A DNA stretch of 50,934 nt from a bacterium (GTDB lineage Bacteria > Patescibacteriota > Saccharimonadia > Saccharimonadales > Saccharimonadaceae). The notes under the pieces are model-generated. The model was not told the origin of the DNA, made no database searches, and saw nothing but the letters and a program-made list of their open reading frames with translations. The position numbers were made by a program, and so were the translations under genes. Shown piece after piece: positions 1 to 50,934 of the stretch (within the stretch, counting starts at the first letter, position 1; every line of letters starts with the position of its first letter). The DNA lies in assembly GCA_030431855.1 (NCBI GenBank), contig JAUIII010000005.1, positions 1 through 50,934 on the forward strand, given 5' to 3'.

Positions 1-35
1 TAAATATGCTACAATAGCTCTCGTGTAACATGCGT

Positions 36-113
36 GGCGGATGTAGCTCAGTTGGTTAGAGCGACGGGTTGTGGTTCCGTAGGTCGTGGGTTCAATTCCC
101 ATCATTCGCCCCA
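36..113 (+). tRNA. tRNA-His (GTG)
   Basis: Cloverleaf with a 7-bp acceptor stem (37-43 with 103-109), GCTC D-stem, GTG anticodon and TTCAATT T-loop. The extra 5' G typical of tRNA-His is encoded at 36 and pairs with C110, and CCA is encoded at 111-113. A -10-like TACAAT at 10-15 could drive this gene and the tRNA-Gly that follows. Confidence 0.95.
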
Positions 114-125
114 AGTTTCAGATAT

Positions 126-200
126 GCGGGTGTCGTATAATGGCTAATATATCTGCCTTCCAAGCAAATGATGCGAGTTCGATTCTCGCCACCCGCACCA
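126..200 (+). tRNA. tRNA-Gly (TCC)
   Basis: The GCGGGTG acceptor strand pairs with the 3' end. The anticodon loop CTTCCAA gives TCC, the T-arm is GTTCGATTC, and CCA is encoded. It closely resembles the bacterial glyT type. It lies 12 nt after tRNA-His and is probably co-transcribed. One C-A mismatch is seen in the anticodon stem. Confidence 0.93.
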
Positions 201-236
201 AATAAAAATGTCTAGCACGTCTAGATATTTTTATTT
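200..236 (+). terminator. Probable terminator after the tRNA-His/tRNA-Gly pair
   Basis: A 16-bp inverted repeat with one G-T pair starts at the last base of tRNA-Gly. Its AT-rich ends supply an A-run on the 5' arm and a T-run on the 3' arm, as in bidirectional intrinsic terminators. Confidence 0.7.
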
Positions 237-255
237 GGTCTCGATGACTAGCATT

Positions 256-434
256 GGACTCGGCTTTTGTGAAACAAAAGCGAGTTCGGTGTAGTGAATG
301 AAGCGAAAGAAAGCACTTTAGTATTTTCTTTCGCGAATGAATGGAGGAGCGAAGCTTGCTGAGCGTCTACTCGCACGTTCTTGCAGAAACTATCTTCTAG
401 TTTCGAGCACATGGCGAAATGTTGTCTTCTCGCC
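256..434. repeat. Cluster of four consecutive hairpins, noncoding
   Basis: This gap between tRNA-Gly and the DUF4260 gene holds no convincing gene. It contains four inverted repeats in a row: 256-287 (14 paired positions, 3-nt loop, one bulge), 303-334 (10-bp perfect stem GCGAAAGAAA, 12-nt loop), 386-404 (GAAACTA stem, 5-nt loop) and 413-434 (GGCGA stem). Segments such as ACAAAAGCGAG, GTGAATG and GGAGGAGYGA recur near 955-1010, so this may be an extragenic repeat family. Function is unknown. Confidence 0.5.
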
Positions 435-486
435 CTTCTCAACCCAGTCTGGAGTTTTACCGTATCCTTACTGTATAATCATAAAC

Positions 487-870
487 ATGAACCAATCAGC
501 TCTCATGAAACGGATCGTCAGCACAGAGTTTCTGTTTGCGGCTGTATTGGTGGCCTTATTCTACTTCAACGTCAGTAACTACCCATGGTGGTGGCTACTC
601 GTTGCTTTCCCTATTTTTGATATTAGCGCGCTTGGATATATTGAAGGACCAAAGGCTGGGGCATTTTTGTACAATTCCGTTCACAGTCTTATAGGCCCTA
701 GTTTGTTGGCGGGTGTATTCGTATTTACTAGTTCAGACATCGTACTTGCCGTGACTTTACTGTGGCTATTCCATATCTTCGTCGACCGTGCACTGGGCTA
801 TGGCCTAAAGCACAGCAAGGGCTTTCACCACACTCACCTCGGCCCCATCGGCAAAGCCAGGAAAAAATAG
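487..870 (+). CDS. DUF4260 family membrane protein
   Basis: A 127-residue protein with three or four hydrophobic segments. It shows the features of DUF4260 (Pfam PF14079): a PIFDISALGY-like segment, a G-x-F-L-Y-N-x-x-H-S stretch and the C-terminal DRALGYGLK...HLG block. The family is widespread but its molecular role is not known; it acts in the cytoplasmic membrane. An in-frame extension to 337 would read through the hairpin cluster, so it is rejected. The start at 487 lies 7 nt after TATAAT (474-479), with no Shine-Dalgarno sequence, which suggests a leaderless transcript. A second in-frame ATG lies at 505. The gene stands alone, with a structured region and tRNA-Arg after it. Confidence 0.88.
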   Translation: MNQSALMKRIVSTEFLFAAVLVALFYFNVSNYPWWWLLVAFPIFDISALGYIEGPKAGAFLYNSVHSLIGPSLLAGVFVFTSSDIVLAVTLLWLFHIFVDRALGYGLKHSKGFHHTHLGPIGKARKK

Positions 871-1010
871 TATAATTCTAGAGATGACCCGCAGGGTCAC
901 CCAAATCAACAGACCTGGCTGAAACCAGTTTGTTGATTTTAAGGAAGCATAACGGAGGAGTGACAGCTTTTTGGTTTTTAACCACAAAAGCGAGAACTCC
1001 GAGTGAATGC
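871..1010 (+). ncRNA. Candidate structured small RNA with its own promoter
   Basis: TATAAT at 871-876 directly follows the DUF4260 stop codon. Three nested or successive stems follow: 885-899 (TGACCC/GGGTCA, 3-nt loop), 903-939 (9-bp AAATCAACA/TGTTGATTT with an inner CTGG/CCAG) and 947-1010 (GCAT...ATGC and CGGAG...CTCCG enclosing GCTTTT...AAAAGC). A 12-codon reading frame begins at 884, seven bases after the -10 box, but overlaps stems 1 and 2. It could be a small RNA, a leader for tRNA-Arg, or a degenerate extragenic repeat. I could not match it to SRP RNA, 6S RNA or tmRNA. Confidence 0.4.
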
Positions 1011-1016
1011 TGACGT

Positions 1017-1093
1017 GCCCCGGTAGCTCAGCTGGATAGAGCAGGAGACTTCTAAGCTTCAGGCCGTAGGTTCGAACCCTACCCGGGGTACCA
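1017..1093 (+). tRNA. tRNA-Arg (TCT)
   Basis: Acceptor stem GCCCCGG/CCGGGGT (G1-U72 wobble), D-arm AGCTCAGCTGGATAGAGC, anticodon loop CTTCTAA giving TCT, T-arm GGTTCGAACC and encoded CCA. It stands alone, directly downstream of the structured region. Confidence 0.94.
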
Positions 1094-1243
1094 GCTCGTT
1101 TTAAAAGATGTAGTTTTACGTGTCTGTTTTTTTGAACGGAGTTCACTTCGTATCTGTTATTTGATTCTAACCTTTAGCTGTTTGCATTTTTCATATGCAT
1201 AGGATTAAATGGGAGGTATTAACTAAGACAATAAAGAGCGTCA

Positions 1244-1963
1244 ATGAAATATCAAAACGGTTCTGCACATGTAATTTTCATTGGGGTGGTAGTTTTGCTT
1301 GTGGGTGCTTTGGGCTTTATTTTTTGGCAGAACTTTATACATAAGGAACAAGTTCCAGCCAATACTGATGCAAACGAGAACCTAGCTGAACAAGTCGATC
1401 AAAACGCAGGCTCTAAGAGCAAGTGTAAACCTGGCGAAAATGAAAACGCTACAAATAGAGTATTCTGTTCGGATGTCTACGGTGTTAAATTTACCATTCC
1501 TAGCGATTTTAAAAACAAATTGAAATTAGTCGCTAACGAGAAGATATACCCTGTACACTACACAGATTATAGACCTGAACCAATAGGAGAATCTGAGAGA
1601 ATTCTGAGCGCAGGTCTTACAAAAGACAAGGATAAAAATTCACTAACAATCACGCTCTATCCTCAAATCAACGATATGAATCTAGGTCTTTCGGGTGGTG
1701 CAAAATTTAATGAAAAGACTAGCAAAATAGTCTCTACGTCAAGCGGGGAAGTGTTTCCTGAATATCAATCAGTCACTTCAAACCAAGGTGTTAAGATTTA
1801 TAGGGGCAGTAACTACAGTGAGCTAGGTTTTATTCTCTACACAAACGCAGTCATCATTAAAGACAAGATCGTAAAGATTGAGCTCAGGCGCAGTTCAACA
1901 CAAGCACCTGCCGACTCACCTGCAGATGATGAGATAATATACTCGACTTTACAACTGCTGTAG
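1244..1963 (+). CDS. Membrane-anchored extracytoplasmic protein, function unknown
   Basis: A 239-residue protein not recognised as a named family. The N-terminus (a short KYQNG stretch, then G-x-A-H-V and about 22 hydrophobic residues ending F-W-Q) acts as an anchor or a pilin-like signal. After it comes a low-complexity Asn/Glu/Lys linker (about 38-70) with two Cys residues that could form a disulfide (about 59-73), then a beta-rich soluble domain to the end. Similar short anchors before unrelated outer domains are common in Saccharibacteria. The start has no close Shine-Dalgarno sequence; a GGGAGG lies 28 nt upstream, too far to be certain. The downstream gap 1964-2163 contains one copy of a 20-bp direct repeat and the promoter of the next gene. 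Confidence 0.75.
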   Translation: MKYQNGSAHVIFIGVVVLLVGALGFIFWQNFIHKEQVPANTDANENLAEQVDQNAGSKSKCKPGENENATNRVFCSDVYGVKFTIPSDFKNKLKLVANEKIYPVHYTDYRPEPIGESERILSAGLTKDKDKNSLTITLYPQINDMNLGLSGGAKFNEKTSKIVSTSSGEVFPEYQSVTSNQGVKIYRGSNYSELGFILYTNAVIIKDKIVKIELRRSSTQAPADSPADDEIIYSTLQLL

Positions 1964-2046
1964 TCCAGCTCTACTAGCCCTTCTCAGAAAACATGCTAGG
2001 GTTATACTGCCTATTCATTCTCTGGCTCTGTTGCGCTGCAGATTAG

Positions 2047-2066
2047 TTCTAACTTCAGCCAACCTG
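2047..2066 (+). repeat. 20-bp direct repeat, copy 1
   Basis: TTCTAACTTCAGCCAACCTG. The same 20 bases recur at 3135-3154 and similarity continues about 10 nt further (TACCAA). The two copies bracket the kinase gene at 2164-3129. Confidence 0.85.
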
Positions 2067-2163
2067 TTGTACCAAAACCGGAATTTGTCTATATTTATCT
2101 GTTACCAAAGTTCTGATATCACTTAGACCAGGCAGGAATTAGAAGCTTTGCTATTATGAGTGC

Positions 2164-3129
2164 ATGACATTCGACGATAGAATTGACTACAATGGTGATC
2201 TGCAAAAGGTTGTAGATAGAATTTGCGATGTATACGATATTGCGCTGAGTCGGAAATACAGTGTCATCAAAGTAGGCTTTGAAGACTTCAACTTAAAGAT
2301 CGAAACTCTCGACGGTAACTATCTTGCGAAGATATTTTCTAAAAAAAGGGATCATGCTGATATCTTGAGATACTCAACGACTCTTTCTGAAGTAGCGGGA
2401 AGCAAAGTCAATCATCCCAAGATATACAAAACAAAGGATAGTCAGCTTCTTTATACAGATCACGTATCTGGGTTAAAGCTCGTACTGATGGAGTTTGTAG
2501 AAGGTAAATCATTCTATGACTTGAAAAGGCTTCCATCCAACGATGAATTAGAGCAAATATGTCGAGAAGCGGTTAAAATTCATGCAATTAACTATAGTCC
2601 TGATTTTGTCTTCGACTCATGGGCAATACCAAACATGAAATGGATGTATGACAAAGTCAAAAATGATTTGAGTTCCGAAGGAATCCAACTTGTTGATAGA
2701 GCATTTGCATACTATGAATCCATACCATTTGATGATTTGCCAAAATGCTTCGTACATGGAGACTTAACAAAAGCTAACACTCTATTAGGAAATGATGGGA
2801 AATTATACGTAATTGACTTTGCGGTCTCTAACACATATCCACGTATACAAGAGCTTGCGGTAATGGCAGCGAATCTATTGTTTGACGAAAACAATGGCGC
2901 TTCACTTTCACTGAAAGACAGATGCGGACGAGTAAAAGATATATATGAAAAATGTGGCGGAGTGCTTTCAGACTTAGAAAAACTTCATTTATTTAACTAC
3001 GCGCTCCCTGCTGCAGCTATGGAATACATGGGAAGCGTCAATGAGCGCATTGTGGGTGATAATTCAGACGAAATCGCATACTGGGAGAAGCTCGGACTTG
3101 ATGGCTTACGTGAAGCTCTAGCAGACTAA
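2164..3129 (+). CDS. Aminoglycoside phosphotransferase-family (APH/choline kinase fold) small-molecule kinase
   Basis: A 321-residue protein with an APH-type kinase fold. The N-lobe runs over about residues 35-120 (a Tyr-Leu-Ala-Lys strand, then the hinge segment L-M-E-F-V-E-G). The catalytic loop HGDLTKAN lies near residue 199, followed by the metal-binding V-I-D-F motif. The general order matches homoserine kinase II and fructosamine or choline kinase relatives. The substrate cannot be told from sequence; a resistance role should not be assumed. TATTAT at 2152-2157 ends 6 nt before the ATG, so the mRNA is probably leaderless. Exact 20-bp direct repeats lie on both sides, which may mark the gene as an acquired cassette. 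Confidence 0.85.
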   Translation: MTFDDRIDYNGDLQKVVDRICDVYDIALSRKYSVIKVGFEDFNLKIETLDGNYLAKIFSKKRDHADILRYSTTLSEVAGSKVNHPKIYKTKDSQLLYTDHVSGLKLVLMEFVEGKSFYDLKRLPSNDELEQICREAVKIHAINYSPDFVFDSWAIPNMKWMYDKVKNDLSSEGIQLVDRAFAYYESIPFDDLPKCFVHGDLTKANTLLGNDGKLYVIDFAVSNTYPRIQELAVMAANLLFDENNGASLSLKDRCGRVKDIYEKCGGVLSDLEKLHLFNYALPAAAMEYMGSVNERIVGDNSDEIAYWEKLGLDGLREALAD

Positions 3130-3134
3130 AATAC

Positions 3135-3154
3135 TTCTAACTTCAGCCAACCTG
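3135..3154 (+). repeat. 20-bp direct repeat, copy 2
   Basis: Identical to 2047-2066. It sits in the 25-nt gap between the stop codons of the kinase (plus strand) and the Clp-like gene (minus strand). Confidence 0.85.
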
Positions 3155-5587
3155 CTATACCAATTTATTCGAGAGTCGAGCTGACTCTTTTTCTTTACCC
3201 AAAATCTGCTCAATTTCGAACTTGGATATTTCAACAATGCTTCCGGGATTCACTTCACCAGACAGCATTTTCTTTGCAACCGTGTTTTCGACCGCTTTCT
3301 GTACAACACGACGCATTGGTCGTGCCCCGAGCCTTGGGTCGTAACCCTTTTCAACCAACAACAATTTTGCCTCTTCATCGACAGAAACGGTAACCTTTTG
3401 CACCGCAAGCGTCTTATTTACTCCGGCAATCATCAGATCCACCACTCGCAATAACTCTTTCTTGCCAAGTGGTTTAAAAATAACTATCTCGTCGAAGCGA
3501 TTGATAAACTCTGGCTTGAATACGTTTGCACTGATAAGTTCGTCGGTAAATTCGTCTTCAAATTGCTCTAGCTTATATCCGCGATCGATATACTCGCGTA
3601 TGCGCTCGGCGCCAGCATTGCTAGTAGCAATAACTATCGCGTCACGAAAACTTACTTCTCTGTTCTTTTCGTCGCGCAAGATACCTTCATCTAGTAGCTG
3701 AAGGAGGGTTGTCAGTACGCTAGGATGTGCTTTCTCGATTTCATCGAGCAACACCACTGAAAATGGCTGCTTCATAATTTGCGCCGTTAGGCTCATGGGG
3801 TCTTTTGCACCATCGGCAAGTAGCTTTGCGACATCGCTGCTGCGCACAAATTCATTTAAGTCTAACCGGATAATGTTATCTTCACCGTTAAAATACACGT
3901 CTGCCAGGGCTTTTGCTAGCTCTGTTTTTCCGACACCCGTCGGCCCTAAGAACAGAAATGTCCCGATTGGTCGATCTTGGTTGCGCACACCTGCCCTCGC
4001 TCTACGGAGCGCATCACTTACTACTTCGACGGCACGTGTTTGGTTTATCATGCGTTCGTGAATCAAGTCTTCTAGATTCAGTAGTTTTTGACGCTCATCA
4101 TCACCCAATGCTACCCCTACCTTGACATTCATCGTCTTTTCAATTGCTTGCTGCACAGAGTTCATTGTTACGAGCCCACGTTCACTATACCCTGCTGCTG
4201 CTTCCAGAAGTTTGAGCGCTCTACCAGGCATTGCTACATCGTGCACATAGCGCTCACTCAAGCGATAGGCCTCTGCGAGGGACTGATAGGTATAGGTGAC
4301 CTTTCTTGAGTATTCAATAGCTAGTAGTTGGTCTTGTAACACGGCCATTGTTTCGTCTCTACTGGCTGGTTCTATCACTATTCGGTTTAGGGCGTTCGCG
4401 AGAGCAGGGTTACGTTGGCTTATCTGCAAGAAGCGTTGTTCATCCATCGTGAGAATCATACGAAGACGACCTGCTTCTAGTATTGGCAAGAGGACGTTGG
4501 TTAGATTTACGGAACCAACTCCATCTTCAAAAAATAGCTGCGCGTCATCTAAGCAGAGGATGATATTTTTTGCGGCATAGGCTTCGCCTAGTACGTTCAT
4601 AACGAGATCTTCAAGTTCGCCACGACCTGGTGCTGCGGATACAAGTGATGCCGCGTCGAGCATAAATACCTGTCGAAATTTTAAATCGCTGGATATATCA
4701 CTTTTCGCATCAAGCAGCCGCTGGGCAAATGCGTTCACGACAGTAGTTTTACCGACGCCGGTCGGCCCCACCAGTACCGTATTCTGCCTACCCCCGCTTG
4801 AAAATGTTTCTACGAGTTGTGCCAGCGCTTCGTTGTGTGCGTCAAGGTCGACTGTTAGCGTGCCGCTGCGGGCGATTTGCTCGCTGATGTTGGTCCCAAA
4901 CCTGCTAAGAAGCGGTACGTAGCCGAACGACCAATCTCGTGCGACTCCACCAGTACGCAGCGAGCGTGAATGCGTGTCAATCAAATCCTGCAAGTGATTC
5001 TGCCAACGAATAGCAGCAATGATGTCTTCGCTGGAAAGATGAAGATGTGCAAGTAGTGCGCTATGTTCAGGAAATTGTTTAATGAGCGCATAGATAACCA
5101 TGCCCGCTGTGATAGTACTTCCGCCAACTTCTTCGTACACTTCGATTGTGGTCTGCAGTACAGTCTGTAGTTCTCCTTGGTCGGTACTAGAAATATCATG
5201 CAAGAAATTCGGTGTTATGCCAAGTCGTGCACCATAAAACAACCCTTCGTTCGTACTAGCAACAGCTTGAGCAAGCTGCTGAGGTGATGGATGTTTTGGT
5301 AAACGACCTAGTATAGTGGCAGCTAGTACGTCGTCGACGGATTTCGCGGATTTTATTGGAGGCACTTTGCTGAGTTCGCCATTATGCCATTCGACTAGCA
5401 TCGCTGGCAAGAAGGCAAGCCCCGCCAATACCCAGCCAATACTTTCACCGAATATAATACATGTGAATCCAGCGATGAGCAGCAGTGCGCCGAGTATGGC
5501 GACAAGGCGTATAGTTCGCCCGGACAAGCGAGCACCTAAGCGTGCTTTATGCGCCCTCTCGCTTGAATAGTTGATTATAGGGTCCAT
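3155..5587 (-). CDS. Membrane-tethered ClpC/ClpA-like double AAA+ ATPase
   Basis: An 810-residue protein from the chosen ATG. Residues 25-65 form one hairpin of two transmembrane helices. A Clp_N-like helical region covers about 85-230. AAA+ domain 1 has Walker A GPTGVGKTT (274-282) and Walker B LCLDDAQ; AAA+ domain 2 has Walker A GPTGVGKTE (548-556), Walker B VVLLDEIEKAH and sensor TSNAGA, followed by a Clp D2-small domain with GARPMRR. No middle domain separates the AAA+ modules, so it is not ClpB. The tyrosine pore loops (KYRG-type in D1, GYVG in D2) and a ClpP-docking L/V-G-F loop are not visible. The first 13 nt overlap the end of the upstream membrane gene, indicating translational coupling. 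Reading further upstream (to 5779) gives implausible sequence inside that gene. Confidence 0.88.
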   Translation of the reverse strand: MDPIINYSSERAHKARLGARLSGRTIRLVAILGALLLIAGFTCIIFGESIGWVLAGLAFLPAMLVEWHNGELSKVPPIKSAKSVDDVLAATILGRLPKHPSPQQLAQAVASTNEGLFYGARLGITPNFLHDISSTDQGELQTVLQTTIEVYEEVGGSTITAGMVIYALIKQFPEHSALLAHLHLSSEDIIAAIRWQNHLQDLIDTHSRSLRTGGVARDWSFGYVPLLSRFGTNISEQIARSGTLTVDLDAHNEALAQLVETFSSGGRQNTVLVGPTGVGKTTVVNAFAQRLLDAKSDISSDLKFRQVFMLDAASLVSAAPGRGELEDLVMNVLGEAYAAKNIILCLDDAQLFFEDGVGSVNLTNVLLPILEAGRLRMILTMDEQRFLQISQRNPALANALNRIVIEPASRDETMAVLQDQLLAIEYSRKVTYTYQSLAEAYRLSERYVHDVAMPGRALKLLEAAAGYSERGLVTMNSVQQAIEKTMNVKVGVALGDDERQKLLNLEDLIHERMINQTRAVEVVSDALRRARAGVRNQDRPIGTFLFLGPTGVGKTELAKALADVYFNGEDNIIRLDLNEFVRSSDVAKLLADGAKDPMSLTAQIMKQPFSVVLLDEIEKAHPSVLTTLLQLLDEGILRDEKNREVSFRDAIVIATSNAGAERIREYIDRGYKLEQFEDEFTDELISANVFKPEFINRFDEIVIFKPLGKKELLRVVDLMIAGVNKTLAVQKVTVSVDEEAKLLLVEKGYDPRLGARPMRRVVQKAVENTVAKKMLSGEVNPGSIVEISKFEIEQILGKEKESARLSNKLV

Positions 5588-5961
5588 GCAGGCAGCCATC
5601 CTGAAGCCATTAGAATAACGCCAACTATGGGAAGAAGCGGCACGATAAGCCAGCACAGCAAAACAATCGTGTTGCCAACTGCCAACAGAGACAGCCATAC
5701 AGCACCAATGACAATAACCGTGCTGCGAATCATTACTCCGATTGCACGCGAGATGAGTCGATCTACAAAAGCACGCCACTGCAGCCCTAACGGACCACGT
5801 ACCTTGCCAGCAGAAATCTGGCGAAACGGAGCGAACAGACTTTTTATGAGTAAATCAATAGAAAAATAATCAGTCGCACTCGCCATTCTTTCGCGGAATA
5901 GCTTCAAGCGCGACACAAAGCCCGCGCCATACCACCACGAGAGTGCCCACACAATTACCAT
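5575..5961 (-). CDS. Small membrane protein co-transcribed with the Clp-like ATPase
   Basis: A 128-residue protein of no recognised family. It starts with an amphipathic region (about 1-70, rich in Arg and aromatic residues) and ends with two strongly hydrophobic segments (about 80-125). Its stop codon overlaps the start of the Clp-like gene by 13 nt, so the two are probably made together and may form a membrane complex. TACAAT on the minus strand (5968-5973) ends 6 nt before the ATG, which predicts a leaderless mRNA. The start overlaps a longer alternative murT start on the plus strand, another reason to prefer the shorter MurT. Confidence 0.75.
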   Translation of the reverse strand: MVIVWALSWWYGAGFVSRLKLFRERMASATDYFSIDLLIKSLFAPFRQISAGKVRGPLGLQWRAFVDRLISRAIGVMIRSTVIVIGAVWLSLLAVGNTIVLLCWLIVPLLPIVGVILMASGWLPAWTL

Positions 5962-5967
5962 GAGCTT

Positions 5968-6000
5968 ATTGTACCTTACTGGCCCCTATTACGCTATAAT
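5968..6000. promoter_or_regulatory. Divergent back-to-back -10 boxes (Clp operon and murT-gatD)
   Basis: Minus-strand TACAAT at 5968-5973 and plus-strand TATAAT at 5995-6000 lie 6 and 7 nt from their start codons (5961 and 6008). Only 46 nt separate the two genes, so the promoters overlap physically and may compete. Confidence 0.65.
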
Positions 6001-6007
6001 GGAATCT

Positions 6008-7279
6008 ATGCGAAGACCTCTTGTCACTATTTTAGGCAAGGCCGTAAAGTCGGCCGGAAAGTTACGTGGTGGTGGCTCTGCCCTTCCCGGGCTTGTCGTA
6101 GAGCGTATCGATGCGAACTTTATTCCTCACACATTAGCCCAGCTGCCACAGGGAGTTGTGGTAGTCAGTGGGACAAATGGTAAGACAACCACAACCAAGA
6201 TGGTTGTTGAGCTGTTGGAGAGCCAAGGGCTGAAGGTGTTTACTAATCGAACAGGTAGTAACTTTACCCGCGGAGTTGCAGCCGCACTACTGGGCGCGGT
6301 AGATATGCGCGGCAACCTAGACGCAGATATCGCTGTGCTCGAGCTTGATGAAGCACATGCCGTGCACTTTGTGAAAGTGGTGCGTCCTCGTTTTTGCTTA
6401 CTACTGAACGTGATGCGCGATCAACTCGATCGATTTGGTGAGATTGATACTACCGCGAAAATGCTAAAAATTGTTGCTGATGCGACCACAGAAGCAGTCG
6501 TTATTAATCGAGAAGATCCTCGCTTACTTGCTGTTGCGTCCAGCTTAGATTCAGATAAAGTCAGCTTTTTTGGGCTCGATTCGTCGCTCAGATCACTCTT
6601 TCCGAGTGACGACAGTATGCGCGGCAGTAATGACCAGTCCGCTGCTCTGCCAGCTGCCAGCGCTGTGTTACAACGAGTCGAGGGCAAATCTGCTCGCCTA
6701 GCGCTCGGCACGAAAACAGTTGATGTGCACTTAAAGCTCGAGGGTGTTTACAACATTTTTAACGCTGTTGCTGCCATTGGGTTAGTACAGGCTGTCATGG
6801 AAGATGAGCTTCGTACACCAGAACTGCTGAAGGCGCTAGAAAACGTACAGCCTGCGTTTGGGCGTGGTGAAAAATTGGTAGTAAACGGTCAGCCCCTTGA
6901 GCTTGTACTAGTTAAAAATCCCGGTGGTTTTCGCCTAAGTCTTGCTTCTTTTCCACCAGAAGGTTGGGCAACAATGATTGCAATTAACGACAACTATGCT
7001 GATGGCCGTGATATGAGCTGGCTCTGGGATGTAGAGTTCGATAGCTTACAAGCCGAGGGTGTTGTTCAAGTATCTGGCGTACGTGCGTATGATATGGCCC
7101 TGCGTCTGCAGTACGATGAAGTCGAGGTAAAGCATGTGCAACCAAACCTAAAAAAAGCTTTAAACGAATACATTGCAAAGAACCCTACTCTGCCCAAACG
7201 TATTTTCTGCACGTATACAGCCATGCTAGCGCTGCGTCGCGAATTGGCAAAAATCACCAATGTAGAGGTAGTTTCATGA
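6008..7279 (+). CDS. murT: MurT, lipid II D-glutamate amidotransferase ligase subunit
   Basis: A 423-residue Mur-ligase homologue. With GatD it converts the D-iso-glutamate of lipid II to D-iso-glutamine at the inner membrane face. The P-loop GTNGKTTTT is at residues 55-63, a central ligase domain follows, and a C-terminal DUF1727 domain ends the protein. Characterised MurT proteins carry a four-cysteine zinc ribbon in the central domain; here that stretch (about residues 195-240) contains no Cys pairs. An upstream in-frame ATG (5960) would overlap the divergent gene and place TATAAT (5995-6000) inside the coding sequence; 6008 gives a typical MurT N-terminus and a leaderless start. The end overlaps gatD by 4 nt (ATGA). 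Confidence 0.93.
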   Translation: MRRPLVTILGKAVKSAGKLRGGGSALPGLVVERIDANFIPHTLAQLPQGVVVVSGTNGKTTTTKMVVELLESQGLKVFTNRTGSNFTRGVAAALLGAVDMRGNLDADIAVLELDEAHAVHFVKVVRPRFCLLLNVMRDQLDRFGEIDTTAKMLKIVADATTEAVVINREDPRLLAVASSLDSDKVSFFGLDSSLRSLFPSDDSMRGSNDQSAALPAASAVLQRVEGKSARLALGTKTVDVHLKLEGVYNIFNAVAAIGLVQAVMEDELRTPELLKALENVQPAFGRGEKLVVNGQPLELVLVKNPGGFRLSLASFPPEGWATMIAINDNYADGRDMSWLWDVEFDSLQAEGVVQVSGVRAYDMALRLQYDEVEVKHVQPNLKKALNEYIAKNPTLPKRIFCTYTAMLALRRELAKITNVEVVS

Positions 7280-7998
7280 GTAAGCGGGAACTAACTATAC
7301 TCCAACTGTACCCGCGCGATATGAATATCTATGGCGACTGGGGCAATGTTTTGACAGTCATGCGCAGGGCAGAATGGTATGGCTACCAGCCAAAACTCAT
7401 CGAATACAATCCAGGTGATGCATTCCCAGACCATGTCGACATCATTATTGGCGGTGGTGGACAGGATGCCGGCCAAGAAAAAATTACTGCAGATCTTTTA
7501 AAAATTAGCCCGAAGCTTCACGAGCTAGCTGAGGCCGATACGCCAATGTTAATGATTTGTGGACTGTACCAGCTGTTTGGAAAATTCTTCAAGACCAAGG
7601 ATGGGGTAGTAATCAATGGTATTGGTATCCTTGATATTGAAACGTATGGCGGCAAGGAACGTATGATTGGCAATATCGTTACTGATAGCGATGAGTTTGG
7701 CGAGATTATTGGCTACGAAAATCACAGCGGACAAACGTATCTGGGTGACGGCGTATTACCACTTGGTACGGTTCGCAAAGGGGCTGGCAATAACGGCTCC
7801 GATACTACAGAAGGTGCTCGCTATCGATACATTCTTGGTAGCTATATGCACGGCTCGTTACTGCCGAAAAATCCCGCTATCGCAGACTGGCTACTCGAAA
7901 AAGCCGCCATGCATCGCTACGGAGACTTCAGCACCTCTCTGCTGGATGACCATTTCGCCAAGCAGGCCAGGGTAGTTGCCGTAAAGCGACCTCGCTAG
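7276..7998 (+). CDS. gatD: GatD, glutamine amidotransferase subunit of lipid II amidation
   Basis: A 240-residue class I (CobB/CobQ-like) glutaminase that supplies ammonia to MurT. The catalytic Cys lies in M-I-C-G-L-Y-Q (about residue 94) and the His in the S-Y-M-H-G-S-L-L-P-K-N-P block (about 193). An IGGGGQDAGQ glycine-rich segment precedes. It is translationally coupled to murT. Together they imply an amidated, Gram-positive-style peptidoglycan. The stop codon lies 2 nt from that of the convergent peroxiredoxin gene. Confidence 0.94.
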   Translation: MSKRELTILQLYPRDMNIYGDWGNVLTVMRRAEWYGYQPKLIEYNPGDAFPDHVDIIIGGGGQDAGQEKITADLLKISPKLHELAEADTPMLMICGLYQLFGKFFKTKDGVVINGIGILDIETYGGKERMIGNIVTDSDEFGEIIGYENHSGQTYLGDGVLPLGTVRKGAGNNGSDTTEGARYRYILGSYMHGSLLPKNPAIADWLLEKAAMHRYGDFSTSLLDDHFAKQARVVAVKRPR

Positions 7999-8000
7999 CT

Positions 8001-8489
8001 TTAGAATGCCCCGCTGCCGTAGCCACTACTGGCTTTCATGTGGCTGCGTAGTTCTGATATCACTTGATCGCCGTGGCCGAGCGGAGTCACCCTGCCCCAC
8101 ACCTTCACTACTTGCCCGTCTGGATTAATCAAAAACGTTTTTCTCAGTATCCCCTCTTTGCCAAACATTTTTTTGCCCCATGCACCGTACGATTCTAGTA
8201 CGTTCCCTTCTGGGTCAGATAGCAAAGTAAAGTTTAAGCTATGTTTTGCTTTGAATTTTTCGTGACTATCTGCATCATCTTTACTGACACCCACTACCTC
8301 GGCACCAAGCGCAGCTAGGTCGTCACGTGCATCACGCAAACTACACGCCTCTACTGTACAGCCCGGTGTATCGTCTTTCGGATAGAAATATAAAACAAGC
8401 CATTTTCCGTTAAAATCGCTCAGGCTTTTTTGTTTGCCATTTTCGTCGTTCAACCTAAAATCTGGTGCTTGATAGGGTACATTCTTCAT
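8001..8489 (-). CDS. bcp: Thioredoxin-dependent peroxiredoxin (Bcp/PrxQ)
   Basis: A 162-residue AhpC/TSA-fold peroxidase that reduces hydroperoxides. The peroxidatic Cys is in FYPKDDTPGCTVEAC, which also carries the PrxQ-type resolving Cys five residues on. The conserved Arg region and the LINPDGQVVKVW strand are present. The start at 8489 (MKNVPY) was chosen over an ATG at 8495 because TATACT (complement of 8496-8501) abuts 8495 and lies 6 nt from 8489. It protects a probably oxygen-exposed cell; the genome also has an NDH-2 that can generate peroxide. Confidence 0.94.
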   Translation of the reverse strand: MKNVPYQAPDFRLNDENGKQKSLSDFNGKWLVLYFYPKDDTPGCTVEACSLRDARDDLAALGAEVVGVSKDDADSHEKFKAKHSLNFTLLSDPEGNVLESYGAWGKKMFGKEGILRKTFLINPDGQVVKVWGRVTPLGHGDQVISELRSHMKASSGYGSGAF

Positions 8490-8571
8490 GTACATAGTAT
8501 ACCACCCCTAGTAATTCATGTCGTTTTAGGCTATAATCGTGCAAGAATTCCGACAAATTCATACACACTAT

Positions 8572-8648
8572 CGGGGTGTGGCGCAGTTGGCTAGCGCGCG
8601 CGGTTTGGGACCGTGAGGTCGGAGGTTCGAGTCCTCTCACCCCGACCA
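8572..8648 (+). tRNA. tRNA-Pro (TGG)
   Basis: Acceptor CGGGGTG/CACCCCG, D-arm GGCGCAGTTGGCTAGCGC, anticodon loop TTTGGGA giving TGG, T-arm GGTTCGAGTCC and encoded CCA. A TATAAT -10 lies at 8532-8537. It is divergent from bcp. The GC-rich island begins just after its terminator. Confidence 0.95.
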
Positions 8649-8682
8649 TAGAAAAAACCTGCAATACGCAGGTTTTTTCTAT
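8648..8682 (+). terminator. Intrinsic terminator of tRNA-Pro
   Basis: Perfect 15-bp inverted repeat (8648-8662 with 8668-8682), 5-nt loop, with A6 and T6 runs in the arms. Confidence 0.92.
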
Positions 8683-8702
8683 GGATGAAATTACGTGGCT
8701 CT

Positions 8703-8736
8703 GTCCCGGCCGCACACCGTGGTGCGCGGCCGGGAC
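8703..8736 (-). terminator. GC-rich hairpin, probable terminator of the foreign-looking gene
   Basis: A 34-nt inverted repeat of two 16-nt arms with one mismatch and a 2-nt loop, almost entirely G and C. It begins 25 nt past the stop of the minus-strand gene at 8761. It lacks a T-run, as is common for actinobacterial terminators and unlike the other terminators here. Confidence 0.6.
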
Positions 8737-8760
8737 GTGTCGCTTCGCGGCGGCGGGTCG

Positions 8761-9123
8761 TCAGACCTTGAAGCCGGCGGGCCAGGTGAGCGCGGGCAGC
8801 GCCTCCTTGACGGTCATCACCATCTCCCACTGCGCCAGCAGGTCGTCGAGCTTCCTGAAGAAGGCAGCATCGACGGCCAGGCTGGCCACACCGTCATGAC
8901 CACGCTCCGCTGCCCGCAGGATCTCGTCCTCGTCGAAGACGCGGAAGTTGGCACCGAAGGCTCCGTAGACGAAGCCGAAGAGCTTGCGCCACTTGCCGTC
9001 GGCGACCAGCCGCGCGACCTTCTTGTTGTCCTTGAACACGTCGGCGGTGTCGTAGGCCAGTTCCAACACGTGCTCATGGAACTGCTTGGTCACCTTGCCG
9101 TCCTTGTCCTTCGCCTTACCCAT
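8761..9123 (-). CDS. Small GC-rich hypothetical protein, probably horizontally acquired
   Basis: A 120-residue soluble, mostly helical and charged protein. I do not recognise the family; a central aromatic patch (W-R-K-L-F-G-F-V-Y-G-A-F-G) stands out. By my count only 12 of 120 codons end in A or T (about 90% GC3), against roughly balanced third positions in neighbouring genes. It is also unusual in having a Shine-Dalgarno-like GAAGGGAA about 6 nt before the ATG, whereas neighbours look leaderless. It lies just beyond tRNA-Pro, a common insertion site. A source in a high-GC organism such as an actinobacterial host is an inference. An assembly chimera must also be considered. Confidence 0.72.
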   Translation of the reverse strand: MGKAKDKDGKVTKQFHEHVLELAYDTADVFKDNKKVARLVADGKWRKLFGFVYGAFGANFRVFDEDEILRAAERGHDGVASLAVDAAFFRKLDDLLAQWEMVMTVKEALPALTWPAGFKV

Positions 9124-9289
9124 CCTGGTTCCCTTCGTCGGAAAATCTGGACATCATCGCGATGCGATATGTGTATTAAAGTAAGCTCAAGCACATTACT
9201 CAAGCGTAAGGATTTTATGTACATACATTAAAAATGTACGAAAAAACGTGCTTGCTTCGTAAATATCTCATATTTGGTACTATAAAAGC

Positions 9290-9868
9290 ATGACAGCAGC
9301 GCTTATTTCATATTCGATCAGCTTCTTTCGGGCTGCTAGCTATATTTTCACCGTACTTGCTTGGTTGTGGCTTGGTATGCTGCTTGCCCCACCATTGGTT
9401 GATTCTGGCGCGCTAGGCGTGTTTCTGCCTTCTCAATTTGCGCAGCCAGTAGAACCTTCTCCCGCGCCCGATTCAAGCTCCCCATTACTCCTGGTGGTTG
9501 GGGCGGCTGTGACATTACTGATGGTAGTTATTTCGATCGTAATTTTGTGGCGTTTACCAAAAACGGTCAGCAAGACTGGTCAACACATTAGTAAAAGCGT
9601 GACGCACGCCGCCATGCCGATCCTTACCCACCATAAAAAACTACCCAAGAAGAAACAACGTGCGCTGTCTGCACGTGTACTGGTCTATGTACGTGTATCG
9701 CTTGCTGTTCTACCTTTCGTCGGCATGGTACTGGCTCCGCCTCTCGATGATTTTGACTATGGCATTAGCGTTGTCGTGGGTGGTTGGGTCGTAAGCGCAG
9801 CACTACTGTCACTACTGCTTGAGTATGGCTTACGCTACCTACACAAAGGCAAGCACTTGAACGCTTAG
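9290..9868 (+). CDS. Integral membrane protein, function unknown
   Basis: A 192-residue protein with four predicted membrane segments (about 10-35, 64-87, 128-148 and 156-180) and a basic, Lys-rich loop between segments 2 and 3 (about residues 90-125). No family is recognised. Membrane segments 1 and 3 are each followed by an LAPPL motif, suggesting an internal duplication of a two-helix unit. TACTAT at 9278-9283 ends 6 nt before the ATG. The 9124-9289 gap otherwise holds the right edge of the GC-rich island and short AT-rich inverted sequences. It precedes the subtilase by 37 nt on the same strand. Confidence 0.75.
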   Translation: MTAALISYSISFFRAASYIFTVLAWLWLGMLLAPPLVDSGALGVFLPSQFAQPVEPSPAPDSSSPLLLVVGAAVTLLMVVISIVILWRLPKTVSKTGQHISKSVTHAAMPILTHHKKLPKKKQRALSARVLVYVRVSLAVLPFVGMVLAPPLDDFDYGISVVVGGWVVSAALLSLLLEYGLRYLHKGKHLNA

Positions 9869-9905
9869 TAGAAACATTTTATACTTGTAATGGTTTATCC
9901 ACCAC

Positions 9906-11579
9906 ATGAAAACAAACAAAAAATTATACCTCATTTTTCTTGCTCTCCTCGTGGCGGGTATTGGCTGGCAAGCAGCTTTTTCGTGGCCGGTAGAATCATC
10001 GGGTAAATCCATCGAAACCCGTCCCATAAATAATACTCAGTCGACTGGGGGCGTAGCAAAGCACAGCCAGAAGTCTAAACCCGCCACCGATAGTAATACA
10101 CGTAGTGGTGTAGCCACTAGGAAAGATTTGGATAAAAGCTATGAGCGCGCACCAAAACAATATGCAATCACCAAGACTATACAGAAAGAGTATACGTACC
10201 GGGCGCTTCTTACGAGCAATGATCCGCTGACAGCCTCTAGTTGGGCACTCGACGCAATACAAGCTTCAAACGCATGGGATACTTCCACTGGTAACGGCGC
10301 GGTTGTCGCCGTAATCGATAGCGGTTTTGGTCTTGCACACGAAGACCTTGTAGATCGATGGCATGAGAATAGCGGAGAAACCGGAGTAACCGCAATAGGT
10401 GACCCGTGTTGGTCTGGCTCGCCTCAAGATAAGTCGACGAATAACTGTGATGACGATGCGAATGGCTACGTTGACGATTGGCGGGGTTGGAGCTTTATCT
10501 ACTCTGATAATAACCCTCAAGCTGGCCTCGAAAATGCGGTTGGTAGCGGAGTAAGCCATGGTACTGAAGTAGCTGGGCTTGTAGGCGCAACTGGCAATAA
10601 CGGCGTCGGCATCGCGACACTCAGCTGGAACAACCGCGTGATGCCGTTACAAGTATTGAGCGACGATGGTATTGGCTATACCAGTGATGTTGTTTCTGCA
10701 ATCTATTATGCGGTTGATAACGGTGCGAGTGTTATCAACATGAGTCTTGGAGGTGACGGGGTTGACCCCGCCATGCGAACAGCGCTTGCCTATGCGTATA
10801 GCCATGACGTTGTCGTGGTTGCGGCAGCAGGCAACTGCGGTACCGACACCGAGTATGGATGCGACCCGGCCAAGCCTGGTACAATGAGCTACCCTGCGCT
10901 GGAGCCATCGGTTATTGCGGTTGGTGCTATTGATGCAACAAACACGCGAGCAGACTTTAGTAGTTATGGACCTCAGCTCGACGTCGTCGCGCCCGGAAGT
11001 GGCAGTATTCGCTCGACACTCTGGACAAATAGCAACCCTACCAATGCATACGCTGCAACCCTGTATGGTACGTCATTTGCATCGCCTTTCGTAGCGAGCT
11101 TAGCGGGACTCGTCAAATCTATTCGTCCTGATACATCGGTAGACGATGTCACTGCCCTAATTGACGCGACAGCCCAACAACCAACGTCCATGAATGGCAC
11201 ATGGTACGACAACGAATACGGACACGGGATTATTGATGCTTCGTCTGCTCTTGATATTGCAACGTCATTAAACGCTAACACCGTAGCCGAGTCTCCGGTA
11301 TTGATGCAAACTGGCAATAGCAGGTCGGAGCACAGCTATAGCTATAAGTCGACACTAGAGAGCGGATGTGGACTAGAAAAAACTACGTATTGTACCGTGC
11401 AGATGGTTGACCAAACTGCTGGCTACCGCAGGTATCTTCCCTACAAATTAGTGGACAGTGCCTTAACGACTGATTGGAGATACAAAGGTTCCATATTACT
11501 TCCCACTGGTGCATGGCTACTCCATAGTCAAAGTGGTGAAACAAAATCAGCCAGTGGCTACTGGCTGATTCAAAAGTAA
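9906..11579 (+). CDS. Secreted subtilisin-family (S8) serine protease
   Basis: A 557-residue protein. An N-terminal signal or anchor helix (about 7-25) is followed by a Ser/Thr/Lys linker and propeptide-like region to about 105. The S8 domain has the catalytic triad Asp138 (VIDSGF), His218 (SHGTEVAG) and Ser390 (GTSFASPF), with oxyanion Asn310 (AAAGN). Extra Cys residues (about 168, 181, 311, 319) may form disulfides. A C-terminal domain of about 110 residues follows the protease. It probably acts at the cell surface, possibly on host or environmental proteins. Leader is short, with no Shine-Dalgarno; TATACT lies at 9880-9885. Confidence 0.93.
   Translation: MKTNKKLYLIFLALLVAGIGWQAAFSWPVESSGKSIETRPINNTQSTGGVAKHSQKSKPATDSNTRSGVATRKDLDKSYERAPKQYAITKTIQKEYTYRALLTSNDPLTASSWALDAIQASNAWDTSTGNGAVVAVIDSGFGLAHEDLVDRWHENSGETGVTAIGDPCWSGSPQDKSTNNCDDDANGYVDDWRGWSFIYSDNNPQAGLENAVGSGVSHGTEVAGLVGATGNNGVGIATLSWNNRVMPLQVLSDDGIGYTSDVVSAIYYAVDNGASVINMSLGGDGVDPAMRTALAYAYSHDVVVVAAAGNCGTDTEYGCDPAKPGTMSYPALEPSVIAVGAIDATNTRADFSSYGPQLDVVAPGSGSIRSTLWTNSNPTNAYAATLYGTSFASPFVASLAGLVKSIRPDTSVDDVTALIDATAQQPTSMNGTWYDNEYGHGIIDASSALDIATSLNANTVAESPVLMQTGNSRSEHSYSYKSTLESGCGLEKTTYCTVQMVDQTAGYRRYLPYKLVDSALTTDWRYKGSILLPTGAWLLHSQSGETKSASGYWLIQK
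11545..11570. terminator. Hairpin inside the subtilase 3' end
   Basis: Perfect 11-bp inverted repeat AATCAGCCAGT/ACTGGCTGATT with a 4-nt loop, ending 6 nt before the subtilase stop codon. RNase Y ends at 11590 on the other strand, so this coding hairpin may serve as a terminator for both convergent genes. Confidence 0.5.
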
Positions 11580-11589
11580 TACACTGTGT

Positions 11590-13080
11590 TTATTTAGCGA
11601 ATTCGATTGCGCGTGTTTCTCGAATTACGTTTACTTTAATTGTGCCAGGATATTGCATCGTACTTTCAATCTTGTTGGCAATATCACGTGCAAGCTTAAT
11701 GCTCGACAAATCATCAATTCGCTCTGGACGAACGATAACGCGCACTTCGCGACCGGCAGATATTGCATAAGCCTTGTCGATACCGTCAAAGCTGGTGGCG
11801 ATATTTTCAAGATCTTTCATTCGTTCAGCGAAGTTCTCTGCCGAGATATTGCGTGCGCCCGGGCGTGCCGCTGAAGCAGCGTCAACCACACGAACTACTA
11901 ACGCTTCGGGTGTTGTCGCTTCAATATCGTCGTGGTGTGCTTCAATAGCATGCACGATATCTTCGCTCATACCGTATTTCTTTGCGAGCTCAGCACCAAT
12001 GTGGTGATGCTTTCCTTCAATTTTATGAGTAACTGCCTTGCCAACATCGTGCAGTAGAGTCGCTATTTTGGCGACACGAACATTTGCCCCAATTTCTTCA
12101 GCAATCATGCCAGCGATGTGTGCCATTTCGGTTGAATGCATGAGAACGTTCTGTCCGTACGATGTACGGAATTTCAGCTCGCCGAGCAAACGCAGCATTT
12201 CTTTTGGAATACCAACGACACCTACTTCGCGCGCTGCATCTTCGCCCGCGCGGTCAACTTCTTTATCAATTTGCTTCTGCGCTTTCGCAACCACTTCTTC
12301 GATACGACCTGGGTGAATACGACCGTCTTTCATGAGCATTTCAAGCGTTAGGCGGGCAACTTGTCGTCGCACCGGGTCAAAACTGCTCATAACAATCATG
12401 CCTGGCGTATCATCGACTAAAATATCGACGCCTGTTGCACGCTGTAATGCCTGAATATTACGACCTTCTTTACCGATAATACGGCCCTTCATCTCGTCAT
12501 CAGCTAGCTTAATTGCCGTGATGGTTCGTTCGGCGGTCACTTCACTACTCATGCGCTCCATAGCCGTCAGCAAGACAGTCTGTGCACGCTCTTCTGCATC
12601 TTGCATGGCGTCGTTTTGCAGTTTGTTAACTAAGCCCATCAAATCATGCTTGATGTCACGCTCGGTCATCGCCATCAGTTTTTCGGCAGCATCTTTTTTC
12701 TTTAAGCCAGCAATTTTTTCAAGCTTATCTTGTTGCTTCGTACGAATTTCACGAATTTCATTTTTTAGACTTTCAACTTCGTCTTCTTGTGTACGGAGCT
12801 TTTCTGCTCGCTTATCAAGTTCATCGAGTTTCTTATCGAGGTTCGTCTCGCGATCTGCAAGGCGATTTTCTACCTTTTGCATTTCTTTGCGTCGCTCTTT
12901 TTCGATCTCTACTGCCTCGTCTTTTGCTTTCAAGACAATATCGCTCGCTTTGCTTTTCGCGCTGGCAAGCTCTTTCTCAATTTTGTTTTTTCCTTGTGAT
13001 ACTTGTTGCTTATCGTAGGCGAATTTTCCTCCCACGCCTAAAAGCACTCCGATCACAGCGGCAATAATCTCTATGCCCAT
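11590..13080 (-). CDS. rny: Ribonuclease Y
   Basis: A 496-residue membrane-anchored endoribonuclease that starts mRNA decay. In order: an N-terminal transmembrane helix (about 3-22), a long charged coiled coil (about 30-190), a KH domain with GRIIGKEGRN (about 202-211), and an HD domain with LLHDVGKA followed by EAHHDD. Length and order match the family. Unlike most genes here it has a strong Shine-Dalgarno sequence (AGGAAGGAA on the minus strand, 13086-13094) and a leader of roughly 115 nt. The leader could allow regulation of this key RNase. Confidence 0.97.
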   Translation of the reverse strand: MGIEIIAAVIGVLLGVGGKFAYDKQQVSQGKNKIEKELASAKSKASDIVLKAKDEAVEIEKERRKEMQKVENRLADRETNLDKKLDELDKRAEKLRTQEDEVESLKNEIREIRTKQQDKLEKIAGLKKKDAAEKLMAMTERDIKHDLMGLVNKLQNDAMQDAEERAQTVLLTAMERMSSEVTAERTITAIKLADDEMKGRIIGKEGRNIQALQRATGVDILVDDTPGMIVMSSFDPVRRQVARLTLEMLMKDGRIHPGRIEEVVAKAQKQIDKEVDRAGEDAAREVGVVGIPKEMLRLLGELKFRTSYGQNVLMHSTEMAHIAGMIAEEIGANVRVAKIATLLHDVGKAVTHKIEGKHHHIGAELAKKYGMSEDIVHAIEAHHDDIEATTPEALVVRVVDAASAARPGARNISAENFAERMKDLENIATSFDGIDKAYAISAGREVRVIVRPERIDDLSSIKLARDIANKIESTMQYPGTIKVNVIRETRAIEFAK

Positions 13081-13201
13081 ACCGGTTCCTTCCTCTGTTT
13101 ATTCCCGCTACGTGTTCGTCGTGGCGAATTGGTGTTATCACAGAACAAACAGAAAGTTTCAAAAAGTTAGTAACAAATCAGTCCCAAAACAGACTAGTTC
13201 T

Positions 13202-13207
13202 ATTGTA
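13202..13207 (-). promoter_or_regulatory. -10 box of rny
   Basis: TACAAT on the minus strand in the tsaB-rny gap. It predicts a start near 13195 and a leader of about 115 nt before the rny Shine-Dalgarno sequence. Read-through from tsaB also remains possible. Confidence 0.5.
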
Positions 13208-13234
13208 GCTCGACTTTGTCTGTGTAGGCAAGTA

Positions 13235-13624
13235 TTATTTGCGCGGCTTTGTAATGTTCGCTTCCCGCCCATACATGGGCAATACTACCTTCTCGTTTTC
13301 GCCAGCGCGAAGACGAGTAACCGCTTGGTTTTTCCAGTCGTCCCCCACCTCGCCAACGATAGGGACTGCCTTTGTTTCTGCAATCGTATTTAGTACAGTC
13401 ATACCGATTCTTAGCCCCGTAAAGCTACCTGGGCCTTTTAGTACACCGATTCCAGTAATGTCATTCCAGCTTGCATGCTGCTCGGCAAGCTTTGTTTCTA
13501 TATATCGCAACAGATTCTGAGCAAGCGTACGATCTGCCTGCCACTCATCTTCAGCGATAACGCCCCTCTCATCAAGCAACGTTAACTTACAGGTTGGTGT
13601 TGAGGTATCGAGTAGTAGTATCAT
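13235..13624 (-). CDS. tsaB: TsaB, t6A tRNA modification subunit (short form)
   Basis: A 129-residue protein. TsaB is the pseudo-enzyme partner of TsaD in making threonylcarbamoyl-adenosine at tRNA position 37. The ASKHA N-terminal lobe is clear: LLLDTSTPTCKL at the start and the GPGSFTGLRIG motif around residues 65-75. E. coli TsaB has about 231 residues; here the second lobe is missing, leaving essentially the dimerisation lobe. Short forms are known in reduced genomes. It overlaps tsaE by 4 nt (ATGA). Confidence 0.9.
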   Translation of the reverse strand: MILLLDTSTPTCKLTLLDERGVIAEDEWQADRTLAQNLLRYIETKLAEQHASWNDITGIGVLKGPGSFTGLRIGMTVLNTIAETKAVPIVGEVGDDWKNQAVTRLRAGENEKVVLPMYGREANITKPRK

Positions 13625-14088
13625 AGGCGCTCACTTAGTGTATCTATAAACTTTTCAGCCGATGTACCATGTGGAACGAGGGTCAATTCACGATCAGTTT
13701 CGGTCGGACTTGCAAACTGTACTTCTAAAAAATCATTACCGAGAACATCGCGCACAATTGCTCCCCATTCAATACATACAATCGTAGCGCTATCGTTTCG
13801 TGTTTCAATCAACTCGTCAGCCATAATACCGGGGTCTGATAAGCGGTAAAAATCGTAGTGTGCCAGGCGTAGATTATCGCGAGCGTCATCGTACAATCGA
13901 CTAATCGTAAAGGTTGGGCTCTGCACTGTTTCTGCAATATCAAGGCCTTCTGCTAACCCTTTGGTAAACGTGGTCTTTCCAGCGCCAACGTCACCTACTA
14001 ATTGCAGCAGTTCGCCACCCACTAGCAACTCGCCAATTGTTTTGCCCAGTTGCTTCATTGATAATTCACTATTTACGGTTATTTTCAC
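13621..14088 (-). CDS. tsaE: TsaE, ATPase of the t6A synthesis complex
   Basis: A 155-residue P-loop ATPase with Walker A GDVGAGKTTF, the SPTF switch motif and the conserved HYDFYRL and EWG blocks. It turns over the TsaBD complex. I chose a GTG start at 14088: the longer frame to 14106 contains TATACT (complement of 14097-14102) in its first codons, and that box ends 8 nt before GTG. tsaD is not in the window. Confidence 0.92.
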   Translation of the reverse strand: MKITVNSELSMKQLGKTIGELLVGGELLQLVGDVGAGKTTFTKGLAEGLDIAETVQSPTFTISRLYDDARDNLRLAHYDFYRLSDPGIMADELIETRNDSATIVCIEWGAIVRDVLGNDFLEVQFASPTETDRELTLVPHGTSAEKFIDTLSERL

Positions 14089-14096
14089 TAGAGATA

Positions 14097-14116
14097 AGTA
14101 TAGCATTTGTTATACT
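14097..14116. promoter_or_regulatory. Divergent -10 boxes for tsaE-tsaB and the GNAT-citrate lyase operon
   Basis: Minus-strand TATACT (14097-14102) and plus-strand TATACT (14111-14116) lie only 8 nt apart. They end 8 and 7 nt from the GTG of tsaE and the ATG at 14124, so both messages should be leaderless. Confidence 0.65.
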
Positions 14117-14123
14117 GATTTAT

Positions 14124-14567
14124 ATGAGTCACCAGGTTGTTGTACGGCCAGCTACAGCAGACGATTTACAATCGATCGCTGCACTAGAGCACGTGCTTCA
14201 TAGTTACGAAGTCGATCCTTCTTTGCAGTGGCACCACTTTGAGACTAGTTCAAATCGTGTGGTTCTACTTGCTCTCGTAGATGGCGCAGTTGCCGGCATG
14301 GTAAAACTGAACATGGTATACAAGCTATCAAAAGCAATGGCAATGTTGGATGAATTAGTTGTTCATGAGGCTAATCGTGGGCAAGGTGTTGGATCGGCTC
14401 TGATGACTGCCGCAGAGGGTTGGTCGTGGGACCATGGTGCAGATATTATCGATTTTACAAGTCGTGAAAGTCATGAAGCGCTTGGCTTCTATGAAAAGCT
14501 CGGCTACCAAAAACGCGCCACGAATGTATACAGAAAACTAAGAGAGGGGTACGATGGCTCGCGTTAA
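14124..14567 (+). CDS. GNAT-family N-acetyltransferase
   Basis: A 147-residue GNAT protein. The VRPATADD start, the acetyl-CoA pyrophosphate loop HEANRGQGVGSAL (about residues 81-93) and the GFYEKLGY motif near the C-terminus are typical. The substrate is unknown. It faces tsaE-tsaB, and rimI often sits beside these genes, but the sequence reads as a generic GNAT, so RimI is only a possibility. It overlaps the citrate lyase gene by 14 nt and shares its transcript. An upstream in-frame ATG (14037) is rejected because it would run through the divergent promoters. Confidence 0.88.
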   Translation: MSHQVVVRPATADDLQSIAALEHVLHSYEVDPSLQWHHFETSSNRVVLLALVDGAVAGMVKLNMVYKLSKAMAMLDELVVHEANRGQGVGSALMTAAEGWSWDHGADIIDFTSRESHEALGFYEKLGYQKRATNVYRKLREGYDGSR

Positions 14568-15687
14568 ATTATCTGAATACCGTGCGAAGACACTGCTGGT
14601 CGGCGATGATTATCAAGGTACTTCGCTTAGTCTCGAAGGCCTTAGCAAAGACGTTGCGAAGCTCGCAACTGACACAGCTTATATTATCAAGGTAGACCAA
14701 GGTATTAAAAAACGTGGCAAACAAGGCCTCGTGCGCCTGAATGTAAGTGCTAAAAACGCACAAGACACTATCAAAGAACTTGCGGAAAAAGGCTTTCACC
14801 GGTTTATCGCTGAGCCAATGTTTACCCATGATGATAGCGAGGAGCGCTATGTAAGTTTCGAGCGAACCCGCGATGGTATCAAAGTCTTGTATTCAGAGCA
14901 TGGCGGAGTTTCGGTCGAGGAAAATCCCGACAGCGTACAAGAATATTCGCTTGAAGACGTTCCCCTGCCGAAACATTTCTTGCAGCAGGTGCATGATGTT
15001 ATGAATACGCAACATATGAGCTTCGTAGAGATTAATCCACTTGTAGTACGAAATGAAGCTTGTACGCTGCTCGATGCGGCCGTACTTGTTGATAGTGCGG
15101 GTGAGTATGTTAGCAGCTGGACGGGAGAAGATATTGTCGAGGCACGGACTCCAACTGATACGGAAGCCGCTATCGCAGTTTTAAATGACAATTCACCAGC
15201 CGCGTTTACATTTCGCATTTTAAACCCAGACGGAGCATTATGGCTGCTGCTGTCTGGTGGCGGAGCTAGTATTACAATTGCCGACGAAGCCATGAATCAA
15301 GGCAAGGCACATCTCATTGGTAATTACGGTGAATACAGTGGCGGGCCTTCAACCGAAGAAACCTACCTGTATACAAAAGAAGTACTAAAGCAACTGTTTG
15401 AATCAAACGCGCCGAAAAAGGCGGTTGTTATTGCCGGAGGTGTTGCTAACTTTACTGACGTGAAGAAAACATTTAAAGGAGTTATCCAGGCACTCAGTGA
15501 AGTAAGCGGGCGGTTAGAGGAGCAAGGAGTTAAAGTGTTCGTTCGTCGCGGCGGACCCAATGAGAAAGAAGGCCTAGCGATGATGGAATCATTTTTGAAG
15601 GAACATAATTTATTCGGTAGCGTTCATGGATCGGATATTGTGCTGACTGATGTAGTAACAGAGGGACTGGAGTATATCGATGCGTAA
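14554..15687 (+). CDS. ATP citrate lyase, ATP-grasp/citrate-binding subunit
   Basis: A 377-residue protein matching the N-terminal part of animal ACLY, and the smaller subunit of plant and Chlorobium enzymes. The ATP-grasp part has KKRGKQGLV (about residue 52) and the metal-binding VEINPLVV; the citrate-binding part has GNYGEYSGGPS, a GGVANF turn and VRRGGPN. With the next gene it cleaves citrate, using ATP and CoA, to acetyl-CoA and oxaloacetate in the cytoplasm. Succinyl-CoA synthetase beta is a relative, but the citrate motifs favour ACL. It overlaps its neighbours by 14 and 8 nt. Confidence 0.9.
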   Translation: MARVKLSEYRAKTLLVGDDYQGTSLSLEGLSKDVAKLATDTAYIIKVDQGIKKRGKQGLVRLNVSAKNAQDTIKELAEKGFHRFIAEPMFTHDDSEERYVSFERTRDGIKVLYSEHGGVSVEENPDSVQEYSLEDVPLPKHFLQQVHDVMNTQHMSFVEINPLVVRNEACTLLDAAVLVDSAGEYVSSWTGEDIVEARTPTDTEAAIAVLNDNSPAAFTFRILNPDGALWLLLSGGGASITIADEAMNQGKAHLIGNYGEYSGGPSTEETYLYTKEVLKQLFESNAPKKAVVIAGGVANFTDVKKTFKGVIQALSEVSGRLEEQGVKVFVRRGGPNEKEGLAMMESFLKEHNLFGSVHGSDIVLTDVVTEGLEYIDA

Positions 15688-17455
15688 TCTAGCCGAAATA
15701 CGTGAGCGCCCTGGGACGATACTTGTTCTTGGCAACTACAAACCAGGCATACAGACAACGCTTGATTTCGACTTTTTGTCTGGCAAAGACACACCTTCAA
15801 TTGTTGGAATTGTTTCTGCAAGCGCAAAGTTTCAAAAATATTTCTGGGGAAAAAACGAGGTGCTCATCCCCTGTTATCCTACCATGGCCGATGCTGCGAA
15901 AGCACTCGGTAGCGTAGACTGGATGTTTAATATCAATTCAGGCCGTCGTGCGAAGCAGTCAACAGTTGAATTTTTTGAAGCATTTCCAGAAGCATACGGA
16001 GGACATATCTTCGCAGAAGATGTACCAGAGCAGCACGCTATTGAGCTGTACGAACGGTACCAGCTTAGTGGCAAAACACTTGTTGGCACCGCAGGTGTGG
16101 GCTTTTTGGTACCTGGCTTTTTGAAACTGGGTGTCGTTGGTGGAGTTGACTGGAGGCAAGTACAGCACAATTACCTTACGCAAGCCGGTTCTGTCGCGGT
16201 GCTTTCCGCATCAGGCGGCATGATAAACGAAATCATTACTCTAGTTGCACAGTCAGGACACGCAATGAGTTTCGCGCTATGCTTTGGCGGTGACCGTTGG
16301 CCACTCACTACACCAAAAGATGCATTTCTTGCCGCTGAAGCCGACCCGAACACAACCCATATTGTGTACTATGGTGAGCTAGGCGGATACGACGAGTACG
16401 AGCTGGCCGAATTGATGAAGAACGGTGATATTACGAAACCAGTCACTTGCTATATATCAGGGGTCATAGGCGAAAACTTTGATCAGCCAGTGCAATTTGG
16501 TCATGCCAAAGCCTTGGCAGGAAACCAATCTGAAACAGCAAGCGCTAAACGCTTGGCACTTGAGGAAGCTGGTGCGACTGTTGCGAAATCAATGGTGGAA
16601 TTTAAATCATTAGTTAACAAGCTACCTAGTAGTGACATGAAGGAAGATGGTATGAGCTTAGATAACCGTAGTGCAAGTCTGTTTACTTCTACGATTTCAT
16701 CGGAAAAAGAAGATGGATACTATTTTGTCGGAGAAAGTTTACCAAAATGGGCACATGATGGTGATATTGCGATGCAAATTACCGCTGCCCTGCTGGGCAG
16801 AAAACCTCGTTCAGAGCTTACGAGTTCATTTGTAAAGACAGTATTCCTCCTCTCAGTTGACCATGGACCGCAGGTGTCGGGAGCATTAAACACCATTGTC
16901 ACTGCTCGCGCAGGCAAGGGTCTAGTCGATTCACTTGCAGCCGGTCTATTGACCATTGGGTCCCGCTTTGGTGGTGCAGTGTCAGACGCCGCAAACGAAT
17001 GGTTCAAAGGCGTATCTGAGGAGAAAAACCCCGCCGAGCACGTAGAAGCATACGCGAAAGTGAAAAAGTACATTGGAGGCATTGGCCATAAAAAATATCG
17101 CGTCGGCTTGCCCGACCCGCGTACGGAAGTGCTAGCTAGTTTCGTGAAACAGCTGCCAAATCACCCACACTACGATTACGCGAAACGCATTGAAGCAATA
17201 ACCACTGCAAAAAAAGGTTCACTTATATTAAACGTTGATGGCACCATCGCAGCACTGATGCTTGATATTCTCGAGACAGAGGAACAGTATACAAAACAGC
17301 AACTTGAAGAGCTGATAACGGCAGACTTTTTCAATGCATTGTTCGTAATACCCCGTATTGTCGGCTTTACTGCGCACTATCTCGACCAAAAAAGGCTTGA
17401 CGAAGGCCTGTTCCGTCTACCAGATAGCAATGTCCTTCTCAGCGAAAACGACTAG
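15680..17455 (+). CDS. ATP citrate lyase, CoA-ligase/citrate synthase-domain subunit
   Basis: A 591-residue protein matching the C-terminal half of ACLY. A CoA-binding domain comes first, then the ligase domain with the phospho-accepting His275 in VQFGHAKA followed by NQSETASAK. The citrate synthase-like domain has His395 (DHGPQVSG), His470 (GIGHK) and Asp520 (LNVDG), the expected catalytic residues; AHYLDQKRL near the end is also conserved. All key residues appear intact, so the enzyme should be active. It is an odd find in a genome that seems to lack a citric acid cycle, and may make acetyl-CoA or oxaloacetate from scavenged citrate. Confidence 0.92.
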   Translation: MRNLAEIRERPGTILVLGNYKPGIQTTLDFDFLSGKDTPSIVGIVSASAKFQKYFWGKNEVLIPCYPTMADAAKALGSVDWMFNINSGRRAKQSTVEFFEAFPEAYGGHIFAEDVPEQHAIELYERYQLSGKTLVGTAGVGFLVPGFLKLGVVGGVDWRQVQHNYLTQAGSVAVLSASGGMINEIITLVAQSGHAMSFALCFGGDRWPLTTPKDAFLAAEADPNTTHIVYYGELGGYDEYELAELMKNGDITKPVTCYISGVIGENFDQPVQFGHAKALAGNQSETASAKRLALEEAGATVAKSMVEFKSLVNKLPSSDMKEDGMSLDNRSASLFTSTISSEKEDGYYFVGESLPKWAHDGDIAMQITAALLGRKPRSELTSSFVKTVFLLSVDHGPQVSGALNTIVTARAGKGLVDSLAAGLLTIGSRFGGAVSDAANEWFKGVSEEKNPAEHVEAYAKVKKYIGGIGHKKYRVGLPDPRTEVLASFVKQLPNHPHYDYAKRIEAITTAKKGSLILNVDGTIAALMLDILETEEQYTKQQLEELITADFFNALFVIPRIVGFTAHYLDQKRLDEGLFRLPDSNVLLSEND

Positions 17456-17495
17456 CGATTTCACTAGTAGCACGATATACTAGAGCGTAAGCAGT

Positions 17496-19274
17496 ATGAG
17501 AATTTCTGATGTTACAGTCGAGAAGCTGCTTGAAAGAGGTGGGAAAACATCACCCGAGCAGATTGCTGAGCTAAAAGAAGCTGCGGCTCGTTCAAGGCGT
17601 CCACTACAAGAAATCGTTATACAGAAAGAAGTATTGGCCGAAAAAGAGCTAGCAACACTTTTTTCCGATTATTCTGGCATACCCTTCATCGAACTCGACC
17701 CCAAAGAGATTCCAAGCGACGTGTTAGCAAAGATACCCGAGCGTACGGCGACGCAGTATCTCGCAATCCTATTCAAAATCGATGAAGCAGGTGTTATGCA
17801 CCTAGCAATGGATGATCCCGATGACGTACAGGCCGTTGATTTTATCGAAAAACAGATTGGCGAAAATACAAAGCTCTACTTTGCGCTTCGAGATAATATT
17901 GTATCTTGTTTAGGCAATTACCACGGTGATGTTGGCGAGCAACTTAATGAAGTGATTGATGTGCAACGCGAAGATGACGGCAGTGAACAAGTTGTTTCCG
18001 AGTCAGATATCGCGGAAGACTCTCCTGTTGCTCAAACAGTCAACCTTCTACTTGAATATGCCATTCGTTCGGGAGCAAGCGACATCCACATCGAACCACG
18101 GGAGGAGTTTGTCCAAATTCGCTACCGTGTGGACGGCGTGCTAAAGGAAGTAAACAGGCTGCCGCGTAATGTGCTCGGGGCACTTATTAGTCGCATCAAG
18201 ATTCTCTCTAACCTTAAAATCGATGAGCGACGCGTACCACAGGATGGTCGTTTCAAGATAAAAGTCTCTGGTCGTCAATACGCACTCCGTGTCAGTACAC
18301 TTCCTATCTCAGACGGTGAAAAGGTCGTTATGCGTATCCTAGACGAAAGTGACCAGGCAATCAGCCTAGAAGAGCTGGGCTACTGGGGACATGCGCTTGA
18401 GGTTATACATGAATCAATGGCTGAACCAAACGGCATTGTGCTGATTACCGGCCCAACAGGTAGCGGTAAGTCTACGAGTCTATTCAGTGTACTTACTCTT
18501 TTGAATAAACCTGATATCAACATCTCTACGGTAGAAGACCCTGTTGAGTACAAGATCCGGGGAGTCAACCAAACCCAGACCAACCCGAAGGCTGGCATGA
18601 CCTTCGCGAATGGCCTCCGTGCGCTCTTGCGTCAAGATCCAAACGTCATTATGGTAGGTGAGATTCGAGACGCAGAAACAGCCGACTTGGCAGTTCAGGC
18701 AGCACTTACTGGTCACCTTGTATTCTCAACCCTACACACAAACGACGCTGCAACTAGCTTGCCTCGACTGCTAGATATGGGAATCGAGCCCTTCCTGATT
18801 GCTAGTACGATTCGCGGCGTTATTGCTCAACGCCTTGTACGAAGGCTGTGTCTTACCTGTCGACAAAACTTTGCGCCAAACGCAGAAGAATTAGCAGAGG
18901 TTGCAAAGACATTCACTATCACCCCTGAGACCATAAGCTCGCTAACCGCCCTTGAACAACAAGCTCAGCAGCAAGGCGTTGGCGGAGATACACCACTCGG
19001 AATTCAAAATGGTAACATCGCGGTCATGTGGCGTGCCAACCCTGAAGGCTGTGATGAATGTAACCATACAGGCTACAAAGGACGGGTCGGTATTTTCGAG
19101 GCACTAGACAACTCCTCTAGTGTACAAAAGCTTATTATATCCCGTGGAACTAGCGAGCAAATTACCGCGCAAGGTCGACAAGAGGGCATGATTAGTATGC
19201 ACATCGATGGACTGGTTAAGGCACTCCGCGGTGTTACGAGTCTTGAAGAAATTATTCGGGTAACAAAAGAATAG
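17496..19274 (+). CDS. pilB: PilB/GspE type IV pilus extension ATPase
   Basis: A 592-residue secretion ATPase that powers pilin polymerisation. An MshEN-type N-terminal domain (1-150) precedes the core. Walker A GPTGSGKST is at 319-327; the Asp box (TVEDPVEY), Walker B (IMVGEIRD) and His box (LHTNDA) follow. A zinc site is formed by CLTC (452-455) and CDEC (519-522), split by an insertion of about 60 residues. First gene of the pilus operon. TATACT (17476-17481) gives a leader of only about 7 nt without a Shine-Dalgarno sequence. No retraction ATPase pilT is present in the window. Confidence 0.97.
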   Translation: MRISDVTVEKLLERGGKTSPEQIAELKEAAARSRRPLQEIVIQKEVLAEKELATLFSDYSGIPFIELDPKEIPSDVLAKIPERTATQYLAILFKIDEAGVMHLAMDDPDDVQAVDFIEKQIGENTKLYFALRDNIVSCLGNYHGDVGEQLNEVIDVQREDDGSEQVVSESDIAEDSPVAQTVNLLLEYAIRSGASDIHIEPREEFVQIRYRVDGVLKEVNRLPRNVLGALISRIKILSNLKIDERRVPQDGRFKIKVSGRQYALRVSTLPISDGEKVVMRILDESDQAISLEELGYWGHALEVIHESMAEPNGIVLITGPTGSGKSTSLFSVLTLLNKPDINISTVEDPVEYKIRGVNQTQTNPKAGMTFANGLRALLRQDPNVIMVGEIRDAETADLAVQAALTGHLVFSTLHTNDAATSLPRLLDMGIEPFLIASTIRGVIAQRLVRRLCLTCRQNFAPNAEELAEVAKTFTITPETISSLTALEQQAQQQGVGGDTPLGIQNGNIAVMWRANPEGCDECNHTGYKGRVGIFEALDNSSSVQKLIISRGTSEQITAQGRQEGMISMHIDGLVKALRGVTSLEEIIRVTKE

Positions 19275-19277
19275 CTC

Positions 19278-20504
19278 ATGGCACAATTCTCATACACAGC
19301 CGTCGATCCCTCGGGCAAAACAGTACAAGGAACATTTGAAGCAGCCGAACGTGATACTGTTTTAAAGGCTCTCGCAAATCAGAACCTCAAACCGCTGTCT
19401 GTAAAAGCTCAGGGCAATGCGAAGACTGAGGGCAAGAAAGGCTTTTTCTCAAAAAATAAAGTAAAAAACGACCATTTAGTGGTATTTACTCGAGAACTAA
19501 GCGCCATGGTAAGCGCCGGGGTTCCTTTACTACGCGCACTCACCTCACTGCAAGACCATAGTGAAAGTCCTGCATTGAAGAAAGTCTTAGCAGGTATCAT
19601 TAAAGACGTCGAAGGAGGAGCTTCACTTGCTGATAGTCTGGCGAAATACCCTGAATCATTTAGTGACGTATACATCAACATGGTTCGTGCGGGCGAATCT
19701 GCCGGTATTCTTGATGAGATTTTAAAACGTGTTGCCTTCCAACAAGAAAAGAATGCCAGTATTCGGAAAAAAATAAAGAGCGCCATGACATACCCAACCG
19801 TTCTCGTTGTTATCACCGTAGGAGCGTTTTTTGGCCTAATGCTATTTGTGATACCGCAAATTGGCAAAATATTGGTTGACTTGGGCGGTCCAGACGCTCA
19901 GCTTCCCCTTCTGACTCGTGCCATGCTCGGACTGAGTAATTTCATGACAACGTATTGGTATGTTTTCCTAGCTGGTATTGGTGGAGCGGTGTTCGGCATT
20001 TCGCGGTTTCTCGCGACTCCAGAGGGAAAATTAAAGTTCCACGCGCTCCTGCTACGCTTACCTGCCGTGAAAACAATCATTATGAAAATTGCGATTGCTC
20101 GATTTGCCCGTACCTTCTCAGCCCTTATCGGTGCCGGCGTAGCTGTACTAGAGGCATTGAACGTGACGGCACACGCTGTTGGCAACAAAGTATATGAGCG
20201 TGACATCTTGGCCGCGGCGGAAGAGGTAAAAAATGGCGCAACGCTTTCATCAATCATAGAAAAAAACCCCCGCTTCCCCGCCATTGTGCCGCAGATGTTG
20301 TCTGTTGGTGAAGAAACCGGCCAGACAGACACCGTTCTGGTAAAAGTGGCAGATTTTTACGAAGAAGAAGTTGACGTGGCTATTGAAGGGCTGAGTTCCA
20401 TTATTGAGCCAGTCATGATTGTGTTTATGGGCGGTATGGTCGCGGTCATTGCAGCGAGTGTCATGTTGCCAATTGCGAGCCTTTCACAGAGCATTAAGAG
20501 TTAG
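19278..20504 (+). CDS. pilC: PilC/GspF inner-membrane platform protein
   Basis: A 408-residue polytopic platform on which PilB acts. Two GspF domains (about 70-195 and 275-397) each end in hydrophobic helices. Conserved blocks include FTRELSAMVSAGVPLL in the first domain and FARTFSALIGAGV in the second. It starts 3 nt after pilB, so the two are tightly coupled. Confidence 0.96.
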   Translation: MAQFSYTAVDPSGKTVQGTFEAAERDTVLKALANQNLKPLSVKAQGNAKTEGKKGFFSKNKVKNDHLVVFTRELSAMVSAGVPLLRALTSLQDHSESPALKKVLAGIIKDVEGGASLADSLAKYPESFSDVYINMVRAGESAGILDEILKRVAFQQEKNASIRKKIKSAMTYPTVLVVITVGAFFGLMLFVIPQIGKILVDLGGPDAQLPLLTRAMLGLSNFMTTYWYVFLAGIGGAVFGISRFLATPEGKLKFHALLLRLPAVKTIIMKIAIARFARTFSALIGAGVAVLEALNVTAHAVGNKVYERDILAAAEEVKNGATLSSIIEKNPRFPAIVPQMLSVGEETGQTDTVLVKVADFYEEEVDVAIEGLSSIIEPVMIVFMGGMVAVIAASVMLPIASLSQSIKS

Positions 20505-20565
20505 TGGTATTTCCCTGTTAGCTCCTGTATACTAAGGATAAGCGAAAACGTGGGCGAAATTATCG

Positions 20566-21618
20566 GTGGCAAAATTATTTTATAGAGACAAACCCATAAT
20601 AGGACTTGATATCAGTCAGACTGGTATGAAGCTCATGTCTATTGATGCAAAAAAATGGCTGGTTACCGGTTATGGCTCGATTGACCTCGACCCAGCCAAA
20701 GTACAGAAAAGTTTTGACGAAGATGATGGCTATCTTGCGAATAATGTAAACGCCTTGATGAAGAAGAACATACTGGGAACTTTATCTAGCAGGCAGACGG
20801 TGCTCGGCATCCCTGCCGCAAAAACCTTTACTCGCACATTTACCCTGCCTGCAAAGGCCGAGAAAACGTTGCATGACGCTATTGAGCTCGAGGTAGAGCA
20901 GTATGTGCCGGTGCCAATGAGTGCTCTGTATGTTGACTATGAGGTTATCGAGCGAAACAAGGACACCATTACCATACTCATGAGTGCCGTACCGAGAACG
21001 ATTGTTGATGCATGCATGAACGCAGCTGAAGGCGCTGGGCTCACTGTTTCTATGATAGAACCGAGTATCAATGCGGTTGCCCGGCTACTGGAAGCTACGG
21101 AGGAAGGACATTTGCCAACAGTAATCGTTGATATCGGCCCTGCGAGCACAGATATCGCAATTCTTGACGGGTCAATCCGAGTTGCTGGTGCGTTGAGTAT
21201 CGGTGGCAATACGTTCACGCTCGATATTGCCAAAAAACTACACATTCCACTTGAAAATGCGCACCAACTGAAAGTAATTAATGGCCTTAGCCCCGGTGCA
21301 CGTCAACACAAAATTACCACGGCGCTGCAACCGAGCCTTGATCACATCATTTCAGAGACCCGTAAAATAATGCGCTACTACGATGAGCGCATCGACAACC
21401 ATCGAAAACTCGAGCAGGTACTAATTGTAGGTGGTGGTGCAAATGTTCCAGGTATCGGTGACTACTTCACAAATGAGCTTGTTATGCCGTCGCGCGTAGC
21501 GAGCCCGTGGCAAAAGCTTGATTTTGGCAAGCTAAAGGAGCCAGCGAAGCACTTTAGGCCACGCTATATCACTGTGGCCGGGCTGGCAAGCGTACGACAC
21601 GAGAGGATTTGGTCGTGA
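20566..21618 (+). CDS. pilM: PilM, actin-like pilus assembly ATPase
   Basis: A 350-residue ASKHA-fold cytoplasmic protein that links PilN and PilO to the motor. GLDISQTGMKL forms the first phosphate loop, the second is around VDIGPASTDIAI, and the adenosine motif is LIVGGGANVPG. The start is GTG. TATACT (20528-20533) lies 32 nt upstream, so this gene may have its own promoter as well as read-through from pilC. Confidence 0.94.
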   Translation: MAKLFYRDKPIIGLDISQTGMKLMSIDAKKWLVTGYGSIDLDPAKVQKSFDEDDGYLANNVNALMKKNILGTLSSRQTVLGIPAAKTFTRTFTLPAKAEKTLHDAIELEVEQYVPVPMSALYVDYEVIERNKDTITILMSAVPRTIVDACMNAAEGAGLTVSMIEPSINAVARLLEATEEGHLPTVIVDIGPASTDIAILDGSIRVAGALSIGGNTFTLDIAKKLHIPLENAHQLKVINGLSPGARQHKITTALQPSLDHIISETRKIMRYYDERIDNHRKLEQVLIVGGGANVPGIGDYFTNELVMPSRVASPWQKLDFGKLKEPAKHFRPRYITVAGLASVRHERIWS

Positions 21619-22169
21619 TAAACTTACTGCCTAATGAATATAAGTCCGAGATACGCGCTGCAAGGACAAATGTGCTGATTGTACGATACATCATACTACT
21701 GCTCGCAGGCGTTGTGTTGATCGCAGGTCTTTTAGCCGCAACATACTTTTCTCTTACGCTTGCTCAAGACGCAGCAAAAGAACGGGTGGCGGAAAATGAG
21801 AAGCGAGAGGCAGAATTCGCAGATACAAAGAAAGAGGCTGATCAATTTAGGTCAGACCTGGCAATCGCCAAGGCAATTATTGATAACGAGGTGCAGTATT
21901 CAAGCCTGATTTATAAAATAAGTGCCGTATTGCCGAAAAACGTGATTCTTGATAGCTTATCGGTTGATTCTCAAACCATTGGCACCCAGGTAACATTTTC
22001 TGCAAGCGCAAAGTCGACGAATGACGCGCTGGCTTTAAAAACAGCATTTGAAAATGAAAAGGAACTATTCTCAAACGTCTACTTTGAATCCATTACATAC
22101 CAAGAAGAAGCTTCAAGCTACAAATATAAAACGAGTCTCAGTGTTGTCATCAATAAGGAGGCGTTATGA
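21615..22169 (+). CDS. pilN: PilN, pilus alignment subcomplex protein
   Basis: A 184-residue protein with the family N-terminal motif INLLPNEYK (the PilM-binding tail), one membrane helix (about 23-47), a coiled coil (about 50-85) and a small alpha/beta periplasmic-type domain. The GTG start at 21615 overlaps pilM as GTGA and gives the classic N-terminus; a TTG two codons upstream is the alternative. Confidence 0.92.
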   Translation: MINLLPNEYKSEIRAARTNVLIVRYIILLLAGVVLIAGLLAATYFSLTLAQDAAKERVAENEKREAEFADTKKEADQFRSDLAIAKAIIDNEVQYSSLIYKISAVLPKNVILDSLSVDSQTIGTQVTFSASAKSTNDALALKTAFENEKELFSNVYFESITYQEEASSYKYKTSLSVVINKEAL

Positions 22170-22807
22170 TGAATAAAATGCGTTCACGTATGAACGCTTC
22201 TATACTTCGCATCATCTTGTTTACGGCAATGCTCCTGCTCCTCGTTGCTGGTATCGGTGGTTTCGTGTTCGCAATCGGTCAGCTAAAATCATACGCCGTT
22301 GCGACGAGTGCGCTCGACGCGGAAGCAAACGCAGGAGCTGCTAATGTCCGTACCCTCCTCGCTCTACGCGTGAAGCTACTTTTACTACAGCCTGCTGTTG
22401 ATAAAGCGCATAAAATTGTCGCTGAAAGTCAGAGTTACCAATACCAAAACGAAGTCATTGCAGACCTCAGCAAGTACGCTAAAGATTCAGGGGTCTTCAT
22501 TACCGCATACGATTTCAACGCAGAGGCTAGTTCTGGCGCTGCCTCGCCAAGCACCCCTTCATCGGGCGGCGACTTGAGCGCAGTTACCATCCCAGGCCTA
22601 CCGGCTGGCGTTAAAGCAACCACGGTTAATATCTCGCTACGAAGTCCAGAAAGTTACAGTAATGTTATGAAATTTATTCAGCAAATAGAGCAAAACGTAA
22701 CAAAAATGCAAATTGGTAATATTGCACTGACAAAGAGCGATGTCGAGGGTTCATCGCAAGACAGTGTTGATTTACCATCTTTACAAATACAGGTGTATAT
22801 TCGATGA
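22166..22807 (+). CDS. pilO: PilO-like pilus alignment protein
   Basis: A 213-residue bitopic protein: a short basic tail, one membrane helix (about 12-36), a helical stretch, a Ser/Gly/Pro-rich linker (about 122-138) and a C-terminal ferredoxin-like domain in which YSNVMKFIQQIE resembles PilO. A strong AAGGAGG lies 6 nt before the start. It overlaps pilN by 4 nt. Confidence 0.85.
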   Translation: MMNKMRSRMNASILRIILFTAMLLLLVAGIGGFVFAIGQLKSYAVATSALDAEANAGAANVRTLLALRVKLLLLQPAVDKAHKIVAESQSYQYQNEVIADLSKYAKDSGVFITAYDFNAEASSGAASPSTPSSGGDLSAVTIPGLPAGVKATTVNISLRSPESYSNVMKFIQQIEQNVTKMQIGNIALTKSDVEGSSQDSVDLPSLQIQVYIR

Positions 22808-23076
22808 AATTAGATAATCTTACCATCTCTTCAATTACTCGACCAGTTGGCAACTTTGTTAAACGGTTTCACAGCATCATTTTCTTCTCTATACTCGGTG
22901 CACTTCTCATTACTGCATCTCTCGTCATTATTACCGTCATTAACGATAGTCCGGCTCCTGCCACGAGTGGTCAAATAAGCGAGAACTTCGACCAAGAAAC
23001 AATTGATAAGGTTGAAGCACTGGACCCAACAAACATCGAAAAGCCAAGTGGGCGTAATAACCCCTTTATTGAATAA
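22804..23076 (+). CDS. Small single-pass protein at the end of the pilus operon
   Basis: A 90-residue protein with a basic N-terminus, one membrane helix (about 28-49) and a short acidic, Pro/Asn-rich tail. It overlaps pilO by 4 nt. It occupies the place of pilP in canonical pilMNOPQ operons, but it has no lipoprotein Cys and no HR domain. With no outer membrane secretin expected, it may be a reduced substitute for, or addition to, the alignment complex. Not assigned to a family. Confidence 0.75.
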   Translation: MKLDNLTISSITRPVGNFVKRFHSIIFFSILGALLITASLVIITVINDSPAPATSGQISENFDQETIDKVEALDPTNIEKPSGRNNPFIE

Positions 23077-23104
23077 GGTTAGTAATGAGGTCTATACTAT
23101 ATCT

Positions 23105-23692
23105 ATGCTAATTTCTTACGACCAGCTTCTCTCTAAGCCAGTGATGAGCCTCCAGACCGGTGTAGAACTTGCACATACAAAGGCAATCTTGATTGATCCA
23201 CGTACGCTCACGATTGTTGCATATGAGCTGGATGGCAAACTACTCGACGAGCACCCTTCTTTTTTGCGTCTGGAAGATGTTCGCGAATATGGCTCTGTTG
23301 GATTTATTATCGACAGCAGCGATGAATTCGTCGGCTTAAACGACATTATTAAACTAAAGGAAGTCTACGACTTTCATTTCTCACTCTTGGGTATCGAAGT
23401 TATCGAGCAAACAGGTGCAAAACTTGGTAAAGTACAGGGATACACACTAGACGCAGGTAGTTATTCTGTACAGCAGCTGGTTGTCAAACGACCGCTATTG
23501 AAAAGCTTTAGTGAAACAGAGCTTATCATTCACCGATCTCAGATTGTTGAGGTGAACAATGAGCGTATTCTTGTTCGTTCGACTGCACACAAGCAAGAAA
23601 CCGTAGTCGAGACAAAGGTTGCCCACTATGCAAACCCATTTCGTCAATCACAAACAGCCGGTCCAGAAACAATAGAAGTTGAGGATAGATAG
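23105..23692 (+). CDS. PRC-barrel domain protein
   Basis: A 195-residue soluble protein with two PRC-barrel-like units: about 10-75 (the ILIDPRTLTIVAYEL strand pair) and about 90-165 (the GAKLGKVQGYTLD strand pair). PRC barrels bind partners such as RNA-processing or photosynthetic complexes; the target here is unknown. The start at 23105 is 6 nt after TATACT (23093-23098), predicting a leaderless message. It closes the pilus block, although its own promoter suggests an independent role. The stop codon directly abuts the recX stop. Confidence 0.82.
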   Translation: MLISYDQLLSKPVMSLQTGVELAHTKAILIDPRTLTIVAYELDGKLLDEHPSFLRLEDVREYGSVGFIIDSSDEFVGLNDIIKLKEVYDFHFSLLGIEVIEQTGAKLGKVQGYTLDAGSYSVQQLVVKRPLLKSFSETELIIHRSQIVEVNNERILVRSTAHKQETVVETKVAHYANPFRQSQTAGPETIEVEDR

Positions 23693-23701
23693 CTATCTAT
23701 C
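23684..23701. terminator. 18-bp perfect palindrome spanning two convergent stop codons
   Basis: GATAGATAG joined to its reverse complement, centred exactly between the stop codons of the PRC-barrel gene (23690-23692) and recX (23693-23695). With no loop it is a weak intrinsic terminator on its own; it could act as a bidirectional 3' end signal or a protein site. Confidence 0.4.
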
Positions 23702-24340
23702 TAGATTCGCGAGTGCTGACTTTATATCATCGTAGCGAAACCCTTGCCTCGCAAGATACTGTATCAGTTTTTCGTCATCGTACTTTTGGCGCTTCTTTGC
23801 AATTATCTTTAGTATTTCGTCGCCATCATTCCGCGACGAGGACTCAAGCGTTTCGTTGATTATGTCTTGTTCTACGCCTTTCTTTCGCAGCTCAAGAACA
23901 AGTTTTCGCACACTCGTACCTTTCCGCTGATTACGGTGGTCTACCCAGAATTGAGTAAATTTTCTGTCATCAATGTAGCCTTTCGCTTGCAGACGTTCGA
24001 ACACTCTTTCTGCGACTTCGTTACTGACACCGTCTTTAACTTTGACCTCGCCAGAACGACTCTTGTACCGCTTTGATACCGTTTTTTTCCATAGGTAGTC
24101 ACGAATTTCCCTCGCACTATGTGGTCTTAGGAGCGTATACTCTAACGCTCGCGAATACAATTTTCCAAATTGGCTTTCTGCCTCTAGCTCGGCAAGCTCT
24201 TCTTCGGTGTATTCATTACCAATCTTAACGCCTAGTTGGCTGAGCTGAAAAATATCAAGTGAAAACTTGTAGGTACCGTCAACCGACACGTTGACTCGAT
24301 CGGCATTCTTTGCTTGAACAGATATATCCGTAATTTTCAT
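23693..24340 (-). CDS. recX: RecX regulatory protein
   Basis: A 215-residue, mainly helical protein of the RecX family, which modulates RecA filaments. Three-helix repeats are visible, with hallmarks such as ALEYTLLRPHSAREI, GYIDDRKF, and the last repeat LARQGFRYDDI. It lies 13 nt after recA on the same strand, as is typical, so the two are co-transcribed. Confidence 0.93.
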   Translation of the reverse strand: MKITDISVQAKNADRVNVSVDGTYKFSLDIFQLSQLGVKIGNEYTEEELAELEAESQFGKLYSRALEYTLLRPHSAREIRDYLWKKTVSKRYKSRSGEVKVKDGVSNEVAERVFERLQAKGYIDDRKFTQFWVDHRNQRKGTSVRKLVLELRKKGVEQDIINETLESSSRNDGDEILKIIAKKRQKYDDEKLIQYLARQGFRYDDIKSALANLDR

Positions 24341-24353
24341 ACGGTACGTAGGT

Positions 24354-25391
24354 TTATGCTTCGATTTCAGCTACTTTTGCACGAACGGTCTTTTCAATTT
24401 CAGTAAGAACTTTTGGATTTTCACGGAGGTAGTCCTTCACTGCTTCACGGCCCTGACCAATCTTTTCATCTTTGTAGTCGTACCAAGCGCCACTCTTACC
24501 CACAACACCATGCAAGGCTGCAAGGTCTAGTACATCTCCAGTCTTTGAAATACCTTCGTTGTACATGATGTCAAATTCAGCAGTTCTGAATGGAGGCGCT
24601 ATTTTATTTTTAACAACCTTCACCTTCGTTCTGTTGCCAATAATATCCTCGCCAACCTTTAGCTGTCCAATTCTACGAATATCGAGACGAACAGACGCGT
24701 AAAATTTTAATGCATTTCCGCCCGTAGTTGTTTCTGGGTTACCAAACATTACACCAATCTTCATTCGGATCTGGTTGATGAAAATCACAGTTGCCTTAGA
24801 CTTATTAATGATACCTGTTAGCTTACGAAGCGCCTGACTCATGAGCCGAGCTTGCAGTCCCATGTGGCTATCGCCCATATCGCCGTCGATCTCTGCCTGT
24901 GGAACCAATGCTGCCACTGAGTCGACCACAATCAAATCAACTGCATTTGAGCGAACGAGTGTTTCAGCAATTTCAAGCGCCTGTTCACCGTTATCCGGCT
25001 GTGAAACCAGTAGGTTGTCGGTATCGACACCTAGTTTCTTCGCGTATGCAGGATCAAGAGCGTGCTCTGCATCGATAAACGCAGCAGTGCCTCCTTGTTT
25101 TTGCATTTCGGCGATTGCGTGAAGAGTAAGGGTTGTTTTTCCCGAGCTTTCAGGACCGTAAATCTCAATGATTCGGCCTTTTGGGTATCCACCACCTAGT
25201 GCAAGATCCAGCGACAGCGCGCCCGATGGGAGCAGTTCTACATCTACTTTTTTTGCTTCACCCAACTTCATAATAGATCCATCACCAAACTGTTGGGTAA
25301 TTTGGTCCATCGCTAGACCAAGTGCCTTCGCCTTGCCTTCATTGTCTGGTTTTTCAGTCGTTACTGGATTTTTTGCAGCCTTCTTTGCCAT
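24354..25391 (-). CDS. recA: RecA recombinase
   Basis: A 345-residue recombinase that pairs DNA strands in recombination and repair, and after DNA uptake. Walker [10 protein letters not shown] is at about residues 74-82, Walker B is [10 protein letters not shown], and loops L1 and L2 (around [13 protein letters not shown] and [22 protein letters not shown]) are complete. A Lys/Ala-rich N-terminal tail precedes the core. It has a Shine-Dalgarno sequence (GGGAG, 25400-25404), unlike most first genes here. No LexA box was recognised. Confidence 0.98.
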
Positions 25392-25421
25392 AGTGTATTC
25401 TCCCTCTCTTTAGCTATTCCT

Positions 25422-25427
25422 ATTATA
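25422..25427 (-). promoter_or_regulatory. -10 box of recA-recX
   Basis: TATAAT on the minus strand, giving a leader of about 25 nt that carries the GGGAG ribosome site. A plus-strand TATAAT for the pilin gene lies 21 nt away (25449-25454), so the promoters are divergent. Confidence 0.6.
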
Positions 25428-25461
25428 CGTTTTATCTCCGCAATTTGCTATAATTAGTGTA

Positions 25462-25854
25462 GTGAAACAACAAGGCTTTACAATAATTGAACTCATGACA
25501 GCCGCGATATTGCTTAGTTTTATTGGCATAGTTTTTCTCATACAAAAAAATAACATAGAAACAGCCGCACGAGACGATCAGCGCAAAACCGCAGTTAATA
25601 CGATGTACTACACATTAGAAAAAGTCTACTACCCCACACACAAGTCATACCCTAAAGCCATCAACACTGAAACACTCAGTTCTGTTGAACCTAGTTTGCT
25701 AAAAGATCCAAATGGTAAAAAAATTGGGCTACGTGACTCGGATTATCGCTACGAACCAACTGGGTGCGATAACGAGAACGACACTTGTACGGGCTATGCT
25801 CTTCGCGCACTGCTTGAGAACGAAGCCGACTATGTGAAAACCGCTAGCAGGTAG
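25462..25854 (+). CDS. Type IV pilin-like protein (prepilin)
   Basis: A 130-residue prepilin. The leader is only MKQQG, then F-T-I-I-E-L: cleavage after Gly5 with Glu at mature position 5, followed by a hydrophobic helix and a globular domain with two Cys residues near the end (in GCDNENDTC) forming a likely disulfide loop. A minor pilin or a major pilin are both possible. It starts with GTG, 7 nt after TATAAT (25449-25454), a clear leaderless example. It lies apart from the pilB operon, divergent from recA, and its stop abuts the next gene's stop. Confidence 0.9.
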   Translation: MKQQGFTIIELMTAAILLSFIGIVFLIQKNNIETAARDDQRKTAVNTMYYTLEKVYYPTHKSYPKAINTETLSSVEPSLLKDPNGKKIGLRDSDYRYEPTGCDNENDTCTGYALRALLENEADYVKTASR

Positions 25855-26664
25855 CTACGTTTCGTATGGGTCGACAGGACGGCCATTTTTAAATGACTCA
25901 ATAGCATTATTCAAAATACCTATTTGCTTTCGCGGCTGAGCAACATACGCAAAACGATATGTTGTCTCCTCGCCTTCTGTGCTTAGTCGAATGGTGCCAT
26001 AGTCAAACATGGTTTGAAGTATTCCAACTTGGCGAAAGCTTGCATCTTCAATACTGCCCAAACTTACGGTTTGTTCGTGCCGAGAAAAAAGTCCGTGTTG
26101 AATTTCTTGCACGACGCTTTCGTTCGTAAGAAAGAATTGGTTCTGTAGATACACCCATATCGCAATAAGTCCTCCCAGTCCAACAAGTAGCATGGCTAGT
26201 AGCGCAGGTAGCAATACTTGGCCAAAGCTTGGCAGATCTGACGCTACCGTTACGTCGTCGCTTGGGTACAGCAGAAGCGCCGCGGCAACCGCCAGCACCG
26301 CTAATCCAGTCATGACACTTGGCAGCACTAGTCCGATCGGATGACGTTTGATATCAAGTATCACAAATTCGCCGTCGCTCAAATTAAGGTGGGGATACGT
26401 TTGGCGGGACTCTTCACATCTCTTTTGAATCTGTTCACTCATGTGGATTGGCCGAACAGCACCGACCAACTTTGGTTCGTTTGCTTCAGCCTCTTGCACG
26501 CGTAGCTTTGGATCATAGTTGTGGCCGTTTGTATCAATTCCATGAGCTGCGCTCACGTATGAACTATTTTCGCCTTTAGCATGACTCGTTTGTGTCTGAG
26601 GCGCAGCATACAGTGGCCTGCCTTCAGCGTCGTAAGCAACTGGCTTGTTCGGGTCTTGATTCAT
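25855..26664 (-). CDS. PH-domain (DUF304/bPH2) membrane protein
   Basis: A 269-residue protein. The first 100 or so residues are hydrophilic and low in complexity. Two membrane helices (about 117-136 and 148-172) are followed by a bacterial pleckstrin-like domain: FFLTNESVVQ, FSRHEQTVSL and the tail FDYGTIRLST, as in YdbS/YdbT relatives. Function in membrane homeostasis is only inferred for the family. TATACT (26671-26676 complement) ends 6 nt before the ATG. Confidence 0.86.
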   Translation of the reverse strand: MNQDPNKPVAYDAEGRPLYAAPQTQTSHAKGENSSYVSAAHGIDTNGHNYDPKLRVQEAEANEPKLVGAVRPIHMSEQIQKRCEESRQTYPHLNLSDGEFVILDIKRHPIGLVLPSVMTGLAVLAVAAALLLYPSDDVTVASDLPSFGQVLLPALLAMLLVGLGGLIAIWVYLQNQFFLTNESVVQEIQHGLFSRHEQTVSLGSIEDASFRQVGILQTMFDYGTIRLSTEGEETTYRFAYVAQPRKQIGILNNAIESFKNGRPVDPYET

Positions 26665-26690
26665 AGCTTCAGTATAGCAAAAAGGCGTGT

Positions 26691-27695
26691 TTATTTGCTG
26701 TTTTCAATGTGTCGCTTAGCCTTTTGTGTCACGATTCTTCCACGAGGCGTTCGCTCAATAAAGCCAATTTGCATGAGGTATGGCTCATAAAAATCTTCTA
26801 TGGTTGTCGTTTCGTCACCAGTCAGTGCAGCGATAGTATTCAAGCCAACAGGCCGTTCACCGTAGTTTGTCAATATACTTGTCAGCATCTGCCGATCAGC
26901 AGGATCGAGGCCAATCTCATCAATCTCAAGTAACGCTAGTGCTTTTTCTGTCATGACCGTATCAATAATTCCATCGCCGTTTACATCTGCGTAGTCGCGA
27001 ACACGTTTGAGCAATCTGTTGGCAATTCGAGGTGTGAGACGAGCACGGCTGGACAATAGTTTGGCAGATGCAGGCTGAATAGTAGCATGTAATATGCCTG
27101 CTGCACGCGTGATGATTGTTGCTATTTCGTCGGGCGTATAAAATTCAAGTCGATATAGATGACCAAAGCGATCGCGCAGCGGCGCTGCCAAACTGCCCGT
27201 TCGTGTGGTTGCACCGATTACCGTAAACTTTGGTAAGTCGAGACGGATACTACGCGCTGCTGGTCCTTTGCCAATGACAATATCTAGTTTGAAATCTTCC
27301 ATCGCGCTATACAACACCTCTTCAACAGCCCGCGATAGCCTGTGGATTTCGTCAATAAATAAAATGTCACCGTCTTGTAGGTTTGTGAGGATGCTCGCCA
27401 AATCGCCAGCTCGTTCTATTGCAGGCCCACTCGTTACACGAAAGCCAACGCCCATTTCGTTGGCAATCACATTTGCCATTGTTGTCTTTCCGAGACCAGG
27501 AGGACCGTATAGTAACACGTGGTCTATCGGTTCACTGCGCTTCTTGGCTGCTTCTATGGCGAGTTTCAAGTTTTTCTTTAGTCGCTCTTGTCCAACATAC
27601 TCACTAAGGTTTTGTGGCCGTAGGCTCACTTCAATACGCTGCTCTTCAGCATCTTCGTCCGCGATGGTGGTAGTAACAATTCTATCGACCGTCAT
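26691..27695 (-). CDS. ruvB: RuvB Holliday junction branch-migration helicase
   Basis: A 334-residue AAA+ motor. Walker [10 protein letters not shown] is at about residues 64-72 and Walker B is FIDEIHRL; sensor 1 is GATTRTG and the arginine finger region is APLRDRFG. The C-terminal winged helix with [11 protein letters not shown] and RTPRGR is complete. It starts 4 nt after ruvA. Confidence 0.98.
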
Positions 27696-27699
27696 AGCT

Positions 27700-28272
27700 T
27701 TACGACTTTAGCGCCTCCGTTACTCTTTTCGAAGTTGGCAGGTTTGGGTCAACCCTTTCTAAGGCCTTGGAAGCATCAGCCAGCGTGTAGCCAAGCGCCA
27801 TTAACGCTTCAAGTGCTTCATCGTTGGTGTTGAGCATTGTCTGTACTGGTGAAGATTCGGCATAGTGTGTCGGCAGGCCAACTTTATCACTCAAATCTAC
27901 CACTACGCGCTCGGCTGATTTCTTGCCTACTCCACTAGCTTTGGCAATAAATGCCGAGTCTGCATTGGCTATGGCGTTCCGCACAGCCTCTGAGTTACCG
28001 AGACCTAATATCGATAAAGCAGCTTTTGGTCCAATACCTTGTACTGAAATAAGTAGTTCAAATAGTTTTTTTGCTGCAAGACTTGAAAAACCAAAAAGCT
28101 CTTCTGCCTGTTCGCGTACATGATGGTAGGTGTATAACTTTACTTCATCTTCAAGTGTCAGCGTTTCAAAGTCACCTAAGGCGACTACTACTTCATAACC
28201 AACCCCTGCGACGTCGATAATCACGGAATTAGCAAACTTCTCTGCAACAACTCCCTTTACGTGAGCTATCAT
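27700..28272 (-). CDS. ruvA: RuvA Holliday junction-binding subunit
   Basis: A 190-residue protein: an OB-fold N-terminal domain (with [16 protein letters not shown]), two helix-hairpin-helix motifs ([10 protein letters not shown] and [11 protein letters not shown]) and a C-terminal RuvB-binding three-helix domain with [17 protein letters not shown] lies 6 nt before the ATG. The start overlaps the stop of a 28-codon gene (ATGA). Confidence 0.97.
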
Positions 28273-28355
28273 TTGTTTCTCCAGCTACTGCCTCTAATCA
28301 CAGCGGCAACTCCTACAATAAACAACAATACGACTAGTCCAAGTGATGATTTCAT
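28269..28355 (-). CDS. 28-residue single-helix membrane peptide upstream of ruvA
   Basis: ATG to TGA gives 28 codons: a short polar start, a hydrophobic run of about 16 residues (LGLVVLLFIVGVAAVI), then a basic RGSSWRNK tail, a plausible single-pass peptide. The stop overlaps the ruvA start (ATGA), so it is translationally coupled. CATAAT (complement of 28363-28368) ends 7 nt before the ATG, the same promoter-to-start spacing as larger genes here. It may instead be only a translated leader that drives ruvA. Confidence 0.55.
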   Translation of the reverse strand: MKSSLGLVVLLFIVGVAAVIRGSSWRNK

Positions 28356-28373
28356 ACTATCTATTATGACACA

Positions 28374-30677
28374 TTATGGCTCAGTGGCGGGAGTCTGCCC
28401 CGCCGCACAGCCATCAGCATCGACTGATTCTCCGTCTGGTGTAGCGGGGCAAAGATCTGCATCATTCATTACGCCATCGTTATCGTCGTCGACCGTACTT
28501 TGGTCGACACAGTTTGGGTCATTCGCTGCTAGATCTTCTAAGCCAGCAAATTCACACATTTCAACCACACAATCTGGATCGTCAGCGGTCAGTTCTTCCT
28601 TGCCATCGATAGCGCACATCTCCGTTTTCTTGTTTTCTTTTTTCGTTGTGTCTTTCTTCGTTGTCTTTTCACACTGCTTTGGCACGTTGTTACTCAGGAA
28701 TACATCTGACAATGTACCTATCTCGGTACATACAGATGCTTTTACTACGCCAGACGGCTGCGTAAAACTAGGGTTTTTGTTTCCAATAGCGGCAGACATC
28801 ATCTCTCGCCATATAGGCCCGGCCATGCCCGACCCGCCATTGTACATTACGGTATTGTCGTTGTTGCCTACCCACACACCCACGGCAATATCTGGTGTAT
28901 ACCCTATTGTCCACGCGTCTCGGTTTTCATCAGTTGTTCCTGTTTTCACTGCCGCTGTTTTCACCTTGTAATCGCTGCCATATACAGTTAGCGAGCTGCC
29001 GAATATACGACTTCGCGTCGCATTATCCGCTAGTATATTAGAAATCAAGTAGGCTCCCTGCTGACTTATAGCGCGGTGACTGTCACGACTAGCCGTGAAG
29101 ACGCTATTACCATACTTATCTTCAATAGACTGAATACTATGATACGCAGACTGATCGCCTCCATTTGCAAAGCCAGCATATGCGTTAGTCATCTCGACAA
29201 GTGGGACTTCTGCTGTTCCTAGCGATAACGCAAGGCCATAGTTCTTGTTTTCGTCGAGCGTCGTGATTCCAAGGTCTTTGGCTGCCTTGATTGACTCATC
29301 GACGCCAAGCTTCTGCATGACTCGAACAGATGGTATGTTTAGCGACCAATCGAGCGCTTGTCGAACAGTAACTTTTCCGTGAAACGTTCCGTCCGCATTT
29401 TTTGGAGAAAATGTCCCAAGGTCGGTAATCTTCTGGTCATTAATTACCGTCGTCGGCGTAATGACGCCTTTTGCTAATGCCGCGCTATAGTAGATTGGCT
29501 TAAAGCTAGATCCCGGTTGCCTGGCGGTGGTCGCCATGTTCACTTTTCCGAATTTTTCGTTGTCGTAGTCGTAGCTACCCACCAGCGCCCTAATACCGCC
29601 AGTCTTTGGGTCGATAGCTACTAAGCTTGCGTTCGATCCACCTTGTGACTGTATAAATGCCATACCATTATCTACACTACGGTTTGCTACCTTTTGCATA
29701 GACAAATCAAGTGTAGTCGTTACTTGAAAGCCAGATCGATTTACTTTTTCTTCACCGTATTTCGTGTAGAGCTCGTTTAGTATCATCTCTGTAAAGTGAG
29801 GGGCGAGGTTGGTACCTGCCGAGCCTTGTTTCCGATACTTCAATTTTACCTTTAACGCGGCATCCATCTGATCTTGCGTAATATATCCGTTTTTTACCAT
29901 ACGGCTTAGTACCGTCGTCTGTCGTTCTTTCGCTAGTTCTGGGTCGCCTGAAATTGGCGAATACGCGCTCGGTGCTGGCAATACGCCAATCAACATGGCA
30001 CTCTCTGCTAAGCTAAGCTCGCTTGGTTTTTTACCGAAGTATATGTTTGCTGCTTCTTCTATACCAAACGCATTCTCACCGTAATAGACAGAGTTGAGGT
30101 ACATATTTAAAATCTGGTCTTTACTGTACCGTTGTTCAATAGCCATGGCTATTGTAAGTTCTTGGTATTTTCTAAGGATGGTTTGGTTTTTTGTTAAAAG
30201 CGTATTCTTTGCCAATTGCTGGGTAATGGTTGATCCGCCTCCCGCAATGCCTCGCGCCAAGATATTGGTGTACATCGCACGCATTATACTCAGTGGTGAA
30301 AAGCCACCGTGATCATAAAAGTCTTTGTCTTCACTTGCTACAAGCGCGTCCTCGGTAACATCAGCAATTTCCGATAGCGGCACAGGTTCACGGTGTTCTG
30401 CGTTGCCAACACTAAAGATTTTCTTTCCCTTTTTATCAAGCAACACGACACCTGTATTGTTTTTATTCAGCAGCAAGTCGACGTTCGCAACGTCGTTGTA
30501 GTAGTAGATATACGTCAGTATTGGTGTGATGATGAGGAAAGCTAAGGCTGGCCCTGTAATAACAGCAGCCTTTTGCCACAGCTTCAGTTTCTTCCACCAT
30601 GCGTATCGGCGTTTCAAAAACCGTCGGCTCGAGCGGATCGGGCCGCGCTTTCTCGTATATTTTCCCTGTCTGTACAT
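28374..30677 (-). CDS. Class A penicillin-binding protein (PBP1A type)
   Basis: A 767-residue bifunctional murein synthase. A basic cytoplasmic tail is followed by a membrane helix (about 37-60). The GT51 domain has catalytic Glu116 (EDKDFYDHGG) and the GGSTITQQLAKN motif; the transpeptidase domain has Ser390-x-x-Lys393, SLN (445-447) and KTG (578-580). A C-terminal tail of about 110 residues contains paired Cys residues and a DxDNDGVMND calcium-binding-type motif. It polymerises and cross-links the amidated lipid II made through MurT/GatD. TATAAT (30685-30690 complement) ends 7 nt before the ATG. Confidence 0.97.
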   Translation of the reverse strand: MYRQGKYTRKRGPIRSSRRFLKRRYAWWKKLKLWQKAAVITGPALAFLIITPILTYIYYYNDVANVDLLLNKNNTGVVLLDKKGKKIFSVGNAEHREPVPLSEIADVTEDALVASEDKDFYDHGGFSPLSIMRAMYTNILARGIAGGGSTITQQLAKNTLLTKNQTILRKYQELTIAMAIEQRYSKDQILNMYLNSVYYGENAFGIEEAANIYFGKKPSELSLAESAMLIGVLPAPSAYSPISGDPELAKERQTTVLSRMVKNGYITQDQMDAALKVKLKYRKQGSAGTNLAPHFTEMILNELYTKYGEEKVNRSGFQVTTTLDLSMQKVANRSVDNGMAFIQSQGGSNASLVAIDPKTGGIRALVGSYDYDNEKFGKVNMATTARQPGSSFKPIYYSAALAKGVITPTTVINDQKITDLGTFSPKNADGTFHGKVTVRQALDWSLNIPSVRVMQKLGVDESIKAAKDLGITTLDENKNYGLALSLGTAEVPLVEMTNAYAGFANGGDQSAYHSIQSIEDKYGNSVFTASRDSHRAISQQGAYLISNILADNATRSRIFGSSLTVYGSDYKVKTAAVKTGTTDENRDAWTIGYTPDIAVGVWVGNNDNTVMYNGGSGMAGPIWREMMSAAIGNKNPSFTQPSGVVKASVCTEIGTLSDVFLSNNVPKQCEKTTKKDTTKKENKKTEMCAIDGKEELTADDPDCVVEMCEFAGLEDLAANDPNCVDQSTVDDDNDGVMNDADLCPATPDGESVDADGCAAGQTPATEP

Positions 30678-30702
30678 TTATTCTATTATACCAAATTTTA
30701 CT

Positions 30703-30738
30703 AAAAACAAGTGCTGCCCTAAAGGGGATGGGCAGCAC
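30703..30738 (-). terminator. Intrinsic terminator of the 30761-31243 gene
   Basis: 9-bp perfect stem GTGCTGCCC/GGGCAGCAC (30711-30738) followed on the minus strand by TTGTTTTT (30703-30710). It sits between the secreted protein gene and the PBP promoter. Confidence 0.9.
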
Positions 30739-30760
30739 GTTCGGAAGTGGGAGGCTACTG

Positions 30761-31243
30761 TTACGACGAAGTATTATCGTCATTGTGCGGTCCATCATGT
30801 CCACCGCGCGGGGGCATACCCATAATTGACTTGTCAATCTTTTGGGCATCCATCCATTTACGAAGTTTTTCCATCAAGTTGTGCATCTTCTTGCGATTCG
30901 CATCACTTCGCTTACCTTCATGCAGCTTGTCCATTTGCGACCATACATCTTTGATGTGGTTGTACTGGCTCTGCGAGATCTTTTTATCGTCTAGCGCTGA
31001 TTTCAGTGCTGTTTCGCGATCGGCCTTCATTTCTTCGTGTCGAGCATCGTGTGCTTGCTCGAATACTTTTTCGACGTCGCTTTTGTTGAGGTTAAATTTG
31101 CTTACTAATGTGTCTATGAGTGTTGAGTCTGGCCCTTTATCGCTACCGGAAAGTGCATAGGTAGATGCTGTCACACCCATACCTGCCGCACCGATAGTTA
31201 CTACGCCGGCGCCTATCAACAACGCTTGCTTTGTCTTCTTCAC
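30761..31243 (-). CDS. Small secreted helical protein
   Basis: A 160-residue protein with a Sec-type signal (basic KKTKQ, hydrophobic core, A-S-T-Y-A-L-S cleavage region near 30). The mature part is helical and highly charged, rich in Lys, Asp and His, with a pattern (SKFNLNKSDVEKVFEQ) that recalls YckD/DUF2680-type proteins. A Pro/Gly/His-rich tail ends it. Function is unknown. It starts with GTG, 4 nt after AGGAGA, one of the few clear Shine-Dalgarno starts, which suggests higher expression or different regulation. Confidence 0.8.
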   Translation of the reverse strand: MKKTKQALLIGAGVVTIGAAGMGVTASTYALSGSDKGPDSTLIDTLVSKFNLNKSDVEKVFEQAHDARHEEMKADRETALKSALDDKKISQSQYNHIKDVWSQMDKLHEGKRSDANRKKMHNLMEKLRKWMDAQKIDKSIMGMPPRGGHDGPHNDDNTSS

Positions 31244-31320
31244 TTGGTCTCCTGTTTAGTTTGGTATAGGATCCTATGCTAGCTACTGTACCAAGTGTTT
31301 CTGACAAAAAACTGAGACGC

Positions 31321-31797
31321 TTAATTGGTTCGTATCATCATCTGGTGTGTAATCGCGGCCGCGAGCGCATCTGCCGCGTCATCGGGTTTAGGAACTTCTT
31401 TTAAATTTAACTGCAGCCGCACCATTTCCTGCATTTGCTTTTTATCCGCTTTGCCGTAGCCAGTAAGGCTCTGTTTTATCTGCATTGGTGTGTACTCGGC
31501 AATCTCCAACTTGGCCTTTCGTCCGGCCAGCATTGCTACACCTCGCGCATGCGATACGCTCATTGCAGTGGTTACATTTCTGGCAAAGAAAAGATGCTCG
31601 ATACTCATGACATCTGGTTTTGTTTCCTCGATAATTTCAGTCAGTCCATCAAATATTTCTTCCAGTCGCTCGTCTAATGGCGTATGTGCTGGTGTGCGAA
31701 TCACCCCCGCTGTCACGAGTACACTTTTGCCTGGTTTGGCATCTACCACGCCGAACCCTAAGATTCCTGTACCCGGGTCGATGCCGATGATCCTCAT
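31321..31797 (-). CDS. ruvC: RuvC Holliday junction resolvase
   Basis: A 158-residue nuclease that cuts Holliday junctions. The four acidic catalytic residues are placed as expected: Asp7 (GIDPG), Glu in SIEHLFF (about 67), and the pair in DDAADA (about 138-141). It overlaps the peptidase E gene by 4 nt, so it is not joined to ruvAB here. Confidence 0.96.
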   Translation of the reverse strand: MRIIGIDPGTGILGFGVVDAKPGKSVLVTAGVIRTPAHTPLDERLEEIFDGLTEIIEETKPDVMSIEHLFFARNVTTAMSVSHARGVAMLAGRKAKLEIAEYTPMQIKQSLTGYGKADKKQMQEMVRLQLNLKEVPKPDDAADALAAAITHQMMIRTN

Positions 31798-32441
31798 AGC
31801 AACACTTCCTTTTTATCGCCATCAATTATTAGCACCTGTCCATCGTCTAGTTTGATAAAGGGCTGCTGCATCTGAGTCAATACTTGCTCGGATTCTTTGG
31901 CCGCATCCATAAACCATTCCATGTTGCAGTGCGGTATTATCATTTCATCAATCAGCCCTAAACCATCCCACATCGTTTCCTTTGTAGGATACTCATCTGG
32001 AACAATGCTCGGGCTTGGCCTGTCGCCTCGCTCTATACCGCGCAGAGACTTCGCGCATATGCACGAACCAGCGCTCCAGCCACCGTATACTATAGAGTCT
32101 TCAGCGACCCGTTTCTTTATAATTTCATCACAGCCTGACGCATTCAGTGCTCTGCGTAAAATAAACGTATTGCCACCAGCGCACCACACAGCGCCAAAGT
32201 CTGCTAACGCTTGTTCTAACTCATCTGGTTTACCAAAATAGTCCCGCAGGTCGATTTCATGAAATTCAAAGCCTGCGGTTTCAAACATTATCTTTTTCTC
32301 CGGAGTATTCTGATTCCGCTCTTCGGGCGGTGTATCATCCATGGCATTGCGTATGTATGCAAGCTTGTTGTGATTACCCGCCATCTCGCGCGCTACATGT
32401 GCATAGTTTCCCAAATCCTGTGACGACAGAAATAATCTCAT
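31794..32441 (-). CDS. Peptidase E-like (S51) serine peptidase
   Basis: A 215-residue protein of the S51/class I glutamine amidotransferase-like fold. The nucleophile Ser lies in GGWSAGS and a conserved W-C-A-G-G-N-T-F stretch precedes it. The family cleaves Asp-X dipeptides (PepE) or degrades cyanophycin; dipeptidase use in amino acid salvage is the likelier role. The ATG at 32441 was chosen because the upstream extension is implausible and TATACT (32448-32453 complement) ends 6 nt before it. Confidence 0.88.
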   Translation of the reverse strand: MRLFLSSQDLGNYAHVAREMAGNHNKLAYIRNAMDDTPPEERNQNTPEKKIMFETAGFEFHEIDLRDYFGKPDELEQALADFGAVWCAGGNTFILRRALNASGCDEIIKKRVAEDSIVYGGWSAGSCICAKSLRGIERGDRPSPSIVPDEYPTKETMWDGLGLIDEMIIPHCNMEWFMDAAKESEQVLTQMQQPFIKLDDGQVLIIDGDKKEVLL

Positions 32442-32455
32442 AGTCCAAGTATACG

Positions 32456-34330
32456 CTACTTGCCCAGAGGTATGAATGAAGTGGCTTTGCGTATAATGCC
32501 GCCTACTTCCCTGCGCCACTCCCAGCCAGCATAGCCAGCTGCCATCATGCCGACACCACCAAACGCCCACCACCCCAAGGTTCCCTGAGCTGTGTCAGCA
32601 ACCGCCTCTACGGGAAAATCGGCGTTCACGGACTTTACGACGTTTCGACAGCGGTTTGTTGTAGGGTTCCTCTTCTGGTTCGGGCCACAAGGCTTTAGAG
32701 TACTTGTCGCAGATGTGACTGAGCGACAGCGGTTCGTCTCCGGGCTACGATATTGGCCCGGTTTACATGGTGTTAGTGTCGCGGCTGCGGCGATGTTACG
32801 ACACCGGTTTGTTTCTGGACTTCGGTACTGTGTAGGTAAACACGGAGTTAGTGTCGCTGCGACTGGGATTTTGTTGCACCGTCCGGTTTCGACATTTCTT
32901 TCATACCCTTTCTCGCAAGGGGGATACTGGGCATATATGTTTTCGCCACCAGGTGTTACCGTAAAAGTTTGCACCCAGGTGCCGCCTACCAAAGCATACG
33001 ATGTGTCTTCATCCAAATTTTCGTACCCCCGCGCATCAACTTCCGCTGAACTATCAGAGGTCAGTAAGTACACAGTTCCGGTGGTTGTTTTTGTGAGTGA
33101 TAGCTCTGTATTTTCTAACGAAATTGCGAGATACGACCCAGACTTCAAGACTGTATTTTCTGGAAACACATAGCTTGCGATTTGACTACGATTTGTCTGT
33201 AGCTGGCAGCCCGAAATATCACTACTTGAAGATGTTTCGTTATAAATTTCGATAAATTGTGGCGTGTAGTTCGCTCCAATTTCGGATATCTTAACTCCTT
33301 CGCACTGGTTGACGAATCCTCCGGCAGCAAACTGATTCTCTTGGTCATAAGGTGTTGGATATTTCGTCCATTGCCACGAACCGTTTGCAGGATTGTACGA
33401 ATAACTCCAGCCAGCGTGGCCTGAGCTACTTGGGTATGCAGTAATGGTCGCATCGTACAGAACAGTGCCATATACATCCTCTACCCAAATCCAGTTACCA
33501 CTATTGGTTAGACTCATTGGCACCGCATAAAACGCACCAGGCGCAAGCACACCAGTTGGATATGTCGTGTTGCTGGTAGATGAATTTTGGCCCGCAGAGC
33601 CAACACGCAGACGCAAGAATGATACGTCGACGGGCTCATTTGAAATATTCTGTACTTTGACGTAGTCGGTACACAACAAGCTGGTCGAACTTGGTGCACA
33701 TGAATTTGCTTCCGGATATATCTCTACGATTTGCAGCGGACTTTCTGGCATCGGTTGGTACAGCTCATCCTGATCTAGCGTGAAGTTGGTATCGGGCAAA
33801 AAAGCTGAAAATGTTGATAAGAAATTGCCCGTCGAGCTTGAAATATTTCGAGAAAAATAATATGTTGCTGGTGCAGTAGGAACGTTAGCTGTGCTCCCTG
33901 AAATGCTGATTGATACCGTGTGCTCAGTAAAGCCGCTTCCACCCGGTGGGATCAACTTCAGGAGCGACGCACGGGGATCAGACGGACTTTCGAGTGGAAC
34001 GAAGGTGAAGGTCGCGTTTGGAACAATACTTGGGTCTGCTACTACTACCTTTTTATGTGCTGGCAACGAGCCGCTCAAGGCTTCACTCATCCAAATGCCT
34101 GGCGACCATTCGAGCGCCACTTTCCAGCCATCTAAATCTGCTACCTCATTTGAGTTGTTGGTGATTTGTGCATAGCGTAACGTATGACCGCTCACCGAAT
34201 ATCCTGTAATGATGAAAGGGCCGTCAACAAGTGGCTCAGCGCTTGGAGTTGTCTCAATCGCCTGCGCAGTAGGAGCTATACCCTGTACTACCAATACGCA
34301 AACCGCTACCGCCATCACAAGCCGCTTCAT
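32456..34330 (-). CDS. Secreted lamin-tail-domain surface protein with Cys-repeat stalk and C-terminal anchor
   Basis: A 624-residue protein. A signal peptide (1-24, ending A-Q-A) is followed by three beta-sandwich LTD-like regions (about 38-140, 195-300, 345-450; for example KISEIGANYTPQFIEIYN). Four tandem 20-26-residue units follow (470-566), each with the pattern P-C-x-P-x-Q-Y-R-x-P-x-T-N-R-C-R. One membrane helix (about 586-602) and a basic tail anchor the C-terminus. It is likely a surface adhesin or scaffold. TACAAT lies 11 nt upstream of the ATG, with no Shine-Dalgarno. Confidence 0.86.
   Translation of the reverse strand: MKRLVMAVAVCVLVVQGIAPTAQAIETTPSAEPLVDGPFIITGYSVSGHTLRYAQITNNSNEVADLDGWKVALEWSPGIWMSEALSGSLPAHKKVVVADPSIVPNATFTFVPLESPSDPRASLLKLIPPGGSGFTEHTVSISISGSTANVPTAPATYYFSRNISSSTGNFLSTFSAFLPDTNFTLDQDELYQPMPESPLQIVEIYPEANSCAPSSTSLLCTDYVKVQNISNEPVDVSFLRLRVGSAGQNSSTSNTTYPTGVLAPGAFYAVPMSLTNSGNWIWVEDVYGTVLYDATITAYPSSSGHAGWSYSYNPANGSWQWTKYPTPYDQENQFAAGGFVNQCEGVKISEIGANYTPQFIEIYNETSSSSDISGCQLQTNRSQIASYVFPENTVLKSGSYLAISLENTELSLTKTTTGTVYLLTSDSSAEVDARGYENLDEDTSYALVGGTWVQTFTVTPGGENIYAQYPPCEKGYERNVETGRCNKIPVAATLTPCLPTQYRSPETNRCRNIAAAATLTPCKPGQYRSPETNRCRSVTSATSTLKPCGPNQKRNPTTNRCRNVVKSVNADFPVEAVADTAQGTLGWWAFGGVGMMAAGYAGWEWRREVGGIIRKATSFIPLGK
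32633..32923 (-). repeat. Four tandem Cys-repeat units in the lamin-tail protein
   Basis: Coding repeats for residues 470-566. Units 2 and 3 share QYRSPETNRCR exactly and units 1 and 4 are diverged. The two Cys residues per unit could form one disulfide each, making a rigid stalk. Confidence 0.85.
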
Positions 34331-34371
34331 AGTTGTGATTAATTGTAGACGCTTGTGCTAAAAATTCAAGC

Positions 34372-35082
34372 TTATTTTAAGTCAGCGTTTGTGTGCACAT
34401 TCACCACGTCATCAAGATCATCTAAGGCGTCGAGCACTTTCATCACTTTTTCACCTGTCTCTTCGTCTTGTATTTCAACTGGTGTATTTGGTACATACTG
34501 CAGCTCAGCGCCTTCGACCTTCAAACCTGCCTCAACAAGCGCTGCGCGCACCTTCATCAATTCTTTTGCATCCGTGTAGACAATAATCTCACCATCTTCT
34601 TCGCTTGCGTCTTCGGCGCCAGCGTCGAGAATGGTAAGCAACGCGTCCTCGCCTGTTTCGGCGACCCGAATAACGCCTTTACGCGTAAATTGAAACATCA
34701 CGCTTCCAGCATCTGCAATTCGTCCACCATTTTTTACCAAGGCCGTTTTTACCTCGGGCAAGGTTCGATTTCTATTATCTGTTGCTGTTTCAACAATTAT
34801 TCCTACACCACCCGGGCCGTAGCCTTCGTAGGTCACTTCTTCCATCGCGGCTGCGTTTTTATCCGCAACACGGTCGATACTACGCTGAATGTTATCTTTT
34901 GGCATATTCGCCTGGCGAGCTTTTTCAATCGCCATTGCCAGTGCCGGGTTCATGTCTGGATCGGTGCCACTCCTCGCTGCAATGGCAATCTGATTACCAA
35001 TTTTTGTAAACACAGCACCACGTTTTGCGTCGTTTGCGCCTTTATCTCGTTTAATTTTCGACCATTTATTGTGACCAGCCAT
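34372..35082 (-). CDS. yebC: YebC/PmpR-family protein
   Basis: A 236-residue protein with the family start AGHNKWSKIKRDKG, the middle EGYGPGGVGIIVE block and the acidic C-terminal domain. YebC proteins act as DNA-binding regulators, and some relieve ribosome stalling on proline-rich motifs. AGGAGG (35087-35092) lies 4 nt before the ATG and TATAAT (35121-35126) gives a leader of about 32 nt. Confidence 0.96.
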   Translation of the reverse strand: MAGHNKWSKIKRDKGANDAKRGAVFTKIGNQIAIAARSGTDPDMNPALAMAIEKARQANMPKDNIQRSIDRVADKNAAAMEEVTYEGYGPGGVGIIVETATDNRNRTLPEVKTALVKNGGRIADAGSVMFQFTRKGVIRVAETGEDALLTILDAGAEDASEEDGEIIVYTDAKELMKVRAALVEAGLKVEGAELQYVPNTPVEIQDEETGEKVMKVLDALDDLDDVVNVHTNADLK

Positions 35083-35141
35083 CGTGCCTCCTGAAGAACA
35101 TGCGTTGTGTAATTATCTGTATTATAACAGATGTAGGCGTT

Positions 35142-36599
35142 CTACTCCACAATGCTACTATTACGCAAACTGTAGCGGGTTTTCCGCCACATGTAGACTG
35201 TGCTCAGCCCAATACCGATGTAAATAATAAGCGCGCCGATTATTCCAAGCTCAATATCTTGAAGTGCCCACGGTACATTGCCCATGAAATAAATTGTTTG
35301 AGTCATATACGTTAATATGGCTTCTGCCGGTAGTCCAACAATAGCCGCTCCAAATGGTAACAATAGTCCTCCAATACCTGCAATAAACGTGAGTAACATA
35401 GCTAGCGGAACGAGTGGCAAAATAAGCATATTTGCTATCGGAGCTATTACACTTGCCTGGCCGAATGCTACAAGAATAATCGGTAGCGTACAGATCTGTG
35501 CAGACATGGTTTCAACTAATATTCTGCCAAGTGGGCGTTCCGGCTTATCGCCGAAAAAGTATACGTTGGCTATCGGTGCAACAAGCATAACACCCGCAAA
35601 TGCCGCAAAGCTAAGCTGCCACCCAAGGTCACCCCACGCATAGCTTGGGTTAATATATGTTGTGATTGCGATAGCAAATGACAACAGAGCGATGGGGTGA
35701 AATCTCCTGCCATAATACCAAGCCAATAAACTCAGACCCGCTACCAACCCAGCACGTGACATACTAGGACTCATGCCCGTAATGGCGACAAAGGCAACTA
35801 TCATTGATGACGCAGTAATAAATGAAAGATATTTTGACACTTTCTCAAATAGTCGGCGAGCGAGTCGAACTAATATTGTAAGATTGTATCCACTCGCCAC
35901 AACAATGTGCATTAAGCCTGCTGTTTTCAGCGCAGTGTCGAGCTCTTCAGGTAGACCACGACGCTGACCGACTAAATAACCTAGCCCGAGACTGGTCTGA
36001 GGCTCAGACGTTGCCCGATCGACACCGCTAGCAAACCAGTTTCGTATTTTCAAAGCAACATCGCCTGGCTCTGGCCTGGTAATAGTACGAATCTCTACAC
36101 TATACATAGCCGCTGCAAACGTTCCGAAACCAGTATCAAGCTTGCCTGAAATGTTTATGATATCACTCCGCTGTATGCTTGCATGATTACTTGTTGTAAC
36201 CCAAATTTTTCCTGCTAGTTTGTGGTCATTCATTGACACGTCTTTCAGTCGAAGCACTAGCTGGTCTCTCTTGTTTATATCTACATCCTCTGCAACCGTA
36301 CCGCTCAGATTAACCGTAGCGCCATAGAGCGGCTTATATACACTAAGCTGTGTTGCCTGCAGCGATCCGCGCCACATACCGATCAGCAAACCTCCCGCTA
36401 GCGCGAGCACAATAACCCAAACTCTGGCACGCCATACAGACATGAATACAAGAACAACACCAAGACAGAGCCACCCAGGCGATTCTACTACGCTCGCTGG
36501 GATCATGCGAGCTAAGACAATACCGGCGAATAACGCCAAGCTTGCTGCTGTGAGCTGCCATGATGAATGCAACCGACGACGCAGATAGATGCGTAACAT
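35142..36599 (-). CDS. comEC: ComEC/Rec2 DNA-uptake channel (membrane part only)
   Basis: A 485-residue polytopic protein. Three N-terminal helices and an OB-like DUF4131 domain (about 60-170) precede the Competence domain with many helices (about 210-470), including VVASGYNLTIL and SPSMSRAGLVAG. The C-terminal metallo-beta-lactamase-like nuclease domain of full-length ComEC (about 750 residues) is absent. It carries single-stranded DNA across the cytoplasmic membrane; the pili and RecA in this window complete a competence set. TATACT (36606-36611 complement) ends 6 nt before the ATG. Confidence 0.94.
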   Translation of the reverse strand: MLRIYLRRRLHSSWQLTAASLALFAGIVLARMIPASVVESPGWLCLGVVLVFMSVWRARVWVIVLALAGGLLIGMWRGSLQATQLSVYKPLYGATVNLSGTVAEDVDINKRDQLVLRLKDVSMNDHKLAGKIWVTTSNHASIQRSDIINISGKLDTGFGTFAAAMYSVEIRTITRPEPGDVALKIRNWFASGVDRATSEPQTSLGLGYLVGQRRGLPEELDTALKTAGLMHIVVASGYNLTILVRLARRLFEKVSKYLSFITASSMIVAFVAITGMSPSMSRAGLVAGLSLLAWYYGRRFHPIALLSFAIAITTYINPSYAWGDLGWQLSFAAFAGVMLVAPIANVYFFGDKPERPLGRILVETMSAQICTLPIILVAFGQASVIAPIANMLILPLVPLAMLLTFIAGIGGLLLPFGAAIVGLPAEAILTYMTQTIYFMGNVPWALQDIELGIIGALIIYIGIGLSTVYMWRKTRYSLRNSSIVE

Positions 36600-36616
36600 T
36601 TTTTTAGTATAGCAAG

Positions 36617-37798
36617 CTACTTACGACAAAAGCTGCAGTTTTCGTCTTCGATACGCTCGGTGTTTTGCCAGATGGTAAGCGCCTTTAGTGGGCCCAGTAC
36701 ATCGCTATATCCCACGAAATCGGCTACGCGGCGCAGTAGATTCATATACCTGCCGCCCAGCGTGATACCGCGGTACTGAAACACAGATATTTTTCCTACC
36801 GGCACTACTTGTGCCGGAAATGCATCGGCGTGAGTGGGGCGCGGCTTGCCCGCCATGCGTGCTTTTATATCTTTCGCTATGAAATCTGCGTGCCAGACCG
36901 CTACCAGCGCTAGGCCACTAAAGCGAGTGTCAGCGTTGTCGCCAGCTACATACACACTGCTTTGTGCCTGCAACCGATTGTTTACTCGCACCTTGCCACG
37001 TTCGTTAAACGTAAAATGCTGAGCATTGTCTCGGTAAAACGGATTATTCGCGGCGCCCGCCGTCCAAATGACGTTTTGCGTGGCAATAGAACCATTTGAT
37101 GTTTTTAACTTCAGTGATGTTTCGGCGTTTACGACGGTATTTGTTAATACCGTTACTCCTCGGCGCTCGAGTTCTGTCAGCGTCTTCTTTGATGCTCGTT
37201 CAGACATTTGTGGCAAAATGCGCGGGCCAGCCTCCACTAAAAATACTTGGGCCCTAGGATTTCTAATACGATGTTTTTCCATCACGGCCTGTACATATAG
37301 CCCCAGCGTGGCAGCCACTTCCACGCCAGTTGGCCCGGCACCAATAACCACGTAGTTTTGTATGCGGTGTTGTTTGCCCGCAAGGTTATCATGAATATGC
37401 TGTTTTAGCTCGAGAATTTCATCAACGCTTTTTACCCCGAACGAGTGATCGGCGATGCCATCTATATTGAAGTATGTTGTTACCATGCCAAGTGCGCACA
37501 CTGCGTAGTCGTAATCTAGCGTATGGCCATCATCAAGCGTTATGAGTTTTCTGGTGGGGTTAATTTTTGTAATCTTTTTATACACGACGTTAACATTATC
37601 AACATCTATCAACATCCATTCGATTGGTATGCGTGCGGCGCCAACTTTAAAGCCCGTTGCGGCACGATAGAGCGCAGGGCTGTAGCGAAAATCCTCTGAA
37701 TCGTTCACTAAAGTGATTTTCAGATTTTTTTGTTTACGTAATTTTCGCGCCAAGCGTATACCAGCAAAACCACCACCAGCAATTACTAGATGTTTCAT
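36617..37798 (-). CDS. ndh: Type II NADH dehydrogenase (NDH-2)
   Basis: A 393-residue single-subunit flavoprotein that oxidises NADH without pumping protons. The FAD loop is IAGGGFAGIRLA at the N-terminus, the NAD(H) loop is VIGAGPTGVEVA (about 148-159), and the second FAD motif is VYVAGDNAD. The C-terminus ends in an amphipathic region that may bind the membrane, with a short C-S-F-C tail. The acceptor is unknown. TATAGT ends 9 nt before the ATG. Divergent from an FAD-linked dehydrogenase. Confidence 0.9.
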   Translation of the reverse strand: MKHLVIAGGGFAGIRLARKLRKQKNLKITLVNDSEDFRYSPALYRAATGFKVGAARIPIEWMLIDVDNVNVVYKKITKINPTRKLITLDDGHTLDYDYAVCALGMVTTYFNIDGIADHSFGVKSVDEILELKQHIHDNLAGKQHRIQNYVVIGAGPTGVEVAATLGLYVQAVMEKHRIRNPRAQVFLVEAGPRILPQMSERASKKTLTELERRGVTVLTNTVVNAETSLKLKTSNGSIATQNVIWTAGAANNPFYRDNAQHFTFNERGKVRVNNRLQAQSSVYVAGDNADTRFSGLALVAVWHADFIAKDIKARMAGKPRPTHADAFPAQVVPVGKISVFQYRGITLGGRYMNLLRRVADFVGYSDVLGPLKALTIWQNTERIEDENCSFCRK

Positions 37799-37832
37799 AC
37801 ACTTTTTACTATATCACGCTTGTGCTTACTCG

Positions 37833-37861
37833 TTGCAAAGCGTGACAAAAAAGCATATGCT
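37833..37861 (+). promoter_or_regulatory. Promoter of the FAD-linked dehydrogenase
   Basis: TTGCAA (37833-37838), a 17-nt spacer and TATGCT (37856-37861), with the ATG 9 nt later. One of the few cases here with a recognisable -35 box. Confidence 0.6.
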
Positions 37862-37870
37862 TAAAACAGT

Positions 37871-39523
37871 ATGGGTACTCTAAAACAAGCGATTCAAGAT
37901 ATTATTCGTGGTGACGTTGACGATTCACCAGAAACAAAAGAAGCATTCAGCCACGATGCTAGTATGTTCGAGATGGAGCCACAGATGGTAGTGGCGCCAA
38001 AAGATACGAATGATGTACAAGCAATAGTGCGGTATGTGACAGACAACAAAGAGCACAACCCGAATCTTTCGTTAACCGTGCGCAGTGGCGGTACCTGCAT
38101 GTCTGGTGGTGCTATTAACGATTCAATTATTTTAGATTTTGCGAAATATTTGAACAAAATTGGTCCTGTGTCAAAAACTGTTGGCAACACACAGCCAGGC
38201 GTTTATTACAGAGATTTTGAAAAGGAAACCCTGAAGCATGGTGTTTTGATGCCAAGCTATCCTGCGTCGCGCGATTTATGTACGGTGGGAGGCATGGTTG
38301 CCAACAACGCAGGTGGCGAACGTTCACTCCAATATGGCAAAACCGAGGAATTTATTGAATCTATCAAGGTTGTACTGCGCGACGGCAACGAATACGAAAT
38401 GAAGAAGCTCACGAAAAAGCAACTTGATAAAAAAATGGCACAAAAAGACCTTGAGGGTAAATTGTATAAAGATGTGTATGAACTGTGTGAGAAAAATTAC
38501 GACACTATACGCAATGCACGACCGCATGTTAGCAAAGACTCCACCGGTTATCACCTGTGGAACGTATGGGACCGCGACACGGGCGTCTTTGATATTACCC
38601 GCCTGGTCGTTGGCTCACAAGGTACACTGGGTATTGTCACTGATATCAATTTTCGTCTTACACCAGCACCAAAACACTCTGGTACATTGGTCATGTTCCT
38701 ACGTTCAACGCACGATCTCGGAGATCTTATCAACAAGGTCATGACGCACAACCCCGCTACGTTTGAAGGTTTCGACAATTACACGTTAATGCTCAGCTTC
38801 AAGCTTTTCTTCTTCTTCCACAAACAAATCGGCTGGTGGGGAACAATCAAACTTGGGTTCCAGTTGCTTCCAGTCCTTTTGAAGCTAACACACGGTATCC
38901 CGCAAATGGTACTCCTGATTGAGATGCAAGGGGACACTGAGGAAGAGGTCGCCGAAAAGGTACACAAGATGAAACTTGACCTAGCTGAATTTAAACACGA
39001 AGCGGTGTTTGAAGAAGATGAGAACGAAGCAAAAAGTCGCAAGTTTTGGATTATGCGACGCTCTAGCTTCAATTTATTACGCCAAAAAGTGCGCGACAAA
39101 CACACCGCGCCGTTTATGGATGATCTGATCGTCCCGCCGCAAACATTACCGAAGTTTCTGCCTGAAATTCGCCGTGTCATAAAGAAATATAAGCTATTTG
39201 CTACCATTGCTGGGCACATGGGAGATGGAAACTTTCATATCATTCCATTAATGAATATCGAGAAGCCAAAAGAGAAAGCAAAGCTAGAACCCGCGATGCA
39301 TGAAATCAACAATATCGTATTGAAGTACGGCGGTTCGCTATCTGGTGAGCACAACGACGGCATGATACGTGGTCCATTCCTAAAAGACATGTACGGACCC
39401 GAGGTATTCACGCTCTTCAAGCGAGTAAAAACTATCTTCGACCCAGACAATATCTTCAATCCGCACAAGAAAACAGATTCAAACTGGCGCTACAGTATGA
39501 ATCATCTACGCGAAAAATTTTAG
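37871..39523 (+). CDS. FAD-linked dehydrogenase (GlcD / D-lactate dehydrogenase family)
   Basis: A 550-residue protein. The FAD_binding_4 domain (about 35-270) contains RSGGTCMSGG, TVGGMVANNAGGE and GSQGTLGIVTD. The FAD-oxidase C-terminal domain contains the GHMGDGNFH metal/substrate motif and ends with IFDPDNIFNPHK. A hydrophobic-aromatic stretch at about 305-340 may dock at the membrane. It probably oxidises a 2-hydroxy acid such as D-lactate; the exact substrate cannot be read. It lacks the iron-sulfur C-terminal extension of some relatives. It faces ndh across a short divergent promoter region. Confidence 0.9.
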   Translation: MGTLKQAIQDIIRGDVDDSPETKEAFSHDASMFEMEPQMVVAPKDTNDVQAIVRYVTDNKEHNPNLSLTVRSGGTCMSGGAINDSIILDFAKYLNKIGPVSKTVGNTQPGVYYRDFEKETLKHGVLMPSYPASRDLCTVGGMVANNAGGERSLQYGKTEEFIESIKVVLRDGNEYEMKKLTKKQLDKKMAQKDLEGKLYKDVYELCEKNYDTIRNARPHVSKDSTGYHLWNVWDRDTGVFDITRLVVGSQGTLGIVTDINFRLTPAPKHSGTLVMFLRSTHDLGDLINKVMTHNPATFEGFDNYTLMLSFKLFFFFHKQIGWWGTIKLGFQLLPVLLKLTHGIPQMVLLIEMQGDTEEEVAEKVHKMKLDLAEFKHEAVFEEDENEAKSRKFWIMRRSSFNLLRQKVRDKHTAPFMDDLIVPPQTLPKFLPEIRRVIKKYKLFATIAGHMGDGNFHIIPLMNIEKPKEKAKLEPAMHEINNIVLKYGGSLSGEHNDGMIRGPFLKDMYGPEVFTLFKRVKTIFDPDNIFNPHKKTDSNWRYSMNHLREKF

Positions 39524-39540
39524 CGCCTACTATACCACAC

Positions 39541-42500
39541 CTATTTGCGATACAGTGTTATGTTCTTCGTGGTTGTTTTACCAGCGTTGACTGAAATGCT
39601 TATCTTGCGCGTTTTGTAGCCAGCTTTATTCACTGTCGCAGTGTACTTACCTGCTGGTATATTCTTTAGTACATACCACCCTGTCCTGTTAGTCTGAACA
39701 GATTTGTAGCTACCATCTACTTTTATACGCACCTTTACACCAGAAAGTCGTTTTCCGTTCGGACGTGTAATACGCCCATTAATCTTCCCTTTTGCTACCT
39801 CTGCTTTAGTGGTTACTTGTGCCGACTCACTATGCGAACTGAGGCTTCCCGCTGCGCTTTTCGCAATCACATAATACATGTATGTGGTGTCCGCGCGTAA
39901 GCTTTTGTCGGCATAGTTTGTTTTATCGGTAGTCGTAACTTTTTTACTATCGCGGTAAACAACGTAGGTGATGTTTTTATCGGCATCTGGGTTCACATTC
40001 CACGTAAGCGTAACCTGGCTTGAGGAGTTAGCCGTTGCCGTTAGCCCGGATGGCTGCAGGGGCGCGGTGCCTACAGTTGCACTATCGCTTTGACCACTTT
40101 GATTGCCCGAATCGTCACGTGCCACAATGTAGTAGCGATACGTTGTCGCGGTATTGAGGCCCGGGTCGTCATAGCTAGTTTCTGTGCTGGTAATAATTTT
40201 ATTACCATTACGGTAGATATCGTATGTTACGGCACTGCCCAAATCGGTGCTAGCAAGCCATTGCAGGCGTGCCGTGGTATTGTCGATGATGCTTGCTGTT
40301 ACATTGCCTGGTACTGTGGGTGGAGTAGTATCTGTGTTTCCTACTTGCACCGAGCGCTGCGCACTAGCGCTATTGCCTGCCTTGTCATAGCCTATGACCT
40401 TTATAGTATGAGTGCCATTCGTCGTGCCAGTCGTGTCCCACGAGTAACTATACGGGGATGCGGTATCAACCAAGCGCACAGTACCATCTACGTAGAATTC
40501 CACCTTATCGACTGTATTATCATCCGTCACCGACGCCTGTACATCAACTGTGTTCGACACAGTTGCGCCGCTTGTCGGAGAAACAATCAAGACGTCTGGC
40601 GCAGTACCATCCCCGCCTGCGCCTACAACAAAGTTGACTGTTTTGACCGCCCTATTCATGGCTCCGTCATACAACACTACCTTTAATTCATGGACACCTT
40701 TTGTATACTCATTCGTTCGTACATAAAACTTTTCAGATGTCTGTGATACCACATTTTCACGACGCTCTAGTTTTTCTTTATTATCCACATAGAACCGCAC
40801 GTTTTTCACACCATTGGGAGCATCATACGATGCAGTAATATTCTTGTTGGTGTTTATGGTCTCGCCGTTTGTGATATCAAGCGCTAATAGCGGGTCGCGA
40901 TCACCGGCCTGCTCCTTCTTAGTGAGGTTCGTCGATACCTGTTTGACAGTGCTTACATTTCCATCAGCATCAGCAAACTTTACATACAGGGTTTTTTGAC
41001 CAGTGGTATTTGAAAGCAAGTGTTCAAAGCTAAGCGTGTCTGTAGCTGCTGTTTTACTTTGCCAATAGTCCCCTGATTTATAGGTCATTACTCCAGATTC
41101 TGGGCCAAATGTTGCCGGAGAACTAGCTGTATCAGAATAACTTTCTGAAAAATTTGTTGTTGGCGGAGTTGCGTCTATGACTCGTATAAGGTCGCGGCCA
41201 TGTCCAGTTAACTCGTACGGTTCTGCTTCGATGACATGGTAAATCACCAGTCCACTACTCGTTAGGTTTCTATCGAAATTGTGCATGTTGTTTTCAAGAT
41301 TGTCTTTTTTTGAGCGCCATTCTAACAGCAGATATTCTGGACCTTTGTATTGTTTCATGCCTGTACTGCCTACCCTTGTAGCTAGACCCAAGTCTCCCGG
41401 AGCTATTAGGGGTATTTTTATAATTGACGTGCGGGAGGCGCTGGCCGAGCTACCAAATTCAGACCGGTACAAACGGACTGTCGTTGAAGCCTTGTCGAAT
41501 GGTAGCGTGTATGGCTGCACCTGCCCAAACATCGTTTTGTTTGGAGCACTCAGTAAACTCGGCTCGTAGTAGGTATAGGGTTCATACAGTGGATGTTTGG
41601 CGTACTCATTACCGCTGGCCATCAGATCAAAAGTATCAACCTTTGCAGGTGAATGATACAAATCACCAAGGTGGGTGCGTTCTGTGAATGAATACTTTGG
41701 CGTGTCAGAAAAATCATGCATAAATTCGTGCACCAAGTGCGGATACCAGTTGGCACCCATCACCCAATCTTTGCCCATTTCGCTCTCTTTGCTCGATGTT
41801 GCAGCATCGTATTCCACAACGACGCGTGCGTTGGCTTTTGGCAATGAAGAGCCGAGAGAAATTTTTGTAAACCTCGTATTTGCAGACGTCACCAAGCTTC
41901 CACCACTGTAATAATTTTTACCTGATTTCTTAGTGTCTGTCTCTAGCCAAACACCCTTAACTAAGCGCGGATTATAGCGAGTTACGACCGTGTTTGTATC
42001 ACTCGCAGTTCGTGTCTCTGTAATTGAATCTGCCAAAATAGAATTCTTCTCATCTACCGGCAGCAGACCGTATGTCAAAGAGTGGTGTATTGTACCAAAG
42101 TTGCCATTCGCTACTTCCGATAAAGTGTGTTGATAATTTGTTCGATCTACTGAATAAATGTCTGGCGAGAGAGCAAGTAGCATGTCAAAGTTCTTCGTAT
42201 CAAGATAGTCAGGTCGTTGGGCTTGAATGGCACGAAGCAAGTCAGCGTCGTAAGCAACCGTCGAGTTATCTTCTCGTAGCTTTCGGTACTTTTCCAGAGA
42301 TAAATGAACGATTGTTGGGTATACTTCACCTGTTAGGTTAATGCTTCCGTATGTTGATTGCCATACATAGTCACGGAAACTTTGGTTCTTGAAATACCCA
42401 TCAGGGCCAATTCCCGTGCTATCGCCATACACCAGACGGTTCGCCCACTTTGTGCTTACATAAGGGGCCATATTTGCCGACGAACCCGTGTCGTCATCGA

Positions 42501-42915
42501 AGACAAACAGTACCGTCAGCACCTTTATATCTTTTGTGCTAGATGGCAGCGAAAATGGTGTTGCCGATTCCGTGTTACTTCCAGATGGATAGGTGATGGA
42601 AAGATCAGCGTACGAATCGTCAGTGGCAACATTAGTAATTTTTAGCTCTGGGCCTTTTGCTTTGCCAAAATCAGCATCTTCCGACACGCTAAAATAACTC
42701 GTGTCACTGCATCCGCTCAAGGTGATATTTATCAGCCGCGTATCTGTTGAACTTGGCGCTGTAATACTACATTGCTGCAACGCGAGACCGTTTAAACCAA
42801 ATGCACTGGCCGCAACCAAGGCAACCAACACTACCACGGCTATCTTGGTCGAGCGCTTACTTTTTTGCACTATATTCTTTATTTTTACCACTGTCCGCCT
42901 CTTTTTCTTTATCAT
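39541..42915 (-). CDS. Large secreted M6-like metalloprotease with Ig, FN3 and carboxypeptidase-regulatory-like domains
   Basis: A 1124-residue protein. A basic cytoplasmic tail and a hydrophobic helix (about 24-46) export or anchor it. The catalytic domain (about 130-640) has the zinc motif HEFMH (396-400) and a downstream DLMASG block, as in M6/immune inhibitor A peptidases. Two Ig-like domains (about 680-870), two FN3 domains (about 875-1050) and a C-terminal carboxypeptidase-regulatory-like domain (about 1055-1124) follow. It is probably surface-displayed and could act on host or environmental proteins. I chose the ATG at 42915; a GTG at 42957 adds 14 residues of unlikely sequence. Confidence 0.88.
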   Translation of the reverse strand: MIKKKRRTVVKIKNIVQKSKRSTKIAVVVLVALVAASAFGLNGLALQQCSITAPSSTDTRLINITLSGCSDTSYFSVSEDADFGKAKGPELKITNVATDDSYADLSITYPSGSNTESATPFSLPSSTKDIKVLTVLFVFDDDTGSSANMAPYVSTKWANRLVYGDSTGIGPDGYFKNQSFRDYVWQSTYGSINLTGEVYPTIVHLSLEKYRKLREDNSTVAYDADLLRAIQAQRPDYLDTKNFDMLLALSPDIYSVDRTNYQHTLSEVANGNFGTIHHSLTYGLLPVDEKNSILADSITETRTASDTNTVVTRYNPRLVKGVWLETDTKKSGKNYYSGGSLVTSANTRFTKISLGSSLPKANARVVVEYDAATSSKESEMGKDWVMGANWYPHLVHEFMHDFSDTPKYSFTERTHLGDLYHSPAKVDTFDLMASGNEYAKHPLYEPYTYYEPSLLSAPNKTMFGQVQPYTLPFDKASTTVRLYRSEFGSSASASRTSIIKIPLIAPGDLGLATRVGSTGMKQYKGPEYLLLEWRSKKDNLENNMHNFDRNLTSSGLVIYHVIEAEPYELTGHGRDLIRVIDATPPTTNFSESYSDTASSPATFGPESGVMTYKSGDYWQSKTAATDTLSFEHLLSNTTGQKTLYVKFADADGNVSTVKQVSTNLTKKEQAGDRDPLLALDITNGETINTNKNITASYDAPNGVKNVRFYVDNKEKLERRENVVSQTSEKFYVRTNEYTKGVHELKVVLYDGAMNRAVKTVNFVVGAGGDGTAPDVLIVSPTSGATVSNTVDVQASVTDDNTVDKVEFYVDGTVRLVDTASPYSYSWDTTGTTNGTHTIKVIGYDKAGNSASAQRSVQVGNTDTTPPTVPGNVTASIIDNTTARLQWLASTDLGSAVTYDIYRNGNKIITSTETSYDDPGLNTATTYRYYIVARDDSGNQSGQSDSATVGTAPLQPSGLTATANSSSQVTLTWNVNPDADKNITYVVYRDSKKVTTTDKTNYADKSLRADTTYMYYVIAKSAAGSLSSHSESAQVTTKAEVAKGKINGRITRPNGKRLSGVKVRIKVDGSYKSVQTNRTGWYVLKNIPAGKYTATVNKAGYKTRKISISVNAGKTTTKNITLYRK

Positions 42916-42988
42916 ACAACGGCCCACACTTTGTAGTCTTGGCCAATTATGAGACACTTCTGGCTATAAATCAAGTTTTCCCGGGTAA

Positions 42989-43022
42989 GAAAAAGCCGCT
43001 CCTGAAATGGAACGGATTTTTC
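42989..43022 (-). terminator. Imperfect intrinsic terminator after the EEP gene
   Basis: Inverted repeat with A-run and T-run arms around a CCG-x-TCC core and two mismatches. On the minus strand it ends with TTTTTC. The remaining gap 42916-42988 contains a possible CATAAT box for the protease gene. Confidence 0.6.
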
Positions 43023-43058
43023 TTGGAGGGCCGTGGTGGAGTCTGTTGCTACTGTAAT

Positions 43059-43826
43059 CTACAGTTCAAAAGTACAAATCACAGGATAGTGGTCAGTTTT
43101 GACACTTGAATCAATCTTTACTTCCTCAAGTTTCAAACCACAGTATAAAACATGGTCGTACATCCGACCCTTCGGAGTTGTAGGTTCAGGCAATGTTAAT
43201 TCACTTAGACCATTACTATCAAAAAGGGTCTGAAGGTAGCTATCCACCGTTGAAGAGTGGATATTGAAGTCACCTTGTATTAGCTGATATTCGTGAGTAT
43301 CCACCAACTCACTGCCAACACTCTGTAGAATATCTTGTGCGAGACTTGACTCAAAATCCAGACCCACGCTCCTAAATGGAATTAGGTGAAGCGATACAGC
43401 GTGAATCGTCTTGTCACCGATTGTAATGTCGCATGAGCCATAGCCTTTGTCATGCGTATAAGCTTTCTTACCTTCAAGCTCAAAGTGAATCCCTGGGTTC
43501 AAAAACCTTCCTTCTTGAACTTTTGATATAGGAAACTTCGAAATTAATCCGTTGCCTAGTTTGAATTCGGCATCAATATGCGAATCTGATATAGCATCAT
43601 AAAAATAATAGGCGTATCCGAGCTCATTTGCTATTTGTTCAACCTGATTAGTAACATCGTTACCGTGTGCTTCTTGTAGTGTAATAATATCGGGCATATG
43701 AGCGTTTACTTGGTCAGCGATTACACCGACTCCATCAACGTTGTACGACGACATCAACCCTGGGTCTTTACCATTTTCGAGCAACTTCCCACCGCCGATA
43801 TTCCAAGTCATGGTTTTTAACATCAT
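43059..43826 (-). CDS. Endonuclease/exonuclease/phosphatase (EEP) family hydrolase
   Basis: A 255-residue EEP-fold protein. Expected motifs are seen: TWNIGGG (Asn of the first strand), TLQEAHG (metal-binding Glu), SLHLIPFR, the QGDFNIH catalytic Asp-x-Asn and the final KTDHYPV Asp-His pair. Substrates in the family range from DNA to phosphoinositides and sphingomyelin, so it is not assigned further. No signal peptide is seen. The ATG at 43826 lies 6 nt after TATAAT (43833-43838 complement); the upstream extension to 43856 would place that box inside the coding region. Confidence 0.87.
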   Translation of the reverse strand: MMLKTMTWNIGGGKLLENGKDPGLMSSYNVDGVGVIADQVNAHMPDIITLQEAHGNDVTNQVEQIANELGYAYYFYDAISDSHIDAEFKLGNGLISKFPISKVQEGRFLNPGIHFELEGKKAYTHDKGYGSCDITIGDKTIHAVSLHLIPFRSVGLDFESSLAQDILQSVGSELVDTHEYQLIQGDFNIHSSTVDSYLQTLFDSNGLSELTLPEPTTPKGRMYDHVLYCGLKLEEVKIDSSVKTDHYPVICTFEL

Positions 43827-43843
43827 GAATGTATTATAAAGCA

Positions 43844-43870
43844 AAAACAGAGACATGATGTCTCTGTTTT
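43844..43870 (-). terminator. Intrinsic terminator of tRNA-Lys
   Basis: Perfect 12-bp stem AAAACAGAGACA/TGTCTCTGTTTT with a 3-nt loop, directly upstream of the EEP promoter. It insulates the EEP gene from tRNA-Lys. Confidence 0.88.
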
Positions 43871-43884
43871 AAACATAAGCTGTA

Positions 43885-43961
43885 TGGAGGGCCCAGTGAG
43901 GCTTGAACTCACGACACCCTGCTTAAAAGGCAGGTGCTCTAACCAGCTGAGCTATGGGCCC
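43885..43961 (-). tRNA. tRNA-Lys (TTT)
   Basis: Acceptor GGGCCCA/TGGGCCC, D-arm AGCTCAGCTGGTTAGAGC, anticodon loop CTTTTAA giving TTT, T-arm GAGTTCAAGCCTC and encoded CCA. The discriminator base reads as T, where A or G is more usual for lysine tRNAs. Confidence 0.93.
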
Positions 43962-44000
43962 ATACAACTCTATAAACGATATCGTATCAGGGGTAAAATG

Positions 44001-44486
44001 TCAATGCTTCGCGTGTCTGCCGCCGTACTTAGGCATTCGCGTAAATAGAATGTCGACTACACCGATTACGAGACCAGCTGTTACAATATACACTCTGTTT
44101 TCTGCGATAACATCGTATACCGTTTTGCTCTCGCCGCTTAATAATAATCCGCTGCCAAGTGGCTCCACTAGCAGCGCTACCGCGAGCAGCGCAAAAAGAA
44201 ATGCCCCTATGAGTCTTTCTTGTGGTTTTCGATACACTGGACCACTAGCGAATAGAACGACTGCGGGCAGCAAGACGATTCCTGCAGCGACCAGAGTGAC
44301 CATTGGCGGCCGCTCCACAACCACACCAGCGTCCTGAATCAGTGGCGTTAATTTTTCTGCCCACAAATCACTCAGTAACGCACCGGCCGCAAGCGCGAGT
44401 GCTAACACGCCAAAACGTCGTTTGGTCAGGTAGGCAACGACAAAAAGTACGCCTAGTATCACTGCAAATAAAACGGCAATGTCCAT
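44001..44486 (-). CDS. Integral membrane protein, function unknown
   Basis: A 161-residue, strongly hydrophobic protein with five likely helices (about 2-20, 25-42, 62-80, 90-110 and 130-148). Length and regular helix spacing recall CvpA-like or small channel proteins, but no family motif is certain. TATACT (44495-44500 complement) ends 8 nt before the ATG. It follows rimK by only 18 nt, so read-through from the RimK operon is possible. Confidence 0.72.
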   Translation of the reverse strand: MDIAVLFAVILGVLFVVAYLTKRRFGVLALALAAGALLSDLWAEKLTPLIQDAGVVVERPPMVTLVAAGIVLLPAVVLFASGPVYRKPQERLIGAFLFALLAVALLVEPLGSGLLLSGESKTVYDVIAENRVYIVTAGLVIGVVDILFTRMPKYGGRHAKH

Positions 44487-44504
44487 ATACTATCAGTATA
44501 CTGC

Positions 44505-45410
44505 TTATGCGCCGATTTTGTCTTTTTTCGGCTGGCGTTTAGCGTTTAGCTCAACGTATTCGATAATCTTTTCGGCCACATTACGACCAGTAATTGTCTC
44601 GGGTGTTTTAATACTAGCACTTGAATTTACTTCAAGTACAAGAGGTCCATTTTTCGATCGCATCATGTCTACACCACAAATAGGAAGTCCCATCGCTTTC
44701 GCGGCTTTAATGGCAGTCTTACGCTCCTCTTCAGTCAGCTTTACCACCACGCCTTCTCCGCCTTGGTGAGTATTGCTACGAAAATCACCGTCAAGGCTTT
44801 GACGTTTGACGCTCGCAACTACGCGACCGCCTACTACGAGCGCACGGATGTCCGTGCCTGCAGATTCTTCAATAAACTGTTGCACGAGAAAGTTTACGCC
44901 TTCAACATAAAAGGCTTGCATTACCGCTTTGGCGGCTTTCGGCGTTTCCGCCAATACTACACCGTTGCCGTGGGTACCGCGTGCAACTTTGATAATAAGC
45001 GGTGCCCCTCCGGCTAGTTCTACAATGTCTTCAAAGCTCGCCGACTCGCGCGCAAACACAGTTTTAGGAATACCCACGCCTGCTTTGGCGAGTACCTGGT
45101 ATGCGCGTAGTTTATCGCGCGATCGATTGATGGCTAGCGAACTCGCTGTTGTAAACGTACCTTGTGACTCAAACTGACGAACAATTGCCGAACCGTACTT
45201 TGTATAACTCTGTGCGATACGTGGAATAATGGCATCAAATTTTTCCAAGCTTGCACCTTTATAGCGCACCACGTTATTATTCGTTTCAACTGCTGTATAG
45301 CAGTCTTTATATTTAATGACTTTCACTTCGTGCCCACGTTTAATCGCCTCTTCTTTGAGTCGCTTGGTGGTGTAATTGGCAGGACCGTTACTTAGGATTG
45401 CAATTTTCAT
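44505..45410 (-). CDS. rimK: RimK-family ATP-grasp peptide ligase
   Basis: A 301-residue protein close to RimK, which adds glutamate residues to the C-terminus of ribosomal protein S6 (and can make poly-glutamate). An N-terminal pre-ATP-grasp domain (1-95) is followed by the ATP-grasp core: PLIIKVARGTHGNGVVL, the FIEESAGTDIRALVVGG metal region, and the final VLEVNSSAS motif. It overlaps the RimB gene by 4 nt. The target in this organism is unknown; S6 is the family default. Confidence 0.93.
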   Translation of the reverse strand: MKIAILSNGPANYTTKRLKEEAIKRGHEVKVIKYKDCYTAVETNNNVVRYKGASLEKFDAIIPRIAQSYTKYGSAIVRQFESQGTFTTASSLAINRSRDKLRAYQVLAKAGVGIPKTVFARESASFEDIVELAGGAPLIIKVARGTHGNGVVLAETPKAAKAVMQAFYVEGVNFLVQQFIEESAGTDIRALVVGGRVVASVKRQSLDGDFRSNTHQGGEGVVVKLTEEERKTAIKAAKAMGLPICGVDMMRSKNGPLVLEVNSSASIKTPETITGRNVAEKIIEYVELNAKRQPKKDKIGA

Positions 45411-45886
45411 AGGGCCTCACTTTCAGTAAATTCTTTTTTCTCTTCAGGATACTTGTATACCATTGCCTCGCCAGGATCTGCGCTATCTACTAAGAAGTTG
45501 CCGCGCAATGTATTTCGTCCAATTAATATTGGGTAGGTTTGCGTTGATCTATCCGACAAAGTAAATTTTGCATTCAATCGTTTGCCGTGAAGGCGTATCG
45601 ACATGTGTACAACATAGCGAGTTTGCTCATGACCAGTAGAACTTGTCACTTCACGAGTGCCTACTACAGGCCTTTTTACCACCTTACCTGTGTAATATTT
45701 TGAACCAACACCGAACAGCTTGAATGTAGCAACTTCGTTTTCCACCGAGATATCAGACGCCCAAAGCGATGACGTACGAGCACCTGTATCGATGCGCGCA
45801 GGAATTGCTTTCAGATTCTTATAGCCAACAAAATCAACCAGTGATGATACACCAATTACTGTGTCTGGTAGCTTGTTGGATGTCAT
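45407..45886 (-). CDS. rimB: RimB-like retropepsin-type aspartic protease
   Basis: A 159-residue protein of the DUF785/PF05618 family, called RimB when beside rimK. The active-site Asp33-Thr-Gly is in ARIDTGARTSSLWAS, with the second conserved block LIGRNTLRGNFLVD. RimB trims poly-glutamate tails made by RimK. The ATG at 45886 was chosen because TACAAT (45894-45899 complement) overlaps the ATG at 45895 and ends 7 nt before 45886. It overlaps rimK by 4 nt. Confidence 0.88.
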   Translation of the reverse strand: MTSNKLPDTVIGVSSLVDFVGYKNLKAIPARIDTGARTSSLWASDISVENEVATFKLFGVGSKYYTGKVVKRPVVGTREVTSSTGHEQTRYVVHMSIRLHGKRLNAKFTLSDRSTQTYPILIGRNTLRGNFLVDSADPGEAMVYKYPEEKKEFTESEAL

Positions 45887-45910
45887 ATTGCTCATTGTAA
45901 CACCTTTACC

Positions 45911-47365
45911 CTACGCAGCTTCCTGAAGATATGTTTGCACTTGCTTGGCTTCATCGTCTGTTCCGGTGTGGTCGTACTTTGCCACCAACGATGTCACAAG
46001 CGCTTTCTTAATATTAGCTGCTTGCATATAGTATTCGCCATTTTTTTGTAGGCCTTCATAGTACATTTTAAGTTTACGGTAAATAACGCCAGGCATTGTT
46101 TGCGGTGTGCCTCGAAACGCGTTATCTACGTGTGCGAAGGCAAGATCTTTGGCCTGGGATAGTAGCATATCAGTCATTTCACTACCATTTGCTAAGCGAA
46201 CTGCAATAACGCGCCATGCAATTTCAAATGTTTGTCGAGCGTCACGCGGTGCATCATCAATGCCCAAAGCCAGACCAGCGACAATGTAGCGGTCACGAGC
46301 GCGGTTCATTGATGGATTATCAAGATTGCCTGCCAGAGCGCATTCGAAAAGTACGCCTTCACCTTCTTCTACGTCTGCATACTTTGCGGTGCCGTACTTC
46401 AAAGCACGAAGACCAGCTTCCTCGCCGTTCTGCCCACGCAGGGCATGTACGCCTATTTCGTGAACCAGTAGTCGACGTAGTTCATCAGCAGTACGCAGTG
46501 TTGTTTCAGGCATTTTTACTAATTTGTCTTCTACTTCAGTTGATGGAATCGAAATAGATGGGTCAACCACAGTGCGCCAGTCTTTTTCGTAGAGTCCCTG
46601 AGCGCGTAGTGCGTTGTCGATAATATCTTTGCACTCGTCCGCACCATATTTCACTGTTTCATCTGTATCAGGTACAGCAGCAAGCATGTCTATAAAGTAT
46701 TCAAGCAGGACCTCACGTAGTGCACCTAGTGTTTCAGCATCAATAATTTCAGCCTCTTCGGTATTAAGCTTTTTGCCTTCGAAGTACTGCTCTAACTGTT
46801 CCTTTACACGAATACCGTTTTCGTCACTTGGAGCGTACGCGGCTAGACGATTCCGTTCGGTTGTCATGATACCTTCGAATGTTGGTACGTCAATTTCACC
46901 AAATAGCGTTTCGTTCAGTGATACGAACTCATCTGCTGCTAGCTCCTGTTCTGCAGCGCCACCTACAGTCTGCAAACGATGTGCTGATTCAGCCAGCATC
47001 ATCTTCTGTAAGTATGACTCATGCATGCCCGCGCTTAAGTCGTACTCTTCGTCAGATAATTCACCAGATGCACGGTTTGCCTCAAGCTCTAGTACGGCCC
47101 TGTAGGTACGGCTCTTCCTGTCAGAGATCGATTCTTTTATCCTTGTCTCTTTAGATCCTGGCGCAGCTTTTACTTCGTAGCCGAAATCATACAACGTACT
47201 GAGTTCTGGGTATGTGTAAGTAGGGGTGTAGCTTTTACCAGCAATAAACGCATCTTTTTGCTGCTTCAACTCTTTTTTTCCACGAGCAAAGTCAAGATAC
47301 TCGATATATACGCTATCGGTTTCGGTGTAAGCTTTTTGGGCGGTATAGCTTTCGTACGTGCTCAT
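45911..47365 (-). CDS. DUF1704/MATCAP-like metallopeptidase beside RimK-RimB
   Basis: A 484-residue cytoplasmic protein of the DUF1704 (PF08014) family. The zinc site HEIGVH is at 302-307, with the downstream EEGEGVLFE motif (333-341) in the place of the family's QEGLA motif. Eukaryotic members (MATCAP) remove the C-terminal tyrosine of tubulin, so a C-terminal trimming role on a RimK product is a reasonable inference. The N-terminal 290 residues are helical and charged. Its promoter is the best in the window and carries a palindrome. It lies 24 nt upstream of rimB on the same strand, although rimB has its own -10 box. Confidence 0.87.
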   Translation of the reverse strand: MSTYESYTAQKAYTETDSVYIEYLDFARGKKELKQQKDAFIAGKSYTPTYTYPELSTLYDFGYEVKAAPGSKETRIKESISDRKSRTYRAVLELEANRASGELSDEEYDLSAGMHESYLQKMMLAESAHRLQTVGGAAEQELAADEFVSLNETLFGEIDVPTFEGIMTTERNRLAAYAPSDENGIRVKEQLEQYFEGKKLNTEEAEIIDAETLGALREVLLEYFIDMLAAVPDTDETVKYGADECKDIIDNALRAQGLYEKDWRTVVDPSISIPSTEVEDKLVKMPETTLRTADELRRLLVHEIGVHALRGQNGEEAGLRALKYGTAKYADVEEGEGVLFECALAGNLDNPSMNRARDRYIVAGLALGIDDAPRDARQTFEIAWRVIAVRLANGSEMTDMLLSQAKDLAFAHVDNAFRGTPQTMPGVIYRKLKMYYEGLQKNGEYYMQAANIKKALVTSLVAKYDHTGTDDEAKQVQTYLQEAA

Positions 47366-47400
47366 GCTTAAATATTAGCATATTATTGCTAATATGTCAA
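47366..47400 (-). promoter_or_regulatory. Promoter with palindromic operator of the DUF1704 gene
   Basis: Minus strand: TTGACA (47395-47400), 17-nt spacer, TAATAT (47372-47377), then 6 nt to the ATG, a consensus-like leaderless promoter. A perfect 9-6-9 inverted repeat ATATTAGCA/TGCTAATAT (47372-47395) fills the spacer and covers the -10 box, as expected for a repressor site. The half-sites resemble the outer part of CIRCE, but the spacing is far too short. Confidence 0.78.
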
Positions 47401-47418
47401 TACTATGCTATCAGTTAA

Positions 47419-48528
47419 CTAGCTAAACAGGCTCCGCTTCTTGGCGGTATCAAACTGCTCAAGTAACTCTTTTTGTTTTTTAGAAAGTTTCGTTGGAATA
47501 TCTACGATAATCGACACGATATGCGCACCTCTGCGCTCACTGCGTAGGTGTGGCACGCCGTGGCTACTGAGTTTAAAGTCTGTCCCACTTTGGGTGCCAG
47601 CTGGTACCTTCATTTTTACTGTTCCATCGACTGTATCGACGTCGATTTCAGTTCCCAGTGCGGCATCTACCATCGAAATATGCTCTTCACTGAGAATTAA
47701 ATCGCCTTCTCGAGTAAACTTTTTGTGTGCTTTTACACGAATGTGCACGTACAAATCGCCTTTTGGACCATTCGCCATCGCTTCGCCGCGCTCTTTCAGA
47801 CGAATCGTGGCGCCGTCGTCGATACCGGCGGGAATTTTAATCGTTATCGCTTGCTTGCGTCGCTCGGTACCTTTACCACGGCACACACTACATACTTTTT
47901 CTGGTACCTTACCCCTACCGTTACAGTCATCACACACAACGGCTTGCTGAATCGCGCCGAACATCGTGTTCATCACACGGGTACGTTGGCCTGCGCCTTT
48001 ACATGTTTCACAAGTTTTCATGCTGTGGCCTGGCTCTACTGTTGTACCCTTACAATGTGAACACTCGTCATCTAGGTGTAATTCGATCTCACGCTCGACG
48101 CCAAATATTGCTTCTTCAAAACTTAAATTGATTTGCGTTTCTACGTCACGACCTCGTTGTGGACCACGCGATGTTTGTCCACCACCAAAGAACTGACCAA
48201 AAATGTCACCTAGTCCGCCATCACCAAAGTCGAAATGAACATTTTGCCCATTAAATCCACCAAACCCTTCAAATGGATTTCCGCCACCATAGCCTCCGCC
48301 GCCACTTGCACCGCCAACTCCGGCGTGGCCGAATTGATCGTATCGCTGACGTTTTTGTTTGTCTTTTAAGACTTCGTAGGCTTCGTTGGCTTCCTTAAAT
48401 TTCGTCTCGTCACCACCTTCTTTATCAGGGTGGTATTTTACCGCAAGCTTACGAAACGCCTTCTTGATTTCATCATCAGAAGCGTTTTTTTCTACACCTA
48501 AAACTTCGTAGTAATCGCGTTTTGACAT
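47419..48528 (-). CDS. dnaJ: DnaJ co-chaperone
   Basis: A 369-residue type I J-protein. The J domain has HPD (KYHPDKEG); a Gly/Phe-rich linker follows (about 75-120), then four CxxCxGxG-type zinc repeats ([30 protein letters not shown]) and the two C-terminal substrate domains. It stimulates DnaK, which is encoded 1.6 kb upstream on the same strand. A CIRCE element covers its promoter, so it should be repressed by HrcA and induced by heat. Confidence 0.97.
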
Positions 48529-48536
48529 CTGTTTTT

Positions 48537-48574
48537 AGTATAAAGATTTAGCACTCAAAATGCAAGAGTGCTAA
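48537..48574 (-). promoter_or_regulatory. dnaJ promoter with CIRCE element (HrcA operator)
   Basis: A perfect CIRCE, TTAGCACTC-N9-GAGTGCTAA, lies at 48548-48574. On the minus strand the -35 TTGCAT (48560-48565) lies within it; after a 17-nt spacer comes TATACT (48537-48542), which ends 8 nt before the ATG. HrcA binding would cover the -35 box. Confidence 0.93.
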
Positions 48575-48577
48575 TGC

Positions 48578-49552
48578 CTATCGCTCGTGTACGTGATCAG
48601 TTTCGTCGGCAATCTCATGACCAATAATTTCTTCTATTAAATCCTCTACTGTCAGTACGCCTACCACCTTGTCGTCTTTTTCAATCGCTACCATGTGGGT
48701 TTTTAAACCAAAAAACTTTCGTAGCATTGTATCAAGCGCCGTACGGCTACCCACCAAAATCGTTTTATGCAGAGGAAAATCTGTTACCGCAACCGGTGAC
48801 TCGTCAAAATCAATGTCTACCATGTCTTTCATTAACAGCACGCCATAGCACTCGGTGAGTGCACTATCAAATACTGGCACCCTGCTATAGCCTTTTTCTT
48901 TGATTTCATCGACTGTTTTCGCGTCGAGCGTTGCGGTATTCTTTAGCCAATACACTTCTTTAATTGGTTGCATTATGCTACCAACTTGCTTTTCACTCAT
49001 CTGCAAAGCTGCCTGAATAATTTCTACTTCGTCTTCATCAAGCTCACTATCTCCTTTGTGATGCTCTCCGACTATCATGCCAAGTTCATCGCGCGAATGC
49101 AGCCGACGTTCATCGTCTGAAATCAGCGCGTCAAGCAGTATTTGGATAGGTTTTGAAAACACATAGGTAATGGCAATCACGACACGCAGGAAAGGGGAAA
49201 AGAATGCGCAAAACCGTAGTGCAAAACGCGCAAAAATAGCTTGTGGCAAAACTTCTCCGAAAATAACTATTAGCATAGTGCTAATAAAGCCGGCTAACAC
49301 GCCTTGGAAATGTGGCTCTAAAATCAGAGATAACGTAGACACCATTGCAATGTTGCCGAATAAAATACTAGCGAGGCTGAGATGCGTTTTTTCACGTAAC
49401 GGCAATACCCGTGCAGCGTCTTTGTTGCCAAGCTTTTTCTTACGTCGTAGGTCATTTATATCGAGTGACATTAACGATATATTGAGCCCAGAAAAAATAG
49501 CCGATAGGCTGACCAATATCACTACTTCTACGACAAGAATAAGGCTTTCCAT
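48578..49552 (-). CDS. CNNM/DUF21-CBS membrane protein (CorC/HlyC-like)
   Basis: A 324-residue protein. The DUF21/CNNM transmembrane domain (1-185) has three or four helices, with FSGLNISLMSLD and FGEVLPQAIFAR. Two CBS domains (about 195-315) follow with SIMQPIKEVYWL and GYSRVPVFDS. The C-terminal transporter-associated CorC domain is missing. Relatives export magnesium. TATAAT lies 10 nt before the ATG. It lies upstream of the dnaJ promoter. Confidence 0.9.
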   Translation of the reverse strand: MESLILVVEVVILVSLSAIFSGLNISLMSLDINDLRRKKKLGNKDAARVLPLREKTHLSLASILFGNIAMVSTLSLILEPHFQGVLAGFISTMLIVIFGEVLPQAIFARFALRFCAFFSPFLRVVIAITYVFSKPIQILLDALISDDERRLHSRDELGMIVGEHHKGDSELDEDEVEIIQAALQMSEKQVGSIMQPIKEVYWLKNTATLDAKTVDEIKEKGYSRVPVFDSALTECYGVLLMKDMVDIDFDESPVAVTDFPLHKTILVGSRTALDTMLRKFFGLKTHMVAIEKDDKVVGVLTVEDLIEEIIGHEIADETDHVHER

Positions 49553-49607
49553 GTGTGTAATAATTATATCTCATACAGTAGCTGTGTACGAATGCTACAA
49601 TACAACT

Positions 49608-50141
49608 ATGCCTTTGTATTATGTGACTGGTATCTCTGGAGCTGGAAAGTCAACTGTTTTCGCCGAACTGAAAAAGCGCGGCTATCATGCACATGGCGTT
49701 GATGAAGAAGGCTATGGTGAATGGCTTAACAAAACAACAGGCGAGGTTGACTCTTTCCCCGAAGACGATAGCTCGCTTGATCTGCACGACTGGTTTGCAA
49801 CGCACACCTGGGTAATCAACGAAGAAAAGGTGCGTCGACTCGCAGCGCACGCTCGCGAAAACCCTGAAGCAGTATTTTTATGCGGCAATGCTAATGGTGA
49901 TGAGCGTGTGTGGAATGAATTCGAAAAAGTGTTTGTATTAAAGGTTGATGACGAGACAGTAAAGTCACGGGTTGCCACTCGTACCAACAACCATTTTGGA
50001 AAGCATCCACGAGAGCTTAAAGCAATCATGGAATGGCACGAAACGATGTACGATATTTATGAGGGCTATGGGTCTGTTACGATTGATGCCACGCGGAGCA
50101 TCGAGGCCGTTACGCAAGATATACTTGAACAAACAAAATAG
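49608..50141 (+). CDS. P-loop nucleotide kinase-like protein
   Basis: A 177-residue AAA/adenylate-kinase-fold protein. Walker A GISGAGKST is at residues 8-16; a DEEGYGEW stretch follows. A lid-like segment with RVATRTNNHFGKHP and the C-terminal VTIDATRSIE strand resemble small-molecule kinases such as shikimate or gluconate kinase. The substrate is unknown. TACAAT (49596-49601) ends 6 nt before the ATG, so it is leaderless. A longer upstream frame overlaps the divergent CNNM gene and is rejected. Confidence 0.85.
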   Translation: MPLYYVTGISGAGKSTVFAELKKRGYHAHGVDEEGYGEWLNKTTGEVDSFPEDDSSLDLHDWFATHTWVINEEKVRRLAAHARENPEAVFLCGNANGDERVWNEFEKVFVLKVDDETVKSRVATRTNNHFGKHPRELKAIMEWHETMYDIYEGYGSVTIDATRSIEAVTQDILEQTK

Positions 50142-50166
50142 ACCAGCCCACCGACTGGTCTATTTT
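50135..50166. terminator. Bidirectional terminator between the kinase and dnaK
   Basis: Perfect 12-bp stem AAAATAGACCAG/CTGGTCTATTTT with an 8-nt loop. The 5' arm begins in the last codons of the kinase gene. A-run and T-run arms suit both directions. Confidence 0.9.
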
Positions 50167-50178
50167 CCTATGCGGCGA

Positions 50179-50934
50179 CTATTTCTTTTCGTCGACGACT
50201 TCGCCTTCTACAGGTTCGTCTTTATCAGATTTCTTTTCGTCTGATTCACCTTCTGCTGGCGCTGCCTGCTCGTACATTTTTGCACCGATGGGCATGATTG
50301 CGTCGTTTAATGCCTTCATGGCTGCCTCAAGTTCTTCCTTGTCGTCAGAATCTTTCTTTTCTTCGGCAGTCTTTACAGCCTCTTCAATGGTTTTCTTGTC
50401 CTCGTCAGAAATCTTGTCTTTATACTCGTCTGGCATCTTCTTTGCCTGGTAGATGGCATTTTCTAGCATGTTCTTTGCATCCACAGCTTCACGCTTTTTC
50501 TTGTCTTCATCAGCATGCGCTTCGGCTTCTTTTTGTGCCTTTTCGATGTCTTCTTTAGACATGTTGCCAGATTCCTGGATGGTAATAGACTGCTCTTTGC
50601 CGGTACCTTTATCTTTTGCTGTTACGTTCAATAGACCGTTTGCGTCGAGGTTGAAGGTTACTTCGATTTGCGGTACACCACGAGGTGCTGGGGCGATGCC
50701 ATCGAGTACGAACTTACCAAGTGATTTGTTGTCCTGGGCAAATTCGCGCTCACCTTGTAGTACATGAATTTCTACCTGCGGCTGGTTGTCAGCAGCAGTC
50801 GAGAACGTCTCAGACTTACTGGTAGGAATGGTTGTGTTTCGTTCAATTAGCTTGGTCGTTACATTACCCATGGTTTCAATACCAAGGCTTAGTGGTGTCA
50901 CGTCTAGCAGCAGTACGTCTTTTACGTCACCAGC
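50179..50934 (-). CDS. dnaK: DnaK chaperone, 3' part (cut by window edge)
   Basis: The C-terminal 251 or so residues of Hsp70; the ATPase domain lies beyond the window. The substrate-binding beta domain is present from the [13 protein letters not shown] motif, with the LAPRG-type loop ([14 protein letters not shown]) and [13 protein letters not shown] helical lid and an acidic, Lys/Glu-rich tail (ending [10 protein letters not shown]) follow. It works with DnaJ encoded downstream. Whether it too has a CIRCE element cannot be seen. Confidence 0.98.

What the first reader, a model, noticed from the sequence alone, without database searches (positions are those of the whole stretch)
44505..47400. 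RimK-RimB-DUF1704: a possible protein C-terminal tagging and trimming module
A peptide ligase (RimK), a retropepsin-like protease that trims glutamate tails (RimB) and a MATCAP/DUF1704 metallopeptidase are adjacent on one strand. Eukaryotic DUF1704 proteins detyrosinate tubulin, and tubulin tails are also extended by ATP-grasp-like ligases (TTLLs). Here one ligase and two unrelated trimming enzymes could form a reversible tag cycle. Each family is known; the combined system and its target in CPR bacteria are, as far as I know, not characterised.
Basis: partly seen in the sequence, partly recalled or inferred. Interest (0 to 1): 0.7.

Follow-up and report, generated by a model that had tools for sequence, protein, structure and literature searches.

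The report
Glutamate-tail ligase with two trimming proteases
In this tiny Saccharibacteria-type bacterium, the enzyme that adds glutamates to protein ends sits in one operon with two unrelated proteases that can plausibly remove them, and in many related bacteria the three domains are fused into one protein, which suggests a dedicated, reversible tail-editing system related to the one that edits our microtubules.

Summary
The trio is real. RimK, RimB and a DUF1704/MATCAP metallopeptidase lie head to tail on the minus strand (44505-47365) between dnaJ and a small membrane protein, and the motifs of both proteases are intact. The window is from a Saccharibacteria (Saccharimonadia) genome. The linkage is conserved: 42 of 65 family genomes with MATCAP carry it within 5 kb of RimB/RimK (21 genera), and MATCAP is nearly confined to genomes with RimK (64/160 versus 1/38). 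RimB-RimK is the core pair; MATCAP is optional, filling the slot between dnaJ and rimB. Elsewhere in the phylum, at least 28 genomes encode one ~800-residue protein: glutamate-ligase-like domain, RimB-type retropepsin fold, MATCAP. There the retropepsin motif is mostly lost (D[TS]G in 4/28), while the MATCAP HExxxH is intact in all 28. This suggests that MATCAP is the working trimming enzyme. The window protein's predicted structure matches human MATCAP (Z 20); human MATCAP2/TMCP2 is a published tubulin deglutamylase. Best reading: a reversible glutamate-tail module with ribosomal protein S6 (ending -SEEE here) as a plausible target. S6 tails do not co-vary with RimK, so the target is open, and no activity has been tested. 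It is a new variant of the known RimK-RimB module.

The parts
47419..48528 (-). dnaJ; frequent upstream neighbour of the locus (flank, probably not part of the mechanism)
   Evidence: Pfam DnaJ/DnaJ_C; upstream of MATCAP or directly of RimB in many relatives
47372..47400 (-). promoter-like TTGACA-17-TAATAT (TG before -10) in the dnaJ-MATCAP gap, ending just before the MATCAP start; weak evidence
   Evidence: such sites are no more frequent than in shuffled sequence
45911..47365 (-). DUF1704/MATCAP-family metallopeptidase, 484 aa; HExxxH = H302 E303 H307, presumed third metal ligand E334 in EEG
   Evidence: PF08014 E=5e-12; motif invariant in 21 family members and in a 19-sequence phylum-wide set; AF2 pLDDT 89, VIA Z 20.1 to human MATCAP 7z5g
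45407..45895 (-). RimB, retropepsin-like aspartic protease, 162 aa, DTG motif intact
   Evidence: PF05618 E=1.3e-19, NF052261 RimB best NCBIfam model; DTG in 73 of 79 RimB-type matches
44505..45410 (-). RimK, alpha-L-glutamate ligase (ATP-grasp), 301 aa
   Evidence: Near full-length match to Pseudomonas RimK 7qyr (E=2.7e-89) and E. coli RimK 4iwx (E=1.4e-81)
44001..44486 (-). 161-aa membrane protein of unknown family directly downstream of RimK; conserved in the locus
   Evidence: no Pfam hit; homologue found in 48 of 100 surveyed loci, many of them short fragments around RimB/RimK (order)

Best explanation
The locus encodes a reversible C-terminal glutamate-tail module. RimK adds alpha-linked glutamates to an acidic C-terminus; ribosomal protein S6, which ends in -SEEE here, is the most plausible target. 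RimB endoproteolytically clips the poly-Glu tail and probably stimulates RimK, as in Pseudomonas. The DUF1704/MATCAP protein is a metal-dependent carboxypeptidase that removes C-terminal glutamates one at a time, as human MATCAP2/TMCP2 does on tubulin. Shown here: the genes, intact protease motifs, conserved linkage, co-occurrence, one-polypeptide fusions and the MATCAP fold. Inferred: the catalytic activities, the Glu specificity, the target, and that MATCAP acts on RimK products.
For: Families and active-site motifs. MATCAP fold of the window protein: Z 20.1 to human MATCAP, next match 12.4; profile match to 7z5g E=1.1e-8 with HExxxH and EEG aligned. Family linkage 42/65 in 21 genera. MATCAP in 64/160 RimK+ versus 1/38 RimK- genomes, p=1.5e-6; in genomes at least 90% complete 55/122 versus 0/17. 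28 verified single-ORF fusions of TIGR02291 alpha-L-glutamate-ligase-like + retropepsin fold + TIGR02421/MATCAP; 34 frames of that length. The middle domain matches RloA/DUF785 retropepsins. In the fusions ligase residues D247, E260, N262 and the HExxxH are conserved, while D[TS]G survives in only 4/28. In five loci of the same order MATCAP lies beside an ATP-grasp gene and RimK without RimB nearby (L098, L099, L100, L110, L217). Own-genome scan: only two -EEE-stop sites, one of them S6. Literature: TMCP2 deglutamylase (PMC10499314), RimB on RpsF (PMC11957791).
Against: No biochemistry for any prokaryotic DUF1704 protein was found in the papers searched. S6 tails ending in D/E are about as common with RimK (19/30) as without it (13/21), so S6 is not singled out by co-variation. 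23 of 65 family MATCAPs are not within 5 kb of RimB/RimK, a few of them perhaps because of contig breaks. Sequence identity to human MATCAP is low (17% over 271 residues). Enrichment of MATCAP in RimB-less RimK genomes is not significant (7/10 versus 57/150, p=0.09).
Confidence: 0.6

Rival explanations
1. The module makes and recycles free poly-alpha-glutamate or another short peptide (storage or osmoprotectant), and protein tails are not the target. RimK polymerises Glu, and RimB and MATCAP break it down.
For: RimK makes free poly-alpha-Glu and RimB stimulates this (PMC11957791). Related rlo operons link retropepsin and ATP-grasp to osmotic stress (PMC12239564). Many sister loci carry a second ATP-grasp, in the one tested best matching cyanophycin and N-acetylglutaminylglutamine synthetases, and one locus has a Mur ligase (L095). 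S6 tails do not co-vary with RimK.
Against: The window itself has only the canonical RimK and no second ATP-grasp gene in the locus. S6 keeps an -EEE end here, one of only two such sites in the genome.
Confidence: 0.22
2. MATCAP primes rather than erases: it trims non-Glu residues from the target's C-terminus so that RimK can start, or matures another protein.
For: Human MATCAP1 removes a C-terminal Tyr. Some S6 tails in RimK-bearing relatives do not end in Glu.
Against: S6 here already ends in Glu, as it does in about half of the MATCAP-bearing relatives examined. MATCAP2 and Tetrahymena TMCP are deglutamylases (PMC10499314).
Confidence: 0.1
3. The genes are co-transcribed housekeeping neighbours with no joint pathway (chance adjacency beside dnaJ).
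For: dnaJ is a frequent neighbour that is probably unrelated to the mechanism.
Against: Linkage in 21 genera, near-exclusive occurrence with RimK, and at least 28 fusion proteins in other families; DUF1704 next to a glutathione-synthetase-type gene in Rhizobiaceae plasmids too.
Confidence: 0.02

Closest known systems
Pseudomonas rimABK / RimK-RimB system (and RimBK hybrid)
   Same: RimK ligase and RimB retropepsin adjacent, same families, RimK alignable over nearly its full length; S6 with an acidic tail
   Different: A MATCAP metallopeptidase is added between dnaJ and rimB; no RimA in the locus; in sister loci extra ATP-grasp genes and RimB-ATP-grasp fusions in either order
Human MATCAP1/2 (TMCP1/2) tubulin carboxypeptidases with TTLL glutamylases
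   Same: MATCAP fold and HExxxH...EEG site; pairing of an ATP-grasp-type Glu ligase with a MATCAP eraser
   Different: Bacterial operon or single fused protein, target unknown, activity untested
rlo operon (RloA retropepsin, RloB, RloC ATP-grasp)
   Same: Retropepsin plus ATP-grasp; RloA and a DUF785 protein are the best structural matches to the middle domain of the fusions
   Different: RloA is periplasmic; [quoted passage not shown] no MATCAP
Proteobacterial QEGLA (TIGR02421) operon: N-formylglutamate amidohydrolase - QEGLA - glutathione-synthetase-like
   Same: DUF1704 enzyme next to an ATP-grasp-type ligase gene
   Different: No RimK or RimB in the stretch; a different ligase subfamily; an extra amidohydrolase

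Membership tests
RimK (S6--L-glutamate ligase) | Rimk_N plus RimK ATP-grasp domain, full-length alignment to characterised RimK | tested here: met
   Pfam E=1.2e-33 and 1.2e-56; 7qyr E=2.7e-89, 4iwx E=1.4e-81; NF007764 314.6 bits, just below its 331-bit equivalog cut-off
RimK (S6--L-glutamate ligase) | Adds Glu to the S6 C-terminus | not testable with these tools
   S6 of this genome ends KKDAGEDSEEE, compatible but not proof
RimB (retropepsin-like endopeptidase) | PF05618 domain with DTG catalytic motif | tested here: met
   E=1.3e-19; ARIDTGARTSSL; NF052261 best NCBIfam hit but below its cut-off
MATCAP / DUF1704 (PF08014) | Score above Pfam cut-off, HExxxH and EEG motifs | tested here: met
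   45.8 bits versus cut-off 27; H302 E303 H307 E334 G335 invariant
MATCAP / DUF1704 (PF08014) | Same fold as human MATCAP | tested here: met
   VIA Z 20.1, 271 residues, 3.5 A to 7z5g/7z6s, well above the next match at 12.4; Foldseek alone not significant
MATCAP / DUF1704 (PF08014) | Carboxypeptidase or deglutamylase activity | not testable with these tools
   needs an enzyme assay
QEGLA (TIGR02421) | Score above the model's cut-off | tested here: not met
   42.7 bits versus 338.65: a distant relative, not filed as QEGLA

The most novel reading that the evidence does not exclude
DUF1704/MATCAP enzymes are in origin the erasers of bacterial ATP-grasp polyglutamylation. The fused ligase-pseudoretropepsin-MATCAP protein of Patescibacteria is a self-contained writer/eraser, and the eukaryotic pairing of TTLL writers with MATCAP erasers on tubulin re-uses this older bacterial partnership.
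Probability: 0.4. Interest if true: 0.82.

Novelty: new variant of a known kind. Interest (0 to 1): 0.66.

Why it matters
RimK-RimB is the best-studied bacterial glutamate-tail cycle, and no prokaryotic DUF1704 protein has a tested function in the papers found. The linkage and the fusions give DUF1704 a specific, testable role as the eraser of ATP-grasp-made tails, and they suggest a bacterial precedent for the writer/eraser logic of the tubulin code. The ~800-residue fusion would be a convenient single protein on which to test both reactions.

Tried and rejected
S6 as target by co-variation: S6 tails were read in 51 genomes, and acidic ends are as common without RimK (13/21) as with it (19/30), so no support. 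MATCAP as a replacement for RimB in RimB-less genomes: a trend only, p=0.09. Single-sequence search of the window MATCAP against PDB found nothing, and Foldseek ranked no match as significant; the alignment profile and VIA-align recovered human MATCAP. Iyer et al. 2009 (PMID 20023723), the paper most likely to have noted DUF1704 neighbourhoods, is not held, so prior notice of part of this linkage cannot be excluded. Papers naming DUF1704 together with RimK or RimB: none found in the held library. Promoter scan: no excess over shuffles. An earlier count gave ~7/28 intact DTG motifs in the fusions; the aligned count is 4/28 D[TS]G.

Full report
WHAT IS THERE. On the minus strand the window holds dnaJ (47419-48528), a DUF1704/MATCAP protein (45911-47365, 484 aa), RimB (45407-45895, 162 aa), RimK (44505-45410, 301 aa) and a 161-aa membrane protein (44001-44486), with gaps of 53 bp, 15 bp, a 4-bp overlap and 18 bp. 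Pfam and NCBIfam confirm the families. RimK aligns over nearly its full length with Pseudomonas and E. coli RimK. RimB keeps its DTG motif. The MATCAP protein keeps HExxxH (H302, E303, H307) and the EEG motif (E334); H302, E303, H307, E334 and G335 are invariant in 21 family members and in a 19-sequence set from across the phylum. The genome is 830 kb in 28 contigs. Its nearest relatives with a record title are 'bacterium isolate 6_bin.24' (92% identity in MATCAP) and Candidatus Saccharibacteria UBA6664 and UBA1050 (60%).

IS THE METALLOPEPTIDASE A MATCAP? An AlphaFold2 model (pLDDT 89) aligned to human MATCAP (7z5g, 7z6s) with Z 20.1 over 271 residues at 3.5 A. The next matches are two putative lipoproteins at 12.4 and M32 carboxypeptidases near 9. 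Foldseek alone gave nothing significant. A profile of the family finds 7z5g at E=1.1e-8, with the active-site motifs aligned. The MATCAP domains of more distant relatives match it more strongly (E=4.9e-16 and 9.2e-24). The window protein scores far below the QEGLA equivalog cut-off, so it is a distant member of the wider family. Human MATCAP2/TMCP2 prefers C-terminal glutamate and alanine and removes polyglutamylation, and the Tetrahymena homologue is also a deglutamylase (PMC10499314).

CONSERVATION IN THE FAMILY. In 198 genomes of the window's family, RimK is found in 160, RimB in 152 and MATCAP in 65. 42 of the 65 have MATCAP within 5 kb of RimB or RimK, spread over 21 genera; random placement would give about one. 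MATCAP occurs in 64 of 160 RimK+ genomes and 1 of 38 RimK- genomes (p=1.5e-6); among genomes at least 90% complete, 55/122 against 0/17. These tests ignore shared ancestry. Where MATCAP is absent, several relatives read dnaJ-rimB-rimK directly, so MATCAP is an optional part in a fixed slot. Many loci add a second ATP-grasp gene (in the one tested, best matching cyanophycin and N-acetylglutaminylglutamine synthetases), or fuse RimB to an ATP-grasp domain in either order. Five loci have MATCAP, a second ATP-grasp and RimK with no RimB nearby (L098, L099, L100, L110, L217). A sister family of the same order has the window's order exactly: dnaJ, MATCAP, RimB, RimK (L218).

FUSIONS. In a sample of 380 genomes of the phylum, 86 have MATCAP. 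Of the 30 best loci, 28 carry one ORF of about 770-840 residues with an N-terminal domain, a middle domain and a C-terminal MATCAP domain. In the five fusions run against the libraries, the ends are an alpha-L-glutamate-ligase-like domain (TIGR02291) and a MATCAP/QEGLA domain. The frame lengths suggest 34 fusions. The middle domain aligns to RimB (hhalign 96.7% probability, E=3e-10), and its model matches the RloA and DUF785 retropepsins (Foldseek E=7.7e-6; VIA Z 12-13). The retropepsin motif D[TS]G is kept in only 4 of 28, whereas HExxxH is kept in 28 of 28 (that motif was also used to pick the fusions) and the ligase residues D247, E260 and N262 in at least 95%. So the fused protein keeps a ligase and a metallopeptidase and has mostly lost the aspartic protease. 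Of 20 further loci chosen from outside the family, 17 have an ATP-grasp gene next to MATCAP or joined to it. In Rhizobiaceae plasmids, QEGLA proteins lie between N-formylglutamate amidohydrolase and a glutathione-synthetase-type gene.

HOW IT PROBABLY WORKS. RimK adds glutamates to an acidic C-terminus. RimB can clip such tails and stimulates RimK (PMC11957791). MATCAP would remove terminal glutamates one at a time. The domain fusions, the degenerate retropepsin in them, and the loci with MATCAP but no RimB suggest that MATCAP is a working eraser able to stand in for RimB; enrichment in RimB-less genomes is only a trend (p=0.09). In the window both proteases look active by their motifs.

TARGET. 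S6 of this genome ends KKDAGEDSEEE. Only two places in the genome read -EEE-stop, S6 and a small Fur-like regulator. Yet across 51 genomes an acidic S6 end is as common without RimK as with it. S6 is plausible, not shown. A free poly-glutamate or cyanophycin-like product is the main rival, especially for loci with the second ATP-grasp.

NOVELTY. RimK-RimB, the RimBK hybrid, the rlo operon and MATCAP deglutamylases are all published. No paper in the held library was found that links DUF1704 to RimK or RimB. A 2009 survey of amidoligases (PMID 20023723) could not be read and, from memory, discusses links between ATP-grasp ligases and several peptidases, so part of this may have been noticed before. 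I rate it a new variant of a known kind.

Noticed in passing
L200, L201, L202, L204, L205 (family f29 of the phylum): The MATCAP gene lies directly beside or within two genes of an MreB-like (actin homologue) gene in all five loci examined; a relative of a tubulin-tail enzyme next to a bacterial cytoskeleton gene. The MreB C-termini are not Glu-rich.
   Followed up: partly
L095 1610-2902 (-): A Mur-ligase gene sits between a RimB-ATP-grasp fusion and RimK, with a second ATP-grasp gene upstream; possibly a different polymer chemistry.
   Followed up: partly
window 44001-44486 (-): 161-aa membrane protein without a family hit, conserved directly downstream of RimK (or one gene further) in 48 surveyed loci.
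   Followed up: partly
window 39541-42957 (-): 1138-aa probably secreted protein with a metalloprotease-like HEF-type region and Ig, fn3 and carboxypeptidase-regulatory domains.
   Followed up: no
G000:C18 around 45005 (L169 816-1217): A 133-aa Fur-like regulator is the only other protein of the genome found to end in -EEE; a possible second RimK target.
   Followed up: no
family genus g12 (for example G011, G109, G136, G159, G188): MATCAP genes of ~420-450 aa that are not linked to RimB/RimK; may have another partner.
   Followed up: no
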